Below are positions 1 through 64,000 of a stretch of DNA of 64,000 bases, piece after piece. Both the position numbers and the translations under genes were made by a program. The notes under the pieces were generated by a model. It had not been told where the DNA came from, ran no database searches, and saw only the letters and a list, made by a program, of their open reading frames with translations. The stretch spans positions 558,001-622,000 of the forward strand of contig NZ_SBKO01000001.1 in NCBI RefSeq assembly GCF_004122165.1, written 5' to 3'. Within the stretch, counting starts at the first letter, position 1. Each line of letters opens with the position of its first letter. The stretch is from Flavobacterium amnicola (GTDB lineage Bacteria > Bacteroidota > Bacteroidia > Flavobacteriales > Flavobacteriaceae).

Positions 1-1141
1 GATAATATTTATCATCCGTAATATTCATAGCTTCTTCAGTCACCATTAAGGGTTTGAAAGTATCCACCATTACCGCTAATTCTTGGGTTTCTGTTTTTCC
101 AATACTTCTTTCTGCAGCTCCTGGGTGTGGCCCGTGTGGAATTCCAGCAGGATGCAAGGAAATATTTCCTGGACTTACATCGTTTCGGCTCATAAAATCA
201 CCATCAACATAATACAACACTTCATCACTATCGATATTACTATGATTGTAAGGTGCTGGTATTGATTGCGGATGATAATCGTATAAACGAGGTACAAACG
301 AACAAATCACAAAAGCATCCGTTTCGAATGTTTGATGCACTGGAGGCGGTTGGTGAATTCTACCAGTTATCGGTTCAAAGTCATGAATTGACAAAGCATA
401 GGGATAATTAAATCCGTCATAACCAATAACATCAAAGGGATGGGAAGCATAAACCATTTCGAAAATTTCGTCTTTCTTTTTGACTTTGATGACAAATTCT
501 CCGGTTTCATTATATGTTTCTAATTCTTCTGGACGTCGAATATCTCGCTCGCAAAAAGGAGAATGTTCTAATAACTGCCCGAACCAGTTACGGTAACGCT
601 TTGGTGTATAAACCGGACGGTGTGATTCTACGATAAACAATCGGTTATCTTCCGAATCGAAATCGATTTTGTAAATAATCCCGCGAGGGATAACCAAGTA
701 ATCTCCATATTTAAAATCAAGATTTCCGTATATGGTTCTCAATTTACCGGTTCCTTTATGGATGAAAATTACCTCGTCAGAATCGGTATTTTTATAAAAG
801 TAATCGGTTGTTGATTTTCGAGGCGCTGCTAAAGCAATATGACAATCAGAATTGGTCAAAACAATTTTTCGGCTTTCTAAAAAATCATCTTGCGGTGCGA
901 TATCAAACCCTTTTAACTTATAGGATTGGATATTATTTGCTTTGGCAATTTTTGGTGCTACCGAATATTGTTTTCTAATTTCTTTGACCTGTGTTGGTCG
1001 TTGTTCGTGATAGGAATTGGTAGACATACCGTCGAAACCAACCGTTCCGAAAAGTTGTTCATAATACAAGTCTCCGTTTTCCTTACGAAATTGTATATGT
1101 CTTTTGTGTGGAATTTTTCCTAATTTATGATAAAATGGCAT
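1..1141 (-). CDS. hmgA: homogentisate 1,2-dioxygenase, C-terminal end off window
   Basis: Cupin-type, iron-dependent ring-cleaving dioxygenase of phenylalanine/tyrosine breakdown, converting homogentisate to maleylacetoacetate in the cytoplasm. About 380 codons are visible and the 3' end runs off the window at base 1, so only a few residues are probably missing. The ATG at 1141 gives MPFYHKLGKIPHKRH, a normal family N-terminus. Family-like segments are HQPPPVHQTFETDAFVICSF and the late HPAGIPHGPHPGA near residues 328-340. A His and a Glu in the PYNHSNIDSDE segment, with a His of the HPAGIPH loop, are the likely Fe(II) ligands (assigned from known homologues). No promoter with a clear -7 box was found upstream. 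Confidence 0.93.
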   Translation of the reverse strand, partial: MPFYHKLGKIPHKRHIQFRKENGDLYYEQLFGTVGFDGMSTNSYHEQRPTQVKEIRKQYSVAPKIAKANNIQSYKLKGFDIAPQDDFLESRKIVLTNSDCHIALAAPRKSTTDYFYKNTDSDEVIFIHKGTGKLRTIYGNLDFKYGDYLVIPRGIIYKIDFDSEDNRLFIVESHRPVYTPKRYRNWFGQLLEHSPFCERDIRRPEELETYNETGEFVIKVKKKDEIFEMVYASHPFDVIGYDGFNYPYALSIHDFEPITGRIHQPPPVHQTFETDAFVICSFVPRLYDYHPQSIPAPYNHSNIDSDEVLYYVDGDFMSRNDVSPGNISLHPAGIPHGPHPGAAERSIGKTETQELAVMVDTFKPLMVTEEAMNITDDKYY

Positions 1142-1504
1142 TTTCTTTAAGTTTAAAATTTAACATTTAAAAGTTTAAAGTAGCTGACTTAAAACTTTTC
1201 CCTAAAACAAAAAGAAAAATTGCTCACTCAGGATTTCTCTTGATGAGGAATTTTAAATGACTTAATAAACCTTTAAATTGTGGTTTCATATGCAAAATTT
1301 ATTGCTTTTCTGGCCATATGGTATCTCTTTTCTTATTAATGTTTGCTATAGTAAACTTGTTTTTAATGGCGATTTCATAATAACAAATATCGGAAAAATT
1401 TAAATTTTAACCGTGCATCTTGTGAAAAAATTATAAAAGAGAAAAGGCATTAAAAAAATGATTTGTCAAATTTTTAATGCCTTTGCTACTATATTTTGAG
1501 TGTT
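1142..1504. other. intergenic region between hmgA and the permease gene
   Basis: About 360 bases without a credible coding frame. It holds the permease terminator hairpin (listed separately) and presumably the hmgA promoter. I see no exact TAnnTTTG box for hmgA. The rest is AT-rich, with no RNA gene or strong repeat that I can recognise. Confidence 0.6.
1443..1484 (-). terminator. hairpin downstream of the amino-acid permease
   Basis: The inverted repeat AAAGGCATTAAAAA / TTTTTAATGCCTTT lies just after the permease stop codon. On the minus strand it is followed by a T-rich stretch, which fits an intrinsic terminator with an AT-rich upper stem. Confidence 0.65.
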
Positions 1505-2992
1505 TTATTCTTCTTTTCCTTTTTCAGAATTATTTAAAACACTTCTTTTCTTACCGTATAAGAAATAAATTGCTAGTCCGATAGCCAACCAACCTGCTAA
1601 TCGCAACCAGTTTGTCCATCCTAATCCAGCAATCATAGCCAAACATACCCCAACTCCAAGAATTGGAACTACTGGGACGAAAGGCGTTTTAAATTCTCTT
1701 TTCATATCTGGATGTGTTTTTCTTAACACAATTACCGAAATACAAACTAAGATGAATGCAAATAAGGTTCCGATACTTGTCATATCACCCACGATATCAC
1801 CAGGAACAAAAGCAGCAAATAATCCAACAATAACTAGAATCGCAAGATTCGCTTTGTATGGTGTTTTGTATTTTGAATGTAAATCACCGAATGCTTTTGG
1901 CAATAAACCATCTTTACCCATTGAGTAAAAAACACGAGATTGTCCTAATAACATTACTAATATTACAGAAGTAAATCCGAATAAAATAGCAACCGTTACA
2001 AACTGTGCTAACCATTCGTAACCTGGCATTGCCGAAGTAATGGCATTGGCTACTGATGCTTCTTTTCCACCTGTTCTGAAAAATTCAACTGATTCAAGTC
2101 CCGTTAAAACGTGAGCAAAAAGAATATACAAGATCGTACATACCGCTAATGATCCTAAAATACCAATTGGCATATCGCGTTTCGGATTTTTAGTTTCTTG
2201 TGCTGCTGTACTTACGGCATCAAAACCAATAAAGGCAAAAAACACCGTTCCTGCAGCTCCAAGAATACCCCAAATTCCTCCGAAATTATGACCAATTCCA
2301 TGCTCATCTACAAAAACAGATTCTTGTGGGATATACGGCGTATGATTTGTTGGGTTGATAAAATTCCACCCTAAAACAATAATCAAAACGACAATAGAAA
2401 CTTTTACAATAACGATTAAGCTATTTACAAAAGCCGATTCTTGTGTTCCTTTAATTAAAAGCAAACTAATAACTCCAACAATAAATAATGCTGGAAAGTT
2501 AATGATTCCATTCACTCCATCTGCAGAAGTTTGAAATGGAGAGTGGCACCATTCATAAGGAATAGGGCTCACATGAAGTACATTGACCAGTAAATTATTC
2601 AGATACTCACTCCAAGCGATTCCTACTGTTGCGGCTCCTACGGCATATTCAAGAATTAAATCCCATCCAATAATCCAAGCCAACAACTCTCCCATAGTGG
2701 CATACGTGTAGGTATAAGCACTCCCCGCAATTGGAATAGAGGAAGAAAGCTCAGCATAACACAAACCTGCTAATGCACATCCGATAGCTGCAACAATAAA
2801 TCCTATGGTAACAGATGGTCCCGCACTTTGAGCGGCCGCTGTTGCTGTTCTTACAAATAATCCAGCTCCGATAATAGCTCCAATTCCTAGCGCTACCAAT
2901 GACCAAGCGGTTAAAGTTCTTTTTAATCCTTTTTCAGATTCTGACGCTTCAGCAAGTAATAGCGCCATTGATTTTCTTTTCCAAATAGACAT
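1505..2992 (-). CDS. APC-family amino-acid permease
   Basis: Twelve-helix-type inner-membrane amino-acid/polyamine/organocation transporter of 495 aa, a usual family length. The N-terminal cytoplasmic part (MSIWKRKSMALLLAEASESE) leads into the diagnostic first helix with GIGAIIGAGLFV near residues 36-47, the broken helix that binds the substrate alpha-amino and carboxyl groups in APC structures. A second conserved stretch, FFAFIGFDAVSTAAQETKNP, lies in the middle. It resembles the cationic amino-acid transporter-like (CAT/YfnA) branch, but the substrate cannot be read from the sequence. It is monocistronic, with its own -7 box upstream and a hairpin downstream. Its position beside hmgA does not prove that it imports aromatic amino acids. 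Confidence 0.9.
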   Translation of the reverse strand: MSIWKRKSMALLLAEASESEKGLKRTLTAWSLVALGIGAIIGAGLFVRTATAAAQSAGPSVTIGFIVAAIGCALAGLCYAELSSSIPIAGSAYTYTYATMGELLAWIIGWDLILEYAVGAATVGIAWSEYLNNLLVNVLHVSPIPYEWCHSPFQTSADGVNGIINFPALFIVGVISLLLIKGTQESAFVNSLIVIVKVSIVVLIIVLGWNFINPTNHTPYIPQESVFVDEHGIGHNFGGIWGILGAAGTVFFAFIGFDAVSTAAQETKNPKRDMPIGILGSLAVCTILYILFAHVLTGLESVEFFRTGGKEASVANAITSAMPGYEWLAQFVTVAILFGFTSVILVMLLGQSRVFYSMGKDGLLPKAFGDLHSKYKTPYKANLAILVIVGLFAAFVPGDIVGDMTSIGTLFAFILVCISVIVLRKTHPDMKREFKTPFVPVVPILGVGVCLAMIAGLGWTNWLRLAGWLAIGLAIYFLYGKKRSVLNNSEKGKEE

Positions 2993-3019
2993 AAAATAAA
3001 TGTTTGGTTTTTAGTGTCC

Positions 3020-3027
3020 CAAAAATA
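3020..3027 (-). promoter_or_regulatory. -7 box for the APC permease
   Basis: Read on the minus strand this is TATTTTTG, an exact match to the Bacteroidota -7 consensus TAnnTTTG, about 28 bases before the ATG. No clear TTG -33 element sits at the usual spacing. Confidence 0.5.
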
Positions 3028-3094
3028 GGTTTTTTTAGTTTGAAAAAAACATATTTGTAAAATTTTATGAAATGTACTGTTTGTTTCTAAAAAA

Positions 3095-5347
3095 TTAGAA
3101 CCAAAAACCTACGGTAAACCAGGTATAATGTTTTTTCACTTCGGGCGACCAAGTGTGTTTGATTTCGATAGGTCCGATGAGAGTTTCCAAACCATAACCA
3201 ATAGCATATCCTTCAAAAGTAGGATTCGATATCCATTCTTTACTGTCGAATATTTTATAACCTGCATTGGCATAATTGGCTGAAAAATTAAGATGATTTT
3301 TTTTCAAAAATTCATAATTTATGGTAGCCCCCGCTTTGACATAACTATCTCCTGAGAGGGTTAAAAAGTCATAACCATAAAAGGGTTTAAAGTTGTCAAA
3401 CTTTTGAAATCCATAGCCTCCCAAAACAAAATCGAAAGAATGGTTCGTGTTTTCTCCGATCGTAAAACCACCTTCGCTTTGTATTTTTATAGCTACTTTC
3501 TTAAATATTTTTTGAACAATCGCTCCTTCCGCTTTTAAAATGGTAAGATTACTGAAGTCGTTGTTGTAATCGGATGAATTTATAACCGATTGAAAATCGC
3601 CAAAAAAGCTCCACCCTTTGGTTGGGAAATACTTATTGTTGAACGAATCAAATTTTAAAAATCCTACTGCAGACAAATAGTGACTGTTCTCTAAATAAGG
3701 AATTATAATATTTGTATTTCTTGAAGTTATTTTTAGAAATTGATGCTCTACACCTGCTCCTATTAAGAATTTTTGCGCAAAAATAGTCTGCACATACGCT
3801 TGATTTTTAGCTGAATTGTAATTGATCTCTAATTTATCGAGTTTTAATTGTGTTTTTAAGGCATTTCCTTTAAAATCAACATCTCCTGTTCTGTCAAATT
3901 GATTAAAGGTTGATTTCACACCAAAACTCCAATGGTAGCCATTATCGTAGTAATAATCTAAATTATATCTGAAATTGTCTCCAATTATTGTATTAAAAGA
4001 AATTACATCATTATCAAAAACTAAATTTTTCTTGGTGATATTTACTAAAGCAGAAGACTTAAACAATTCATCATAATGTACTCCTAATTTCAAATAGGTT
4101 TTCACTTGATTTTCTTTTACATTCACTTGCAGAATATCATTTTGCCCTTCTTCTACTAAACTGTAATTGATAGCACTAAAATTTTGAGTGGCATTCAAGT
4201 TATTAATACCGCTATGTAAATCATTGTAGCTTATTTTGTTCCCTTCTTTAAATCGCAATTTCCCCAACACATAGGACCTTGTATAATGCGGAATCTTATT
4301 GATATCAATTCTTTTGATGTATAAACTATCTTGTTTTTTTCTATTTATAACAGGCGGTTTATAACTAGAACTGTATTTTAAAAATTCATTTTCAAAAGCC
4401 ATTCCTGCAATTTCACCTCTTTTAATAATTTCTTTTCCTTTATCGAACGAAATAACCGAAAATCCTTTAATATCGGGTTTAATATAAATAGTGGTGAGTT
4501 TCTTTTTTTCCTTCATCTTTTCTAACATTTGATAGTTAGACATTTGAGCAAAAATTCCCGTTATCCCATTTATTTTATCATTCTTTTTAAGATCATCCTG
4601 TACATCAACCCCAATTATGATGTCGGCACCCATTTTTAGTACCTCTTCCACAGGATAATTGTTTGTAATCCCGCCATCTAAATAATGTTTGTCATCGATT
4701 TCTACTGGAGAAAAAAGAGAGGGGAAAGCACTACTGGCTTGAATAACTAAGGGAAGAGAGCCTTCTTTAAAAATTTTCTCCTCACCCGTTTCCAAATTCG
4801 TAGCTACACACAAAAACGGAATACTTAATTTACTAAAATCACGAATATGCCTTTGATTATGGGTAAGTTTACTCAACAAATTGTAGTTGTACAATCCTTT
4901 TGAATAGGCTTTTGGAACCGCTACTTTTAGTTTTTGAAAAGGCAAGGTGAGCGCATAAACTTCATCATTACGTTTTTCGTAAAACGTTTTGTTATTTCTA
5001 GGTACAAAATCTTGAATAAGTTCATCGAAATTGGTGCCACTAAAAATGGAATCCAATTCATTAGCCGAATAACCACAAGCATATAAACCTCCGATTACCG
5101 CTCCCATACTGGTTCCGCCAATATAATCAATCTTGATTCCGGCTTTTTCAATTTCTTTCAAAACGCCAATATGTGCAAATCCTTTCGCACCACCACCACT
5201 TAACACCAATCCTATTTTTGGTTTTTTAATTGTGTCTTGGGAGAAAGAAGAAAGAGAAAAGAGAAAAGAGACAAGAAACAATAGCTTGCTAACTAGACTG
5301 CTTTTGATTTTTGACTTTTGACTTTTGCCATTTGCCTGAATTTTCAT
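3095..5347 (-). CDS. patatin-like phospholipase with POTRA and outer-membrane beta-barrel
   Basis: A surface or periplasmic lipolytic enzyme fused to an outer-membrane barrel, the architecture of type Vd (PlpD-like) autotransporters. With the ATG at 5347 (750 aa) there is a hydrophobic signal segment at residues 18-36. The patatin domain follows, with oxyanion loop SGGGAKG (50-56), nucleophile Ser80 in GTSMG and Asp224 in LDGG. A POTRA-like segment lies near 350-420. The barrel ends in WFTVGFWF, with the terminal aromatic typical of outer-membrane proteins. The reading frame is open up to 5398, but that would overlap uvrC by about 50 bases, so I chose 5347, one base after the uvrC stop. Residues 5-16 (lysine/serine-rich) are encoded by a short sequence repeat. 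Co-transcription with uvrC is likely. Confidence 0.88.
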   Translation of the reverse strand: MKIQANGKSQKSKIKSSLVSKLLFLVSFLFSLSSFSQDTIKKPKIGLVLSGGGAKGFAHIGVLKEIEKAGIKIDYIGGTSMGAVIGGLYACGYSANELDSIFSGTNFDELIQDFVPRNNKTFYEKRNDEVYALTLPFQKLKVAVPKAYSKGLYNYNLLSKLTHNQRHIRDFSKLSIPFLCVATNLETGEEKIFKEGSLPLVIQASSAFPSLFSPVEIDDKHYLDGGITNNYPVEEVLKMGADIIIGVDVQDDLKKNDKINGITGIFAQMSNYQMLEKMKEKKKLTTIYIKPDIKGFSVISFDKGKEIIKRGEIAGMAFENEFLKYSSSYKPPVINRKKQDSLYIKRIDINKIPHYTRSYVLGKLRFKEGNKISYNDLHSGINNLNATQNFSAINYSLVEEGQNDILQVNVKENQVKTYLKLGVHYDELFKSSALVNITKKNLVFDNDVISFNTIIGDNFRYNLDYYYDNGYHWSFGVKSTFNQFDRTGDVDFKGNALKTQLKLDKLEINYNSAKNQAYVQTIFAQKFLIGAGVEHQFLKITSRNTNIIIPYLENSHYLSAVGFLKFDSFNNKYFPTKGWSFFGDFQSVINSSDYNNDFSNLTILKAEGAIVQKIFKKVAIKIQSEGGFTIGENTNHSFDFVLGGYGFQKFDNFKPFYGYDFLTLSGDSYVKAGATINYEFLKKNHLNFSANYANAGYKIFDSKEWISNPTFEGYAIGYGLETLIGPIEIKHTWSPEVKKHYTWFTVGFWF
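5301..5336. repeat. short 'gacttttgac' word repeat inside the start of the patatin gene
   Basis: The run contains the word TTTTGA(C) several times in a row (TTTTGATTTTTGAC, TTTTGAC, TTTTGCC, TTTGCC). It resembles other word-like repeats in the gaps of this window and encodes the basic n-region before the signal peptide (KSQKSKIKS). Confidence 0.5.
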
Positions 5348-5348
5348 A

Positions 5349-7142
5349 TTAAAGATTTGTTTTGTAAAATTCGGAAATTTTTTTGGCTTTTGATACACCT
5401 ACAACGTCAGAAATTTCTTTTTCTGACGCTTCTTTTATTCTTTTGACACTTTTAAAGTGTTTTATTAATATTTCCATCGTTTTTTCACCAATGCCAGGTA
5501 TACTTTCTAAAGAAGAATTGAGTGCCGATTTACTGCGTTTATCGCGATGGAATGTAATTCCGAAACGATGTGCTTCATTTCGTAAATGCTGAATAATTTT
5601 TAAAGTTTCCGATTTTTTATCCAAATACAGCGGAATGGAATCGCCAGGATAGAATAACTCTTCCAATCGCTTGGCTATACCAATGATGGCAATTTTTCCT
5701 CGAAGCTCTAAATCGTCTAAACTTTTCAAAGCGGAAGAAAGCTGTCCTTTTCCACCATCGATAATAATTAAATTGGGTAACGATTGATTTTCTTCCAACA
5801 TGCGTTTGTATCTTCTATACACTACTTCTTCCATCGAAGCAAAGTCATTCGGACCTTCTACCGTTTTAATGTTGAAATGACGGTAATCCTTTTTACTTGG
5901 TTTTCCATCTTTAAACACCACACATGCCGAAACTGGATTCGTTCCTTGAATATTGGAATTGTCAAAACATTCGATATGACGTGGCTCGACTGAAAGTCGC
6001 AAATCCTTTTGCATTTGTGCCATAATTCGGTTGGTATGTCGGTCCGGATCTACAATTTGAATTTGTTTTAATTGATCCAAACGATAATACTTGGCATTGC
6101 GCTGCGAAAGCTCTAATATTTGTTTTTTGTCGCCCAATTGCGGAACGGTTACTTTAATTTTCTCGCCGAAATCCAATTCAAAAGGCAAAATAATTTCTTT
6201 CGAATTCAAATGGAAGCGCTCGCGGAGTTCTACTACAGCCAATTCTAACAATTCTTCGTCTGATTCTTCTAATTTTTTCTTCAGTTCTAAGGTATGCGAA
6301 CGCACAATCGCTCCATGCGAAATTTGGAGAAAATTGACATAGGCCATCGTTTCATCAGAAACAATAGAAAACACATCAATATTGGATATTTTCGGATTTA
6401 AAATCGTAGAACGCGCTTGGTAATTTTCAAGTACTTCTATTTTTTCTTTAATCTTTTGAGCGGCTTCAAACTGCATGTCCGAAGCCAAATCGGTCATTAG
6501 TCTTTTGAAATCTTTCAAACTTTCTTTGAAGTTTCCTTTTAAAATTTCACGAATCGCATTGATTTGATGCTGGTATTGTTCTTGGGTTTCGAATCCTTCG
6601 CAAGCCCCTTTACAATTTCCGATATGGTATTCTAAGCATACTTTGTATTTTCCAGCAACAACATTATTCCGACTCAAATCGAAAGTACAAGTGCGCAGTG
6701 GATACAATTCTTTAATCAAATCCAAAATGGTATGTACCGTTTTAAAACTGGTATAAGGACCAAAGTATTCGGAACCATCTTTTATCATTTTTCGAGTCGA
6801 AAAAACACGTGGAAAAGCTTCGTTTTTAATGCAAATCCACGGATAGGTTTTATCGTCGCGTAACAAGACATTATAACGAGGTTGCAGTTTTTTGATTAAA
6901 TTGTTTTCCAACAATAAAGCATCGGTTTCTGTTGGAACTACGATGTGTTTGATTTCTACAATTTTTTTGACTAAAACATTCGTTTTGGCCGTATCGTGGA
7001 CTTTGTTAAAATAGGAAGCGACTCTTTTTTTTAAATTTTTGGCTTTTCCCACATATAAAATCTTTCCTTCTTTATCATAATACTGGTAGACCCCGGGACT
7101 ATCGGGTAAGGTTTGTATTTGAAGTTCAAGAGGTGTGGGCAT
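5349..7142 (-). CDS. uvrC: excinuclease ABC subunit C
   Basis: Nucleotide-excision-repair nuclease that cuts both sides of a lesion marked by UvrA/UvrB. Domains in order: GIY-YIG (SPGVYQYYDKEGKILYVGKA, residues about 11-30), a UVR motif (FEAAQKIKEKIEVLENY, about 220-235), the RNase H-like nuclease domain (HIECFDNSNIQG) and a C-terminal helix-hairpin-helix (SIPGIGEKTMEILIKHF). At 597 aa it has normal length. The frame is open to an ATG at 7160, but a good -7 box lies at 7162-7169 and puts the transcript start near 7155, so the second ATG (7142, MPTPLELQIQTLPD) is taken as the start. The patatin gene follows after one base. Confidence 0.96.
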   Translation of the reverse strand: MPTPLELQIQTLPDSPGVYQYYDKEGKILYVGKAKNLKKRVASYFNKVHDTAKTNVLVKKIVEIKHIVVPTETDALLLENNLIKKLQPRYNVLLRDDKTYPWICIKNEAFPRVFSTRKMIKDGSEYFGPYTSFKTVHTILDLIKELYPLRTCTFDLSRNNVVAGKYKVCLEYHIGNCKGACEGFETQEQYQHQINAIREILKGNFKESLKDFKRLMTDLASDMQFEAAQKIKEKIEVLENYQARSTILNPKISNIDVFSIVSDETMAYVNFLQISHGAIVRSHTLELKKKLEESDEELLELAVVELRERFHLNSKEIILPFELDFGEKIKVTVPQLGDKKQILELSQRNAKYYRLDQLKQIQIVDPDRHTNRIMAQMQKDLRLSVEPRHIECFDNSNIQGTNPVSACVVFKDGKPSKKDYRHFNIKTVEGPNDFASMEEVVYRRYKRMLEENQSLPNLIIIDGGKGQLSSALKSLDDLELRGKIAIIGIAKRLEELFYPGDSIPLYLDKKSETLKIIQHLRNEAHRFGITFHRDKRSKSALNSSLESIPGIGEKTMEILIKHFKSVKRIKEASEKEISDVVGVSKAKKISEFYKTNL

Positions 7143-7161
7143 TATTCTTTTATTGTGCATT

Positions 7162-7194
7162 CAAATTTACAAATTCAATCGATATGTTTCTCAA
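7162..7194 (-). promoter_or_regulatory. uvrC promoter
   Basis: On the minus strand there is TTG (7192-7194), a 22-base spacer and TAAATTTG (7162-7169), matching the flavobacterial -33/-7 consensus TTG-N17-23-TAnnTTTG. It rules out the upstream ATG at 7160 as the uvrC start. Confidence 0.65.
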
Positions 7195-7230
7195 CTAACA
7201 TTTATCATATTTTATCCTATTCCAAACCAA

Positions 7231-7238
7231 TACTTTTG
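7231..7238 (+). promoter_or_regulatory. -7 box for the decarboxylase gene
   Basis: TACTTTTG matches TAnnTTTG and lies 18 bases before the ATG at 7256, which gives a very short leader. No clear -33 TTG is present. Confidence 0.5.
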
Positions 7239-7255
7239 ACCCAAATTGCACAACC

Positions 7256-8500
7256 ATGATTACTTGGAAAAAATTAAGTCAAGAAGAACGTCAAGAACGT
7301 ATTGAAAAAGCACTTTTAGAAAATGTCAACTTTGCCCATGATGCTTCTTTGGGATATCCAGCTTCTAAACTAGATACTAAAGTTTTTTATAGTGATGCCC
7401 CATTCCTTAAAGATGCACCCACTTTAAAAACCTATGTAGCCAATCCGAATCATATTGGTTGCCACACTATTGGTTCCTCCGAAAAAGCTTTTAGTGGTAC
7501 ACAAGAAATAGAACGCGAAGTGCTTAAAGTTTTGGCGGAAGATATTTTTAAAGCCGAAACAGGGAGTTATGATGGTTATATTGCTCCTGGTGGTACCGAA
7601 GCGAATATTCAGGCCATTTGGATGTATCGCAATTTGTTTCTGCATGATTATAAAGCCTTAGTCTCTGAAATTGCCATCATTGCTTCCGAAGATACCCACT
7701 ATTCCATTCCGAAAGCCGCTAATTTATTGCTATTGGATCGAATTTCAGTTCCAGTTGATTTTGAAACTCGAAAAATTATTACATCAGAATTAGAGAAATT
7801 AATTGCAGATGCCAAACAAATAGGTAAAAAGTATTTTATTGTCGTTTCCAATATGGGCACTACTATGTTTGGTGCGGTAGATGATCCTGAAGATTATATT
7901 ACTGTATTAGAAAAACACCAACTCAATTATAAATTACATATAGATGCCGCATATGGCGGATTTGTGTATCCGTTTAGCAATAAAAAGAGTACTATTAATT
8001 TTAGCCATCCCCAAATCAGTTCGATAACAATTGATGCGCATAAAATGCTGCAAGCACCTTATGGCACAGGTGTTTTTATTTGCAGAAAAGGATTAATTGA
8101 AAATGTTTTGACGAAAGAAGCCGAATATGTCGAAGGCATGGATTTGACACTTTGTGGCAGTCGAAGTGGTTCTAATGCAGTAGCCGTTTGGATGATTTTG
8201 TTTACCTACGGTCCATTTGGTTGGTTCGAAAAAATAAGTGTATTACAAATGCGAACCCAGTGGTTGTGCGAACAATTGGATGCTTTACACATTCGGTATT
8301 TTAGGGAGCCCAATATGAACATCGTAACCATACAATCCCAATATATTTCAAAAAATTTGGAAGAAAAATACGATTTGGTTCCGCAAAAACATGATGAAAG
8401 CAATAAATGGTACAAAATTGTGATTATGGACCACGTAGAAGTCGATCATTTGAGTACTTTTATAGTCGATTTAAAGAAAAACCTACATGTTAAAAGCTGA
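7256..8500 (+). CDS. PLP-dependent decarboxylase (group II / aspartate aminotransferase fold)
   Basis: Pyridoxal-phosphate enzyme of 414 aa resembling group II amino-acid decarboxylases (glutamate/tyrosine/aspartate type). The cofactor lysine is very probably Lys263 in DAHKM. The preceding HIDAAYGGF segment carries the Asp that pairs with the PLP pyridine nitrogen. GYDGYIAPGGTEANIQA-like sequence near residues 105-120 (SYDGYIAPGGTEA) is the phosphate/cofactor loop with the conserved GGTEAN. The substrate amino acid cannot be assigned from this. The stop overlaps the start of the 5-formyl-THF cyclo-ligase gene by 14 bases, so the two are probably one transcript, although no biochemical link is evident. 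Confidence 0.85.
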   Translation: MITWKKLSQEERQERIEKALLENVNFAHDASLGYPASKLDTKVFYSDAPFLKDAPTLKTYVANPNHIGCHTIGSSEKAFSGTQEIEREVLKVLAEDIFKAETGSYDGYIAPGGTEANIQAIWMYRNLFLHDYKALVSEIAIIASEDTHYSIPKAANLLLLDRISVPVDFETRKIITSELEKLIADAKQIGKKYFIVVSNMGTTMFGAVDDPEDYITVLEKHQLNYKLHIDAAYGGFVYPFSNKKSTINFSHPQISSITIDAHKMLQAPYGTGVFICRKGLIENVLTKEAEYVEGMDLTLCGSRSGSNAVAVWMILFTYGPFGWFEKISVLQMRTQWLCEQLDALHIRYFREPNMNIVTIQSQYISKNLEEKYDLVPQKHDESNKWYKIVIMDHVEVDHLSTFIVDLKKNLHVKS

Positions 8501-9050
8501 TTTACGAACCAAATACAAAGCCTTACGAAAACCTCTTACTTTTGATGAAATCATGAACGACAGTTTGGCCATTGCCAACAATTGTTTGTATTTACCTGTT
8601 TGGGACAAAACCTATTTCCATTTGTTTTTACCAATTGAGGCGCAAAAAGAAGTCAACACCGAATTTTTATTGCAAATTTTAGCTGGGAGAGACAAAGAAG
8701 TAGTGGTTTCGAAATCGGATTTTGAAACTGGTTCTATGACGCATTATTTATTAACAGACAATACCAAATTAAAAGTCAACAATTACGGAATTCCGGAACC
8801 TGTTGATGGATTGGAAGTACCCGCCCATAAAATTGATGTGGTTTTTGTGCCATTGTTGGCTTACGATAAAAAAGGCAATCGTGTGGGATATGGAAAAGGG
8901 TTTTATGATCGGTTTTTAAGTGAATGCAAACCCGATGTTATTAAAATTGGTTTGTCGTATTTTGATCCTGAAGAAAGAATTTCCGATCTAACGGAACACG
9001 ATGTAAAATTGAATTTTTGTGTAACGCCTGAAGGAGAGATTCAATTTTAG
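8487..9050 (+). CDS. 5-formyltetrahydrofolate cyclo-ligase
   Basis: Converts 5-formyl-THF to 5,10-methenyl-THF with ATP, recycling the folate by-product of serine hydroxymethyltransferase. The protein is 187 aa, as expected. The family signature is in the C-terminal third: VVFVPLLAYDKKGNRVGYGKGFYDRFL, where GYGKGFYDRF is the ATP/phosphate-binding motif. It starts inside the last codons of the decarboxylase gene (ATG in GTTAAA context, MLKADLRTKYK), suggesting translational coupling. Family symbols are fau/ygfA in other bacteria. Confidence 0.93.
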   Translation: MLKADLRTKYKALRKPLTFDEIMNDSLAIANNCLYLPVWDKTYFHLFLPIEAQKEVNTEFLLQILAGRDKEVVVSKSDFETGSMTHYLLTDNTKLKVNNYGIPEPVDGLEVPAHKIDVVFVPLLAYDKKGNRVGYGKGFYDRFLSECKPDVIKIGLSYFDPEERISDLTEHDVKLNFCVTPEGEIQF

Positions 9051-9081
9051 TTTATATTCGCAAACCAAATACCCTTAACCT

Positions 9082-9279
9082 ATGAAAAATATATTTTTAT
9101 CCCGTATTTCACTTGCGGTACTGTTTCTTTTAGCAGCAACTACACTAACAAATTGCGTACATGTGCACGATACCCGAAAAACGGTGGTGGTCAAACAAAA
9201 GCCGCTTCCACCGGGACAAGCCAAAAAGATTTATGGCGATAAGAGTGCTAAAAAACACGCTCCAGGACATAACAAATAA
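9082..9279 (+). CDS. small lipoprotein with PPGQAKK...APGHNK tail
   Basis: A 65-aa protein with a signal peptide and lipobox LTNC (Cys about residue 25), so it should be lipidated and periplasm-facing. The mature part is only about 40 residues, basic, with the pattern PLPPGQAKKIYGDKSAKKHAPGHNK. I recognise this tail as recurring in small flavobacterial lipoproteins, some of which carry doubtful names such as quinol oxidase subunit 4. Nothing in the sequence supports an enzyme function. A near-consensus -7 box (TATATTCG) lies at 9053-9060, and a strong terminator follows the stop. Confidence 0.8.
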   Translation: MKNIFLSRISLAVLFLLAATTLTNCVHVHDTRKTVVVKQKPLPPGQAKKIYGDKSAKKHAPGHNK

Positions 9280-9309
9280 AAAAAGCCCTCAAAAGAGGGC
9301 TTTTTTTTA
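9276..9309. terminator. bidirectional terminator between small lipoprotein gene and lspA
   Basis: A perfect GCCCTC/GAGGGC stem with an AAAA loop, flanked by A and T runs on the two sides. It serves the convergent lipoprotein (+) and lspA (-) genes. Confidence 0.9.
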
Positions 9310-9323
9310 TACTATTATTCTTC

Positions 9324-9929
9324 TTATTTAGTTCCGAAGGCTTTTTTATTAAACACAATCAAAATTCCTACTCCTGTAGAAATGGCTACGTCGGCTATAT
9401 TAAAAATCGCATTAAAGAATGTGAATTGTTTTCCCCCTAAAAAAGGAACCCATTGGGGCATTAAATAGTCTTCCACAAAAGGGAAATAAAACATATCGAC
9501 CACTTTACCGTAAAACCAAGTGCCATAAGGTTGGTCACTAAACAAAGTTGCTACTTGGTTTTCGCTGTGATTGAAAATAACGCCATAAAATACCGAATCA
9601 ATAATATTACCGAAAGCACCTGCTAAAATTAAAGCAATGGCAAAAATCAATAAGTTGGAGGCTTTTTCTTTAACCGAAAGCCATAGCCAATAGCCAATTC
9701 CGCCAACGGCAATAATTCTAAAAGTCGTTAAAATTAGTTTTCCATACATCCCTGGAAGTTCTACCCCCCAAGCCATACCTTCATTTTCTACAAAAAGAAG
9801 TTTGAACCAATTGGTCACTTCAATTTGACCGCCATGACCCAGAATAAAATGGGTTTTGACATATATTTTAGAAAGTTGATCGATTAATAAAACCAAAAAA
9901 ACTACAAAATAGGCTTTCTTTAAGTTCAT
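9324..9929 (-). CDS. lspA: lipoprotein signal peptidase (signal peptidase II)
   Basis: Inner-membrane aspartic protease that cleaves lipoprotein signal peptides after lipidation. With the ATG at 9929 it is 201 aa. The catalytic pair is Asp111 in GAFGNIIDS and Asp180 in FNIADVAIS, in membrane segments typical of the family. The first helix starts with KKAYFVVFLVLLIDQLSKI. The protein is somewhat longer than proteobacterial LspA because of an insert between the catalytic motifs (about 115-165), common in Bacteroidota. An upstream in-frame ATG at 9950 is less likely, since family proteins begin near MxLKKAY. It is last in an ileS-dksA-lspA group, but a hairpin sits in the gap before it. Confidence 0.94.
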   Translation of the reverse strand: MNLKKAYFVVFLVLLIDQLSKIYVKTHFILGHGGQIEVTNWFKLLFVENEGMAWGVELPGMYGKLILTTFRIIAVGGIGYWLWLSVKEKASNLLIFAIALILAGAFGNIIDSVFYGVIFNHSENQVATLFSDQPYGTWFYGKVVDMFYFPFVEDYLMPQWVPFLGGKQFTFFNAIFNIADVAISTGVGILIVFNKKAFGTK

Positions 9930-9966
9930 CTTTTTTAATTTGAATTGCAAAAATAAACATTCTTCA

Positions 9967-9993
9967 TAAAAAACGCTCCAAAAAGGAGCGTTC
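9967..9993 (-). terminator. hairpin between dksA-like gene and lspA
   Basis: AACGCTCC AAAAA GGAGCGTT forms a clean 8-bp stem. On the minus strand it is followed by TTTTTT, so it can terminate or attenuate transcription after the dksA-like gene and reduce read-through into lspA. Confidence 0.8.
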
Positions 9994-10014
9994 AGTCGAA
10001 TATTATTTTAAAAA

Positions 10015-10395
10015 TTAGCGTTGCAAGTTTTTCGCTTCAATACTCATGGTTGCGTGAGGTACTAATTTTAATCTATCTTTATTAATTAGTTTACCTGTTA
10101 CTTTACAAATCCCGTAGGTTTTGTTCTCAATACGCACCAAAGCATTTTTTAAATCACGAATGAATTTTTCCTGACGAATAGCTAACTGTGAATTGGCTTC
10201 TTTAGACATGGTTTCGCTTCCTTCCTCAAATGCTTTGAATGTTGGCGATGTATCATCGGTTCCATTATTCAAATCATTTAGGTATGCACTTTTTATTAAG
10301 TCTAAGTCGTTTTTAGCTTTTTCTAATTTTTTTTGGATCAATTCTTTAAACTCTGCTAATTCAGCATCGGAAAATCTAATTTGTTCATCTACCAT
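10015..10395 (-). CDS. TraR/DksA-family regulator with degenerate zinc finger
   Basis: DksA-like protein of 126 aa, predicted to bind the RNA-polymerase secondary channel and modulate transcription with ppGpp. It has an N-terminal helical coiled-coil region (residues about 10-90, including an acidic turn NNGTDDTSPTF at 43-53). The C-terminal region YGICKVTGKLINKDRLKLVPHAT corresponds to the zinc-finger globule. Canonical DksA has four zinc cysteines, and here Cys97 is the only cysteine in the protein, so zinc binding of the usual kind is impossible. It sits 9 bases after ileS. As I recall, this form is normal for flavobacteria rather than a mutation. Confidence 0.88.
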   Translation of the reverse strand: MVDEQIRFSDAELAEFKELIQKKLEKAKNDLDLIKSAYLNDLNNGTDDTSPTFKAFEEGSETMSKEANSQLAIRQEKFIRDLKNALVRIENKTYGICKVTGKLINKDRLKLVPHATMSIEAKNLQR

Positions 10396-10404
10396 AATTT
10401 CTAC

Positions 10405-13400
10405 TTATTTTGAAATTAATATTTTAGTTCTTAGTTCATCAAACTCAATTTCTGTACCGTTTTCGATACTTTCTGCGAAAATTAATTCTCCTGTAAGTGT
10501 TTCCGACTTGATGTACTCTAGATTTGCTGTTACTGCTGGCTGAATTTCCCCATCATTCAACATTGTCACAGTAATTTTATCCGTTACCTCAAAGCCAGAA
10601 TCTTTACGAATATTTTGGATTCTGTTGACCAATTCACGAGCGATACCTTCTTTTCTTAATTCATCGGAAATTGTAATATCCAATGCTACTGTTATACCGT
10701 TTGAATTAGCAACTAACCAACCTTCAATATCCTGAGAAGAAATCTCTACATCTTGAGTTGTTAAAGTAACACTATTTCCTGAGATAACAAGACTTATTTC
10801 GCCTTCTCGCTCTAATTTTGCGATTTGTTCTTGCGTAAAATCTTGTATTTCTTTGGAAATCAAGCCCATATCTTTACCAAAACGTGGTCCTAAATTTTTA
10901 AAATTAGGCTTTATTTGCTTTACTAATATACCTGAAGCATCACTTAAAAGCTCGATTTCCTTCACGTTTACTTCCGCTTTAATCAAGTCTTCTATCGCTA
11001 GAATTTCAGCTTTGAAAGCATCGTCAAGTACCGGAATCATTACTCTTTGCAATGGTTGACGTACTTTAATCATTTCTTTTTTACGTAGTGATAATACCAA
11101 TGAAGAAATGGTCTGTGCTTTCTGCATTCTACTCTCCAGTGATTTATCAACAAAGTTTTCAACCGAAACGGGGAAGTTTGCCAAGTGAATACTTTCAAAA
11201 CTTTCCTTATTGGTCGTGGCATTCAGGTCTTTATAGAGCCTATCCATAAAGAATGGCGCTACCGGCGCTGATAATTTAGCCACCGTTTCTAGACAGGTAT
11301 AAAGCGTCTGATAAGCGGCAATTTTGTCTTGCGCGTACTCGCCTTTCCAGAATCTACGACGGCATAAACGCACGTACCAGTTACTTAAATTTTCTTGTAC
11401 GAAGTCGGAAATAGCTCTTGTAGCTCGAGTTGGCTCATAATCAGCATAGGCTTCATCCACCAGTTGAATTAAGGTATGTAATTCCGATAAAATCCAACGG
11501 TCAATTTCAGGTCTTTCTGCTAATGGAACTTCCGCTTCATTATAGGTAAATCCGTCAATATTCGCATACAAACCGAAGAAAGAATACGTGTTATATAACG
11601 TTCCGAAGAATTTTCGACGCACCTCAGCAATTCCTTCTAAATCGAATTTTAAATTATCCCATGGATTTGCATTGGATATCATGTACCAACGGGTAGCATC
11701 CGGACCGAATTCAGATAAAGTATCAAACGGATCGACAGCATTCCCCAAACGTTTCGACATTTTTTGTCCGTTTTTATCCAAAACCAACCCATTAGACACT
11801 ACATTTTTATAGGCCACTTTATCGAACACTAAAGTCGAAATCGCATGTAAAGTATAAAACCAACCACGGGTTTGATCGACTCCTTCCGCAATAAAATCGG
11901 CTGGAAAATCTTGATTTCCGTCGATTTTCTCCTTGTTTTCAAAAGGATAATGCCATTGCGCATACGGCATTGCCCCCGAATCGAACCAAACATCAATTAA
12001 GTCGCTTTCACGTTTCATAGGTTCGCCCGAAGCGGAAACTAATACGATTTCATCGACTACATTTTTATGCAAATCGACTAAATCATAATTGGATTCTGCC
12101 ATATTTCCGATTTCGAATCCTTTGAATGGATTTTCGTTCATGAAACCAGCAGCGATCGCTTTTTCAATTTCGTTGTATAATTCTTCAACAGAACCCACAC
12201 AGATGGTTTCGGTTCCTTCGTCATTTCTCCATAAGGGTAATGGAATTCCCCAATATCTTGAACGCGATAAATTCCAATCGTTGGCATTTTTCAACCAATT
12301 CCCGAAACGTCCTTCACCTGTTGCTTTTGGCTTCCAGTTGATGGTTTCGTTAAGATCGAACATTCTATCTTTCACTTCCGTTACTTTGATGAACCAAGAA
12401 TCTAACGGATAGTATAAAATGGGTTTGTCGGTTCTCCAACAATGTGGATAACTGTGTACGTATTTCTCCACCTTAAAGGCTTTGTTTTCTTCTTTTAATT
12501 GGATAGCGATTTCAACATCTACCGATTTTTCTGGCGCTTCACCATCGTTATAGTATTCATTCTTCACATATTTCTCAGAATAAACACCTAACCCTTTGAT
12601 GAATCTTCCTTGTAGATCCACTAGTGGCACTGCGTTTCCATTTTCGTCTAACACCAACATTGGCGGTACTTCCGGTGTTGCTTCTTTGGCAACTTTTGCA
12701 TCATCGGCTCCAAAAGTAGGCGCTGTATGAACTACTCCTGTTCCATCTTCTGTAGTTACGAAATCACCTGAAATTACTCTAAATGCATTTTCTGGCGTTT
12801 GATATGGTAATGTCCAAGGCAATAATTGTTCGTAACGAATTCCGACTAAATCAGCTCCTTTACATTCAGCAACGATTTGATAGGGAATATTTTTATCGCC
12901 TTCTTTGAAATTTTCAAAATCAGCAGCTTCTGTACTTGCAAAAAACCCTTTTCCGAATTGTTTTCCAACCAAGTTTTTGGCTAAAATTACTTTTACCGGA
13001 CGGAAGGTATATTGATTAAACGTTTCCACTAAAACATACTCAATTTTTGGTCCGACAGTTAAAGCGGTATTACTTGGCAAGGTCCAAGGCGTAGTGGTCC
13101 AAGCTAGGATATGTACGTCTCCAAACCCTTGCAAAAAGCTTGGCAACGTTTCATTTTTGGTTTTGAATTGCGCTACAACAGTCGTATCCGTAACATCACG
13201 ATACGAACCCGGTTGATTCACTTCGTGAGACGACAAACCTGTTCCCGCTTTTGGAGAATAGGGCTGAATGGTGTAGCCTTTGTATAATAAATCTTTGTTG
13301 TAAATCTGTTTTAGCAACCACCAAACCGATTCCATGTATTTGGATTTGTAAGTTACATATGGATCTTCCATATCCACCCAATAGCCCATTTTTTCGGTAA

Positions 13401-13806
13401 GATCATTCCACACGTCAGTATAACGCATTACGGTTTTTTTACACGCTTCGTTGTACTCGGTCACGGAAATGGATTTCCCGATATCTTCTTTGGTGATTCC
13501 TAATTCTTTTTCGGTCCCTAATTCTACAGGTAAACCGTGCGTATCCCAACCCGCTTTACGCTTCACTTGGAATCCTTTTTGAGTTTTATAACGACAAAAA
13601 ATATCTTTAATCGCACGCGCCATCACGTGATGAATTCCTGGTAATCCGTTTGCCGAAGGTGGTCCTTCAAAAAACACATACGGTTGGTTTCCTTCACGAG
13701 TAGTTACACTTTTCTCAAAGATGTTGTTTTTTTTCCAAAAATCAAGAACTTCTGATGCTACAGTAGGTAAGTCAAGTCCTTTATATTCAGTAAATTTCGT
13801 ATTCAT
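10405..13806 (-). CDS. ileS: isoleucyl-tRNA synthetase
   Basis: Class I aminoacyl-tRNA synthetase charging tRNA-Ile, about 1133 aa, the long form used by Bacteroidota. The ATP-binding HIGH-type motif appears as GIHH in PPSANGLPGIHH (about residues 48-60), and the KMSKS loop is present in NGQKMSKRLGN. The CP1 editing domain lies between them, and the C-terminal anticodon-binding region includes LSNWYVRLCRRRFW. The frame is open to 13827, but the ATG at 13806 (MNTKFTEYKGLDLP) matches the family N-terminus and lies below a probable -7 box at 13832-13839. It is followed closely by the dksA-like gene. Confidence 0.96.
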   Translation of the reverse strand: MNTKFTEYKGLDLPTVASEVLDFWKKNNIFEKSVTTREGNQPYVFFEGPPSANGLPGIHHVMARAIKDIFCRYKTQKGFQVKRKAGWDTHGLPVELGTEKELGITKEDIGKSISVTEYNEACKKTVMRYTDVWNDLTEKMGYWVDMEDPYVTYKSKYMESVWWLLKQIYNKDLLYKGYTIQPYSPKAGTGLSSHEVNQPGSYRDVTDTTVVAQFKTKNETLPSFLQGFGDVHILAWTTTPWTLPSNTALTVGPKIEYVLVETFNQYTFRPVKVILAKNLVGKQFGKGFFASTEAADFENFKEGDKNIPYQIVAECKGADLVGIRYEQLLPWTLPYQTPENAFRVISGDFVTTEDGTGVVHTAPTFGADDAKVAKEATPEVPPMLVLDENGNAVPLVDLQGRFIKGLGVYSEKYVKNEYYNDGEAPEKSVDVEIAIQLKEENKAFKVEKYVHSYPHCWRTDKPILYYPLDSWFIKVTEVKDRMFDLNETINWKPKATGEGRFGNWLKNANDWNLSRSRYWGIPLPLWRNDEGTETICVGSVEELYNEIEKAIAAGFMNENPFKGFEIGNMAESNYDLVDLHKNVVDEIVLVSASGEPMKRESDLIDVWFDSGAMPYAQWHYPFENKEKIDGNQDFPADFIAEGVDQTRGWFYTLHAISTLVFDKVAYKNVVSNGLVLDKNGQKMSKRLGNAVDPFDTLSEFGPDATRWYMISNANPWDNLKFDLEGIAEVRRKFFGTLYNTYSFFGLYANIDGFTYNEAEVPLAERPEIDRWILSELHTLIQLVDEAYADYEPTRATRAISDFVQENLSNWYVRLCRRRFWKGEYAQDKIAAYQTLYTCLETVAKLSAPVAPFFMDRLYKDLNATTNKESFESIHLANFPVSVENFVDKSLESRMQKAQTISSLVLSLRKKEMIKVRQPLQRVMIPVLDDAFKAEILAIEDLIKAEVNVKEIELLSDASGILVKQIKPNFKNLGPRFGKDMGLISKEIQDFTQEQIAKLEREGEISLVISGNSVTLTTQDVEISSQDIEGWLVANSNGITVALDITISDELRKEGIARELVNRIQNIRKDSGFEVTDKITVTMLNDGEIQPAVTANLEYIKSETLTGELIFAESIENGTEIEFDELRTKILISK

Positions 13807-13831
13807 TTTGTCGCATTCTAAAATCAATGCG

Positions 13832-13839
13832 CGAAAGTA
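13832..13839 (-). promoter_or_regulatory. possible -7 box for ileS
   Basis: On the minus strand TACTTTCG, one base off TAnnTTTG. It would start transcription near 13825, which supports the ATG at 13806 over the one at 13827. Confidence 0.35.
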
Positions 13840-13907
13840 CTAATTTTTGAATAATTCTGTGTTAATACTATGACAAAATAAGCAACTTACGATGATTTTT
13901 ACATGAT

Positions 13908-14621
13908 TTAGGAAAAGACTTCTTTTAAGACCTCTAAGGATTTTGGTTTTTTAAAGCCATCAAGGTGAATGGCATAATAGTCTAAAAGAATTTTTAAAAG
14001 GATTTGTCTTTCAGATGATGTAAATGTTTTTTGATTGCTATCAAATTTCAATTGAATGAGTTTTTTAAGCAAGAAAGAATCGTTTTCTGGCAACGAATTC
14101 ATGCCGTGTAAAGGCGTAAAAATTCCATCAAGGACATCAAAAAAAGGAAAATCAATTTCAGAAGCATCGGGGTAAAATCCAAGAAATTTGGTTACTTCCA
14201 ACAATAAAATCAAATGAAAATTCGCAATTTCATCATGATTGTCTAACCAAATCAAGGCGCTTTCTAGAAAATCAAACAATAATTCGTTTTTTTCTTCTTC
14301 TCGAATGCTGTGGTGCAATACTTCTGATAAAAAAATGAGAATGGTACTTTTTACAATGTTGGTGTTTACCGAATTGTAGGGCGTGGCCAATCGAATTTCT
14401 TTAAAATGTTCGAGTGTTCCTTTGTTTTTATGTGTCGCTTCGATTTCCAGAATGGTTAACGGTTGGAAATACGCTATTTTTTGATTGGATTTTTTAGCCG
14501 CGAAAGCATTGGGAACGAAATAACTTTTCAACCCGTCCGATTGTGTAAAACATTTGACAATTAATGATTTTTCTTGGTATTTAAGAGCGCTAAGAACAAT
14601 CGCTTTGGTTTTAACCAGCAT
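13908..14621 (-). CDS. recO: DNA repair protein RecO
   Basis: Recombination mediator that helps RecR load RecA onto SSB-coated single-stranded DNA. The protein is 237 aa. The N-terminal OB-fold carries the recognisable start MLVKTKAIVLSALKYQEKSLIVKCFT and the conserved stretch around SYFVPNAF. The rest is the helical RecO C-terminal domain. No zinc-ribbon cysteines are visible, as in many Bacteroidota RecO proteins. The ATG overlaps the stop codon of porZ in TAATG, so translation of the two is probably coupled. Confidence 0.92.
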   Translation of the reverse strand: MLVKTKAIVLSALKYQEKSLIVKCFTQSDGLKSYFVPNAFAAKKSNQKIAYFQPLTILEIEATHKNKGTLEHFKEIRLATPYNSVNTNIVKSTILIFLSEVLHHSIREEEKNELLFDFLESALIWLDNHDEIANFHLILLLEVTKFLGFYPDASEIDFPFFDVLDGIFTPLHGMNSLPENDSFLLKKLIQLKFDSNQKTFTSSERQILLKILLDYYAIHLDGFKKPKSLEVLKEVFS

Positions 14622-16900
14622 TATCGAACAATCATTACTTTTTTAACTTCCGTTTCTAGACCATCGCTGGTAGACAAATGCAACATATAAACTCCTGAAG
14701 CCACCTTTCGTTTTCTGAAATTTGTAGTATCCCATATCACAGTACCTCCTTGTGAAATCGCTTCAAAAACCAAATTACTTTCAATATCAGTAATTTTTAC
14801 ATTGGCTTTATCGGTTAGACCCGTTATGGCTACATTTCCAGTAAAGCCTGGGCGAACCGGATTGGGGTACACAATTACATTTTGAAGATTATCCTCACCC
14901 GCGGTAGCATTTCCTTTGAAGGATACCAATCCGCTTTCGGTAGCCATAAACACCTCACCAGTATATTTGTTAATTTCCAAATCAATTACCGTGTTGTTGG
15001 GCAATGGAGAGTTTTCTTTGGTAAAAATGGCATATGTTTTTTGACCGTCGGCAGAGATGTAAAAAACTCCGGCCCCTGCTGTTGAAATCCATTTGTTATT
15101 GGCACCATCTACTACAATATCGGTAATAAATTGATTGAACATAAGCTCTTGTGCCAAATTGTCTTCCAAAATAATAATAGAAGTAGATTCTATGGCGTTT
15201 TGTGATAAAAAGGAATCGACACTATTTACAATTCGCAATCCTTTTGTAGTTCCTATCCAAAGTTTATTTTTTTGATCTACCGCTACGGCACGCGCGTCTA
15301 TACTGGGAAGATTTCCTTCTCCTTCACCTTCAATGATGGCCAAACATCTGTTATTGTATTTTTCATTAAAGGCCACTACTCCGTTGTTGTTGGTCGCAAT
15401 CCATTTGGTACCGTTTTTATCAACCGCAATGGTTCCATAACTTGAAAATCTTTGCCCTGTAGCACACGATAAATTATACGCTTGCCATTGTCCGTTATTT
15501 TTTAAACTATGTAAACCAATAGGTGCAATCGCATTTGTAACCCATAGATTTCCTTCGTTATCGAGTGCCAATGCATTCACGCGAATATCATCAGGCACTT
15601 GTCCTGGAATAGTGGTTAATGTACTGTTTGAAGCGTTATAAATTGTTGTTGGTGCATCATTTTCAACTTTTAACAATCCCGAATAACTGGAGCCAAAAAA
15701 GACTTGATTTTCATTGATGGGATTCACTAAATTTTTGGTGATGGATTTGGCCGAAAAGATATCTGCAAAAGCAGTCGATTTATACAAATTGGTGTCCGAA
15801 TTGTATTTTGTTATCGGGAATGTATCCAATGGATACGGATTATAATATCCAGAATGGTCTCCGTACACCATCCAAAAACCAGTTCTAAAACTAGACAAGC
15901 CAAAAACTTTGTTTCGCACTGGACCCGGAGGTGTGAAATTTTTAAAAGTAGTTGGATTATTGAAATTGGTCATAAATATGCCGTTTTCTTTCGTTCCGAT
16001 ATATATCTGATTGTTTATTATAGTGGTGCAGATAAACGTTGCCGTTGAGTTAGGCATATTATTAATTTGCAAAGTTTGATTAAACAAATCATCTAAAATT
16101 GTAATATAGTTTTGTGAGGTAAGTATTAATTTATTGTCTACTGCCCTAACATCATTCGTTAATTGGGGCAAAGATCTAATTAAAACAGGCGTATTCCCAT
16201 TCAAATAATACAACCCGCTGTTTAAATTAGTCGCTATAATTTTGTCTCCTAATTTCTCTACAGCGCTCCAGTTATCGTTAGAAACCATTGTCCATTGACT
16301 GAAATCTACAATAAATGGGTTTATAACGGAAGCTCTTAATATCCCGTAACCGTTTGCTACAGCATAAATAACATCATTCAATACTGTTGTTTGAAAAATT
16401 TCGATGTTAGAACCATTGGGTCCAATATAATAGGTATCCCCAAATTGAGACGTTCTTAAATTGAAGACTGAAATTCCAAAATCAGTAGAGATATAAATTT
16501 TTCCGTTGTACTCACAAAAGTGATTGATTCTCTTTTTATTAGGCGGAATAGAACCTTTGTTGATAATATCAACTACATTCAACATGCTTCCATCAACCTC
16601 ATTGATAACAATTATCAATCCATTGGCATGCCCTAAAATTGTTTTATTATAGGCTTTACTATAATGAATCTGTGTGATGTTTTCGCCGGAAAGTCCTTCT
16701 ACTGTTGTGGTTGTTTTTTCTATTCCCGTTAGTGTGTTTTTGGTAAAATAGGCATTTTCGGTACCGGCAAAAACGCTTTGGCTACCCATTGAAATATCTT
16801 TAATTGCATTAAATGAAAAATAACCTTTCCATTTCGAGTTAACCTGTGATTGACCAATGATTGATGTTAAAAGGAATAGTATTTTGAAATAATTTTTCAT
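14621..16900 (-). CDS. porZ: type IX secretion protein PorZ (beta-propeller, T9SS C-terminal domain)
   Basis: Probable PorZ, the surface protein of the T9SS attachment complex that binds anionic LPS for cargo attachment in Porphyromonas. A signal peptide (KNYFKILFLLTSIIGQSQ) is followed by the start SKWKGYFSFNAIKDIS. Repeated propeller blades cover roughly residues 30-660, with segments such as NLWVTN, KWIATNNNGVVAF, KLWIGTTKGLRIV and KWISTAGAGVFYI. A type A sorting domain follows from NVIVYPNPVRPGF to the C-terminus. The open frame reaches 16918, but a -7 box at 16921-16928 puts the transcript start near 16915. The ATG at 16900 (or 16906) is therefore the start. Assignment rests on domain order and the link with recO. 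Confidence 0.8.
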   Translation of the reverse strand: MKNYFKILFLLTSIIGQSQVNSKWKGYFSFNAIKDISMGSQSVFAGTENAYFTKNTLTGIEKTTTTVEGLSGENITQIHYSKAYNKTILGHANGLIIVINEVDGSMLNVVDIINKGSIPPNKKRINHFCEYNGKIYISTDFGISVFNLRTSQFGDTYYIGPNGSNIEIFQTTVLNDVIYAVANGYGILRASVINPFIVDFSQWTMVSNDNWSAVEKLGDKIIATNLNSGLYYLNGNTPVLIRSLPQLTNDVRAVDNKLILTSQNYITILDDLFNQTLQINNMPNSTATFICTTIINNQIYIGTKENGIFMTNFNNPTTFKNFTPPGPVRNKVFGLSSFRTGFWMVYGDHSGYYNPYPLDTFPITKYNSDTNLYKSTAFADIFSAKSITKNLVNPINENQVFFGSSYSGLLKVENDAPTTIYNASNSTLTTIPGQVPDDIRVNALALDNEGNLWVTNAIAPIGLHSLKNNGQWQAYNLSCATGQRFSSYGTIAVDKNGTKWIATNNNGVVAFNEKYNNRCLAIIEGEGEGNLPSIDARAVAVDQKNKLWIGTTKGLRIVNSVDSFLSQNAIESTSIIILEDNLAQELMFNQFITDIVVDGANNKWISTAGAGVFYISADGQKTYAIFTKENSPLPNNTVIDLEINKYTGEVFMATESGLVSFKGNATAGEDNLQNVIVYPNPVRPGFTGNVAITGLTDKANVKITDIESNLVFEAISQGGTVIWDTTNFRKRKVASGVYMLHLSTSDGLETEVKKVMIVR

Positions 16901-16920
16901 CTGCATATTTAAATTCAAGA

Positions 16921-16928
16921 CAAATATA
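16921..16928 (-). promoter_or_regulatory. -7 box for porZ-recO
   Basis: On the minus strand TATATTTG, an exact TAnnTTTG match about 20 bases before the chosen porZ ATG. It excludes the further-upstream ATG at 16918. Confidence 0.6.
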
Positions 16929-16969
16929 AAATAAAAACGATGTTTTATAATTTTTGGTATGCAGAAATA

Positions 16970-16998
16970 AAAAAAGCGCTCAAATCGAGCGCTTTTAA
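16970..16998 (-). terminator. gdhA terminator
   Basis: AAAAGCGCTC and GAGCGCTTTT form a 10-bp stem around a short loop just after the gdhA stop. A T-run follows on the minus strand. Confidence 0.9.
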
Positions 16999-17017
16999 AC
17001 TGTATCTATAAAAAAGA

Positions 17018-18427
<1,410 letters not shown>

Positions 18428-18494
18428 CTAATATTTGCACCTAAAAAAATTATCTGTTTATATAATATTATTCTTTATTTTTTAAATTTTCTTT

Positions 18495-18523
18495 TTGATG
18501 TGAATGATGTTTTTATATATTTG
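18495..18523 (+). promoter_or_regulatory. promoter of the outer-membrane protein gene
   Basis: TTG (18495-18497), an 18-base spacer and TATATTTG (18516-18523). Both elements and the spacing fit the flavobacterial consensus, and the ATG follows 26 bases later. Confidence 0.7.
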
Positions 18524-18549
18524 TTCCTTAATGAATTAAACAATACGTC

Positions 18550-19362
18550 ATGCCCAAGTTAATCAAGTTAGTCATTTTAACCTTCTTTTTTAGCAATTTA
18601 AGTATTGCCCAGTATGGATTTTCACATGAAGTAGGTCTTATTACTGGTCCAGTAGCCTTTCAATCTGACTATGGTGTTAGGCACGATTTTAAAACGAATG
18701 CGGGTAATACTGGTTTCGGAATTGGTTTGATACATTATTTAAATTTCTCTTATCGCGCTGACTGTAACTGTTATACTCCTGAAACATACTTTAATGATCA
18801 CTTTAAGTTGAGAAGTGAACTTTCATTTAACAAAACAAATCTTGAGCATTTTGGAAAATGGGTAACTCCTGAAAAAGTAGCAAAATCAGAAACAGCTAAA
18901 CAAATTAAAGCTATGAAAGGTTCTACTTCGGTAACCGATATAGGTATGCAAATTGAATTTTATCCTTTAAGCATAAGAGATTTTACAGCTTCAACAGGAA
19001 GTTGGGCGCCATTTGGTAGTTTAGGAGCACATTATAATTTCTATTCTCCATCGGTTTCTACCGATTATGGGGATGGACAACTTTTAAACGAAGACAATAT
19101 CACCTCTAAATACTGGGCACCTTCTGAAGGAAAAAAACACGGATTTTCTAACGACAATGGAAGTACTTGGTCTATTGTAACTAGTGTTGGAACACGATAC
19201 AAATTAACTCCACTTTCGGATTTAATTGTTGATTTGAGATGGCAATATTATTTTTCCAACTGGGTGGATGGTTTAAATCCTAATCCAACCTTATATCCAG
19301 AAAACAAATCAAACGACTGGAATGTTTGGTTAAATTTTGGTTACATTTATTATTTAGATTAA
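18550..19362 (+). CDS. predicted secreted/outer-membrane beta-barrel protein
   Basis: A 270-aa protein with an N-terminal signal peptide (KLIKLVILTFFFSNLSIAQ). Many alternating, aromatic-rich strands end in NVWLNFGYIYYLD, as in small outer-membrane barrels. The start of the mature part, YGFSHEVGLITGPVAFQSDYG, and a CNCYTPETYFNDHFKLRSELSFNKT segment look strongly conserved in relatives I recall. It may belong to the family labelled THC0290_0291, but I cannot check this. No catalytic motif is visible. It has its own promoter, and its terminator is shared with the convergent gene. Confidence 0.75.
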   Translation: MPKLIKLVILTFFFSNLSIAQYGFSHEVGLITGPVAFQSDYGVRHDFKTNAGNTGFGIGLIHYLNFSYRADCNCYTPETYFNDHFKLRSELSFNKTNLEHFGKWVTPEKVAKSETAKQIKAMKGSTSVTDIGMQIEFYPLSIRDFTASTGSWAPFGSLGAHYNFYSPSVSTDYGDGQLLNEDNITSKYWAPSEGKKHGFSNDNGSTWSIVTSVGTRYKLTPLSDLIVDLRWQYYFSNWVDGLNPNPTLYPENKSNDWNVWLNFGYIYYLD

Positions 19363-19389
19363 TCTTTTTTAATAAAACATAAAGACAAT

Positions 19390-19420
19390 AAAAAACCCGA
19401 GAAATTTCTCGGGTTTTTTA
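19390..19420. terminator. bidirectional terminator
   Basis: AAAAACCCGAGAAA / TTTCTCGGGTTTTT, a perfect inverted repeat with A and T runs on its two sides, between convergent genes. Confidence 0.92.
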
Positions 19421-19423
19421 TTA

Positions 19424-20572
19424 TTAAGCTAAGGCTTGCTTTAAATCTTCTATTAAATCTTCTACATCTTCAATTCCTACACTCAAACGAACTAGATCAT
19501 CCGTAATTCCGATTTCTTTTCGTTTGTCTTCTGGTATCGAAGCATGGGTCATTAACGCTGGATGATTCGCTAATGATTCTACGCCTCCTAATGATTCTGC
19601 CAAAGTAAACACGTTTACTTTTTCTAAAAACGAAATGGCATCTTCTTTTTTACCGGTTTTAAAAGTAAAAGTTACCATTCCTCCAAAACCACCAATCATT
19701 TGTTTTTTGGCAATTTCATGAAACGGATGGTTTTCCAAACCTGGGTAATACACACGTTCCACTTTTGGATGGTTTTGTAAAAATTCGGCCACTTTTGCTC
19801 CGTTTTCACAATGACGTTGTACGCGTAAGTGTAACGTTTTAATTCCTCTTAATACCAAGAACGAATCTTGTGGACCTAACGTTGCTCCTGTTGCAAATTG
19901 TTTGAAATGCAATTCTTCCCCTAACGCTTTATCTTTAATGATCAAGGCACCTGCAATGACATCACTATGCCCTCCTAAATATTTGGTCGCCGAATGCATT
20001 ACGATATCAGCTCCTAAATCTAAGGGTTTTTGCAGGTATGGAGTTGCAAACGTATTGTCAACCGCAAACAAAATGTTGTGTTTTTTAGTGATTTGTGCAA
20101 TAGCCTCAATATCGGCTAATTTCATTAACGGGTTGGTAGGGGTTTCTACCCAAACCAATTTAGTGTTTTCATTGATCAACTTTTGGAAGCCATCCAAATC
20201 GTTCATATCTACAAAATGGAATTTTATTCCACTGTCTTTATACAAACGAGTAAACAACCTATAAGTACCTCCGTATAAATCGTCCATGGCAATGATTTCA
20301 TCACCTGCTTTAAACAAGCGAAGCAAACAATCTGTCGCTGCAAGACCTGATGAAAAGGCCAATCCTCTTGCTCCATTTTCGATACTTGCCAACGCATTTT
20401 CCAAAGCCGTTCGTGTCGGGTTGGCCGCACGAGAATATTCATACTCTGGATTTAATGGTTTTCCTGGGCTGGTTTGTACAAACGTTGACGTTTGATACAC
20501 CGGAGGCATTACTGCTCCTGTGCTTGGGTCATGGTGTTGCCCACCATGTATGGTTTTTGTATTGAATTTCAT
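19424..20572 (-). CDS. cystathionine gamma-synthase/lyase (Cys/Met metabolism PLP enzyme)
   Basis: Transsulfuration-family PLP enzyme of 382 aa. The cofactor lysine is Lys197 in HSATKYLGGHSDVIAG. The N-terminal KFNTKTIHGGQHHDPSTGAVMPPVYQTST and the tyrosine/arginine-containing EYEYSRAANPTR bind PLP phosphate across the dimer. Sequence alone does not separate cystathionine gamma-synthase (MetB) from gamma-lyase, and no flanking gene of the pathway helps. Gamma-synthase is the usual flavobacterial label. A -7 box lies about 20 bases upstream of the ATG. Confidence 0.88.
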   Translation of the reverse strand: MKFNTKTIHGGQHHDPSTGAVMPPVYQTSTFVQTSPGKPLNPEYEYSRAANPTRTALENALASIENGARGLAFSSGLAATDCLLRLFKAGDEIIAMDDLYGGTYRLFTRLYKDSGIKFHFVDMNDLDGFQKLINENTKLVWVETPTNPLMKLADIEAIAQITKKHNILFAVDNTFATPYLQKPLDLGADIVMHSATKYLGGHSDVIAGALIIKDKALGEELHFKQFATGATLGPQDSFLVLRGIKTLHLRVQRHCENGAKVAEFLQNHPKVERVYYPGLENHPFHEIAKKQMIGGFGGMVTFTFKTGKKEDAISFLEKVNVFTLAESLGGVESLANHPALMTHASIPEDKRKEIGITDDLVRLSVGIEDVEDLIEDLKQALA

Positions 20573-20589
20573 TCTACTTATTTTTTTTA

Positions 20590-20597
20590 CAAATTTA
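20590..20597 (-). promoter_or_regulatory. -7 box for the transsulfuration enzyme gene
   Basis: TAAATTTG on the minus strand, an exact consensus match just upstream of the ATG at 20572. The leader would be very short. Confidence 0.55.
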
Positions 20598-20619
20598 TTC
20601 TAAAAAAGTGATTTGATAC

Positions 20620-21078
20620 TTATAAAAACTTACGAATTTGCATCATAATCCCGGTGTGTAAAGCCTCGTGGTAGTTGTTAAATTCCATCGCGGCTTTTGC
20701 ATTTTTTATGACAAAACCAACACCTGTGGTGAATTCCATGTATTCCCCGAAAATATCGTTGGCGAAATCTTCTTTGGTTTGCTCTAATGTCGAAAACAAC
20801 AATTCTTTGATTTCGTTTACTTCTTCCTGAGTAATTTCTCCTTCTGGTTTTGTGCCTTTTTTATAAGTTTCTACCATTTCATCTGAAATCATCATCGGCA
20901 AACCAGATAAATTATACACCAGCATTTGTTGTACCGTTACGATATGACCAATATTCCAAATTAGGTTATTCGAAAATCCTTCGGGTATTTTATTCAATTG
21001 TTCCAAAGTGTGGTTTTCTAAAAATTGTAACAGCATTTTTCTGCTGGTGTGGTTGATTTCAAAAGTTGATTGCATCAT
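20620..21078 (-). CDS. DinB-family protein
   Basis: A four-helix-bundle metalloprotein of 152 aa from the DinB/YfiT superfamily. The three histidines expected to bind the metal are visible: His45 (IWNIGHIV), His137 and His141 (NNYHEALHTG). Many family members act as thiol-dependent S-transferases (bacillithiol and similar), though most are uncharacterised and the substrate here is unknown. A start at the second Met is equally possible. It lies 5 bases after the thioesterase gene and is probably co-transcribed with it. Confidence 0.85.
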   Translation of the reverse strand: MMQSTFEINHTSRKMLLQFLENHTLEQLNKIPEGFSNNLIWNIGHIVTVQQMLVYNLSGLPMMISDEMVETYKKGTKPEGEITQEEVNEIKELLFSTLEQTKEDFANDIFGEYMEFTTGVGFVIKNAKAAMEFNNYHEALHTGIMMQIRKFL

Positions 21079-21083
21079 TTTGT

Positions 21084-21521
21084 TTATAAGGTTACAAAAT
21101 CATTTGTTTTAGGAAAAGCATTCATGACTTCTTGTACAATTTCAGGAGTTGGTGTTGCCAATTTTCTCAGCTTGGTGTCCATCCAAGCCCCATCAACACT
21201 GATTACCGCACAAAGCTCTTCTTTGTCGTTTTTTAATTCGTGAACAATGGTCCAACGAGAAGCGTCTGCTCGCATTTTCCCCATTTTTGTACTAATGGTT
21301 ATGGTGTCATTAAGATGAATTTCTTTTCTGAAAATACATTCTTCGCGAAACAAAATCGGACCAAATTGCTGCTGTTGCATCAGTTTCATTGTGAGACCAT
21401 GTTGCTCTAAAACTTCAATACGGTGTTGTGCTCCAAAATCGTAATAAGCACTGTGTCGCATATGAAAATTCGGATCTAAGTCAGACCAACGAATTGAAAT
21501 TTCTTTTGTAAAAACACCCAT
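21084..21521 (-). CDS. hotdog-fold acyl-CoA thioesterase
   Basis: A 145-aa 4HBT-type thioesterase. The start EISIRWSDLDPNFHMRHSAYYDFG holds the characteristic (W/Y)xDxDxxxHxxN/H-like motif, with the catalytic Asp in the SDLDPNFH stretch. The middle and end (TKMGKMRADASRWTIVHEL, ISVDGAWMDTKLRKLATP) are normal for the YbgC/FadM-like group. It should hydrolyse an acyl-CoA thioester, with chain length unknown. It is first gene of a pair with the DinB protein, with a -7 box shortly upstream. Confidence 0.85.
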   Translation of the reverse strand: MGVFTKEISIRWSDLDPNFHMRHSAYYDFGAQHRIEVLEQHGLTMKLMQQQQFGPILFREECIFRKEIHLNDTITISTKMGKMRADASRWTIVHELKNDKEELCAVISVDGAWMDTKLRKLATPTPEIVQEVMNAFPKTNDFVTL

Positions 21522-21537
21522 CTGTAAAAAATTTACT

Positions 21538-21545
21538 CAAAAATA
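21538..21545 (-). promoter_or_regulatory. -7 box for the thioesterase-dinB pair
   Basis: TATTTTTG on the minus strand, 17 bases before the thioesterase ATG. It is an exact TAnnTTTG match with no clear -33. Confidence 0.5.
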
Positions 21546-21608
21546 AAGAGAATAATTGGCTTTAATGAAACTCGAACATTTAATTTAAATCTATTTTAAC
21601 GAAAACCG

Positions 21609-21616
21609 TACTTTTG
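21609..21616 (+). promoter_or_regulatory. -7 box for the arsC-like gene
   Basis: TACTTTTG, an exact match, 28 bases before the ATG at 21644. It overlaps the frame that would begin at the ATG at 21614 and so argues for the downstream start. Confidence 0.55.
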
Positions 21617-21643
21617 CAATGTGAACGACTTAAAAACATCCTA

Positions 21644-22000
21644 ATGAACAAAATATATTTTCTTGCTTCATGCGACACCTGTCGTAAAATCATCAAATCA
21701 TTGCCCAATACCGATACATTAACTTTTATCGATATTCGTCAAAATCCAATTTCAGAAACCGATTTAGAAGAAATGTACCAACTTTCCGGTAGTTACGAAG
21801 CGCTGTTCAGTAAAAAAGCACAGTTGTACAAATCGATGGATTTGAAAAACAAAAACCTTCAAGAAGCCGATTTTAAAAAATACCTTTTAGAACATTATAC
21901 CTTCTTGAGCCGTCCCGTTGTTATTTTTAACAATGAAATTTTCATTGGCAATACACAACCCAATATTCTAAAATTAACGAAAGCCTTACAAAGTGTCTAA
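21644..22000 (+). CDS. ArsC/Spx-family thioredoxin-fold protein
   Basis: A 118-aa protein of the arsenate reductase/Spx/YffB group. The redox motif is Cys10-Asp-Thr-Cys13 near the start (FLASCDTCRKI). The remainder, with LFSKKAQLYKSMDLK and FLSRPVVIFNNEIFIGN, is the helical insert and cis-Pro region of the family. Whether it reduces arsenate is unknown, because the flanking genes are not arsenic genes. The ATG at 21644 is preferred over one at 21614 because of the -7 box. The stop overlaps the next gene by 8 bases. Confidence 0.85.
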   Translation: MNKIYFLASCDTCRKIIKSLPNTDTLTFIDIRQNPISETDLEEMYQLSGSYEALFSKKAQLYKSMDLKNKNLQEADFKKYLLEHYTFLSRPVVIFNNEIFIGNTQPNILKLTKALQSV

Positions 22001-22883
22001 AAGAAATTGGGCGCTAGTAGCCGCAACCTTAGTCTCCATTATTTACGGAGTAACGTTTACCATTGCTAAAGATGTAATGCCCAAACATATCGATGCTTTC
22101 GGATTTATTTTCTTGCGGGTTGGAGGCTCGATGTTGCTATTTTGGTTGGCTACTTTGTTTGTCAAAACTGAAAAAATTGAAAAAGCAGATTTCCCAAGAA
22201 TCATCGCCGCTTCTTTCTTTGGTATTGCTTTCAACATGCTTACTTTTTTCAAAGGACTGAGTTATACTTCTCCTATTATGGGTGCCGTTTTGATGGTGAC
22301 CACCCCTATGATTGTATTGGTTTTATCCGCCATTCTGATTAAAGAACGTATGGAAAACCGCAAAATCATCGGAATACTTTTGGGTCTTGCGGGTACTATT
22401 ACATTGATACTTTATGGAAAATCGATGATCAATGCTCCGAATGCTACGCTAGGAAATATTCTCGTATTTGTTAATGCGGTTTCCTATGGTTTTTACCTTA
22501 TCATCGTGAAAAAGTTAATGGACAAATACAAGGCACTTTCTTTTGTAAAATGGATTTATTTCTTTGGCTTTTTGATGGTGATCCCGTTTGGATGGAATGA
22601 ATTTCAAGCGGTAGAATGGGCAACAGTTCCATCTTCTGCTTATCTTAAAATTGGTTTTGTGGTCGTTTTTTCCACCTTCTTGACTTATTTATTGAATCTA
22701 CTTTCGATGAAAGAATTAAAACCCACTACGGTAGCGGTGTTTATCTATTTACAGCCCTTATTCGCTTCCATTTTTGCCATCGGATTGGGAAAAGACGAGT
22801 TGAGTTGGGTGAAAATTGGTTCGGCCTTACTAATTTTTGTTGGGGTGTATTTGGTAACTATTAAGCCCCGAATTCACGAATAA
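21993..22883 (+). CDS. EamA/DMT-family transporter
   Basis: Ten-helix inner-membrane transporter of 296 aa from the drug/metabolite transporter superfamily, with two EamA repeats. The first runs from WALVAATLVSIIYGVTFTIAK to about residue 140. The second begins near NILVFVNAVSYGFYLIIVKKLM and includes the typical LKPTTVAVFIYLQPLFASIFA of helix 9. The substrate cannot be inferred. It begins inside the end of the arsC-like gene. Confidence 0.88.
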   Translation: MSKRNWALVAATLVSIIYGVTFTIAKDVMPKHIDAFGFIFLRVGGSMLLFWLATLFVKTEKIEKADFPRIIAASFFGIAFNMLTFFKGLSYTSPIMGAVLMVTTPMIVLVLSAILIKERMENRKIIGILLGLAGTITLILYGKSMINAPNATLGNILVFVNAVSYGFYLIIVKKLMDKYKALSFVKWIYFFGFLMVIPFGWNEFQAVEWATVPSSAYLKIGFVVVFSTFLTYLLNLLSMKELKPTTVAVFIYLQPLFASIFAIGLGKDELSWVKIGSALLIFVGVYLVTIKPRIHE

Positions 22884-22963
22884 TTTTCATTGCAATTGAC
22901 ATTGATTATTGCAATTTAACAGACTCCAAACTTTTATTTATCTTTACGCCTTATTTTACAACT

Positions 22964-23824
22964 ATGATACAATCGATGACTGGCTTTGGGAAAGCAACTT
23001 TGCAATTACCAACCAAAAAAATAACAGTAGAAATCAAATCCTTAAACAGCAAAGGTTTAGACTTAAATACAAGAATGCCTTCGGTGTATCGTGAAATGGA
23101 ATTGGGGTTACGCAACCAAATTTCACAACAATTAGAACGTGGAAAAGTAGATTTCTCCTTGTACATCGAAGTAACTGGTGAGGAAACTTCCACCAAAGTG
23201 AATGCGCCCATTGTAAAAGCGTATATCGCTCAAATGCGTGACATTTTACCCGACGCCGATAACACTGAATTAATGAAAATGGCCGTTCGTATGCCTGATG
23301 CGTTAAAAACAGAACGTGACGAAATTGACGAAAACGAATGGAAACATATTCAAATGGTAATTAATGAAGCACTGGTAGCGATCAATCAATTCAGAAAAGA
23401 TGAAGGACTGTCATTAGAAACGGAATTCAATACCCGAATAAACAATATTCGCTCCCTGATGAACGAAGCCGTTTCCTATGATGCAGAACGAGTAGATACG
23501 GTTAAAAACAGATTGCGTACCGCATTGGAGGAATTAAAAACCAACGTAGATGAAAATCGTTTCGAACAGGAACTGATTTTTTATCTTGAAAAATATGATA
23601 TCACCGAAGAAAAAGTTCGCTTGGGAAATCACTTGGATTATTTTATTGAAACCTTAAACGGAAAAGAAGCCAACGGCCGTAAATTAGGTTTTATTACCCA
23701 AGAAATGGGACGTGAAATCAACACCATGGGATCTAAATCCAACCATACTGAAATGCAAAAATTAGTAGTGCAAATGAAAGATGAGTTGGAAAAAATTAAG
23801 GAGCAGGTTCTTAATGTATTATAA
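22964..23824 (+). CDS. yicC: YicC-family endoribonuclease
   Basis: A 286-aa YicC/YloC protein, a family shown in E. coli to be an endoribonuclease that affects RNA turnover. The N-terminus MIQSMTGFGKA is the family signature. The C-terminal half carries the conserved RFEQELIFYLEKYDITEEKVRLGNH and GRKLGFITQEMGREINTMGSKS segments. It is followed by guanylate kinase, a conserved gene order in many bacteria. The 58-base gap to gmk holds a short palindromic repeat. Confidence 0.92.
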   Translation: MIQSMTGFGKATLQLPTKKITVEIKSLNSKGLDLNTRMPSVYREMELGLRNQISQQLERGKVDFSLYIEVTGEETSTKVNAPIVKAYIAQMRDILPDADNTELMKMAVRMPDALKTERDEIDENEWKHIQMVINEALVAINQFRKDEGLSLETEFNTRINNIRSLMNEAVSYDAERVDTVKNRLRTALEELKTNVDENRFEQELIFYLEKYDITEEKVRLGNHLDYFIETLNGKEANGRKLGFITQEMGREINTMGSKSNHTEMQKLVVQMKDELEKIKEQVLNVL

Positions 23825-23830
23825 TATTTA

Positions 23831-23868
23831 GCCACGAATACACGAATCAATCTTTAATCATTCGTGGC
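23831..23868. repeat. palindrome GCCACGAAT...ATTCGTGGC between yicC and gmk
   Basis: A perfect 9-bp inverted repeat (23831-23839 and 23860-23868), with a second ACACGAAT word inside. It is not followed by a T-run on the plus strand, so it is not a standard terminator. It resembles the dispersed 'CCACGAATACACGAAT' word repeats I know from flavobacterial gaps. Confidence 0.6.
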
Positions 23869-23882
23869 AAAAAAACACTGTA

Positions 23883-24458
23883 ATGAAACAAGGTAAATTA
23901 ATCGTTTTCTCGGCGCCATCAGGCTCCGGAAAAACTACTATAGTAAGACATTTATTGGGAATTGACGAATTGAATTTAGAATTCTCCATTTCGGCGGCAA
24001 CACGTGCCCCGCGTGGCGAAGAAATTTCAGGCAAAGACTATTATTTCATGTCAATTCATGATTTCAAACAACACATCAAAGCGGAAGATTTCGTAGAATG
24101 GGAAGAAGTATATCGCGATAACTTTTACGGCACTTTAAAAACCGAAGTAGAACGCATTTGGGCTTTGGGTAAAAATGTTATTTTCGATATTGATGTGGCA
24201 GGTGGACTGCGTATCAAATCGAAATTCCCGGAGCAAACCCTTGCCGTCTTCGTAAAACCTCCGAGTGTAGACGAATTAAAACGCCGTTTAAAAGAACGCT
24301 CTACCGAAAGTGATGATAAAATCAACATGCGTATTGCCAAAGCACACGTAGAATTGGCTACCGCACCACAATTTGACGTAATCATAAAAAATTACGATTT
24401 GGATGTGGCAAAAGAAGAGGCACATCAGTTAGTAAAGAATTTTATCGAAAAATCATAA
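23883..24458 (+). CDS. gmk: guanylate kinase
   Basis: Phosphorylates GMP to GDP using ATP. At 191 aa it has normal length. The P-loop is APSGSGKTT near residues 11-19. The GMP-binding part includes SISAATRAPRGEEISGKDYYF, with conserved Ser/Arg/Arg/Tyr positions. The lid region RLKERSTESDDKINMRIAKA follows. It sits in the conserved order yicC-gmk-nadD on one strand. Confidence 0.97.
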   Translation: MKQGKLIVFSAPSGSGKTTIVRHLLGIDELNLEFSISAATRAPRGEEISGKDYYFMSIHDFKQHIKAEDFVEWEEVYRDNFYGTLKTEVERIWALGKNVIFDIDVAGGLRIKSKFPEQTLAVFVKPPSVDELKRRLKERSTESDDKINMRIAKAHVELATAPQFDVIIKNYDLDVAKEEAHQLVKNFIEKS

Positions 24459-24459
24459 C

Positions 24460-24485
24460 GATTGCTTCGCCAAACTCGCAATGAC
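24460..24485. repeat. GATTGCTTCG...CTCGCAATGAC repeat, copy 1
   Basis: GATTGCTTCGCCAAA followed by CTCGCAATGAC fills the gap between gmk and nadD exactly. A second copy with the same two arms is at 29572-29595. The arms ATTGC/GCAAT are complementary. This is a widespread bacterial intergenic repeat type. Confidence 0.75.
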
Positions 24486-25067
24486 ATGAAAATAGGATTG
24501 TATTTCGGAACCTTTAATCCCATTCACATTGGGCACTTAATCATTGCTAATCATATGGCAGAGCATTCCGATTTGGATCAAATTTGGATGGTGGTCACAC
24601 CACACAATCCGCACAAACAGAAAAGCACCTTATTAGACGATTACCATCGCTTGCATATGGTGCATTTGGCTACCGAAGATTTTCCCAAATTAAAGCCTTC
24701 CGATATTGAGTTCAAATTGCCACAACCCAATTATACGGTCAATACTTTAGCCCATTTACAAGAGAAATATCCACAACATGCGTTTGCTTTAATTATGGGT
24801 GAGGACAATTTGAATTCGCTTCACAAATGGAAAAACTACGAAGTGATTGTAAACAACCACGATATTTATGTGTATCCACGATTGCATTCGGGAGAAATGG
24901 ACAATCAATTTACGAATCATCCTAACATTCATAAAGTTGCGGCACCGGTGGTTGAATTGTCCTCCACATTTATCCGCGAAAGCATCAAAAATAAGAAAAA
25001 CGTCATCCCAATGCTTCCTCATAAAGTATGGGACTATGTGGAGCACAATTTGTTTTATACGAAGTAG
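24486..25067 (+). CDS. nadD: nicotinate-nucleotide adenylyltransferase
   Basis: Makes deamido-NAD from nicotinate mononucleotide and ATP in NAD synthesis. The nucleotidyltransferase signature GTFNPIHIGHL is at residues 8-18, and the second signature (SSTFIRESIKN) lies near the C-terminus. The frame is open from 24462, but the extra eight codons fall entirely in the intergenic repeat. The ATG at 24486 (MKIGLYFGTFNP, 193 aa) is therefore the real start. It follows gmk closely. Confidence 0.95.
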   Translation: MKIGLYFGTFNPIHIGHLIIANHMAEHSDLDQIWMVVTPHNPHKQKSTLLDDYHRLHMVHLATEDFPKLKPSDIEFKLPQPNYTVNTLAHLQEKYPQHAFALIMGEDNLNSLHKWKNYEVIVNNHDIYVYPRLHSGEMDNQFTNHPNIHKVAAPVVELSSTFIRESIKNKKNVIPMLPHKVWDYVEHNLFYTK

Positions 25068-25072
25068 TAGTA

Positions 25073-25624
25073 ATGCAAAATTTTGAAATTGAAAAGCTGA
25101 TTGAAAAGCAACCTAAAAAGAAAAATTCGGTAATCAATTTTATATTTGACAACCCCTACTTTGTTAGATCATCTGAATATGGTTCAACTATAAAAAAATA
25201 TAGTGAAGAAATAATTTTTAGTAATACTGGTTCCGACAACTATTTCTATTTTGTAATTGGATTTTTTACTTTACTATTTGGATTACGTTCTTTTGAAGAT
25301 TTATTTAGTAGATATATTGTACTAGGCTTGTTGCTAATTTTGATAATTCTTATTGGGTATAATAAAACTAAAAAATTGGAAGAGATTAAAATTTCTGAAG
25401 AAAGAATTGAAATTAATAAAACTATATTTCTTTGGAATCAAATATATGATTATGGTTTCACGATAGTTCCAAAAAGTAAAACTTCTGATTACCAACTTGA
25501 AATCTTCACAATATCTGGTAAGAAAGAGAGTTTCGGTTTATTCAATTATTTTAACCCTGAAGAAATTATTGAAACTATGAACTTTTTTAGAAACAGATAT
25601 AGTTCAAATCGGAATCATTCTTAA
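25073..25624 (+). CDS. unknown protein with two membrane helices
   Basis: I do not recognise this 183-aa protein. It has a basic, lysine-rich N-terminal part and two adjacent hydrophobic helices (YFYFVIGFFTLLFGL and YIVLGLLLILIILIGY, about residues 57-98). A soluble beta-rich tail resembles a small PH-like or bPH_2-type membrane-bound domain (weak guess). The ATG at 25073 lies 5 bases after the nadD stop, while the upstream ATG at 25028 would overlap nadD. The gene looks more AT-rich than its neighbours and may be a lineage-restricted insertion between nadD and the dehydrogenase gene. Confidence 0.65.
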   Translation: MQNFEIEKLIEKQPKKKNSVINFIFDNPYFVRSSEYGSTIKKYSEEIIFSNTGSDNYFYFVIGFFTLLFGLRSFEDLFSRYIVLGLLLILIILIGYNKTKKLEEIKISEERIEINKTIFLWNQIYDYGFTIVPKSKTSDYQLEIFTISGKKESFGLFNYFNPEEIIETMNFFRNRYSSNRNHS

Positions 25625-25638
25625 CAAACCTTTATCAA

Positions 25639-25666
25639 TTGTTCCGAAGAAACTTCCTTAACTTTA
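25639..25666 (+). promoter_or_regulatory. possible promoter of the alcohol dehydrogenase gene
   Basis: TTG (25639-25641), a 17-base spacer and TAACTTTA (25659-25666), with one mismatch in the last base of the -7 box, about 20 bases before the ATG. Confidence 0.45.
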
Positions 25667-25686
25667 AGCTTTTAAATTTTTAAGCT

Positions 25687-26853
25687 ATGTTAAACTTCGA
25701 ACTATACAATCCGACCAATTATATTTTTGGCAAAGGACAAACCGCAAAAATCTCCGAACTCATTCCGCAAAACAGCAAAGTCCTATTGGCGTATGGCGGT
25801 GGAAGCATTTTCAAAAATGGGGTTTACGAACAGGTAAAATTAGCACTTTCTAATTTTGAAGTGGTGGAATTCGGCGGTATCGAACCCAATCCGCGTTATG
25901 AAACTTTAATGAAAGCGGTTGCGATTATTCGCGAACAAAAAATTGATTTCATTTTAGCGGTCGGCGGCGGAAGTGTCATTGATGGCGTAAAATTCATTTC
26001 GGCTGCTGTCAAATTTGAAGGCAACCCAAAAGATATTCTTCACAAACGATTATTAATAAAAGAGTTGTCTCAAGTCATTCCTTTCGGAACCGTATTAACT
26101 TTACCGGCAACAGGTTCGGAAATGAATTCGGGAGCAGTAATCACTATTGATGAAACCCAAGAAAAATTATCTTTTGGCGGAAGTGCTTTGTTTCCGAAAT
26201 TCTCAATTTGCGATCCAACTGTTATCGCCTCTTTACCCATAAGACAAATCCAAAATGGGATTGTAGATGCTTATACCCACGTGTTGGAGCAATATTTAAC
26301 CTATCCACACGATGCCATGTTACAAGACCGAATTGCCGAAGGGATTTTACAGACCTTAGTCGAAATTGGTCCTGCAGTAGTCGAAAATCCATCCGATTAT
26401 AAATTAGCGGCGAACTATATGTGGTGCGCGACGATGGCTTTGAATGGATTGATCCAAAAAGGCGTTCCTTCCGATTGGGCGACGCACATGATTGGACATG
26501 AATTGACCGCCTTGTATGAAATTGATCACGCAAGAACTTTGGCGATTATCGGTCCGAACTTATACCGTGTAATGTTTGACACCAAAAAAGAAAAATTGGT
26601 GCAATACGGCGAAAGAGTATTCAACATCTCTGGAAATTCAGTAGAAGACAAAGCCGAACAAGCCATTGAAAAAACAGTCGAATTTTTACATGCCATGGGC
26701 ATGCAAACCAAACTTTCGGAAAATACCAACGACTATCAAAAAACAGCCGATTTTATTGTGAATCGTTTCGAAGAACGCGGTTGGAAAGCGCTAGGAGAAA
26801 AACAAAACATCACGCCAGAAAAAGTGAGAGCGATTGTGGAAATGAGTTATTAA
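25687..26853 (+). CDS. iron-type alcohol dehydrogenase, YqhD-like
   Basis: NADPH-dependent aldehyde reductase/alcohol dehydrogenase of 388 aa, closest to E. coli YqhD. Metal ligands fall at the same positions as in YqhD: Asp194 and His198 (GIVDAYTHVLEQY), His267 (DWATHMIGHEL) and His281 (EIDHARTLA). The cofactor loop YGGGS is at 36-40 and the second AVGGGSVIDG at 91-100. YqhD-type enzymes detoxify short-chain aldehydes from lipid peroxidation and glycation. The metal is Zn in YqhD, so the family name is not proof of iron. It is followed by two hairpins. Confidence 0.93.
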   Translation: MLNFELYNPTNYIFGKGQTAKISELIPQNSKVLLAYGGGSIFKNGVYEQVKLALSNFEVVEFGGIEPNPRYETLMKAVAIIREQKIDFILAVGGGSVIDGVKFISAAVKFEGNPKDILHKRLLIKELSQVIPFGTVLTLPATGSEMNSGAVITIDETQEKLSFGGSALFPKFSICDPTVIASLPIRQIQNGIVDAYTHVLEQYLTYPHDAMLQDRIAEGILQTLVEIGPAVVENPSDYKLAANYMWCATMALNGLIQKGVPSDWATHMIGHELTALYEIDHARTLAIIGPNLYRVMFDTKKEKLVQYGERVFNISGNSVEDKAEQAIEKTVEFLHAMGMQTKLSENTNDYQKTADFIVNRFEERGWKALGEKQNITPEKVRAIVEMSY

Positions 26854-26860
26854 TATTTGT

Positions 26861-26899
26861 TTTATACCTGTCTGGTTTTAGAAATCAGACAGGTATAAA
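26861..26899 (+). terminator. terminator of the alcohol dehydrogenase gene
   Basis: TTTATACCTGTCTG and CAGACAGGTATAAA form a 14-bp perfect stem with an 11-base loop directly after the stop codon. Confidence 0.75.
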
Positions 26900-26907
26900 A
26901 ATTCAGA

Positions 26908-26940
26908 AGGCGCTCCTAGAATAAATCCTTAGAGCGCCTT
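26908..26940 (-). terminator. terminator of the convergent lipoprotein gene
   Basis: AAGGCGCTC and GAGCGCCTT form a 9-bp stem 8 bases after the first hairpin. On the minus strand a TTTTTAT stretch follows. The two hairpins stand side by side, one for each convergent gene. Confidence 0.7.
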
Positions 26941-26989
26941 CCTACTAAACACCAAAAACAAAACGTAATTAACTTAACTTTATTTATAT

Positions 26990-27913
26990 TTATTTAACTA
27001 ACTCTTTTTTTACGAATTCTTTTCTTAATGTGGTATCACTTTTACTTCTAACGGCCGATTGTCGTAAATATTGTATGAACCCTCTTCCAACAAATTCATA
27101 GGTCGTGCCACTAGCATTGTGATACAATCGAATGCGACTGTCATTAATAACGCTAAGAGTAAACGATTCATTGCCCCAAAAATCATAATCTAGTGTTAAA
27201 ATTTTAGTATAAGGGTTTGAAGTATTATAAACGCCATACAATCCAGTAAAATCCCAGTAGATATTATTGACATTTGTGCCAGGTGCATCTTGTGATGAAC
27301 GGAAGTTGTTATCGCTACCTCCCGCCATAAATTGAAGGAAATGCTCGTGATCAAAATCATTCAATGCGCCTACATTACTGGTATACACTTTTTCCCAAGC
27401 TTTGTATTCTTGTAAAAAGTAATGAATATTATCATTAAACAATTTATTATAATCGAAAGCACTTCTTTGATATCCATTTAAATAATAGGCCGTATTTTGA
27501 CGACGGTCATACAATTTAATTCGGTTGGCAGCCAATTGATACACTTCCAAATCATAAGCTCCATACACATCGTGATACACGCGAATGGCTTTTGAAAAAT
27601 AATCATAATACCCCACTCGAATGCCAAAACCATCACCAGTAACACCAATTCCTGCTAAGTTATTATTCGCATACAAATCGCCATGTAAAAACGAAATCGT
27701 AAATGCTCTGGTTAAGAAAGGTACATCACCATTTCCTGTTGTCGCATCATAGTCTACATACCACAAATTATAGCCTTCCATTAACTGAGGTAACGAAATT
27801 CCATTATCCACATAATGGCCTGCATAATTGTCTTCCACAATAACATCTGCTGTACATGAAGCAAACAAAAAAGGCGAAATCATCGCAATCAGAAGTAATT
27901 TTATCGTTTTCAT
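26990..27913 (-). CDS. lipoprotein of unknown function
   Basis: A 307-aa protein with a signal peptide and lipobox LFASC (Cys20), so it is likely anchored in the outer membrane facing the periplasm or the outside. The mature part is rich in Tyr, Asn and Asp. It includes NLWYVDYDATTGNGDVPFL, FTISFLHGDLYANNNLAGIG and YDLEVYQLAANRIKLYDRR, suggesting beta-sheet repeats, but I see no enzyme motif. Some similar flavobacterial lipoproteins carry the implausible name nicotinic acid mononucleotide adenyltransferase, and no nucleotidyltransferase motif is present here. Confidence 0.75.
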   Translation of the reverse strand: MKTIKLLLIAMISPFLFASCTADVIVEDNYAGHYVDNGISLPQLMEGYNLWYVDYDATTGNGDVPFLTRAFTISFLHGDLYANNNLAGIGVTGDGFGIRVGYYDYFSKAIRVYHDVYGAYDLEVYQLAANRIKLYDRRQNTAYYLNGYQRSAFDYNKLFNDNIHYFLQEYKAWEKVYTSNVGALNDFDHEHFLQFMAGGSDNNFRSSQDAPGTNVNNIYWDFTGLYGVYNTSNPYTKILTLDYDFWGNESFTLSVINDSRIRLYHNASGTTYEFVGRGFIQYLRQSAVRSKSDTTLRKEFVKKELVK

Positions 27914-27971
27914 AATTCAAGGTTTTTATAGTTTCACTACTACCTATTCAATATGCGTGCCAAAAAATTAT

Positions 27972-27979
27972 TACCTTTG
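27972..27979 (+). promoter_or_regulatory. possible -7 box upstream of gpsA
   Basis: TACCTTTG, an exact consensus match. If used, the gpsA transcript starts near 27986 and carries the palindromic repeat at 28011-28080 in a roughly 105-base 5' UTR. Confidence 0.4.
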
Positions 27980-28010
27980 ATTCTTCCTAGAAAAATACTT
28001 ATTTTTAGGA

Positions 28011-28080
28011 GCTAATCCCGCTATTCGCCTTTATCTCGCTACGTTATACTCCGCGAGGATATCGGCTACTATCGGGGCTA
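28011..28080. repeat. palindromic 'GCTAATCCCGCTAT...ATCGGGGCTA' intergenic repeat
   Basis: A 70-base element with imperfectly complementary ends (GCTAATCCCGCTATTCGC and GCTACTATCGGGGCTA) and an inner stem CTCGC/GCGAG. It is much more GC-rich than the surrounding gap. I recognise the outer words as a dispersed repeat of Flavobacterium genomes. Only one copy is in this window. Confidence 0.7.
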
Positions 28081-28091
28081 AAAAGAACTTT

Positions 28092-29087
28092 ATGAGTACA
28101 CAACCAAAATTTGCTGTTATAGGAGGTGGTAGCTGGGCTACAGCCATTGTCAAAATGTTAACCATGAATGTTGACCAAGTTTCTTGGTACATGAGAAGCG
28201 TGTATGCACTAGAACATTTAAAATTGCACAAACACAATCCCAACTATTTAAGTTCGGTCGAATTTGATACCAAAAAATTAAACTTGACCAACGACATCAA
28301 CGAGGCTATAAAAAATGCCGACTTTGTTATTTTCGCCATTCCATCTGCCTTTTTAAGTGCCGAATTGGAAAAAATGACCGAAAGTTTGGAAGGAAAAATC
28401 ATTTTCTCAGCCATTAAAGGAATTGTACCCGAAACGAGTATGATTGTTGGCGAGCATTTTCATAAAAATTATAATATTCCTTACGACAATATTGGAGTAA
28501 TTACCGGACCCTGTCACGCAGAAGAAGTGGCTCTAGAGCGTCTTTCTTATTTGACCATTGCCAGTGGAAATTTGGGGAATGCTAAAATTATGGCCAAAAA
28601 CTTATCGAGTTATTATATCAAAACCAAAACGTCCGATGATATTATTGGTACCGAATATGCGGCTGTTTTAAAGAACATCTATTCTATTGCCGCCGGAATC
28701 GCGCACGGATTGGGTTATGGGGATAACTTTCAGGCGGTATTAATGAGTAATGCCATTCGTGAAATGAAACGCTTTATCAAACAAGTGCACAAAATGAAGC
28801 GAAACATTAACAATTCGGCCTATTTAGGAGATTTGTTAGTAACCGGATATTCTGTTTTTTCGCGTAACCGTATGTTCGGAAACATGATCGGGAAAGGCTA
28901 TACGGTAAAATCTGCTCAAATGGAAATGAGTATGGTCGCGGAAGGCTATTATGCGGCCAAAAGTGCTTATAAACTCAACCAAGAATACAAAGCCAAAACG
29001 CCTATTTTAGATGCGGTTCATCAAGTTCTTTACGAAGGGAAAGAGGCTAAAGAAGCCTTTCGAAAATTGACCGATAAATTGGATTAA
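28092..29087 (+). CDS. gpsA: NAD(P)-dependent glycerol-3-phosphate dehydrogenase
   Basis: Reduces dihydroxyacetone phosphate to sn-glycerol 3-phosphate for phospholipid synthesis. The protein is 331 aa. The Rossmann motif is VIGGGSWATAIVKML (about residues 9-23). The conserved TGPCHAEEVA and the catalytic-lysine region AVLKNIYSIAAGIAHGLGYGDN are present. The usual GAGAWG of the family is here GGGSWA, which is normal for Bacteroidota. It is monocistronic, with a terminator downstream and the palindromic repeat upstream. Confidence 0.95.
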   Translation: MSTQPKFAVIGGGSWATAIVKMLTMNVDQVSWYMRSVYALEHLKLHKHNPNYLSSVEFDTKKLNLTNDINEAIKNADFVIFAIPSAFLSAELEKMTESLEGKIIFSAIKGIVPETSMIVGEHFHKNYNIPYDNIGVITGPCHAEEVALERLSYLTIASGNLGNAKIMAKNLSSYYIKTKTSDDIIGTEYAAVLKNIYSIAAGIAHGLGYGDNFQAVLMSNAIREMKRFIKQVHKMKRNINNSAYLGDLLVTGYSVFSRNRMFGNMIGKGYTVKSAQMEMSMVAEGYYAAKSAYKLNQEYKAKTPILDAVHQVLYEGKEAKEAFRKLTDKLD

Positions 29088-29095
29088 TTTTTTAT

Positions 29096-29136
29096 AAAGG
29101 GATAAGTAAATGCGTTAATTACTTATCCCTTTTTTC
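29096..29136. terminator. terminator between gpsA and the convergent gene
   Basis: AAAGGGATAAGTAA and TTACTTATCCCTTT form a 14-bp stem followed by a T-run on the plus strand. A-rich sequence on the other side lets it work weakly in the reverse direction. Confidence 0.88.
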
Positions 29137-29154
29137 TTATATCTTTTAACTTTT

Positions 29155-29562
29155 CTATCTTACCACCACTCCATTCTTCCAAATGTGTGGCACTTCTTCG
29201 GTAGCGCGTTCGTTGATGGTATTTTTACGGAAGATGAATTTTTTATCGTACAGCGTATTTCCAATGAAATAGGTCACCATGAATTCGTTATTCAGTTCCA
29301 GTACACTTTTTTCAATCATTTCAACTTTTACCACCGAAAGGGTTGGGACTTGTTGAAAGGCATGACGCAAAAGTGAGGTTTTCTTCATTTCGCCGTTGAT
29401 TGTTCCAAAAGCTTTTGAGACTACCATAACGCCATCCAAATCAAAATCAGAATCATTGACAAGATGAACGTACCAAACGTTTTCCATAAAATCATCGCTC
29501 CACTCTTGAATGGCGGCAAGGAATACGTTTTCTACTTTAGGGATAGTGATATCTTCTTTCAT
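29155..29562 (-). CDS. conserved hypothetical protein downstream of pheS
   Basis: A 135-aa soluble protein without signal peptide or membrane helix and with no motif I know. It looks like a single beta-rich domain: NVWYVHLVNDSDFDLDGVMVVSKAFG, then ELNNEFMVTYFIGNTLYDKKFIF. It lies 32 bases after pheS, separated from it by a repeat copy. The location has led to transfer of the pheS name to such proteins, which the sequence does not support, as there is no synthetase motif. Confidence 0.75.
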   Translation of the reverse strand: MKEDITIPKVENVFLAAIQEWSDDFMENVWYVHLVNDSDFDLDGVMVVSKAFGTINGEMKKTSLLRHAFQQVPTLSVVKVEMIEKSVLELNNEFMVTYFIGNTLYDKKFIFRKNTINERATEEVPHIWKNGVVVR

Positions 29563-29571
29563 GTTATTTTA

Positions 29572-29595
29572 GATTGCTTCGTTCCTCGCAATGAC
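29572..29595. repeat. GATTGCTTCG...CTCGCAATGAC repeat, copy 2
   Basis: GATTGCTTCGTTC followed by CTCGCAATGAC, the same arms as the copy at 24460-24485 with a different short middle. Its last base is also the last base of the pheS stop codon (TAG, minus strand), so the element abuts the coding end. Confidence 0.75.
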
Positions 29596-30617
29596 TAAAT
29601 CGACGACTTAAACTGCTCTAAGAAACGTACATCGTTTTCATAAAACATACGAATATCGCTGATTTGGTACAACAACATCGCCATACGTTCGATACCCATT
29701 CCGAAAGCGAATCCGTTGTATTCGTCTGGATTGATATCGCAATTTTTCAATACGTTTGGATCGACCATTCCACAACCCATAATTTCCAACCAACCGGTAC
29801 CTTTGGTAATACGGTAATCGGTTTCGGTTTTTAATCCCCAGTAAATGTCAACCTCAGCACTAGGCTCGGTAAATGGGAAATACGAAGGGCGGAGACGAAT
29901 TTTCGACTTCCCGAACATTTCTTTAGTGAAATATAAAAGCGTTTGCTTTAAATCGGCAAACGAAACATCTTTGTCAATATACAAGCCTTCCACTTGGTGG
30001 AAAATACAGTGTGAACGTGATGAAACCGCTTCATTACGGAAAACTCTACCAGGAGAAATCGTACGAATAGGCGGTTGGTTGTTTTCCATATAACGTACTT
30101 GCACAGATGACGTGTGTGTACGTAACAAAATATCGGGATTCGTTTGAATGAAGAACGTATCCTGCATGTCTCTTGCCGGATGGTATTCCGGTAAGTTCAA
30201 TGCGGTAAAATTGTGCCAATCGTCTTCAATTTCCGGACCTTCTGAAACATTGAACCCGATATTAGAGAAAATATCAATCACTTGATTTTTAACCAACGAA
30301 ATAGGATGACGCGAACCAATTTTAAACGGTTCGGCAGGACGAGATAAATCGCCATAGATACCGCCAACGACTTCTTTGCTTTCCAACTCGTCTTGAATCG
30401 ATTTTACTTTTTCTTCTGCAATGGTTTTCAGCAAGTTAATCACTTGACCAAATTCCTTTTTCTGGTCGTTGGGTACATTTTTAAATTCGGCAAAAATATC
30501 TTTCACCAAACCTTTGCTCCCAAGGAATTTGATCCGGAATTCTTCTAATTTTTCTTTATTTTGAGTGGTAAAAGCTTTCGCTTCTTCAATGTATTCTTTA
30601 ATCTTGTCTGTCATCAT
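29595..30617 (-). CDS. pheS: phenylalanyl-tRNA synthetase alpha subunit
   Basis: Catalytic subunit of the class II synthetase, 340 aa. The N-terminal coiled coil (residues about 1-80) is followed by the catalytic core. Motif 2 is in FRNEAVSSRSHCIFHQVEGLYID, and motif 3 is GFAFGMGIERMAMLLYQISDIR near the C-terminus. The Phe-binding FTEPSAEVDIYW stretch is intact. The second Met (30614) is an equally good start. pheT is not adjacent, which is common in Bacteroidota. Confidence 0.96.
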   Translation of the reverse strand: MMTDKIKEYIEEAKAFTTQNKEKLEEFRIKFLGSKGLVKDIFAEFKNVPNDQKKEFGQVINLLKTIAEEKVKSIQDELESKEVVGGIYGDLSRPAEPFKIGSRHPISLVKNQVIDIFSNIGFNVSEGPEIEDDWHNFTALNLPEYHPARDMQDTFFIQTNPDILLRTHTSSVQVRYMENNQPPIRTISPGRVFRNEAVSSRSHCIFHQVEGLYIDKDVSFADLKQTLLYFTKEMFGKSKIRLRPSYFPFTEPSAEVDIYWGLKTETDYRITKGTGWLEIMGCGMVDPNVLKNCDINPDEYNGFAFGMGIERMAMLLYQISDIRMFYENDVRFLEQFKSSI

Positions 30618-30650
30618 TCTTTCTTTGAAAGGGCAAATTTACAATTTTTA

Positions 30651-30680
30651 GTTTACAGTTCACAGCGAACCGTTTACAGT
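30651..30680. repeat. 'GTTTACAG..CACAG..AACCGTTTACAG' word repeat
   Basis: The gap upstream of pheS contains GTTTACAGTTCACAG and GAACCGTTTACAGT. A similar set of words (GAACAG, GGTTAACGGTTTACAG) occupies the moxR-DUF58 gap at 39681-39709. Confidence 0.5.
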
Positions 30681-30682
30681 AT

Positions 30683-31039
30683 TTAATCGATTAACTTTTT
30701 TTCTAAAAAATAATTTACAATCGCTTCTTTCATCAAAACCGATTGTTCTCCTGCTTTTAACGGAGGCAATTCTTCTTTTATTTTATAATGCGGCCAACCT
30801 TCACTGTCGAAATATTCAAACTCATAATATCCATACGGTTCCAACAAGCGACAAATAGCGATGTGCATTAGATTTAGCTTTTCATCTTTTTTATAGGTTT
30901 GACTAAATTTTCCTAATTCTTGAACACCAATTAAGTATATAATGGCGTCCAAATCTAAATCTTCCCCTTGGGAAAATTTATCAGAAAGGATTTGTACCAG
31001 CTGCTCCCAGCGTTCTTTGAGTTGTATATCGCGTGACAT
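30683..31039 (-). CDS. conserved hypothetical protein
   Basis: A 118-aa soluble, mostly helical protein starting MSRDIQLKERWEQLVQILSDKF, with a conserved-looking centre LDLDAIIYLIGVQELGKFSQTYKKDEKLNLMHIA and YYEFEYFDSEGWPHYK. No catalytic motif or known domain is apparent to me. The even composition, the helix pattern and a closely packed position make it a real gene. It reads toward pheS but is separated from it by a word-repeat gap, so co-transcription is uncertain. Confidence 0.75.
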   Translation of the reverse strand: MSRDIQLKERWEQLVQILSDKFSQGEDLDLDAIIYLIGVQELGKFSQTYKKDEKLNLMHIAICRLLEPYGYYEFEYFDSEGWPHYKIKEELPPLKAGEQSVLMKEAIVNYFLEKKLID

Positions 31040-31045
31040 TGTTTT

Positions 31046-31081
31046 GAATTATGGATTATGAATTATGAATTATGAGTTCAT
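31046..31081. repeat. tandem 'ATTATG(A/G)' run
   Basis: GAATTATGGATTATG and then AATTATGAATTATGAG: a 7-8 base word repeated four times in the gap upstream of the 118-aa protein gene. It is typical of low-complexity flavobacterial gaps. Confidence 0.5.
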
Positions 31082-31147
31082 AAACATAAAATGATTGGCA
31101 AAGATAGTATTCGAATTCGCTTTTATAGATTCTTTATTCTATTTTCT

Positions 31148-31155
31148 TACTTTTG
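31148..31155 (+). promoter_or_regulatory. -7 box for the cvpA-like gene
   Basis: TACTTTTG, an exact match 12 bases before the ATG at 31168. The TTG at 31153 that could extend the frame is part of this box, so it is not a start codon. The leader would be only a few bases long. Confidence 0.55.
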
Positions 31156-31167
31156 AAAAAAAGAAAA

Positions 31168-31728
31168 ATGGGATTTATAGATATTATCATTGGCGCCTTG
31201 CTGGTTTTTGGATTTTACAAAGGATTTAAAAACGGATTGTTTGTTGAATTGGCTTCGCTTGTTGCCTTTTTTGTTGGTATTTTTATAGCGATTAAATTCT
31301 CTTATTTAGTGGCAGGGCTCTTCGAAAAAAATGTGTCGTGGCCTCCTAAAACCGTACAAGTGTTTTCTTTTATTATTACCTTAGGAATAGTAATTGTTGT
31401 GATTCATTTGGCAGCAAAGGCATTATCCGGCTTAGCGAATTTTGCTTTTTTAGGATGGGCCAACACTTTAGGCGGTGGTCTATTTGGAGCACTAAAAACG
31501 GCTCTTTTTATTGGAATTATTTTGAATTTATTTCAAAAAGTAAACATTAACGATATGTTGGTAAGCAAAGAAACCCAAGAAAGTTCGTTGTTCTTTATGC
31601 CGTGTATGAAAACCTCTGAAACCTTATTACCGGTTCTTGGCGATTGGTTTACTGATTTGAAAGAGAAAGCAGCAAGTTTAAAAACGGAAGATGAAACTTC
31701 GGAAGTGGCGAAAGATAGTTTGCAGTAA
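31168..31728 (+). CDS. CvpA-family membrane protein
   Basis: Inner-membrane protein of 186 aa with four predicted helices, of the colicin V production (CvpA) family. The start MGFIDIIIGALLVFGFYKGFKNGLFVELASL is the signature first helix pair. The following segments (GIVIVVIHLAAKALSGLANF, WANTLGGGLFGALKTALFIG) match the family too. The hydrophilic tail (about 145-186) is acidic. CvpA proteins are linked to envelope integrity, but the mechanism is unknown. It is convergent with batE, with a repeat in the gap. Confidence 0.85.
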   Translation: MGFIDIIIGALLVFGFYKGFKNGLFVELASLVAFFVGIFIAIKFSYLVAGLFEKNVSWPPKTVQVFSFIITLGIVIVVIHLAAKALSGLANFAFLGWANTLGGGLFGALKTALFIGIILNLFQKVNINDMLVSKETQESSLFFMPCMKTSETLLPVLGDWFTDLKEKAASLKTEDETSEVAKDSLQ

Positions 31729-31748
31729 GCAGTATGATTGTATTCTTT

Positions 31749-31839
31749 GTTCCTTATTCATCGTTCGTTGTTCGTTGTTCACAAAATAAACAATAAAAAT
31801 GAATACAGAATTTTGAACAATGAACGAGGAATGACGAAC
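31749..31839. repeat. 'GTTC/ATTC' word repeat, inverted halves, between cvpA and batE
   Basis: The left half (31749-31781) consists of GTTCCTTATTC, ATCGTTC, GTTGTTC, GTTGTTCA. The right half (31814-31839) is TGAACAATGAACGAGGAATGACGAAC, roughly its reverse complement. It can fold as a long imperfect hairpin between convergent genes and may serve as terminator, as no other hairpin is present. Confidence 0.6.
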
Positions 31840-31844
31840 ATTAA

Positions 31845-32588
31845 TTACTTAATCTCCTTCACCGCACTTTTCGTTATCCAACCTTCTTTTAAGTCGGCGA
31901 GTTGAATTTTGTGATACTTCCCAATGGTTTCCAGAATTTGCACTTTGGTTCCGGCATGTAAAGTAAAGGCCTCTTGCGAAGCCGCATTAGGCTCACTTTT
32001 CACCGCAATCACTTCGGCAAAAACAATCGCCGGATTATCATTATGAATTCTGTTTTGTTCAAAAAAACCTCCAAATAAAGCAACCAAAACGCTTAGCAAT
32101 AAAAGGACCATTCCCAAAAAGAAAACCCGTTTTAAACTAGTTGTATTGGAAAAATAATAGCCCAAAAAACTCAGGAAGAACAACCCGGAAAGTGCAATCG
32201 CTATCCATGCCCAGCTATCGTAGTGAAACCTTGAGGTAAAATCCTGGATGATTTTAGAAAACCCAACTTTTGGCGTTTCTTGAATTTCATCAATGGCCAT
32301 TTTTTTAGCAAATCCTAAATTGTTTTGTATTTCAGCATCACTCGGATTGAGACGTAAGGCTTTTTCAAAATGATACACCGCTGGAGCCACTTGATTGAGT
32401 TTGTAATAACAATTTCCCAAATTAAAATACACTTCCGCCGATTCTTGTCCTGATTTTAATATGGTTTCATACGTCGAAATGGCTTCTTGGTACTGTCCTT
32501 TTTGATACAACGAATTCCCTTTTTCAAAAGCATCTTGTGCCCAGAAAATTTGAGTGAATACTAATAGTATGTAGAATAATTTTTTCAT
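31845..32588 (-). CDS. batE: BatE: TPR protein with SH3-like domain
   Basis: Last gene of the Bat (Bacteroides aerotolerance) operon. The 247-aa protein has a signal peptide, TPR repeats (residues about 20-105, e.g. AEVYFNLGNCYYKLNQVAPAVYHFEKALRLNP) and two membrane helices (about 130-150 and 155-180). It ends in a bacterial SH3-like domain (AVKSEPNAASQEAFTLHAGTKVQILE...EGWITKSAVKEI). The topology suggests periplasmic TPR and SH3 parts held by the inner membrane. Its exact role is unknown. It follows batD after 23 bases. Confidence 0.88.
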   Translation of the reverse strand: MKKLFYILLVFTQIFWAQDAFEKGNSLYQKGQYQEAISTYETILKSGQESAEVYFNLGNCYYKLNQVAPAVYHFEKALRLNPSDAEIQNNLGFAKKMAIDEIQETPKVGFSKIIQDFTSRFHYDSWAWIAIALSGLFFLSFLGYYFSNTTSLKRVFFLGMVLLLLSVLVALFGGFFEQNRIHNDNPAIVFAEVIAVKSEPNAASQEAFTLHAGTKVQILETIGKYHKIQLADLKEGWITKSAVKEIK

Positions 32589-32611
32589 TTTTAATAGTAT
32601 TAACCGTAAGG

Positions 32612-34405
32612 TTAAGAAATTTGTTTTTCTAACTCGGAAATAATCGTTACTGCAAGATTATAATCGTTTTGAATCGTCATGCTTGTTGATGGGGCATAAC
32701 GTGCAAAATCACAACTTTCGGTAAGCGCAATAAATTGATTCACCGTTTCTGCTTCGGCATGTTTTGCTAATAGCATTTCTCGAATCGTATCTTTGCTCAT
32801 CTCGGAAGTTTCGATGTGTAATTTGGCTTTTAAGAAATTGTGCATGGCTTTTTCTAAAGCAATATAAAACGGTTCCTTGTTCTGGATTTGTTTTTGTGCT
32901 TCCGAAAGATATTTCTTTGCTAACTTATTCGACAATTTAATTCGATTTCCTTTTACATCGGCATCCATCGCTTCTTTCTTTCTTCGGAAAGCCATCACTA
33001 CTGGAATCAATAAAAATGGCAATGCCAACCAAGCGTAGAACATTCCCGAACCAAGAAAATCGGACGTATCATGACTTACTAATTCGGTATTTGTTTTTAT
33101 AAAACCAAAGGTAGTATTGGCGGTGACTTTCGATTTATTCGGAGTGTTTTCTGCCACAGCAATAGTTCCGCTGCCTTCTTCGATATTGATTTCGATTTCT
33201 TTGGATACAATGGTTTTATAGCTTTTGCTCGCCAAATCAAAATAGGTAAACGACAAAGGTTTAATCAAGTATTTCCCTTTCGATTGCGGAATAATAGTAT
33301 AAGTATCTGAAATATTCCCCGTCATTCCTGAAAGCGGCGTTTGCACATTTTCCTGATGCGCTGGATCATACATTTCTAAAGATGGCGGCACCACTGGTTT
33401 AGGCAAGGTGAATAGTTTTAAGTTCCCTTTTCCGGAAACGATTACTTTCAAATCAAGAGATTCACCCGCTTTTAATTCGGTTTTGGAAGGGCTTACTTTA
33501 AAGTCGAAACTTCCCACTGCACCACTGAAATCTTCCGGTTTTCCTGCTTCTGGCAACGGTTTTACATTGATGATTTTAGACCCCGCCGATACTTTCTTAT
33601 TCCCCATTGTCATTATTGGTCGGCCGAAGAAATCGGTTTCTCCTGAAGGGACTTCCACCTCAACATCCAAAGTCAGCGGTTCAATTTCTAATCTTCCCGA
33701 TTTTTGAGGGTATAAAACGGTTTTACGAAGTACAGCAAAACGGTAATTCTCTCCTTTAAATTTGCCTTCTTGTACTTGTAATTGTTTGATGTCTATGTTT
33801 TGACTCCAAAAATTATTGTATTTCGGATTGGTCACTTCTCTCCAACCACCTACACCCGAGCGGTGACTCACGTATATTTTATACACAACCGTTATAGGTT
33901 CGTTTAAATAGGGATTGGGATTCGAAATTTCAGCCACTAAGTGTACGCCATCTTTTCCTATTGCAGTAGCCGGAGGTGGTGTTTGACGTTGTTGTTGGTA
34001 GTACGGATTACCGTAAGGATCATAAGGATCACGTTCTTCCGCTACGGCATTCCCCACGGTGATTCGAATGGGATTGGTTTTAAAAATCTGACCGTTAATT
34101 TCTATCGTAGCCGATTTGATAATAAAATTTCCTTTTTTGATGGGTTGAAGGAAATAAGAATACGATTTTTCAAAAGATTTTCGCCCATTCACCCAAGAAT
34201 AACTCACCGACTGACTGGGTCCGCCTACAATTTTAAATCCTTCAAAAGAAGGTGGGTTAAAATTATCGCCATCGTCATTCATCGCAAAATCTATACGCAA
34301 ACGTTCGTTTATTCCAATAGCATTTTTGCTAACACTCGCCACAAATTGAACCTGTGCCGATAGCTTGCAACCTAATAGTAATAATATAAAAAGTAGTTTC
34401 TTCAT
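32612..34405 (-). CDS. batD: BatD-family protein
   Basis: A 597-aa exported protein. The signal peptide is KKLLFILLLLGCKLSAQ. The long beta-sandwich periplasmic part (about 20-440) starts VQFVASVSKNAIGINERLRIDFAMND, the usual BatD opening, with further Ig-like segments such as VSPSKTELKAGESLDLKVIVSGKGNLKLF. One membrane helix (MFYAWLALPFLLIPVVMAF, about 450-470) leads to a cytoplasmic helical tail. It is thought to present a surface or adaptor to the VWA proteins BatA and BatB. The start is 17 bases after batC. Confidence 0.9.
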   Translation of the reverse strand: MKKLLFILLLLGCKLSAQVQFVASVSKNAIGINERLRIDFAMNDDGDNFNPPSFEGFKIVGGPSQSVSYSWVNGRKSFEKSYSYFLQPIKKGNFIIKSATIEINGQIFKTNPIRITVGNAVAEERDPYDPYGNPYYQQQRQTPPPATAIGKDGVHLVAEISNPNPYLNEPITVVYKIYVSHRSGVGGWREVTNPKYNNFWSQNIDIKQLQVQEGKFKGENYRFAVLRKTVLYPQKSGRLEIEPLTLDVEVEVPSGETDFFGRPIMTMGNKKVSAGSKIINVKPLPEAGKPEDFSGAVGSFDFKVSPSKTELKAGESLDLKVIVSGKGNLKLFTLPKPVVPPSLEMYDPAHQENVQTPLSGMTGNISDTYTIIPQSKGKYLIKPLSFTYFDLASKSYKTIVSKEIEINIEEGSGTIAVAENTPNKSKVTANTTFGFIKTNTELVSHDTSDFLGSGMFYAWLALPFLLIPVVMAFRRKKEAMDADVKGNRIKLSNKLAKKYLSEAQKQIQNKEPFYIALEKAMHNFLKAKLHIETSEMSKDTIREMLLAKHAEAETVNQFIALTESCDFARYAPSTSMTIQNDYNLAVTIISELEKQIS

Positions 34406-34422
34406 TTTCTTACAGACATTGT

Positions 34423-35148
34423 TTACCAGTCTTTCGCATTTTCAACTGGTTTCCCTTTCCCTTTTTTGGCATTCACTTTATCTTGAATTTTCTTTTCTTC
34501 ATTATTTACGGCATCCAACAAATTTTGCAAACGATCTTTTGGAACATTAGGTTTAGGCTGTGGCTTGTCCTTTTGATCGTCTTTCGGTTGGTCTTGCTTG
34601 TCCTTTTTATCATCGCCATCTTTTGGCTTGTCTTCTTTTTTATCTTGTTTTGGATCGTCCTTTTTGTCTTTATTCTTATCCTTGTCTTTGTCTTTCTTTT
34701 TATCGTCTTTTTTCGGAGGATTCTCTTTTTGCATTTTTTTCGCTAAGGCAAAATTATACCTGGATTGGTCGTCCTTCGGGTTATTTCTCAACGCATTTCT
34801 ATAGGCTTCAACTGCTTTATCGTATGCTTTCTCTTTCATAAACACATTCCCTAAATTGTGATAGGCGGCGTGTTTTTGTTGTTTGTCTCTCGCTACTTCA
34901 ATTGCGTTGGCATAGGCAAATTTTGCTTCACCAGGATGATTTTGCTTGTAAATCGCATTTCCTAAATTATAAGGTGCGGTAGCTCTTTTACCATTTATTG
35001 CTTTGGAAATTCTATAATTCGCTTCCGCTTCCGCATATTGTTTTTTAGAAAATTGTTCGTTACCGTCAGGCAAAGCAAAATCTTTTTTCTGCTGGGCAAA
35101 AACGCTTACAAAAAGCAGCAAAAATAGTATTTTAAAAATGTTTTTCAT
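34423..35148 (-). CDS. batC: BatC: TPR protein with Lys/Asp-rich linker
   Basis: A 241-aa exported TPR protein (signal peptide ILFLLLFVSVFAQ). TPR units span about 25-130 (AYHNLGNVFMKEKAYDKAVEAYRNALRNNPKDDQSRYNFALAKKM). A highly charged low-complexity stretch of K, D and some P/Q follows (about 135-200). A short C-terminal part resumes with VPKDRLQNLLDAVNNEEKKIQDKVN. The charged linker makes long open frames in the other five frames that are not genes. It starts one base after the batB stop and is likely translationally coupled. Confidence 0.88.
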   Translation of the reverse strand: MKNIFKILFLLLFVSVFAQQKKDFALPDGNEQFSKKQYAEAEANYRISKAINGKRATAPYNLGNAIYKQNHPGEAKFAYANAIEVARDKQQKHAAYHNLGNVFMKEKAYDKAVEAYRNALRNNPKDDQSRYNFALAKKMQKENPPKKDDKKKDKDKDKNKDKKDDPKQDKKEDKPKDGDDKKDKQDQPKDDQKDKPQPKPNVPKDRLQNLLDAVNNEEKKIQDKVNAKKGKGKPVENAKDW

Positions 35149-35149
35149 C

Positions 35150-36196
35150 TTACTTCTCCTTCTTCTCGTTAAACAAATCTAATTTTTGCACCCATTTGGT
35201 TTTTCTTTCCAATAAAAACACATCTAATACTAATACAAAAAATCCGATGGCTAAAAACCATTGAAACTGCGATTGGAAACTCGCCGTTTCTGTAGCTTCA
35301 AATTCCGTCTTTTGAATATTGTTGAGTGATTTTCGCATAAACTCCACCACTTCTTTGGTATTCGCACCATTTATATAACCCCCTTTGGCTGCTTTTGCAA
35401 TACTTTCGAGTGCTTCTGGACGCAATTGTGTAATTACTTTTTGACCGGTTGATTTGTCTATATGATAACTTTCAATTACCCCTCTATTTTTGATTGGAAT
35501 AGGTCCACCAGCGGTAGTTCCCACTCCGATAGTAATGATTTTAATGCCTTTTTTACGCGCTTGCTCGGCAGCATCTTTAGCAGCTTCCGAATGGTCTTCC
35601 CCATCGGTCACCATGATTAATAATTTACTGGTATTGCCGCTTCCTTCAAAATAATTTTCGGTTAACTCAATTGCTTCGTCTAAGTTACTTCCTTGAGAAG
35701 AAATCATTCCTGGATTCATGGTTTGCAGGAACATTTTCGCAATATTATAATCGGTTGTAATGGGCAATACTGGAAAAGCACTTCCAGAATAGGCTATAAT
35801 TCCAATTCGATCGCTCCCAAGGTTATTGATAATTTGAGAAACGATTTGTTTACTTTTTTCCAATCGATTCGGTGCAACATCTTCACACAACATACTTTTG
35901 GAAACATCGACAGCAAAAACAATATCAATTCCTTGGCGTTTCACTTTTTCAACTTTAGTTCCGATTTTCGGATTGACCAAACCTAAAATCAGCATTGCCA
36001 ATCCAAAAAGCACCACCCCAAATTTTAGGGCCGGTTTAAAGTTGGATTTTTCCGGACTTAGTTTCTTAACCAATTCTAAATCCCCAAATTCACGTTGTTT
36101 TTTTCTTTTCCAAACTTCCACCCATAGAAAAAGCAACACCAAAACTGGTAACAAAAACAGTAAATACAAATATTTTGATTCGTCTAATTCGTACAT
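35150..36196 (-). CDS. batB: BatB: VWA-domain membrane protein
   Basis: Inner-membrane von Willebrand A protein of 348 aa. Two N-terminal helices (YLYLLFLLPVLVLLFLWV and FGVVLFGLAMLILGL) are followed by the VWA domain with MIDAS motif DVSKS (Asp97-Ser101), VTDGEDH, and a threonine position in the STDYNIAK-like loop. One C-terminal helix lies about 315-333. The motif is complete for metal binding, though Lys replaces the usual Gly of DxSxS, which is permitted. It is paralogous to batA next door. Confidence 0.9.
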   Translation of the reverse strand: MYELDESKYLYLLFLLPVLVLLFLWVEVWKRKKQREFGDLELVKKLSPEKSNFKPALKFGVVLFGLAMLILGLVNPKIGTKVEKVKRQGIDIVFAVDVSKSMLCEDVAPNRLEKSKQIVSQIINNLGSDRIGIIAYSGSAFPVLPITTDYNIAKMFLQTMNPGMISSQGSNLDEAIELTENYFEGSGNTSKLLIMVTDGEDHSEAAKDAAEQARKKGIKIITIGVGTTAGGPIPIKNRGVIESYHIDKSTGQKVITQLRPEALESIAKAAKGGYINGANTKEVVEFMRKSLNNIQKTEFEATETASFQSQFQWFLAIGFFVLVLDVFLLERKTKWVQKLDLFNEKKEK

Positions 36197-36202
36197 AAAT
36201 TT

Positions 36203-37204
36203 TTAAATAAAACTTCTAAAAATAGTGTTTCGCAATAGTATTTCAAGTAACAACAACAAACCTGCCAACCAAACAAATGGGCGGAATTTTTCATCGTAAT
36301 TCACAAACTTTAACTCTTCTATTTTGGTCGTTTCTAACTTATTAATTTCACTATAAATACGCTCTAAACTGGAATTGTCTTGGGCTCGGAAATATTTTCC
36401 ACCTGTTTTTTGCGCAATTTGTTTCATCAACTTCTCATCAATTTGCACGGGCATCATTTTAAATAAAAATCCGCCATTAGGCGCAATTGCATAAGGGAAC
36501 ATTGCATTTCCATTGGTTCCAATACCGATAGTATAGACTTTAATTCCCAAATCGGCCGCAATTTCAGCAGAAGTTTGGGGATCTAAAAAACCGGAATTAT
36601 TGACACCATCTGTCATCAAAATAATTACACGACTTTTCGCTTTGCTTTCTTTCAATCGGTTCACCGCTGTGGCTAATCCCATACCAATACCCGTTCCGTC
36701 CTGCAGCACGTTATCGTATTTTATGTCGTCAATCGCTTGTAACACTACCGCTTTATCACTCGTAACTGGTGTTTTAGTATAGGCTTCGGCGGCATAGACT
36801 ACAATTCCTATTCGGTCATTCACACGTTCTTTTACGAAATCATGTGCAACTCTTTTCAGCGCTTCCATTCGGTTTGGTTTCAAATCTTTGGCGAGCATAC
36901 TTCCAGATACATCGGTCGCGATAACAATATCAATTCCGTTGGTATTATTCGATTTATTACTTACGTCAACACTTCTAGGTCGGGCAAGCGCAATAATTAA
37001 TGAACTTAAAGCGACCAATCGCATGGCAAACAACAACGGTTTTAATTTTGGCAATATTGAGCTCGTGGTTTGAAAACCTTTTAACGAACTTATTTTAAGC
37101 GTTGGTTTTTCTTCTTTTCTCTTAAAAAAATACCAAACAACCAATAAAGGCAGTAGTACAAACAGCCAAAAGAACTCCGGATTTAAAAAAGTTACATTGG
37201 TCAT
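36203..37204 (-). CDS. batA: BatA: VWA-domain membrane protein
   Basis: Inner-membrane VWA protein of 333 aa with two N-terminal helices (about 10-28 and 57-75) and an intact MIDAS motif, DVSGS at 98-102, with MTDGVNN further on. A C-terminal helix is in PFVWLAGLLLLLEILL. It resembles BatB along its length, so the pair arose by duplication. In the MoxR/VWA model these proteins receive a MoxR-type chaperone action at the membrane. The stop and start overlap or abut those of its neighbours. Confidence 0.9.
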   Translation of the reverse strand: MTNVTFLNPEFFWLFVLLPLLVVWYFFKRKEEKPTLKISSLKGFQTTSSILPKLKPLLFAMRLVALSSLIIALARPRSVDVSNKSNNTNGIDIVIATDVSGSMLAKDLKPNRMEALKRVAHDFVKERVNDRIGIVVYAAEAYTKTPVTSDKAVVLQAIDDIKYDNVLQDGTGIGMGLATAVNRLKESKAKSRVIILMTDGVNNSGFLDPQTSAEIAADLGIKVYTIGIGTNGNAMFPYAIAPNGGFLFKMMPVQIDEKLMKQIAQKTGGKYFRAQDNSSLERIYSEINKLETTKIEELKFVNYDEKFRPFVWLAGLLLLLEILLRNTIFRSFI

Positions 37205-38802
37205 TATTGTGCTGTTTTTAGTTCCACAGAGTTCAACATTCGTTCGGAAATTTTCTTAGCGTTTTCATCTCCATCTTGATGCACAATCATGATTTGTTGT
37301 AAGCCTCCTGATTGGCTGAATAGTAAAATTTCGTAATACAATTTTTCATTTTCCACCGTAAGCGTTCCGAAACCTTTAATGCCTTTGAATCCTTTCTCAG
37401 TGCTAAATTCTTCTTGTTTTGAAATGATGTTTTTACACCCTTGCGACTCTAATGTTTGGATGGTTCCGTTTAAGGCTTGGGTTAAATCGATTTCTGTTTC
37501 CTGTTTGAATTTGGTAGTAGAAACGGCAATCGTAAAGCTTTCGAAAACACTTCCATAAGCAAACATTTGCATGTCTTTAATGAGTGCTATAGCATCTTTT
37601 GGAACCGCTTTAGACACATCCATTCGTTTTAAAACTTTGGGAGTTTCAATTACAACAGAAGGTTCTCCGTATTCCGATTTTATCCAATCGCTATTTAATA
37701 ATTCTTTGGTAGAATGGCCGGTAAATCCGTTTTTCACATAATCAATGCCTTTGGTCACAATAGTAAAAACCAAGACACAACTTAAAACCAATCCTGTAAT
37801 TCCGCCCAATGCCACCAAACGTTTTTTACGCTCTTGTTTTTTGAGAAACTCTTCTTGCTCTTTTTTCCACTTCAAACTGTTTTCATCTACCACAACCGGA
37901 ATGGCTTTATCGATGGTCACAATAGAATTTTCAATTTTCTTTCTGTCCTCTGCAATTTCAAAATCGAGTGGTTTTGATTTGGCAAATTTCACCAAATCGG
38001 CTTGCTTTAGGACTTTTTCCAAGCCTTCTAAAGTATCTTTCGATAGTTTTAATTTTTTCTTATTGGACGCTACGCGAAGTGCAGCAATCAATTCGGAAGT
38101 CGTACTTTCCTTCGCTGGAATTTCGATAGCTTCTTCGATATAATCACGCGCAATATCGGTCAATTCTGAGTAATATTCTTTGACTTCCCCTTTTTCTAAT
38201 AACTGCTTATTTTCAAGAAGTACCAGTAAACTGGTTGCTTTTTCGATAGGAGAATTATAGGTAATTTCTTTTTCTTTAGGTTTTTGATTTTTCTTCCAAA
38301 GATAATATGCCAAATACCCAATTCCTGATAGTAAAATAACGGCTAAAAGATATTTCCACCAATCGCCCATAGGTCTTTCTGCGGCAATGATCGGTTTGAT
38401 GTCATACATTTTTTGTTTCAAGGTGTCGACTTTGACACTGAAAACTTCCACTTTGATACTGTCGGAAAAAACTGGTTTCTTATCAATTAGAACTGGAATT
38501 CTTGGAATAACGTATTTCCCAGAATCAAACTGCGTCAATCCGTATTTTTTAATTAATGCGTAATTCGATTCTTCCTTGATGGTATCGATTGGATAGGATT
38601 CAATAACCTCTAAAGCACCAAAATTGTTGGCTTTTGGAAACGCAACTTGCGTAGAAGGTTTTGCCTTAACTTTTAAAGTCAACGTAAATTGTGCTCCAAT
38701 TTTATTCTTGGTCGTATCAATTTTGGTCTCCAAGGATTGTGCAAACACAATGGATTGGAATAGTAGTATTAAAAAGAAACAATATTTTTTTATCACTTTC
38801 AT
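37204..38802 (-). CDS. BatD-like membrane protein of the Bat operon
   Basis: A 532-aa protein between the DUF58 gene and batA. It has a signal peptide (YCFFLILLFQSIVFAQ), a BatD-like periplasmic beta-sandwich (about 20-135, SLETKIDTTKNKIGAQFTLTLKVKA) and a helix at about 149-169. A cytoplasmic helical segment (about 185-300) resembles the tail of BatD. A second helix (about 331-352) leads to an extra C-terminal domain (about 380-530) of unknown type, which contains FAYGSVFESFTIAVSTTKFKQE. I infer a partial BatD paralogue. Its start shares sequence with the end of batA's upstream region (1-base overlap at 37204). Confidence 0.82.
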   Translation of the reverse strand: MKVIKKYCFFLILLFQSIVFAQSLETKIDTTKNKIGAQFTLTLKVKAKPSTQVAFPKANNFGALEVIESYPIDTIKEESNYALIKKYGLTQFDSGKYVIPRIPVLIDKKPVFSDSIKVEVFSVKVDTLKQKMYDIKPIIAAERPMGDWWKYLLAVILLSGIGYLAYYLWKKNQKPKEKEITYNSPIEKATSLLVLLENKQLLEKGEVKEYYSELTDIARDYIEEAIEIPAKESTTSELIAALRVASNKKKLKLSKDTLEGLEKVLKQADLVKFAKSKPLDFEIAEDRKKIENSIVTIDKAIPVVVDENSLKWKKEQEEFLKKQERKKRLVALGGITGLVLSCVLVFTIVTKGIDYVKNGFTGHSTKELLNSDWIKSEYGEPSVVIETPKVLKRMDVSKAVPKDAIALIKDMQMFAYGSVFESFTIAVSTTKFKQETEIDLTQALNGTIQTLESQGCKNIISKQEEFSTEKGFKGIKGFGTLTVENEKLYYEILLFSQSGGLQQIMIVHQDGDENAKKISERMLNSVELKTAQ

Positions 38803-38808
38803 TACTCT

Positions 38809-39675
38809 TTATCTCGATTTAAAATAACCCAACAGTTTCGTCACATAACTTTCATCCACTCTGGTATTTACAACACCTGAACCACATTTAGAAAAAATAG
38901 CTGCAAAATAATTCACTTTTTCGTGATAGTATTTTTCGTATTGCAAACGAACATTTTTGGAACCCGTATTCACCCATTGTGTTTGACCACTTTCGGCATC
39001 TTGCATGGCAACCAAGCCAATATTTGGCATGTTGGATTCTCTAATATCAAATACTCGAACACCTGTGATGTCGTGTTTTTTACTCGCAATTTTCAATGTT
39101 TTTTCGTAATCGTCATCCGCAATAAAATCGGAAATCATAAAAACAATGGCTTTTTTCTTTTGCGTTGCCGATAAAAATTGCAAAGCCTGACTAATATTGG
39201 TCTTTTTGCTTTTCGGTTGAAATTCGATTAGTTCGCGAATGATTCTAAGTACGTGTGGTTTTCCTTTTTTGGGTGGAATGTATAGTTCGATTTGATCTGA
39301 AAATAAAATCAATCCGATTTTGTCATTATTTTGAGTCGCCGAAAACGCTAGAGTCGCTGCAATTTCGGTAACGATTTCACTCTTTAATTGATTTTTAGTT
39401 CCGAAACTCTCCGAACCCGAAATATCCACCATCAACATCATGGTCAATTCGCGTTCTTCTTCAAAAACCTTTACATAAGGCTCATTATAGCGGGCTGTTA
39501 CATTCCAGTCGATGGCACGAACATCATCGCCATATTGGTACTGACGTACTTCAGAAAAAGTCATTCCGCGTCCTTTAAAAGACGTATGGTATTCGCCCGA
39601 AAAAATATGATCGCTCAATCTTCGGGTTTTGATTTCTATTTTACGAACTTTTTTAAGTAACTCCTTGGTATCCAT
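38809..39675 (-). CDS. DUF58 / VWA-like protein of the Bat operon
   Basis: A 288-aa cytoplasmic protein. The DUF58 signature is GDDVRAIDWNVTARYNEPYVKVFEEERE (about residues 50-77). A VWA-type fold follows with MIDAS-like DISGS (about 84-88) and VFMISDFIADDDYE. DUF58 proteins nearly always pair with MoxR ATPases, as here. No membrane helix is present. The gene is separated from moxR by a 40-base gap filled with a word repeat and is 6 bases from the next gene. Confidence 0.92.
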   Translation of the reverse strand: MDTKELLKKVRKIEIKTRRLSDHIFSGEYHTSFKGRGMTFSEVRQYQYGDDVRAIDWNVTARYNEPYVKVFEEERELTMMLMVDISGSESFGTKNQLKSEIVTEIAATLAFSATQNNDKIGLILFSDQIELYIPPKKGKPHVLRIIRELIEFQPKSKKTNISQALQFLSATQKKKAIVFMISDFIADDDYEKTLKIASKKHDITGVRVFDIRESNMPNIGLVAMQDAESGQTQWVNTGSKNVRLQYEKYYHEKVNYFAAIFSKCGSGVVNTRVDESYVTKLLGYFKSR

Positions 39676-39680
39676 TTCGG

Positions 39681-39709
39681 TGAACAGTTTTCGGTTAACG
39701 GTTTACAGA
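39681..39709. repeat. 'GAACAG...GGTTAACGGTTTACAG' word repeat inside the Bat operon
   Basis: It fills most of the moxR-DUF58 gap and shares the words GTTTACAG and GAACAG/CACAG with the pheS-upstream gap at 30651-30680. Confidence 0.5.
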
Positions 39710-39715
39710 TTTCTA

Positions 39716-40720
39716 CTAAGGAACCTCAATTTCGTTTACAATTTTGTTGATAATTTCAACAGAAGTAATGTTTTCTGCTTCGGCTTCATACGTAATTCCG
39801 ATACGGTGACGCAATACATCATGAACCACAGCACGAACATCTTCTGGAATTACATACCCACGACGTTTGATAAATGCATAACATTTGGCCGCCATCGCTA
39901 AATTGATACTTCCACGAGGAGAAGCTCCGAAACTGATTAATGGTTTTAAGGATTCTAATTTGTATTTCTCAGGATAACGCGTCGCAAAGATGATATCTAG
40001 AATATATTTTTCAATTTTTTCATCCATGTAAACTTCACGAACAGCTTCTTGTGCTCTAAGGATTTGCTCGACAGAAACCACAGGATTAACTTTTGCAAAT
40101 CCGCCGTTTAAGTTTTGACGAATGACCATGCGCTCGTCTTCCATTTTAGGATAATCAATAACCGTTTTTAGCATAAAACGATCGACTTGTGCTTCTGGTA
40201 AAGGGTACGTTCCTTCTTGTTCTACTGGATTTTGTGTCGCCAAAACCAAAAAAGGCTTGTCTAACTTAAAAGTTGTATCGCCGATGGTTACTTGTTTTTC
40301 CTGCATGGCTTCCAACAGTGCCGATTGTACTTTGGCAGGCGCACGGTTGATCTCATCAGCAAGGACGAAATTAGCAAATACAGGTCCTTTTTTTATAGAA
40401 AAGGCATTTTCTTTAATATTGTAAATCATGGTTCCTACTACATCGGCAGGAAGTAAATCGGGAGTAAACTGAATACGACTAAAACTTCCGTGAACGGCTT
40501 GTGATAGGGTATTAATCGCTAAAGTTTTTGCCAAACCTGGCACCCCTTCCAACAAAATATGTCCTTGTCCTAATAGCCCGATTAGCAATCGCTCGATCAT
40601 GTGCTTTTGACCCACAATTACTTTGTTCATTTCCATGGTAAGAAGGTCTATAAATGCACTCTCTCTTTCTATTTTTTCATTAATCGCTCTAATGTCTAAA
40701 GTGGTTGTATTTTCTTCCAT
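39716..40720 (-). CDS. moxR: MoxR-family AAA+ ATPase
   Basis: Cytoplasmic AAA+ ATPase of 334 aa, probably a chaperone-like motor for the VWA proteins encoded downstream. Walker A is GVPGLAKT (59-66), Walker B/sensor region NFVLADEINRAPAKVQSALLEAMQE (about 117-141), and sensor 1 VLATQNPVEQEGTYPLPEAQVDRF. It is the first gene of an eight-gene cluster and has about 250 bases of upstream sequence. The ATG at 40720 (MEENTTTLDIRAINEKIERE) gives a normal N-terminus. Confidence 0.95.
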   Translation of the reverse strand: MEENTTTLDIRAINEKIERESAFIDLLTMEMNKVIVGQKHMIERLLIGLLGQGHILLEGVPGLAKTLAINTLSQAVHGSFSRIQFTPDLLPADVVGTMIYNIKENAFSIKKGPVFANFVLADEINRAPAKVQSALLEAMQEKQVTIGDTTFKLDKPFLVLATQNPVEQEGTYPLPEAQVDRFMLKTVIDYPKMEDERMVIRQNLNGGFAKVNPVVSVEQILRAQEAVREVYMDEKIEKYILDIIFATRYPEKYKLESLKPLISFGASPRGSINLAMAAKCYAFIKRRGYVIPEDVRAVVHDVLRHRIGITYEAEAENITSVEIINKIVNEIEVP

Positions 40721-40904
40721 TACTGCATTTTTTTAGGCCGTGAATTTAACATCTTAATTAATACGACGCAAATTGAAAATTAAATTAGTTTTTTGGTGTT
40801 AATAATGCGTTAAATGTTAAAATTATAGACTGATTTTAAGGATAGTTTAGGATTCCATTTTAGTATTTTTAAGACTTGGCCTCTAAAAACTGTTTTTACA
40901 AAAT

Positions 40905-40956
40905 AAAATACACCAATCAAATCAAGCAGTACTACTCTCTTCGATTGGTGTATTTT
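40905..40956 (-). terminator. terminator of the DUF4382 lipoprotein gene
   Basis: AAAATACACCAATC and GATTGGTGTATTTT form a perfect 14-bp stem with a 24-base loop after the stop codon, reading toward moxR's upstream region. Confidence 0.75.
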
Positions 40957-40973
40957 AGTAAAATTTGTTAGGT

Positions 40974-41798
40974 TTATTCGAGGACTTGCACCCCAACATT
41001 GGTTGCTTGACCATTTTCAACCACAATATTTTCAATACTTACTGGTAATAGTCCAGAAGTGCTATCTGGGGTTAGTGTTAAAGTATAGGTTCCAGCAGGA
41101 ATACCATTAATTTGAAATTTCCCTTCCGCATTGGTAAAAGCAGAAACAACTGTTCCATTTACATCCACTGCCGCTAATACCTGAACGCCCGGAGGTGTGG
41201 TCGTTACAGAGCCTTTAATAATGCCTGACGTTGAATTAGAAACGACCCGAATCACTGGATTTAAATTATAATTTCCGGAAGATCCTGCTTCCACCACGAT
41301 GGATTGATTGACATCAAAATCAAGCAGAAAATTATACGTGATGTCTGGAAGCAATATTGTATTTACTTTTATTTTCAATCCAGATTGTTGTGCACTCGGG
41401 GTATTCAAAGGATAGGTCACGCCGTCTTTAACAACCGTATTATTATCCCCTAATAGCAATCTTATTTGGCCTAAATTTCCTGATGGAACTAGTACATTAT
41501 TTGCCAGCACAACATTGAATCCACCAGTCAAATCTAATAAATTGTAAACTTGAGGAGTAAATGTACCAATACTAATCCACCCATTTTCTCCTGTATCGGA
41601 AGTACCTTTCACCAGCACGTCCAATACCTCCACATTGACCTCATCATAATCCCCTGGAGCATCTGTCATTCTTACTGTCATAGTTGATGTTCTTGGTACT
41701 TCAAGACTATCATCATCACTATCATTACAGCTTAGAAAAAGTAAAGTCGTAAAAATTACCACTAATACGCTTATCCATTTAAATTTACTCATTTTCAT
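40974..41798 (-). CDS. DUF4382 lipoprotein with carboxypeptidase-regulatory-like domain
   Basis: A 274-aa lipoprotein with lipobox LFLSC (Cys about 24), followed by an acidic DSDDDS stretch that in Bacteroidota often favours surface export. The DUF4382 domain (about 37-185) has the typical TMTVRMTDAPGDYDEVNVEVLDVLV opening. A C-terminal carboxypeptidase-regulatory-like (Ig-type) domain (about 190-274) includes GSVTTTPPGVQVLAAVDVNGT and AEGKFQINGIPAGTYTLTLTP. No ligand is known. It has its own terminator. A start at the second Met (41792) is also possible. Confidence 0.85.
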   Translation of the reverse strand: MKMSKFKWISVLVVIFTTLLFLSCNDSDDDSLEVPRTSTMTVRMTDAPGDYDEVNVEVLDVLVKGTSDTGENGWISIGTFTPQVYNLLDLTGGFNVVLANNVLVPSGNLGQIRLLLGDNNTVVKDGVTYPLNTPSAQQSGLKIKVNTILLPDITYNFLLDFDVNQSIVVEAGSSGNYNLNPVIRVVSNSTSGIIKGSVTTTPPGVQVLAAVDVNGTVVSAFTNAEGKFQINGIPAGTYTLTLTPDSTSGLLPVSIENIVVENGQATNVGVQVLE

Positions 41799-41871
41799 GT
41801 CTCGGAAATTTAAAATTAATGGTATGATAACGTGAAAAAATGTAATTTAGTATTTCAATGGTTCCTTAACA

Positions 41872-43008
41872 ATGATAAACAAACGCCTACTTATCAAGAA
41901 TTTACTTGCTCATAATGATGAGAACAGTTTTTATGATAAAAAGCGGCAACTTAATTTACATTCTCGAGAAGGGAAAGGAAAATTTTTAAAGCATATTTGT
42001 GCGTTATCCAATTCGAATCCGAATAACAACTCCTATATTGTGGTAGGTGTGGAAGATAAAGACAATGAAATTGTTGGCGATGATTTTTTTGATGATAGTC
42101 GGATCCAGAATTTAGTGAATGCTTTTTTGGAAAATCCACCGAAAATTCAATATGAAAATGTGCCTTTCCCGAATTTACCCAAAGAAAAAGTGGTAGGTTT
42201 GGTCACTATTAAACCGAATCATAAAACTTCGTTTTTCAAAAAAGGCATCCATACCATCGAACCAAACTCCACCTTTGTGCGCATTGGAAGCAACACATTA
42301 CCCACAATCGAAAAAATCCCTTTCAACAAACAGAATATTGAAACTGTCATTAGCATCGAAAATAATTCTAGAAACAGTATTGCCCATACGCTAGAAGGGG
42401 TATTGGATTTTATGAACGTTCGTCATAAAGATATGTTTACAGAACATTATGTTTTTAAAGAATTATTTGTGGTTTGTTGGGCGGGAAATAAGAAAAAAAT
42501 TCGGGATAAAACTTACTTTTCAAGGGTGGATATCGAATTAATCAACGAACAAATTAAACTGTTTTATTCGGCACAAGATGAAGTAACTCTGGAATGTACC
42601 GATAGCTCGTTTATTATTACCGAGTATGTTCCGTTGGGATTGAACGACAAAACGAGTTATTATCCGTTGGAAAAAGTCATTCTCACCTTTTTTGACAATG
42701 GCTATTACAAAATGGAAACCGAGATGCTTTTTGAGCCTCCTCAATTCAATAAAAAAATGTTGCATCACATTTATAACTCCAATAAATCGCTGTTAGAAAA
42801 AATTCAGAAAAAAGTTGTTTTAACGGAACGAGAAGAAAAGGATTTATATAATTTACCTTCTACTTTTATGCTGTGTTACTTAAACGGATTTGATGATGCC
42901 AAGCAACGATTGATTGATGCGAAACTGATACTCAAACTATTTCCTTCTGTCTATTTGAATTTTAAAGAAGTCATGCGGGTGTTACGAAAAATGAAGTATA
43001 GCCATTGA
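41872..43008 (+). CDS. AlbA_2 (Schlafen-type) domain protein
   Basis: A 378-aa cytoplasmic protein. The N-terminal half (about 25-150) matches the AlbA_2/divergent AAA-4 'Schlafen' domain. An acidic residue in NENSFYDKK is followed by GKGKFLKHICALSNSNPNNNSYIVVGVEDKDNEIVG and, later, TFVRIGSNTLPTIEKI. The C-terminal half (about 150-378) has no domain I recognise and no HTH or transposase part. AlbA_2 domains occur in putative nucleic-acid-binding regulators, tRNA-cleaving Schlafens and some defence genes. The role here is open. It stands alone, with no partner gene, between a lipoprotein gene and a two-component system. Confidence 0.75.
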   Translation: MINKRLLIKNLLAHNDENSFYDKKRQLNLHSREGKGKFLKHICALSNSNPNNNSYIVVGVEDKDNEIVGDDFFDDSRIQNLVNAFLENPPKIQYENVPFPNLPKEKVVGLVTIKPNHKTSFFKKGIHTIEPNSTFVRIGSNTLPTIEKIPFNKQNIETVISIENNSRNSIAHTLEGVLDFMNVRHKDMFTEHYVFKELFVVCWAGNKKKIRDKTYFSRVDIELINEQIKLFYSAQDEVTLECTDSSFIITEYVPLGLNDKTSYYPLEKVILTFFDNGYYKMETEMLFEPPQFNKKMLHHIYNSNKSLLEKIQKKVVLTEREEKDLYNLPSTFMLCYLNGFDDAKQRLIDAKLILKLFPSVYLNFKEVMRVLRKMKYSH

Positions 43009-43023
43009 AGTTATAGCAACTGT

Positions 43024-43335
43024 TTATAAAAATATAGAAACAAACGGTTTTTTGATGCTTTTTAAGTTATGATACGTCATCATCAGCCAAAGAAAAAACA
43101 AACCTAAAAGATTAAAAAAAAGTGCAAAACCCACCTTTTCATTATTTATGGTTAAGTACGTATTTTCGAAAGAAAAATTGTTGATTTGAAAGGATGGTTC
43201 GCTGTATTTTGGAAAATATACGATAGCAAGATAAAATACATTTCCAACAAATACCATAAAAATAGCCAAAGCAAGGCTAGAAACTAGCAGTTTTATTTTT
43301 TCTGATTGCTCTATTTTTGGCGCATTGGTTACCAT
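43024..43335 (-). CDS. small membrane protein of unknown function
   Basis: A 103-aa protein with two hydrophobic helices (LLVSSLALAIFMVFVGNVFYLAIVYF, about 16-41, and FALFFNLLGLFFLWLMMTY, about 70-88) around a short soluble loop. I know no family. It is convergent with the AlbA_2 gene, 15 bases away, and reads in the same direction as the two-component genes upstream. No ribosome site or promoter is distinctive, so it remains a moderately supported gene. Confidence 0.6.
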   Translation of the reverse strand: MVTNAPKIEQSEKIKLLVSSLALAIFMVFVGNVFYLAIVYFPKYSEPSFQINNFSFENTYLTINNEKVGFALFFNLLGLFFLWLMMTYHNLKSIKKPFVSIFL

Positions 43336-43431
43336 GATTTCAAGGTTTTAATTCTTTTGGAAATTATACCTTAAAGTTCTCATTTTTTGCAAAAAAACAG
43401 CTGTGGTTTTTCCGTACTTTTTGTTAAATTT

Positions 43432-44082
43432 TTAAAGTAGTCCTGCTTTTTTTGCTTCTCTTAAAATATCCTCATCGCTGGCTTTTTTTAGTCCGAAGTA
43501 ATCCCTTATTTGAGTTTTTCTTTTTTCCACACTACTCATTGAAATATTAATGTAATTCGGAATACTTTTTGTTTTTATACCTTGTGATAATAAGGTGATG
43601 ATTTTTCTATTGTAGTCATCCAAATAGACTTTGTTGGCGAGTAATTCTTTTACATTATGGGTCACCGTAGCACTTCTATAGTTTTCGCCGTTTACAATTT
43701 TTTCAAAAGCAATTAGAAGTTCATCGGCACTAAAATCACTTTTAACTAGAAGGCCATCGGGATCTGTAGCAATAATGATATCGTAAAGTATTATTGATTC
43801 GGAATGAGAGGTAAGAATGACAATTTTCGATTTTATTTCTTTTTTTCGAATAAATTTTGCCAAATCGACCCCATTATGAATGTTTTGCTCTTCGAAGGGC
43901 GGCAAGCTATAGTCCAAAAAAACAATATCAAACTTAGTTGAATTTAGAAGTTGATAGGCCGTTTCACAATTATAAGCCACAGCGGTTTCAATTTCATAAC
44001 CCGATGTATTATAGGATAGAATTATTTTGTATCCTTCGATCATGGAAGGATGATCATCGACCATTAAAACTTTTAATTTCAT
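43432..44082 (-). CDS. LuxR/NarL-type response regulator
   Basis: A 216-aa regulator with a receiver domain (about 1-125). The acidic pair is Asp9/Asp10, the phospho-acceptor is Asp57 in VFLDYS, and the KSDFS lysine is present. A C-terminal HTH (about 150-216) contains LLSQGIKTKSIPNYINISMSSVEKRKTQI. The HTH departs from the classic GxxxxEIA pattern of LuxR proteins. It lies one base after the histidine kinase gene, which must be its partner. Target genes are not visible. The nearest candidates are the small secreted peptide gene upstream and the membrane protein gene downstream. Confidence 0.9.
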   Translation of the reverse strand: MKLKVLMVDDHPSMIEGYKIILSYNTSGYEIETAVAYNCETAYQLLNSTKFDIVFLDYSLPPFEEQNIHNGVDLAKFIRKKEIKSKIVILTSHSESIILYDIIIATDPDGLLVKSDFSADELLIAFEKIVNGENYRSATVTHNVKELLANKVYLDDYNRKIITLLSQGIKTKSIPNYINISMSSVEKRKTQIRDYFGLKKASDEDILREAKKAGLL

Positions 44083-44083
44083 T

Positions 44084-46111
44084 TTATACGGGTATTGTCA
44101 TTTTTGTTGATGTTCCTTTTCCAATAACAGATTCTAAACTGAAGTTTCCGTTTATGGCTTTAATTCTGGATTGCATGTTTTTCAAACCAATCCCTTCCCT
44201 CATTTTGGAGGTATCGAAACCTTGTCCATTATCCTTTATTTCAATTACAATTTTGTCTTCTAGTTTTACAATTTTCAAAATTACTTCGCTGGCTAAGGCA
44301 TACTTGTAAATGTTTTGAAGTGATTCTTGAAAAATTCGATACAAATGAATCTTGATAGTGTCATTTATGGTTTTCCAATTAATATTTTCATCGATATCAA
44401 TTTTGCAGTCAAGGTTGGTTGTGTTTTTATATTCTTCGAATAAATTACGAACAATCTCTTGAAAGCTATCTTTTTCTAGTAATGCATTTTTGTTTAAATC
44501 GTGTGATATGTTTCTGATTTCTTTTTCAATATCCTGAATTCCATCGATATGTTTCAAGCACTTTTGTATGGTCTCTTCGTCTTGTTTTTTGCTTAAAATG
44601 AACAAATTCAATCGAGTACTTGTAAGTTTACTCATCACCCCATCATGCAACTCTTGCGAAATTCGTTTCTTTTCACCCCGACGTGCTTCATTTATCACAC
44701 TTTGTTGTTTTAGCATTAACTGATAGATTTCTTCATTGGTTTCTTGTTGCTTGCGTTCAAACTGTAATTCTTTGTTTTTGGCATGTTGCATTCTGGTGAT
44801 GTATAATAATCCTAGAATTATAAATACGATGACACTGCAAATCAGTATAAACCATCGTTGGGAAGATATCTCTTCCTTTTCAGCCTCTATGGTGTTTTTT
44901 TCGTTTAAAATTTCATCCGTTTCAAATTCAATTCGGGCAAATTTATTACGGGTTGCTCTTTCTACGTTTTGAAGACTATCATTAAGCGCAATGTATTTTT
45001 TGGTGTATTCCAAACTTTTTTTGGGCGCTATTTTTGACAATAATTCCAACGCACTCAGTTCGTCTTCAAAAATTTTATTTTCATGTGCTCTTTTTTTGGC
45101 GTTTAAGCAGTATTTTAAGGCAGTAAGCGAATCTTTTTTCTCCAAATAATACTTGGCTAAATTGATGTTACTTGAGACTAACCCTGGGACATTTTGCAAG
45201 CTATCTCTTATTTTTAGTGCTTTTTTTAAATAATAGAGTGAATTTGAGTTCCCTAATTTAAAGTTACTGTAACCAATATTATTCATTAAATTGGCATACA
45301 AGAGTGTTTTAGTCGTTTCAAAACGTAATGCTTTATTGAAATAATCAATCGCCTGATTGTCATTTTCTTGTTTTTGGTAAATTTTACCTATGTAATTGTA
45401 TGTTTGGGCTTTTAATGAGGCAAACTGAGGGTCATTTTTCATTTTATCCGTTAATTCAAACGCTTTTTCAAAATACTCCAATGCTTGATCGTTTTGATTC
45501 AAGCCCTCTAAGGAAAGTCCCAAAGTGATATAACAATCGTATATAAGTCTAGTATCATTTCCTTTAATTGCCGATTTTAAGATTTTTATTACCGCTGTTT
45601 CTGATCCCGAAAAATCTTTTTCATAAAATAGAATATTGGCTTTATACAATCCTATTCTACTGGTATTCACACTATCTTTTTCATAGTGCAAGTACATTTT
45701 TTCTGCTTTGGTAAAGTAGTAATAGGCACTATCATTTTTGAAATTGATATAGTAGTAATTCCCAATAAAGTTTAAACTTTTGGAAATACTCAAGGTATCA
45801 TTTTTTTCAATTGCCATTGCATTAACTTCTTTGCAGATGGCAAAATATTGATCATATTTTTCAAGATTATAAAAACCTCCCGCTAATTGAAAATAAAAAT
45901 TTCTTTTTAGCGAATCGTTTTCTTTCTTTTGAAGAATATAATGTGCTCTTTCAATATTTTTTAATCGCTCTTTTTTGGAAAGGGTAGGATTATACGCTTT
46001 CGAAAAAAGAGATTCAACATAATCATTTGAATATACTCGCTTGTCCTCTTTCTGTTCTTTACAAGAAAAGAAAAACAAAAAAAACATCGCAAAATAAAAT
46101 ATGTTTTTCAC
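44084..46111 (-). CDS. TPR-containing sensor histidine kinase with lipoprotein-like N-terminus
   Basis: A 675-aa membrane sensor kinase of the NarL/DesK (HisKA_3) type. The N-terminus (FYFAMFFLFFFSC, Cys17) has a lipobox-like end. Then come about 330 residues of TPR repeats (about 70-345) that should be periplasmic, a coiled region, a single membrane helix (420-438), and the kinase core. The phospho-acceptor is His489 in RISQELHDGVMSK. The N box is in FQESLQNIYKYA and the G box in IEIKDNGQGFD. The cognate regulator gene follows directly. The signal sensed by the TPR part is unknown, but a peptide or cell-wall ligand is possible. Confidence 0.9.
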   Translation of the reverse strand: MKNIFYFAMFFLFFFSCKEQKEDKRVYSNDYVESLFSKAYNPTLSKKERLKNIERAHYILQKKENDSLKRNFYFQLAGGFYNLEKYDQYFAICKEVNAMAIEKNDTLSISKSLNFIGNYYYINFKNDSAYYYFTKAEKMYLHYEKDSVNTSRIGLYKANILFYEKDFSGSETAVIKILKSAIKGNDTRLIYDCYITLGLSLEGLNQNDQALEYFEKAFELTDKMKNDPQFASLKAQTYNYIGKIYQKQENDNQAIDYFNKALRFETTKTLLYANLMNNIGYSNFKLGNSNSLYYLKKALKIRDSLQNVPGLVSSNINLAKYYLEKKDSLTALKYCLNAKKRAHENKIFEDELSALELLSKIAPKKSLEYTKKYIALNDSLQNVERATRNKFARIEFETDEILNEKNTIEAEKEEISSQRWFILICSVIVFIILGLLYITRMQHAKNKELQFERKQQETNEEIYQLMLKQQSVINEARRGEKKRISQELHDGVMSKLTSTRLNLFILSKKQDEETIQKCLKHIDGIQDIEKEIRNISHDLNKNALLEKDSFQEIVRNLFEEYKNTTNLDCKIDIDENINWKTINDTIKIHLYRIFQESLQNIYKYALASEVILKIVKLEDKIVIEIKDNGQGFDTSKMREGIGLKNMQSRIKAINGNFSLESVIGKGTSTKMTIPV

Positions 46112-46198
46112 AAAAAGACAATCAAAAATTAATTAGCTCAAATCTACTGATTTTATACTAATTTAACCGACCGAATAGAAATTTTTGTAGTAAAAATA
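46112..46198. other. gap between the histidine kinase and the small peptide gene
   Basis: About 87 AT-rich bases. A hairpin-like terminator is not visible, so the small peptide gene and the kinase gene could be on one transcript. I find no exact TAnnTTTG box. Confidence 0.5.
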
Positions 46199-46375
46199 CT
46201 ACCTCGGTATTTGCGCAGGGATTGGCGGATCAATATCTGTTTCTGTCTGTTGAAAATGTTCTGATGATTCGGTCTCTAGTGCTTGTTGATCATATTTTCT
46301 CATTTGTTCGATGGCGCAAGATGCTGGTGATCCAAGTAATGCTAAAAAACTGATAGTATAAAAAAATGTTTTCAT
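46199..46375 (-). CDS. 58-residue secreted peptide or lipoprotein
   Basis: An open frame of 58 codons directly upstream of the kinase gene, same strand. It has a textbook signal sequence (KTFFYTISFLALLGSPASC, Cys20) and then a mature part of 38-39 residues, acidic and Gln-rich (QALETESSEHFQQTETDIDPPIPAQIPR at the end, split here from residue 31). Cys20 could be a lipidation site, though Pro at -3 is unusual. Other frames in this 470-base gap are shorter and lack such an organised pattern. I know no family with certainty. Position suggests a link with the periplasmic TPR sensor (inference). Confidence 0.6.
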   Translation of the reverse strand: MKTFFYTISFLALLGSPASCAIEQMRKYDQQALETESSEHFQQTETDIDPPIPAQIPR

Positions 46376-46578
46376 AATTTTGGGTTTTTATAAGTTATTG
46401 TTTTTGAAAAATTTTATCATTTTTAGTGAATTTTATTACAAGTATTTCTTATAATTTTTTCAAAATTATAACTGTTAATTTGATAAATTTTACGGTTTTT
46501 CCGCATATTTTGTTAAATGTTTGCGCTTATCCATAACTGATATTTATAAATTTTTAGTATCTCAATTGCATTTTATTT
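46376..46578. other. intergenic region between divergent small peptide and phosphatase genes
   Basis: About 200 very AT-rich bases that must carry two divergent promoters. No exact -7 consensus, palindrome or RNA gene was recognised. Confidence 0.5.
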
Positions 46579-47307
46579 ATGGCAAAAACATTTGTTATTG
46601 GCGACATTCATGGCGCACTAAAAGCCTTGCAACAAGTTTTAGAAAGAGCTGCTGTATCTACAAATGATACTTTAATCTTTTTGGGGGATTATGTAGATGG
46701 ATGGAGCGAATCGCCAGCTGTTCTTGACTTATTCATTGCAATCAGCCACACTCACAACTGTATTTTCTTGCGTGGCAATCATGACGAATTAGCCCTGCAT
46801 TGGTTACAAAACAATCATGACAACCCAATGTGGTATGATCATGGTGGTGAATCTACGGTGAAAGCCTACCAAAATGTATCCGAAGCCACTAAACAAAAGC
46901 ACATTGCCTTTTTACTTTCCATTAAAAATTACCATTTGGATGAAAAAAACAGATTGTTTATCCACGCTGGATTTACCAATTTAAAGGGAGTGACTCACGA
47001 ACATTTTCCAAGACTTATATATTGGGACAGAACATTATGGGAAATGGCACTTTCTTTAGACAACACTATTTCGAAAGATTCCATATTTTATCCAAAGCGT
47101 TTAAAATTGTACCACGAAATTTATATCGGTCATACGCCTGTCACTCAAATCAATCAAACCATTCCAATCAACAAAGCGAATATTTGGAATATCGATACGG
47201 GCGCTGCTTTTAAAGGACCATTAACCATACTAGACATAGACAGTAAAGAATTTTGGCAAAGCGATCCTGTATATTTGTTGTACCCCAACGAAATGGGCAG
47301 AAATTAG
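46579..47307 (+). CDS. serine/threonine-type metallophosphatase
   Basis: A 242-aa calcineurin-like phosphoesterase of the PP1/lambda phosphatase type. All metal motifs are present: GDIHG (8-12), GDYVDG (36-41), RGNHDE (about 69-74), IHAGF (about 135) and GHTPV (about 184). It may act as protein phosphatase or on small nucleotides such as Ap4A, and the sequence does not decide. It is followed after 43 bases by a separately promoted outer-membrane protein gene. Confidence 0.9.
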   Translation: MAKTFVIGDIHGALKALQQVLERAAVSTNDTLIFLGDYVDGWSESPAVLDLFIAISHTHNCIFLRGNHDELALHWLQNNHDNPMWYDHGGESTVKAYQNVSEATKQKHIAFLLSIKNYHLDEKNRLFIHAGFTNLKGVTHEHFPRLIYWDRTLWEMALSLDNTISKDSIFYPKRLKLYHEIYIGHTPVTQINQTIPINKANIWNIDTGAAFKGPLTILDIDSKEFWQSDPVYLLYPNEMGRN

Positions 47308-47318
47308 AACTATCTTAC

Positions 47319-47326
47319 TATCTTTG
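47319..47326 (+). promoter_or_regulatory. -7 box for the small outer-membrane protein gene
   Basis: TATCTTTG, an exact match 24 bases before the ATG at 47351. A TTG start at 47324 that would lengthen the frame falls in this box and is excluded. Confidence 0.6.
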
Positions 47327-47350
47327 TCAGGATTTTTAAATTTTTATAAA

Positions 47351-47851
47351 ATGAACAAACGTATTTTACTGCTTTTATGCACAATTGCAACTTTTATAGC
47401 CAATGCTCAAGAATCCTACTCAGGAAAAGGAGATGTGAAATTTCAAGTGGGTGCTAATTTTCAAAATGGTGGAAATGGAATTATTTCTACTGTTGATTTT
47501 GGCCTAGGAGAAAACATGTCCTACGGATTTTCAGCTTCTTATTTATTAGGTGCGAATAATATTCTAGGAATTAAACCTAAATTTGAAGACAGAGCTGATT
47601 TTAGAGCCCGTTTTAATGCCAATTTAGGTAAAGTAATCAACATTGATGAAAAAATAGACATCTATCCTGGCTTGGATTTAGGTTTACGTAATTTTGGTGG
47701 TCATGTGGGTGCTCGTTATTTCTTTTCGCAAGGATTTGGCTTGTATACAGAAGCGGGTTTTCCAATTGCAAAATATGATTCAACTCCCGGCGTTTTCGGA
47801 CATTTGAACAATCAGTTTAATGTGAGCTTCGGAATGTCCTTTAATTTATAA
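47351..47851 (+). CDS. small outer-membrane beta-barrel protein
   Basis: A 166-aa protein with a signal peptide (NKRILLLLCTIATFIANAQ) and about eight amphipathic strands: VKFQVGANFQNGGNGIISTVDFGLGENMSYGFSASY, DIYPGLDLGLRNFGGHVGARYFF, ending FNVSFGMSFNL. The size and the terminal aromatic-X-leucine suit an eight-strand outer-membrane barrel. It appears to be the family I know as DUF6646, from memory only. Function unknown. The next gene starts 2 bases after its stop. Confidence 0.8.
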   Translation: MNKRILLLLCTIATFIANAQESYSGKGDVKFQVGANFQNGGNGIISTVDFGLGENMSYGFSASYLLGANNILGIKPKFEDRADFRARFNANLGKVINIDEKIDIYPGLDLGLRNFGGHVGARYFFSQGFGLYTEAGFPIAKYDSTPGVFGHLNNQFNVSFGMSFNL

Positions 47852-47853
47852 AC

Positions 47854-48429
47854 ATGAGTGTAGTAACTGAAAAAAGATTAAAAGACAGAAGTGGTGCTGT
47901 TTGCGAAATTAGCGGAAGTGATGAAAATTTAGTCGTTTATCTTGTAGCACCTAAAACGGAAGCCACTCCTGAAAACTGCATCTTAATTACAAAATCGTTG
48001 AAGGAACAAATCGAAAACAAAGATTTAATGAATCCGAACGATTGGAGAGGTTTGTCCGACAGTATGTGGAACGAAAATTTACCTGTTCAAATTGTTTCTT
48101 GGCGCATGTTGGCGCGTTTGAAAAATCATGATTTATTAGACATGATGTATCTAGATGAAGAAGCATTGGAATGGGCAAAAGCTACAGGAGAAGACGAAGA
48201 TGAAGAAGGGAAAATTGTTCATAAAGACTCCAACGGAAATATTTTACTCGATGGTGACTCTGTTGTTTTGATTAAGGATCTTGATGTAAAAGGGGCTACT
48301 TTTACGGCAAAACGTGGTGCTGCAGTTCATAACATCAAATTAGTTTGGGATAATGCGGAACAAATTGAAGGACGTGTAGAGGGACAACACATTGTGATTT
48401 TGACCCAATATGTGAAGAAAACAAAGTAA
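47854..48429 (+). CDS. PhnA-family protein lacking most zinc-ribbon cysteines
   Basis: A 191-aa soluble protein. The C-terminal domain (about 128-191), DSNGNILLDGDSVVLIKDLDVKG...HNIKLV...IEGRVEGQHIVILTQYVKK, is the SH3-like PhnA domain. PhnA proteins usually start with a zinc ribbon. Here the corresponding segment RSGAVCEISGSDENLVVY (about 12-29) keeps one Cys (Cys17), and Cys42 is the only other, so the ribbon is probably not metal-binding. The middle part is acidic. Despite the phn name, the family's role in phosphonate use is not shown. Confidence 0.85.
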   Translation: MSVVTEKRLKDRSGAVCEISGSDENLVVYLVAPKTEATPENCILITKSLKEQIENKDLMNPNDWRGLSDSMWNENLPVQIVSWRMLARLKNHDLLDMMYLDEEALEWAKATGEDEDEEGKIVHKDSNGNILLDGDSVVLIKDLDVKGATFTAKRGAAVHNIKLVWDNAEQIEGRVEGQHIVILTQYVKKTK

Positions 48430-48448
48430 TAAATTCTCGAAATACAAC

Positions 48449-48480
48449 AAAAAAGGCTCTGAAATTCAGAGCCTTTTTTT
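48449..48480. terminator. bidirectional terminator
   Basis: AAAAAGGCTCTGAA / TTCAGAGCCTTTTT, a perfect stem with A and T runs, between the convergent phnA-like gene and the large T9SS protein gene. Confidence 0.92.
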
Positions 48481-48499
48481 ACTAATATAACCCAAAAAA

Positions 48500-51400
48500 T
48501 TAATTGATAATTATCTTTTTAGTGGCGCTTCCACTATCTGTGATTACTTTTACAATGTAAGTGTTACTAGGTAAATTTCCCACTGGTACTTTTATGGTAC
48601 TACTGAAAACATTTTCAACTTCCGATTGTTGCACAGTTTGCCCAAGTAAATTGAAAATTTGAACTTCTTTTAACTTTGCCTCAGTATCATTAAAAATACT
48701 GATAGAACGATCAACTTTTGAATACGAGATTGGCATTTCTTGATTGCGTAAGTTTGTATTCACTTCATTGCTTGCTGCTGCTGCAAAACGAATAGAAAAT
48801 CTATTGGCATATTCCCCAGGGTTAACGGATAAAACAAACTCATTATCTCTCAAATTATGACTTTCTCTTGTAAGGGCGTCATACAGATAGATTTCTTTAG
48901 AGTCGTCTATATTTTCAAGATTTAGAATTCTAATTTTAAATTCCCCTTGAGTACTTGTTTTAATGGTTAAAGGAATTCTTTGTGACTCATCAAAATTATC
49001 TAGCCCCTGAATAATTAATTTATTCCCTGATAAATTCCAATACATGTCTTCGCTTTTAACATCAATCATTGGAGCATCAAATCCTAAATCAAATTTTTTG
49101 GTGGCATTCTCGTCTACCCCTACCAATAACTGTCGATTAATTCCTGTTGGAGAAATAAATTGAAGTCTGATTTTTTCGCGAGACTCTTTTTCTGCCGTTA
49201 CACTTGGATTAGCCGTTCTGAAGAAAAGAGAATTACCACTTCCCTCTGTACAAAAAGCACGTTGGCTATTTTTAAAATTAATGATTCCTCCCGTGATGGG
49301 TGATAGATTAGGATTCGTACTTGTTAAAACGTTGTCTTGTATTGATTTAATAAAAAATCCTTGTGCCACTGGAATGTATCTTTTAGGCACTTTTGTTCCC
49401 GATGCACCGCTATTTAAGGTCATTGGATCGTTGGAAACTGCTACAACACCACCCATTAAAGAATAGGCTGCATATCCGCCTTCGTATTCGGCCAAAAGAT
49501 GGCTGTTGCCTCCAAAATGATCAAAAAAGTACAATACTCCATTAAATTTATTGGTGGCTGCATTACCTCCATCTTTAATATTATCTCTAATAAATTTATC
49601 GGCATCTAAAGGAGATGGATATGGATTTCCTACCAAATACGTTTGATTTGCTCCTAAGGTAAGATTGATGTCTCCATTGTTCGGTTTACCCACAAAAACA
49701 TAGTTTTGCATGGCCGAATTTGCCACTGTACCATCACAGCCTTTCATAATATATCCTTCTCCAACGGATAGGTTTTGTGTATTGGTAATTGGAATCCAAC
49801 TAAAATAGTTAGGCGCCGATGATGCGTATTTATATAACCATCTATTGCTTATTTTTATTGGATTTGTTACAACGCCATCAGCAAAATAAATTCCGTCCCC
49901 AAAGTTAATGTTGTTCATCGCAAAAGGATTTGTAGTAACATCAGTCCCATCTTTTAAATTCCCCGCCAAAGTATAGTTAACATTATCATTACTCACCGGT
50001 GATGACCAATAATTATAATGGAAGCTACTTTTTTTACCTTGTTGATCTCTGTATAATTTTCCTGTTCCGACGGTTGGATTTGCAGTCGTTCCTAACTGAA
50101 CTAATTGTGCTTCATCCGTTAATCGTAAATCTCCACTTTGTAGCGTTAAATGATTCGCTACAGTCAATTGAAAATTATTCGGAAGTATGACTCCTTTTGC
50201 TCCTCCAGAAGTATTCAAAATTAAATTGTAAAAAGTTTCATTTAACTTAATCCCTGAATTTATCAACTGCAACTGATTTAACGTGGATCCTCTTAATTCA
50301 ACCGTAGCATTACCAGGGTTAAAAGTTCCATTATTTTTCCAATCTTTTCCAATATTTAATACCGATCCATTTGACATAGTTAAAGAAGATGCTGTACCAA
50401 TTGTGATGTCTCTTGCATTGGCAATTCCGCCATAGCCAACCGCTTTTGCTGTAGAAGCATCAATGACAGGCATATTAGGTCTGCCATTTGGAATTATAAC
50501 ATCTGTTGTAATAGTAGGTGGGTTTGGACCTCCCCCAGCCCAATTCTTACAATCAAACCAATCGGTCCCAACTAAACCTGTCCAGTTTCCAGGAGTTCCA
50601 TTTAATACAGATACTATTCCATTATTCGTTATGTCGGCAGGAGTAGCACTACATTTTGAATCAGAAACAGCTGTTACGGTATAAGTAGTATTGGCTACTA
50701 AATTAGGAGTAGTAAAAACGTATGGACTTGTATTTATTCCTGAAACCGAAGTACTAGTGCTTCCGTTGGAATAAGTAACTTTCCAAGGGGCAGTTCCTGT
50801 TAAAGCTATACTAAAAGTTGCTGGAGTACTATTGCAAACGGTTTGAGATGGTCCCAAGCTAGCAGTAGGTCTTTGATTTACATTAACCCAAACATAAGCA
50901 ACACCGCTAGGACAACCATTCAAATAGGTTACTATAGAATATTGTGTACTTACAGATGGCGAAACCACATTGGTAGCCATCGCATTACCATTTCCATCGT
51001 ACCACTGAGTAGTTAGTCCAACAGGAACATCTGGTATGCGGATATTATCTATTGCCCATGAACTGAAATCCGTTCCATGAAAGTTAAATCGAATTCTTAA
51101 ATTAGACAATCCAACATAACTGTCTAAAGAAATGGTTTCTAAAGGAAAATTATTATAAGGTTGTCTTGTAGAAGCTCCATTATAAGTTAATAACGTGATC
51201 GGGAAAGTAGCACCGCCATCTAATGATAATTGCACTTTTGCCGATGCTGTAGCTTCTAGTTTAAAAGCATGATTTAATAACAAACTTGCCGTGTTTAATC
51301 CCAATGTATTAAATACAGGGGTGTCAAGATTTGAGTCAATAGCGCCATGTGCAATCGCAAATTTATTAGATGATGTGTAGGTAATTCCCGAATAAGTTCC

Positions 51401-52519
51401 AGAATTAGAGGCGCTTAAACGCCATTTTGTTGGATTTGTATTCGACCCCCCTGCATTTAATTGGTTTAAATCACCGTCGGTCAACCAACCTGGCGGATTA
51501 GCACTATCAAAATCCCCGCCATCAGCAATACTACCACTAGTAGCCCAACCACTGGTTGCAGTTAAAGTTGAAGACTGTCCATTACATATGGTGCTTGGAG
51601 TTGCCGTAACTGGAGTAGGAATTACAGCAGGGATCACATTTAAAATCACAACTGTAGAATTGGCTGTCGCACAGGTCCCACTTTGAACAACTGCGCGATA
51701 GGCTCTTGTTTGGCTGATATTATAATTGAAACTTGATGACGCTGATGCTGGTTCTTGAACCCAAGTCAATCCGCCATTAATGGTATATTCCCAACGCAGT
51801 ACTATCCCCCTGTGATTCAATAAGTAAATGGTCCCGGTTCCGTTATGGCAAATACTTGTCATGGCAACGACCGATGAATTTGAAGTCGAAGCATTACCCC
51901 CTAATGTAGAAGGAGCTACTGTAATTTGTACAACAATTGGTGTTCCGTTACAACCATTATTACTAGGTGTAATACTATAGGTTGCAGTACCTGGAACACT
52001 TCCGGTAGCCGTTAAGGTTTGTGCAATTACATTTCCAGTATTGTTGGAAGCGCCACTAACCCCTACTTGAACAACGGTCCAAGAAAAAGTAGTTCCTCCC
52101 ATTGCACTTGATAAAGCAATATTTGTAGTACCGCCAGAACAAATGTTTTGTGACGCTGGTGTTGCAATCGCAACAGGAACCGGTTTTACATTTATGGTTA
52201 CTTTTTCCGTTAAATCGAAAGTTCCTAAAAGGCAAGTCGCTCTGATGTGATATACCGTAGCGATTGCTGGAGCAACTGTAAAATTAATATCGGTCCCATT
52301 TCCTGGAATTACTGCAACAGGAAGTCCGGTAGCTTCGTTAATTAATTCATAACTAACACCTACCTCACTCGCGAACATGGTAATTGTGGCATTTTGACCT
52401 AAGCAAATGTCTTGGTCGTCTGATAATGTTTTTACTACACTACAATCTTGGCTATACATTGATAGTGAGGCAAAAAACAATAACGCTACTAATAAAAGTC
52501 GAATTTGTTTCATACTCAA
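48500..52519 (-). CDS. large secreted protein with type A T9SS sorting domain
   Basis: A 1339-aa exported protein (signal peptide IRLLLVALLFFASLSMYSQ). The N-terminal half has several PKD/Ig-like units, each around a pattern such as SQNICSGGTTNIALSSAMGG or PSTICNGQSSTLTATS (about residues 30-310 and 540-640). A discoidin- or MAM-like insert (about 320-500) includes SLLLNHAFKLEATASAKVQLSLDGG. A 'fold-out' region (about 645-1150) has the WTGLVGTDWFDCKNWAGG start common to Bacteroidota surface proteins. The sorting domain runs from about 1265 (SISIFNDTEAKLKEVQIFNLLGQ...KKIIIN). No catalytic motif was seen, so it is an adhesin or matrix protein by inference. Confidence 0.88.
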   Translation of the reverse strand: MSMKQIRLLLVALLFFASLSMYSQDCSVVKTLSDDQDICLGQNATITMFASEVGVSYELINEATGLPVAVIPGNGTDINFTVAPAIATVYHIRATCLLGTFDLTEKVTINVKPVPVAIATPASQNICSGGTTNIALSSAMGGTTFSWTVVQVGVSGASNNTGNVIAQTLTATGSVPGTATYSITPSNNGCNGTPIVVQITVAPSTLGGNASTSNSSVVAMTSICHNGTGTIYLLNHRGIVLRWEYTINGGLTWVQEPASASSSFNYNISQTRAYRAVVQSGTCATANSTVVILNVIPAVIPTPVTATPSTICNGQSSTLTATSGWATSGSIADGGDFDSANPPGWLTDGDLNQLNAGGSNTNPTKWRLSASNSGTYSGITYTSSNKFAIAHGAIDSNLDTPVFNTLGLNTASLLLNHAFKLEATASAKVQLSLDGGATFPITLLTYNGASTRQPYNNFPLETISLDSYVGLSNLRIRFNFHGTDFSSWAIDNIRIPDVPVGLTTQWYDGNGNAMATNVVSPSVSTQYSIVTYLNGCPSGVAYVWVNVNQRPTASLGPSQTVCNSTPATFSIALTGTAPWKVTYSNGSTSTSVSGINTSPYVFTTPNLVANTTYTVTAVSDSKCSATPADITNNGIVSVLNGTPGNWTGLVGTDWFDCKNWAGGGPNPPTITTDVIIPNGRPNMPVIDASTAKAVGYGGIANARDITIGTASSLTMSNGSVLNIGKDWKNNGTFNPGNATVELRGSTLNQLQLINSGIKLNETFYNLILNTSGGAKGVILPNNFQLTVANHLTLQSGDLRLTDEAQLVQLGTTANPTVGTGKLYRDQQGKKSSFHYNYWSSPVSNDNVNYTLAGNLKDGTDVTTNPFAMNNINFGDGIYFADGVVTNPIKISNRWLYKYASSAPNYFSWIPITNTQNLSVGEGYIMKGCDGTVANSAMQNYVFVGKPNNGDINLTLGANQTYLVGNPYPSPLDADKFIRDNIKDGGNAATNKFNGVLYFFDHFGGNSHLLAEYEGGYAAYSLMGGVVAVSNDPMTLNSGASGTKVPKRYIPVAQGFFIKSIQDNVLTSTNPNLSPITGGIINFKNSQRAFCTEGSGNSLFFRTANPSVTAEKESREKIRLQFISPTGINRQLLVGVDENATKKFDLGFDAPMIDVKSEDMYWNLSGNKLIIQGLDNFDESQRIPLTIKTSTQGEFKIRILNLENIDDSKEIYLYDALTRESHNLRDNEFVLSVNPGEYANRFSIRFAAAASNEVNTNLRNQEMPISYSKVDRSISIFNDTEAKLKEVQIFNLLGQTVQQSEVENVFSSTIKVPVGNLPSNTYIVKVITDSGSATKKIIIN

Positions 52520-52764
52520 AATATTTAAGTTAACATTTGGGAATTAGTTCTATTACTACAACCTGTTACGGTTAAATTCCTTGTTAATTCGTTTTGCAGT
52601 GGTGGCAAAACGACATAAATACTTTGGGTAAATTTGCTTTTGTTAACTAAAATTAGTCATATTCATCTTTCAAAAATATATTGCAGTCTATTTTTCGATG
52701 AGATGATTTTATAATCCGATAAACGGAATTTTGAATAATTAGTAGCCCATTAAAATTAAGGATA
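52520..52764. other. intergenic region upstream of the large T9SS protein gene
   Basis: About 245 bases containing presumed promoter sequence for the minus-strand gene. I see no exact -7 consensus, no small gene and no strong repeat. Confidence 0.5.
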
Positions 52765-52796
52765 AAAAAAGCGCTACATCTCTGTAGCGCTTTTTA
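52765..52796 (-). terminator. terminator of the aldehyde dehydrogenase gene
   Basis: AAAAAGCGCTACA / TGTAGCGCTTTTT with a short loop, 16 bases after the stop codon, with a T-run on the minus strand. Confidence 0.92.
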
Positions 52797-52812
52797 TATA
52801 GATAAACTAATT

Positions 52813-54366
52813 TTACAAATCAAATTTAATTCCTTGAGCTAAAGGTAATTGGTCTGAATAATTAACCGTATTCGTTTGTCTTCTCATGTATACTTTCCAA
52901 GCATCTGAACCCGACTCACGACCTCCTCCTGTTTCTTTTTCACCACCAAAAGCGCCACCAATTTCAGCACCAGAAGTTCCGATGTTTACGTTAGCAATTC
53001 CACAATCAGAACCTGCGAATGATAAGAATTTTTCTGCTTCTTTCATGCTGTTTGTCATAATTGCAGAAGATAACCCTTGTGCTACTCCGTTTTGTAAATC
53101 GATAGCGTTTTCAACTTCACCTTCATATTTCATTAAATATAAAATTGGAGCAAATGTTTCATGTTGTACAATTTCGAAATGATTTTCTGCTTCAATAATA
53201 GCTGGTTTTACATAACATCCAGATTCGTATCCTTCACCAGAAAGTACTCCACCTTCTACTAATACTTTTCCGCCTTCCGCTTTCGCTTTTTCAATCGCCG
53301 CTAAATAGGTGTTCACTGCATCTGTATCGATAAGTGGACCGATATGATTTTTTTGATCTAATGGATTTCCGATAGTTAATTGTCCGTAAGCACCAACAAT
53401 GGCATCTCTTACTTTATCATATACTGATTCATGGATAATTAATCGACGAGTAGACGTACATCTTTGTCCCGCTGTTCCAACTGCTCCGAAAACCGCTCCA
53501 GGAACAACCACTTTTAAATCGGCAGTAGGCGTAATGATAATGGCGTTGTTTCCACCTAATTCTAATAACGATTTTCCGAAACGCTCTGCTACTTTTGCAC
53601 CAACGATTCTTCCCATTCTTGTAGAACCTGTTGCAGATACTAATGGAATTCTCGTGTCATTAGTAATCATTTCACCAACTGTGTAATCTCCGTTTACGAT
53701 ACATGAAATTCCTTCTGGTAAATTGTTTGCTTTTAATACTTCAGCAATGATATTTTGACAAGCGATGGTACAAATTGGTGCTTTTTCTGAACCTTTCCAC
53801 ACACAAACGTCACCACAAATCCATGCTAAGGCAGTGTTCCAAGACCAAACCGCTACAGGGAAGTTAAACGCAGAAATAATTCCAACCACACCAATAGAAT
53901 GCCATTGCTCACGCATTACGTGACCAGGACGCTCCGATGGAATCGTTTGACCGTTTAACTGACGAGATAAACCTACAGCGAAATCACAGATGTCAATCAT
54001 TTCTTGTACTTCACCGTAACCTTCTTGTAACGATTTCCCCATTTCATAAGAAACTAATTTCCCTAGAGGTTCTTTTAATTCTCTTAATTTATTTCCAAAC
54101 TGACGTACAATCTCTCCACGTTGTGGTGCTGGCATGGCTCTGAAAAACTTGAATGCTTCCGTTGCGCTTTGCATTACTTTTTCGTAGTCTGCTGCAGTGG
54201 TAGTTTTTACTTTTCCGATTAATTGTCCATCTACTGGTGAATACGATTCTATAATTGGTCCAGAAGAAAAACTATTTGAACCTGTGGATGTACCGTCATT
54301 AATTTCTTTTATTCCTAAGGCATGCAATGCTTCTTGCATTCCGAATTGTTGTGCTATTGTTGACAT
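52813..54366 (-). CDS. ALDH7-type aldehyde dehydrogenase
   Basis: NAD-dependent aldehyde dehydrogenase of 517 aa. The catalytic Cys303 is in GTAGQRCTSTRR and the general base Glu269 in SLLELGGNN. The Asn of SAFNFPVAVW (about 168) and the PWW-like VWSWNTALAWICGDVCVWKG are typical of the ALDH7 (alpha-aminoadipic semialdehyde/piperideine-6-carboxylate) group. It follows the 3-hydroxyanthranilate dioxygenase gene on the same strand, so it might serve lysine breakdown or 2-aminomuconate semialdehyde oxidation. The sequence favours the ALDH7 type over the usual ALDH8-type enzyme of that pathway. Own -7 box upstream. Confidence 0.9.
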   Translation of the reverse strand: MSTIAQQFGMQEALHALGIKEINDGTSTGSNSFSSGPIIESYSPVDGQLIGKVKTTTAADYEKVMQSATEAFKFFRAMPAPQRGEIVRQFGNKLRELKEPLGKLVSYEMGKSLQEGYGEVQEMIDICDFAVGLSRQLNGQTIPSERPGHVMREQWHSIGVVGIISAFNFPVAVWSWNTALAWICGDVCVWKGSEKAPICTIACQNIIAEVLKANNLPEGISCIVNGDYTVGEMITNDTRIPLVSATGSTRMGRIVGAKVAERFGKSLLELGGNNAIIITPTADLKVVVPGAVFGAVGTAGQRCTSTRRLIIHESVYDKVRDAIVGAYGQLTIGNPLDQKNHIGPLIDTDAVNTYLAAIEKAKAEGGKVLVEGGVLSGEGYESGCYVKPAIIEAENHFEIVQHETFAPILYLMKYEGEVENAIDLQNGVAQGLSSAIMTNSMKEAEKFLSFAGSDCGIANVNIGTSGAEIGGAFGGEKETGGGRESGSDAWKVYMRRQTNTVNYSDQLPLAQGIKFDL

Positions 54367-54400
54367 TTTAACTATTTTATCGTTTTTTGTTATTTTTTGG

Positions 54401-54408
54401 CAAAGGTA
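54401..54408 (-). promoter_or_regulatory. -7 box for the ALDH gene
   Basis: TACCTTTG on the minus strand, an exact match 35 bases before the ATG. It suggests that the ALDH gene can be transcribed separately from the dioxygenase gene. Confidence 0.55.
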
Positions 54409-54440
54409 TAATTATTTCTTCAAAAACATATATTAATTGG

Positions 54441-54971
54441 TTAATCCTGAACGAACCTTGGATCAGTTTTCATAACCGTCCCACATTTATTACAGGTGCG
54501 CTTCGTTTCATCACTGTAAAAATCTTTAAAATGAGCTAAAAAGTCATTTTCGATGTCATTCAATCCAAAATAAACCTCATGCAATTTGTGATTGCAATGG
54601 TCGCAAAACCACAACAATCCATCCTTTCCTTCTGTTCTTTTACGCTCGATAACCAATCCGATAGAACCTTCGGTGCGGCTAGGGGAATGAGGGACTTTCG
54701 CGGGGTGCAAATACATGTCCCCTGCTGAGAGTTTCATGGCTCTCTTTTTACCTTCTTCTTGAATATAAATGGTGATATCACCTTCTAATTGATAAAACAA
54801 TTCTTCGGTTTCATTGTAATGATAATCTTTACGAGCATTGGGACCCGCTACAATCATGACAATGTAATCGCCAGAATCGACATACAGGTTTTTATTCCCT
54901 ACCGGTGGTTTAAGAAGGTGTCTATTTTCTGCTATCCATTTATTTAGGTTAAAAGGTTTTGCAATCGCCAT
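54441..54971 (-). CDS. nbaC: 3-hydroxyanthranilate 3,4-dioxygenase
   Basis: Cupin dioxygenase opening the ring of 3-hydroxyanthranilate in the kynurenine pathway (tryptophan breakdown or quinolinate/NAD synthesis). At 176 aa it is the bacterial form. The iron ligands are His51 and Glu57 (DYHYNETEE) and His95 (KVPHSP), at the positions known from the Cupriavidus enzyme. The C-terminal rubredoxin-like iron site is complete: Cys123/Cys126 (CDHC) and Cys160/Cys163 (CNKC). Other kynurenine genes are not in the window. Confidence 0.95.
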   Translation of the reverse strand: MAIAKPFNLNKWIAENRHLLKPPVGNKNLYVDSGDYIVMIVAGPNARKDYHYNETEELFYQLEGDITIYIQEEGKKRAMKLSAGDMYLHPAKVPHSPSRTEGSIGLVIERKRTEGKDGLLWFCDHCNHKLHEVYFGLNDIENDFLAHFKDFYSDETKRTCNKCGTVMKTDPRFVQD

Positions 54972-55002
54972 ACTATAAATTTTTATGTAAAGTTATAAAA
55001 TT

Positions 55003-55027
55003 AAAAAATCCCGACGAATCGGGATTT
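55003..55027 (-). terminator. terminator of the EEP-family gene
   Basis: AAATCCCGA / TCGGGATTT stem with a 4-base loop, followed by TTTTTTAATTTT on the minus strand, just downstream of the stop at 55033. Confidence 0.88.
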
Positions 55028-55032
55028 AAGTA

Positions 55033-56136
55033 TTATTTCATTTCTTTTATCAAATATACATACGATGGGAAGTGGTCTGAGAAACCAGGGCCTTCTGAAG
55101 AATTTCGCAAAGCATATCCTTTATACTGTCCGGTTTGCTGAATCATAAAAGGTTTGTTATACACTCCAGCTTTCCAATATTTCCATGTTTTATAATCATT
55201 AGCATCTTTTGGAAGTAATGGTTCAGTGAAAATAATTTGATCGAAGAAATCCCAAGCATCACGGTGCGCTAACGTTCCAATTCCTTTATTTAACATTTTT
55301 TCAGCGGGATTATATAACCCCATTGGCTGAACCTCTTTCTCTTCTCCTTTTGTACCTAATACCACTTTCAAACTTTTATTGAATGGACCATCATTTAGAT
55401 CTCCCATGGTGAAAATTTTGGCTCTAGGATTGATAGTTTGTAAAGAATCAATAATTTTTTTATTTAAAGCTGCTGCTGCTTCACGAAGCGGGCTACTTCT
55501 TTTTTCTCCTCCACGACGAGACGGCCAGTGGTTTACAATAAAACTCATTTCTTCACCATCTAACATTCCTGTCATTAAGATTTGATCACGCGTATAAATT
55601 CTTTTTGTTTCAGCATCTACAGCATTATCGTCCACATCGGCTTCCACTTTATCTTTTTCCTTCTCTTTGGCTTTTTTATCTTGAGCATCTTCAGAAATAA
55701 TTAATGGGTAGTTATGAAAACTCGTTGGGTTAAAATATTTCTTTTGGTATAAAAACCCAGTATCAATTCCTCTTCGGTCTGGCGAATCAAAATGAACAAT
55801 GGCATATCCTAAATTAATTAACAAAGGGTGTTTGATTAAATCTTCCAATACTCTTCTGTTCTCAATTTCAGAAACTCCAAGAACAATCGGTGCATTTTTT
55901 TGCATATCACTGGTTCCTAATCCGGAGATAACACGCGCCAAATTGTCGATTTTTTTCTCATAATTCGCTTGGGTGTAAATAAAATCTTCATCATTAATTT
56001 TTGGATCATTTACAGTATCAAAGAAGTTTTCTAAGTTGTAAAAAGCTATTGTATGTAGGGAAAATTTTTTTGCTTGAGCAAAGCTGTTAACTGTTAATAA
56101 CATGATAAACAGGCCAATAAATTTATTTATTTTCAT
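55033..56136 (-). CDS. exported endonuclease/exonuclease/phosphatase-fold enzyme
   Basis: A 367-aa protein with a signal peptide (KFIGLFIMLLTVNSFAQ). The start FYNLENFFDTVNDPKINDEDF is the typical opening of the EEP (DNase I-like) superfamily, with Asn in NLENF and Asp in the following loop. Further family motifs are VLGVSEIENRRVLEDL (Glu for metal), MGDLNDGPFN (Asp/Asn), FIVNHWPSRRGGE (His) and the C-terminal SDHFPSYVYL (Asp-His). The catalytic set is complete. It should cut phosphodiester bonds outside the cytoplasm: DNA, RNA or another substrate. It is divergent from a TonB receptor gene. Confidence 0.9.
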   Translation of the reverse strand: MKINKFIGLFIMLLTVNSFAQAKKFSLHTIAFYNLENFFDTVNDPKINDEDFIYTQANYEKKIDNLARVISGLGTSDMQKNAPIVLGVSEIENRRVLEDLIKHPLLINLGYAIVHFDSPDRRGIDTGFLYQKKYFNPTSFHNYPLIISEDAQDKKAKEKEKDKVEADVDDNAVDAETKRIYTRDQILMTGMLDGEEMSFIVNHWPSRRGGEKRSSPLREAAAALNKKIIDSLQTINPRAKIFTMGDLNDGPFNKSLKVVLGTKGEEKEVQPMGLYNPAEKMLNKGIGTLAHRDAWDFFDQIIFTEPLLPKDANDYKTWKYWKAGVYNKPFMIQQTGQYKGYALRNSSEGPGFSDHFPSYVYLIKEMK

Positions 56137-56209
56137 ATCTTTAATGTAAATTTTTCATTAATTGTTTTACAAATTTTACGCCAAAAGTAAATAATATTAT
56201 TAAAAGATG

Positions 56210-56217
56210 TACATTTG
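56210..56217 (+). promoter_or_regulatory. -7 box for the TonB-receptor operon
   Basis: TACATTTG, an exact TAnnTTTG match 55 bases before the ATG at 56273, in the divergent gap with the EEP gene. No obvious -33 TTG. Confidence 0.55.
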
Positions 56218-56272
56218 TCGCCCTGCATTATAAAAATTTGCAGGAAAAAGTAAATTAATTTTAATTTTATTT

Positions 56273-59035
56273 ATGAAAAAACTTGTTTTTAGTACATTAT
56301 TAGTACTTCAGGCAATTTTAGCTTTCGCTCAGCAACCTACCGGCATTAGTGGTAAAGTTATTGATTCTAAGTCTAATTTGCCTTTGCAAAATGTAGTTGC
56401 AACTATTCAAAACACAAATTTAACACAGATGACTGGTGCAGATGGTAAATTTGTCTTAACTAATGTTAAAGTTGGTAGTCAACTATTATTAATTAAAAGC
56501 AATGGATACAAAGAACAATTGTTACCTATTGAAATTCTTGCCAATCAAGTATTAGACCTTGGAGTGGTAGTTTTGGAAGAAGACATCCAAACTAACGAAC
56601 AACAATTAAGTCTAGTAACAATCACTGAAAACGATTTAGGAGATGATAATAGTGGATCTGAAAGTACTTCAGGTTTATTACAAGCTTCTAGAGATGCTTA
56701 TCAACAAGCAGCTGCTTTCAATTGGGGTGGTGCTCGTTTTAGAATTCGTGGTTTAGACAACGAATATGGAACTACCATGATCAATGGTGTTGTAATGAAT
56801 AAAATTTACGATGGTAGACCACAATGGGGTAACTGGGGTGGTTTAAATGATGCTACTCGTAATCAAGAATTTACTATGGGTTCTGCACCATCTGATTATA
56901 CTTTTGGTGGAATTTTAGGAACTCAAGAAATTAATACTCGCGCTTCAATTTACCGTCCAGGTACACGTATTTCGTTTTCGGGAACAAATACCAATTACAA
57001 CTGGAGAGCTATGGGTACTCATGCTTCTGGATTAGACAGCAAAGGATGGGCTTATGTGGTTTCTGCAGGAAGAAGATGGGCACAAGAGGCGTATTTTCAA
57101 GGAACCGATTACAGTGCAAATTCTATATTTGCTTCTGTTGAAAAACGTTTTGGTAAAAGACACGCCTTGAACTTCACTTCAATTTATGCTCAAAACAGTA
57201 GAGGGAAAACTTCTCCAAATACTGACGAAGTAAATAATTTAAAAGGTTATAAATATAACTCTTATTGGGGTTGGCAAAATGGGGAAAAGAGAAACTCAAG
57301 AGATAAAGATATCGAAGAGCCAATTATGATGTTAAGTCATTACTGGAAGATTACAGACAAAACCAATTTAACAACAAACGTTGCTTATCAAACAGGTTTA
57401 ATTGGTAACTCCCGTTTGGATTACCAAGGTGCTAACAGCCCTGACCCAACGTACTACAAATACTTACCAAGTTATTTTAATAATTTAGGCCAAGATGTAA
57501 ATGAAGCCGATTCAAAAGCTAAATTTTTAGCGAATGGTCAAATTGACTGGGACGCAATGTATGTTGCCAATCAAAATAGTAAATACCCAGGTAGAGCATT
57601 ATATGCTTTATATTCTGATAGAACAGATGACAAACAAATTTCTGCGTCATCATATATTTTCTCAACACTTTCTGACCATATTACTTTAAATGCGGGTGGA
57701 ACTTTTAGAAAATTAAAATCGCACAACTATCAAAAAATGTTAGACCTTTTAGGCGCAACATATTTTTCTGACGTAGATTTATTTTACCAGGGAGATGCAG
57801 CTCAAACAGATTTAAACAATCCTGATAGAAAAATATATGTAGGTGATGAATATGGATACAACTATAATTTAAATGCGAACGTATTTGATGCCTTTACACA
57901 ATTTAAATTTACCTACAAAAAAGCTGATTTTTATTTGGCACAAACGTTCTCTAAAAGTGAATACCAAAGAGATGGTTTATACAGAAACGGAATTTATGCT
58001 TACAATTCTTTTGGAAAAAGTAAAAAAGTATCTTTCGAAAACTTTGGTTTTAAAGGTGGTGTAACTTACAAAATTACAGGTCAACACTTGTTAGACTTTA
58101 ATGGGGCTTATATCACTAAAGCGCCTAATATGAGAAATACTTTTGCAAATGCACGTATTAACAACAACATCACTCCTGATTTAGGAAGTGAAAGAGTGGC
58201 AAGTGTAGATGCATCTTATATTATTAAAACGCCTAAATTCAAATCAAGATTAACCGCTTTTGCTTCTAAAGTTCAAAATGCTACAGAATTATCTTTCTTC
58301 TACGCAGAAGGTGTTGGAGAAGATACAGATGCTGATCAAGATGCCTTTATTAGTGAATTATTAACGGGACTTGACAAGAAAAACTTTGGTTTAGAATTAG
58401 GTTTAGAATACCAACTTACTTCTACGATCAAAGCTTCTGCAGCAGCTTCTTACGGACAATATCTTTATGCTAACAATCCTAGCTTAAAAATTAATGACGA
58501 CGCACAAGCAAGCATAACAAACCCACAACCAGTTATCGATTTTGGTAAAGCCTATTTAAAAAATTACAGATTACCAGGTATGCCTCAAACTGCCGCATCT
58601 GTTGGATTAGAGTATCGTGATCCTCATTTCTGGTGGATCGGAGCTAATTATAACTATTTAGCCGATTCTTATTTAGATATTTCTAACATTACAAGAACGG
58701 ATAACTTTGTTACTGGTAGTGATGGTTTAGGATTCACTGGAGCAACACCAGAAAGCGTTGCTAAAATCTTAAAACAAGAAAAATTTGATGAGATTTATTT
58801 ATTAAACGCAACAGCAGGTAAATCATGGAGAGTAAACAGTACTACTTTCGGTATTTTTGCAACCGCTAATAATATCTTAGATAAAATTTATAAAACAGGT
58901 GGTTTTGAGCAATCTAGAAAAGCAAATTATCCAGATGCAGTTGCAGATAATGCTAACGGAACTCCTTCTTTCGGTTCTAAATATTTTTACGGGTACGGAA
59001 GAACTTATTTTGTAAATTTATTTGTTAACTTCTAA
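56273..59035 (+). CDS. TonB-dependent outer-membrane receptor
   Basis: A 920-aa receptor. Signal peptide (KLVFSTLLVLQAILAFAQ), then a carboxypeptidase-D-regulatory-like N-terminal domain (about 22-105, ISGKVIDSKSNLPLQNVVATIQN). A plug follows (about 115-240, including RIRGLDNEYGTTMINGVVMNKI), then a beta-barrel ending in YGRTYFVNLFVNF. It is shorter than classic SusC proteins and no SusD gene follows. Instead two lipoprotein genes come 11 and 1 bases after in operon order. The substrate is not given by the sequence, but the divergent EEP enzyme suggests a phosphodiester or nucleotide product (inference). Confidence 0.93.
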   Translation: MKKLVFSTLLVLQAILAFAQQPTGISGKVIDSKSNLPLQNVVATIQNTNLTQMTGADGKFVLTNVKVGSQLLLIKSNGYKEQLLPIEILANQVLDLGVVVLEEDIQTNEQQLSLVTITENDLGDDNSGSESTSGLLQASRDAYQQAAAFNWGGARFRIRGLDNEYGTTMINGVVMNKIYDGRPQWGNWGGLNDATRNQEFTMGSAPSDYTFGGILGTQEINTRASIYRPGTRISFSGTNTNYNWRAMGTHASGLDSKGWAYVVSAGRRWAQEAYFQGTDYSANSIFASVEKRFGKRHALNFTSIYAQNSRGKTSPNTDEVNNLKGYKYNSYWGWQNGEKRNSRDKDIEEPIMMLSHYWKITDKTNLTTNVAYQTGLIGNSRLDYQGANSPDPTYYKYLPSYFNNLGQDVNEADSKAKFLANGQIDWDAMYVANQNSKYPGRALYALYSDRTDDKQISASSYIFSTLSDHITLNAGGTFRKLKSHNYQKMLDLLGATYFSDVDLFYQGDAAQTDLNNPDRKIYVGDEYGYNYNLNANVFDAFTQFKFTYKKADFYLAQTFSKSEYQRDGLYRNGIYAYNSFGKSKKVSFENFGFKGGVTYKITGQHLLDFNGAYITKAPNMRNTFANARINNNITPDLGSERVASVDASYIIKTPKFKSRLTAFASKVQNATELSFFYAEGVGEDTDADQDAFISELLTGLDKKNFGLELGLEYQLTSTIKASAAASYGQYLYANNPSLKINDDAQASITNPQPVIDFGKAYLKNYRLPGMPQTAASVGLEYRDPHFWWIGANYNYLADSYLDISNITRTDNFVTGSDGLGFTGATPESVAKILKQEKFDEIYLLNATAGKSWRVNSTTFGIFATANNILDKIYKTGGFEQSRKANYPDAVADNANGTPSFGSKYFYGYGRTYFVNLFVNF

Positions 59036-59046
59036 AATTTCTTAAA

Positions 59047-59685
59047 ATGAAAAATATTTTTAAAATAGCAATAGTTGCTTTTTCAATTACCTTTATTGGT
59101 TGTGAAGAACCAGAAACAGAAGTTATCGCTTTTAAACCTGTGGTTTATAAAGAAGTATTCAATACAAGTGCGAATGATTTTCAAGAAGAAGATGCCTATT
59201 TAAATTACAATGGGTGGACTAGTTTTGTAGAAGCGGGTAGCATCGAATGGACTGAACAAGACGATGACGATAATGGTTATTTGCAATTTTCTACCTTTGG
59301 TTTACCAGGTGGAGCAAGTAATATTGCATGGGCTATCACTCCAAAAATTAATCTTGATAATTCTGCAAACGAAATATTAAACTTTAAATCAGGTAGAGGT
59401 TTTGCTAACAATGTTAACAATAAAATGGAAGTTTACATCTCAACTGATTTTGATGGAACGAATGTTTTAGCTGCAACTTGGACCATGTTAAATGGAAATA
59501 TTGCAAGTGCAAATAATGCTACAGGAGTTGGAAATGGAGTAATGACTACAGATTCAGGAGATATTGATTTATCTTCTTATTCTGGAGATGTTTATTTAGG
59601 TTTTAAGGCGTATGGTTCTTCTTCTTTAACAGGAGCAATGCGTTTTGATGAAGTTAAAATTTATGATAAAACTTTAAAACAATAA
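59047..59685 (+). CDS. lipoprotein with DUF5017/choice-of-anchor-like beta-sandwich
   Basis: A 212-aa lipoprotein with lipobox TFIGC (Cys20) followed by acidic residues (EEPETE). The mature part is a jelly-roll of the choice-of-anchor J/DUF5017 type. Recognisable stretches are YKEVFNTSANDFQ, YNGWTSFVEAGSIEWTEQ, NIAWAITPKINLDNS, NNKMEVYISTDFDGTNV and the closing GAMRFDEVKIYDK. Such domains bind ligands or attach proteins to the surface. It lies between the TonB receptor and a DUF5689 lipoprotein in one operon and could act as the SusD-like surface partner. Confidence 0.82.
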   Translation: MKNIFKIAIVAFSITFIGCEEPETEVIAFKPVVYKEVFNTSANDFQEEDAYLNYNGWTSFVEAGSIEWTEQDDDDNGYLQFSTFGLPGGASNIAWAITPKINLDNSANEILNFKSGRGFANNVNNKMEVYISTDFDGTNVLAATWTMLNGNIASANNATGVGNGVMTTDSGDIDLSSYSGDVYLGFKAYGSSSLTGAMRFDEVKIYDKTLKQ

Positions 59686-59686
59686 C

Positions 59687-61081
59687 ATGAAAAAGATAAA
59701 TATATTTTTGACCGCATTATTATCAACTGTTTTTGTTGGTTGTGTTAATGACACGTTTGATACACCAGATGTAACAAAGCAATGTGAAGATTTAACTGTT
59801 ACAAAAACGGTACAAGATATTGCAGCTTTGGCTACAACTACGGTACAATCGTACAATACTGTATCTTCAAACACTCCAGATATCATTGAAGCGTATGTAA
59901 CGTCAAGTGACGAAGGTGGAAACTTTTACAAAAACATTTCGTTTGTATCTGTAGATGGTACTAAAGGATTTACAATGCCTGTAAATGATTACAATTTATA
60001 TTCTAAATATGAGCCAGGACGTAAAGTATTTATAAAAATGAAAGACCGTTATTTTTATAATAATACAACTGTAAGTTCATTAGAAATCGGCAATTTATAC
60101 CAAAGAGGTGCTCCACTTCCTGACCAAGTAGGTCGAATCGAAATCAACGAATATCAAGATGTGATCAAACGTTCATGTGTAAAGGTAGACGAGACTGAGA
60201 TTTTAAATACAATGACCATTCCTGCTGCATTAAATAATGCGAATTTGAATAAATTAATTGAATTCGAAAATGTACAATTTTCGGACGAAAATGTAGGTAA
60301 AACGTATTTTGATAAAGCTAACCAAATTGGTGGAGCTACAAACAATACGATTATTGACAATGCTGGAAATACACTTGTTGTAAGAGTTAGTGAATTCGCT
60401 ACATTTGCTGCAGCAAAAATTCCAGGCTTTAACGGAAAAGTTCGTGGGGTTTTAACCAAATTTGGTTCTGGATTCCAATTAATGATTCGTACGTTAGAAG
60501 ATGTTAAATTAACGAATACAAGAATTGATTATTCTCCACCAATCGTTGGAAATGCAAATGTTTTTTCGGCTACTTTAAACGAACCATTTACTAGCTATGC
60601 TCTTAATTTAGCTAATTTCCCAAAATACATCAATGATGCAGATTTCGGTTCAAGATATTGGCAAGTTAAAACATTCAGTTCTAACAAATATATTGAAATG
60701 TCTTCTTTTGCTGGATCAAGTAACCCAGGTGTTCCTGCAAAAACATTTTTTATGGTACCTGTTGATTTTACAGCGGCAAATACGATGACTTTCAAAGAAG
60801 AAATGAGATTTTACAGAGGGGAACCTAACTTAAAAGTTTATTATATTAAAAGTGCAGATTATACTGCAGGTAGCGCGGTTAATAGATCTAAATTAGTAGA
60901 TATTACAGCTAGTTTTGCGATTACTTACCCTGCTGTTGGTGCTTCTGAAAATGTCTTTAATTCAGCTGGAACCTACAATATTCCTGCTTCATTAACAGGA
61001 ACTGGTTATTTCTTATTTGAATATATTGGTACGTCTACATCAACGACTACTACTCAAATTGATGATATCGTTATCAACTAA
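59687..61081 (+). CDS. DUF5689 lipoprotein with C-terminal jelly-roll domain
   Basis: A 464-aa lipoprotein with lipobox VFVGC (Cys19) and an acidic residue nearby. The DUF5689 region (about 45-255) contains the OB-fold-like pattern IIEAYVTSSDEGGNFYKNISFVSVDGTKGFTMPV, then YEPGRKVFIKMKDRYFYNN. The last 170 residues form a second beta-sandwich (YWQVKTFSSNKYIEMSSFAG...TQIDDIVIN) like the preceding lipoprotein. It starts one base after that gene's stop. OB folds often bind nucleic acids, which together with the EEP gene makes nucleotide polymers a reasonable guess for the cargo, but not more. Confidence 0.85.
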   Translation: MKKINIFLTALLSTVFVGCVNDTFDTPDVTKQCEDLTVTKTVQDIAALATTTVQSYNTVSSNTPDIIEAYVTSSDEGGNFYKNISFVSVDGTKGFTMPVNDYNLYSKYEPGRKVFIKMKDRYFYNNTTVSSLEIGNLYQRGAPLPDQVGRIEINEYQDVIKRSCVKVDETEILNTMTIPAALNNANLNKLIEFENVQFSDENVGKTYFDKANQIGGATNNTIIDNAGNTLVVRVSEFATFAAAKIPGFNGKVRGVLTKFGSGFQLMIRTLEDVKLTNTRIDYSPPIVGNANVFSATLNEPFTSYALNLANFPKYINDADFGSRYWQVKTFSSNKYIEMSSFAGSSNPGVPAKTFFMVPVDFTAANTMTFKEEMRFYRGEPNLKVYYIKSADYTAGSAVNRSKLVDITASFAITYPAVGASENVFNSAGTYNIPASLTGTGYFLFEYIGTSTSTTTTQIDDIVIN

Positions 61082-61097
61082 TCACCATACATAATTA

Positions 61098-61138
61098 TAA
61101 AAGCTCCTTTTCTAACCGAAAAGGAGCTTTTTATTTTT
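61098..61138. terminator. bidirectional terminator at the end of the TonB-receptor operon
   Basis: AAAAGCTCCTTTTC / GAAAAGGAGCTTTT stem with a 5-base loop, followed by a T-rich run on the plus strand and an A-rich flank that makes it usable for the convergent methyltransferase gene too. Confidence 0.92.
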
Positions 61139-61163
61139 ATGCTATTTAGTAATTATAATAAAT

Positions 61164-62330
61164 CTACTCCACAAACAACACCAATCCTTTTAAGTAATGT
61201 CCTTCCGGGTGGTAAATGTTAGTTGGATGATCAGGACCCTGGCCCAGTTTGTGCAAAACTCTAATATTTCTACCTGTTTCAATAGCGGCGGCTGCAATAG
61301 TATTGTAAAACAACACATCGTCAATCACTTGCGAACATGAAAAAGTAAATAAAATTCCGTTGGGTGCTAAGGCCTTTAAACCCGCAATATTCAAACGTTT
61401 ATAGGCTTGGGTGGCCGTGTGTTTACTTTTGATACTTTTAGCAAAAGCGGGCGGATCTAATACAATCACATCGTACTGTTGCGTGTGCTCTTTCATAAAG
61501 TTGAACACATCATCGGCAACCGCAGTATGATTCGATTTCGGGAAATTTAATTCCATGTTTTTGGCTGCTAAATCGACCGCTTTTTGAGAAATATCTACCG
61601 AAGTTACTAATTCGGCACCCGCACTCATCGCATAAATTGAAAACCCTCCCGTGTAACAAAAAGTATTGAGTACTTTTTTGTCTTTCGAGAATTCTCCTAA
61701 TAACTTTCGGTTGTCGCGTTGGTCCAAAAAGAAACCCGTTTTTTGTCCTTCCACCCAATTCACTGAAAATAGAATATTGTTTTCTTTGGCGACAGCTTCC
61801 GCTTTAGTTTCGAATAAAAAATAATCGGTTCCGGTATTGGGTAAGGTTCCTGAACTTTTACAATAAATAGTTTCGCAGTACTTCGGAAAATTGGTTTTTA
61901 TGGCTTCTGCTATTTTCTCCATCTGAAGAAAAATACCTGTAGAATGGGCTTGAATCACCCAGTTTTTATCATAATAATCGATGATTAATCCTGGAATTCC
62001 ATCGCCTTCCCCGTGAATGACACGAAACGCATTGGTGACTTCCAAATCTAGCAGACGCAAACGAAGTGCCCAAGCCGATTCCAATTTGATTCCCCAAAAG
62101 TTTTCTGAAAATGTTTCTTTTTCAAAAGTCAGTAAGCGAACCACTATACTTCCCTTATCGGAAAAATAACCCGTTCCTAAATGTTTGTTATTCGAATCGA
62201 CCACATCCACCATTTCACCGTCAATGATTTCTTGTGTAACGCCATAAACAGCACCACTAAAAACCCAAGGGTGACGACGTTGAATGGATTTTTCTTTACC
62301 TGCTTTTAATATAACTTTTGGATAGGACAT
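61164..62330 (-). CDS. RlmI-type 23S rRNA (cytosine-C5) methyltransferase
   Basis: A 388-aa class I SAM methyltransferase. An N-terminal PUA domain (about 1-75: PKVILKAGKEKSIQRRHPWVFSGAVYGV) is followed by an EEHEE-like region and the Rossmann domain. SAM-binding motifs are VLNTFCYTGGFSIYAMSAGAELVTSVDIS (about 217-245) and catalytic-loop DPPAFAKS (about 295-302). This arrangement matches RlmI, which methylates C1962 of 23S rRNA in E. coli. The target in this organism is inferred by family. There is no operon partner. Confidence 0.9.
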   Translation of the reverse strand: MSYPKVILKAGKEKSIQRRHPWVFSGAVYGVTQEIIDGEMVDVVDSNNKHLGTGYFSDKGSIVVRLLTFEKETFSENFWGIKLESAWALRLRLLDLEVTNAFRVIHGEGDGIPGLIIDYYDKNWVIQAHSTGIFLQMEKIAEAIKTNFPKYCETIYCKSSGTLPNTGTDYFLFETKAEAVAKENNILFSVNWVEGQKTGFFLDQRDNRKLLGEFSKDKKVLNTFCYTGGFSIYAMSAGAELVTSVDISQKAVDLAAKNMELNFPKSNHTAVADDVFNFMKEHTQQYDVIVLDPPAFAKSIKSKHTATQAYKRLNIAGLKALAPNGILFTFSCSQVIDDVLFYNTIAAAAIETGRNIRVLHKLGQGPDHPTNIYHPEGHYLKGLVLFVE

Positions 62331-62370
62331 TTTGATGTATTTATTTCTGCAAAGCTATTGATTTATTTGT

Positions 62371-62406
62371 AAAAAAAGAGGCTGCAAATAATTGCAGCCT
62401 CTTTTG
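62371..62406 (-). terminator. terminator of the GEVED-domain T9SS protein gene
   Basis: AAAAGAGGCTGCAA / TTGCAGCCTCTTTT stem with a 4-base loop, with TTTTTTT following on the minus strand. Confidence 0.92.
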
Positions 62407-62429
62407 GCATTATAGATTGGTTGGTTTGG

Positions 62430-64000
62430 TTACTTTTTAATGAATTTTTTAGTGATGGTTTTTTGACCGTCATTAATTTCGAAGATATACAACCCAGAAG
62501 CCATATCCGAAACATTGATTTCCGATTGATTCAGTTGGTTAGCTTTGACGATTTGTCCCATCAAATTATAAATTTTGAAAGAAACGTCACGATTATCCAT
62601 CATTGAAATGCTTAAAGTACTTTCCACTGGATTAGGATACATTTCGAAATCATAAATATTGTTTTCGTTGGTTAACTCGCTTCCAGTAGCCGCAATAGCA
62701 TTAACAGCTGCTGCTCCAATATTAACCGTATAATCTTCCACTTCACCATATGAGAAAGTCTCACAAGCCGTTGGAGCGGCATTGTATTTCATAGAAACAC
62801 GCATACGAGTGGTTCCTGCTAATGCCGTAGTTGGCACCGTAAACGTAGTGGATAAATTAGCACTACTTGAAGAAGATCCTGAAACTACTTGTTCGGTTGT
62901 TTCGAACGTTCCGTTTTTGTTATAGTCAATCCAAACACTCCAGAATTCTGTATATGCCGATCCTGTAAATCCAGCACTGTAAGTAATGGTGTTCGAACCA
63001 TATGGTAAGTTAGCCACTAAACTCGTAAAGTTTCCATAACCAGCATTAGCACCTGTTGTATTGGCCACATTGCGTAATGCTACATAATCGATAAATTCAT
63101 CGGCTACACTATTCCCTTTAGAAGCACAATAAGTAACTGTTGAAGCAGAAGTAGTGACATTAACTACATTACTTGACGCCGAAACATTTCCAGCCGCATC
63201 TTTGGCTTTCACCGAGAAAGTATAAGCGGTAGCTGCTGTTAATCCAGTAACTGCATAAGTTGTTCCTGTTACTGATCCTTTTAAGGTTGTTCCTTGGTAT
63301 ACATCATACCCAGTTACGCCTACATTATCCGTAGCAGCAGTCCAAGATAAATTAGTCGTCGTTGTAGTAGTTCCAGAAGCCGTTAAAGCAGTTGGCGCTG
63401 TTGGTGCCGTAGTATCGGCAGAACCTGCTACTAAATTAACCGTATAATCTTCAACTTCACCATAAGCAATGGCTTCACAAGCTGTAGGAATTCCGTTATA
63501 TTTCATCGATACTCTCATTCGAGTAGCACCTGTAATTGCAGTGGTTGGCACAGTAAAACTTCCAGTTGCTGGAGTTGCAGTAGCAGCGGCTTTACTCCAA
63601 ACCAATTCACCAGTATCAGCAAAATCTTTGTCATTGTTAAGGTCAATCCAAACGGCATAACCTTCCGCATAAGTAGTTCCTGTCCATGTTGGAGTTACCG
63701 TAATTGTCGTTGCACTTCCTTTGGTTACGTTAGTGGAAATGCTAGTATAGTCGGAATAACCTGTACCTCCTGTAGAAGCATTATTAATCGTTCCTATTTG
63801 AACTCTTCCAATATATTCGTCTGCTACACTGTTCCCTTTTGAAGCACAATAAGTAGCGACTGCTGCTAAAGTGGTTACACTTACCGCATTACTTGACGCC
63901 GATAAGTTTCCGGCCGCATCTTTTGCTTTCACTGTAAACGAATACGTAGTAGAAGCCGTTAATCCAGAAGCGGTATAAGTAGTTCCAGTTGCTGTTCCTA
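62430..64000 (-). CDS. FN3/GEVED-domain T9SS secreted protein, N-terminal part off window
   Basis: The C-terminal 523 or so residues are visible, and the gene runs off the window's right end. Order from the edge: the end of a fibronectin III domain ([20 protein letters not shown]), a GEVED domain ([16 protein letters not shown]...[14 protein letters not shown]), a complete FN3 domain ([12 protein letters not shown]...VNVTT), and a second GEVED domain ([14 protein letters not shown]). A type A T9SS sorting domain ([14 protein letters not shown]...TITKKFIKK) ends the protein. Nothing visible is catalytic, so a protease or adhesin domain may lie upstream. A GTG at 63932 that looks like a start is only an internal valine. 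Confidence 0.9.
62721..64000. repeat. about 714-720-base FN3-GEVED coding repeat
   Basis: Corresponding DNA words recur 714-720 bases apart. ATTAACCGTATAATCTTC is at 62721 and again near 63435. GAAGCACAATAAGTA is at 63121 and again at 63841. The repeat unit equals one FN3 plus one GEVED domain (about 240 residues). Confidence 0.75.

Follow-up and report, generated by a model that had tools for sequence, protein, structure and literature searches.

A small signal-peptide gene paired with a TPR sensor histidine kinase points to peptide signalling in Flavobacteriaceae

The 64,000-nucleotide stretch of the Flavobacterium amnicola genome analyzed here (hereafter the window) carries on its minus strand a 58-codon gene for a peptide with a signal sequence, placed just before the gene for a TPR sensor histidine kinase. 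This small gene is real. The reading considered probable, at roughly 0.72, is that the locus encodes an autoinducing secreted-peptide two-component system of Flavobacteriaceae in which the peptide is the cognate signalling ligand of the kinase, with feedback. The computational evidence comprises a gene family that is paired with the kinase, selection acting on the repeat units or C terminus of the precursors, co-diversification of peptide and kinase, an operator-like box, and the fold class of the sensor.

The peptide gene is followed, after 87 bp, by the GTG start of the kinase gene and then by the genes for a response regulator and a small membrane protein (Table 1). The initial annotation had described an ATG-to-stop frame just upstream of the kinase, encoding a signal sequence and an acidic tail rich in Gln and Pro, and this description is confirmed: the frame opens with MKTFFYTISFLALLGSPASC, and the 38-residue tail that follows contains 6 Gln and 4 Pro and has a net charge of about -5 by hand count. 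The lipoprotein form that was also suggested is uncertain for this precursor: although a Cys closes its signal sequence, the motif there, P-A-S-C, departs from the canonical lipobox. Relatives carry SPATC (L107) and SPFTC (L088) at the matching site. Comparison of the window peptide with Pfam and NCBIfam returned no match, and nothing exceeded a curated cut-off when it and eight other precursors were compared with family libraries; a PG1828 lipoprotein model raised by one precursor was rejected, as its score was 23.7 bits against the 50 required and it covered only the signal and spacer.

Table 1. Features of the peptide-kinase locus and of two box-associated genes outside the window.
Feature	Position	Strand	Remarks
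Operator-like box TTTAACAAAATATGCGGAAAAACCGTA, 27 bp, upstream of peptide gene	46491..46517	-	Conserved in 5 relatives
Promoter -7-like element TATAATTTTG	46461..46470	-	20 bp after box
Peptide precursor gene	46199..46375	-	ATG-to-TAG frame, 58 codons; a short spacer joins the signal sequence to a Pro-rich C terminus
Signal sequence (residues 1-20, the last being Cys20)	46316..46375	-	PASC may be a lipobox, though a non-canonical one
Putative active peptide at the C terminus, DIDPPIPAQIPR, cut site approximate	46202..46237	-	From tails of relatives and purifying selection
Sensor histidine kinase, 675 aa	44084..46111	-	Pfam TPR, HisKA_3, HATPase_c; signal/lipobox-like N terminus; one TM segment by eye
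TPR sensor domain, residues 18-405	44897..46060	-	AlphaFold2 mean pLDDT 90.1, pTM 0.84
Response regulator, 216 aa	43432..44082	-	Pfam Response_reg; receiver and divergent LuxR-like C terminus
Second box copy, after regulator	43402..43428	-	Differs from the 27-mer at 3 positions
Small membrane protein gene, 103 aa, behind second box, putative target	43024..43335	-	Open frame
M4 thermolysin-like protease, T9SS sorting tail	L216:431-3877	-	Outside window
530-aa lipoprotein, HESVH motif, no Pfam match	L216:11398-12990	+	Outside window; one-mismatch box 68 bp upstream

A tblastn-type search with the 58 residues, as the initial annotation had proposed, found no credible match outside the genome of origin among 100 relatives, the best outside match (E 0.004) lying in a different family and covering the signal region. 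Such a direct search is misleading here, because the family is hypervariable and its members are missed. Comparison of the precursors next to the nearest kinases, which share 45-57% identity with that of the window, is more informative: the window tail IDPPIPAQIPR has counterparts in IDPPTPPTKP, IDPIVMPKKP, IDPPKGGTKP, IDPPVRPKP, and IDPPTVPVIKK, and the tail IDPPKLPTPPIKT, found among the relatives, is also similar to it.

The pairing was quantified with a fixed filter that accepts an ATG frame of 40-130 aa having a basic start and a hydrophobic stretch, located on the same strand and ending no more than 400 bp upstream of the gene in question. Examined kinases were the best matches of each search rather than a random draw, 60 regions being fetched from among the matches listed in the genus search; collapsing duplicates reduced 168 kinases to 158, and removal of two with short upstream DNA left 156 unique TPR/HisKA_3 kinases. 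A filter-positive signal-peptide ORF lies upstream of 142 of these 156, and upstream of all 31 kinases (31/31) of a second set obtained in later order- and phylum-wide searches. The corresponding background rate for other genes and shuffled sequences is about 2%, with positives at 4 of 226 other long ORFs of the fetched loci and in 29 of 1560 (520-bp segments) or 32 of 1560 (full 900 bp) dinucleotide shuffles of the upstream DNA. The frame is thus more than a chance occurrence, and a conserved frame beside the same kinase, whose absence from related genomes the initial annotation had named as grounds for refutation, is the rule among the relatives. By eye, five of the 14 kinases missed by the filter (L056, L115 at 4030, L125, L139, and L143) do have a peptide frame, one that falls outside its limits. 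Nine of the 156 kinases have no credible peptide, seven of these nine being in kinase clusters, and one filter-positive frame (L073) resembles a two-TM protein.

The pairing is specific to the subfamily of the window kinase, since only 4 of 30 other TPR histidine kinases, taken across the phylum from matches to the FimS model, pass the filter and none of the four has a convincing peptide. For the same reason the FimS-model kinases were rejected as wider members of the group; none of the sampled kinases exceeds the cut-off of that model, FimS itself lying outside the sample. Within the genus of the window, 256 of 298 genomes have a kinase match at E ≤ 1e-80. Relatives from the named collection belong to Algibacter, Tamlana, Flavivirga, and other Flavobacteriaceae, and all subfamily matches at E ≤ 1e-40 fall in the window's own family with the exception of a single genome (G076), which comes from a different family of that order. 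A search of nine genomes with one precursor of the repeat class gave four matches, of which three adjoin a kinase and the fourth (G148) is weak. In several loci (L115, L138, L141, L146, and L149) two to four paralogous kinases are clustered in a genome and only some have peptides of their own; the peptide-less kinases of these clusters may be orphan receptors.

The precursors are short, with a median length of 62.5 aa over 194 frames, a set that includes a few spurious extras (for example L073 and second frames in L138, L185, and L198), and they fall into recognizable classes. Pro-rich lipoprotein-like precursors, including that of the window, form one class; others end in DPIIIPKKD or alike, with four or five tandem genes in some loci, or in DKDKTKG, or are of the Algibacter type CTKQDLNEDD...TGG. 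A further, large class (FTSFTTPE...) is Cys-less and bears tandem units such as LVGGASAGGNKKVD, with the same kinase pairing. Exact internal repeats of at least 7 aa occur in 44 of the 194 frames, 37 of which have three or more copies, and the window precursor has a single unit; Lys or Arg is present within the last six residues of 162. A Cys occurs in the signal region of 111 frames, and in 107 of these at least two Asp or Glu residues follow within 7 residues, resembling the surface lipoprotein export signal (LES) described in PMC5080379, in which the lipidated Cys is followed directly by a polar residue and then by acidic ones. The sequence CAIEQMRK after the Cys of the window precursor fits this motif poorly.

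Codon substitution patterns single out the end of the precursor. For four within-genome sets of tandem copies, pN/pS of the C-terminal 12 residues is 0.12, 0.04, 0.04, and 0.26, compared with 0.63-0.73 for the signal and 0.23-0.51 for the middle in the same sets. Repeat tracts, counted by period because selecting units by exact amino-acid pattern would favor identity, behave similarly: in eight of nine tracts the copies differ by 18-56 synonymous and no nonsynonymous pairwise codon differences (56 in L148), the ninth (L129) having 19 synonymous and 7 nonsynonymous, and L072 being excluded for its irregular spacing. On the strength of the low values in tandem copies and the synonymous-only repeat differences, the C terminus or repeat unit is the conserved functional part of the precursor. 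In the window's own, more diverged clade the contrast is weaker, C-terminal pN/pS being 0.42 (5 sequences); in the set L091/L054/L095/L092 it is 0.80. Weaker contrast in the window clade would follow if every kinase were matched by a variant of its own, and it cautions against over-reading the window member.

Peptide similarity, measured over the last 14 residues and taking the best pair where a locus has several peptides, correlates with similarity of the kinase sensor (Spearman 0.44, n = 173; 0.50, n = 139 without the Algibacter set), the maximum of 500 permutations being 0.085. The catalytic half of the kinase is as well correlated with the peptide as the sensor is (0.48 in all, 0.475 without the Algibacter set), so that peptide and kinase co-diversify in a manner that is not specific to a binding surface, and sensor-specific co-evolution is not demonstrated. 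In 11 genomes with two kinases, each having its own peptide, 18 of 22 comparisons (Wilcoxon p = 9e-5) place the peptide closer to that of the nearest foreign kinase than to its sibling; two comparisons are drawn from each genome and hence are not independent. This result argues for matched, separate channels.

The model of the sensor (388 residues) consists of helical hairpins over about 330 residues followed by a long linker helix, bearing out the earlier estimate of some 330 residues of TPR in the kinase. Judging from the layout of the kinase, the TPR domain is predicted to lie outside the cytoplasm and to face the periplasm. Its best structural match is the TPR domain of the eukaryotic protein LGN, solved with bound peptides (Z 28-31), and the pheromone receptors Rap and NprR come next (Z 23-26), level with the non-pheromone TPR proteins APPBP2, which binds degrons, and O-GlcNAc transferase. 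Because TPR superhelices resemble one another, the modeled fold is taken as consistent with peptide binding and no more. A lipobox-like Cys is present in the first 60 residues of 132 of 189 kinases, and the 15 exceptions among those listed are all Algibacter-type; the kinase itself may therefore be lipid-anchored at its sensor end.

A strict motif filter places the regulator gene directly downstream of the kinase gene in at least 143 of 189 cases. Over residues 3-201 the window regulator aligns with NarL/MctR-type models, at scores below their cut-offs. Upstream of the peptide gene a 27-bp element, TTTAACAAAATRTRCGGAAAAACCGTA, is conserved with 0-1 mismatches in G221, G203, G130, and G212 and with 3 in G209, while the flanks have diverged. 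The box thus precedes the peptide gene in the genome of origin and five related genomes, and it recurs after the regulator in five of these six: the genome of origin, G221, G203, G130, and G212 (loci L172-L175, 2-4 mismatches). The element TATAATTTTG follows with equal spacing in L172, L174, and L175 and nearly so in L173; the Bacteroidetes promoter consensus is TAnnTTTG. At the peptide genes of the next three relatives (L176-L178) no copy of the box turned up with 6 mismatches or fewer, and an ACGGAAA-type element is present there instead. The suggestion that the peptide might be a target of the regulator gains support from this conserved operator-like box at the peptide promoter, and we infer that the regulator acts there.

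The 24-bp core of the box has 5 sites at no more than 3 mismatches in the genome of origin, against none for the reversed-pattern control, and 3-10 sites in each of five relatives, where the control has 0 or 1. Only this longer 24-27-mer is specific: the simple palindrome CGGTTTTTCCG was rejected as a mark of the regulon, its occurrence in the 64-kb window being at chance and its 11-mer having 4 genome sites versus 8 for the reversed control. The membrane protein behind the second box has no family over cut-off in Pfam or NCBIfam, and frames of 103-134 aa occupy the matching place in L172-L175. Further boxes in the genome of origin lie about 250-280 bp upstream of the M4 metalloprotease gene, upstream of the lipoprotein gene of Table 1, and at a terminator-ended region without a credible ORF. 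Control of the protease in general was rejected, because the box is found at the M4 gene in the genome of origin and G221 only (2/6) and is absent at its best homologues in G203, G130, G212, and G209. Several box matches of the relatives have no convincing target or are chance-like.

RNA-like elements accompany some of these loci. In the Algibacter set (L002-L035, e.g., L003:6604 and L010:6843) such an element is conserved in 32 of 34 loci, with a core AATCCCTCA...GATAATAGC followed by a terminator-like stem in which the changes between loci are paired; it stands after the regulator in the Algibacter loci whose genes were read. A box of the CGG-N5-CCG type lies 56-60 bp before the RNA core in 24 Algibacter loci, a count made without shuffle control. 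Scanning of eight loci, including the Algibacter-type L003 and L010, against Rfam at gathering scores gave no match. The arrangement suggests a regulator-driven small RNA in the Algibacter clade. In one relative (L248, G209:C1:649000-656000) the box recurs together with a promoter-like element and a hairpin resembling a terminator in eight tandem units spaced about 314 bp apart, all with poor reading frames, possibly an array of small-RNA-like transcripts. Between peptide and kinase genes a hairpin with a T tract occurs in 88 of 143 loci versus 211 of 715 mononucleotide shuffles, an enrichment of about twofold; in the window no terminator is evident at this place (z -1.4), so the enrichment is only suggestive of one.

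Taken as a signalling system, the locus would operate as follows. The precursor would cross the inner membrane by means of its signal sequence, and in the lipoprotein-like precursors of many relatives the acidic stretch after the Cys would favor display at the cell surface. A C-terminal peptide of about 10-14 residues, in the window around DIDPPIPAQIPR, would be freed or exposed, whereas repeat-bearing relatives would free several peptide units per precursor; neither a protease for the processing nor an exporter was found. The peptide, presumably released from the cell, would bind the extracytoplasmic TPR sensor, in its concave groove, and switch the HisKA_3 kinase, the response probably being activation. 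The regulator would then act at the TTTAACAAAATRTRCGGAAAAACCGTA box and drive the operon of peptide, kinase, and regulator (autoinduction), as well as the gene of the small membrane protein and a handful of other sites. The proposal of the initial annotation that the peptide is the ligand of the sensor is supported by the repeat units, the selection on the C terminus, the co-diversification, and a TPR fold of the peptide-binding type, binding itself being a prediction.

The pairing, the box, and the selection data would also fit with a peptide that acts as a negative-feedback accessory, being under the control of the system and holding the sensor off without passing between cells, in the manner of CpxP and the Phr peptides, which bind a sensor to keep it off. 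This is judged rather unlikely, in that multi-unit precursors and tandem copies with an identical C terminus are, in our judgement, more typical of a released signal than of an inhibitor acting in stoichiometric amounts. A different role for a small lipoprotein would be that of an envelope sentinel, as for NlpE and RcsF, which report on lipoprotein sorting or surface export: when retained in the periplasm, its tail would bind the TPR sensor. The 111 of 194 frames with a Cys in the signal region, 107 of them acidic after it like the export signal outlined in PMC5080379, and the expectation, inferred from the layout, that the sensor faces the periplasm are in keeping with such a role. It would, however, have no need of a hypervariable, kinase-matched C terminus, and the large repeat class shows the same pairing without any Cys, so that this reading is held to be improbable.

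That the product is secreted, fast-evolving, multi-copy, and encoded behind a regulator-type box would also suit an antimicrobial or other effector that is regulated by the kinase and is not its ligand. Co-variation with the sensor is not required of effectors, though, and no transporter or immunity gene was recognized by eye in the 45-residue protein starts of nine loci; an effector is accordingly considered very improbable. The negative outcome of the direct homology search is what a chance frame or a leader ORF lacking any peptide function would give, and such an origin is close to negligible in view of the protein-level selection in relatives and the 91-100% pairing.

Signalling by peptides is a familiar trait of Gram-positive bacteria. 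In the RRNPP systems of Firmicutes (Rap-Phr, NprR-NprX) the gene of an exported propeptide likewise directly adjoins that of a TPR receptor with a superhelical fold. RRNPP receptors are, however, intracellular proteins of 250-500 aa, according to PMC10075063, whereas the receptor here has 675 aa, a signal-like N terminus, a TM segment, and a TPR part that is predicted to lie outside the cytoplasm and is fused to a HisKA_3 kinase; the host is moreover a Gram-negative member of the Flavobacteriaceae, and the gene order is peptide and then receptor. On account of its receptor, the window system is not an RRNPP system. Peptide-pheromone two-component systems of the AgrC/ComD type similarly cluster a peptide gene with a histidine kinase and a regulator, with likely autoinduction in common. 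AgrC and ComD sense with multi-pass membrane domains, however, and to our knowledge systems of this type have no TPR sensor, lipoprotein precursor, or polyprotein repeats.

The layout of a periplasmic TPR sensor kinase is shared with FimS/FimR of Porphyromonas gingivalis, although the FimS model NF053520 scores the window kinase at 53.5 bits against a cut-off of 600. What FimS senses is given as unknown in PMC11053733, which suggests that the ligand is a polypeptide. The presence of several identical units in one secreted precursor, as in 44 of 194 frames here, is reminiscent of fungal pheromone precursors of the alpha-factor type. These have multi-copy peptide units and are unrelated proteins, and the window member has a single unit. 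No description of such a peptide-kinase system for Bacteroidota was found in the literature covered, namely open-licence PMC texts.

The occurrence of a peptide gene beside most related kinases points to an undescribed way of peptide signalling in these bacteria. If the proposed reading is true, a very common subfamily of sensor kinases would have a signal that can be read from the genome, and the active peptide of each species would be predictable from the C terminus or repeat unit and directly testable with synthetic peptides. The pairing would also suggest what type of ligand other TPR sensor kinases without a known signal may have. There is an even chance, in our estimation, that the Flavobacteriaceae possess a large undescribed class of peptide-pheromone quorum sensing between cells, which would combine an extracytoplasmic TPR kinase with a hypervariable secreted precursor, often a repeat polyprotein or small gene array, and would have orthogonal channels within one genome, operator-driven autoinduction, and small-RNA-like outputs. 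Should this prove true, such a class would constitute a mainstream peptide language for Bacteroidota.
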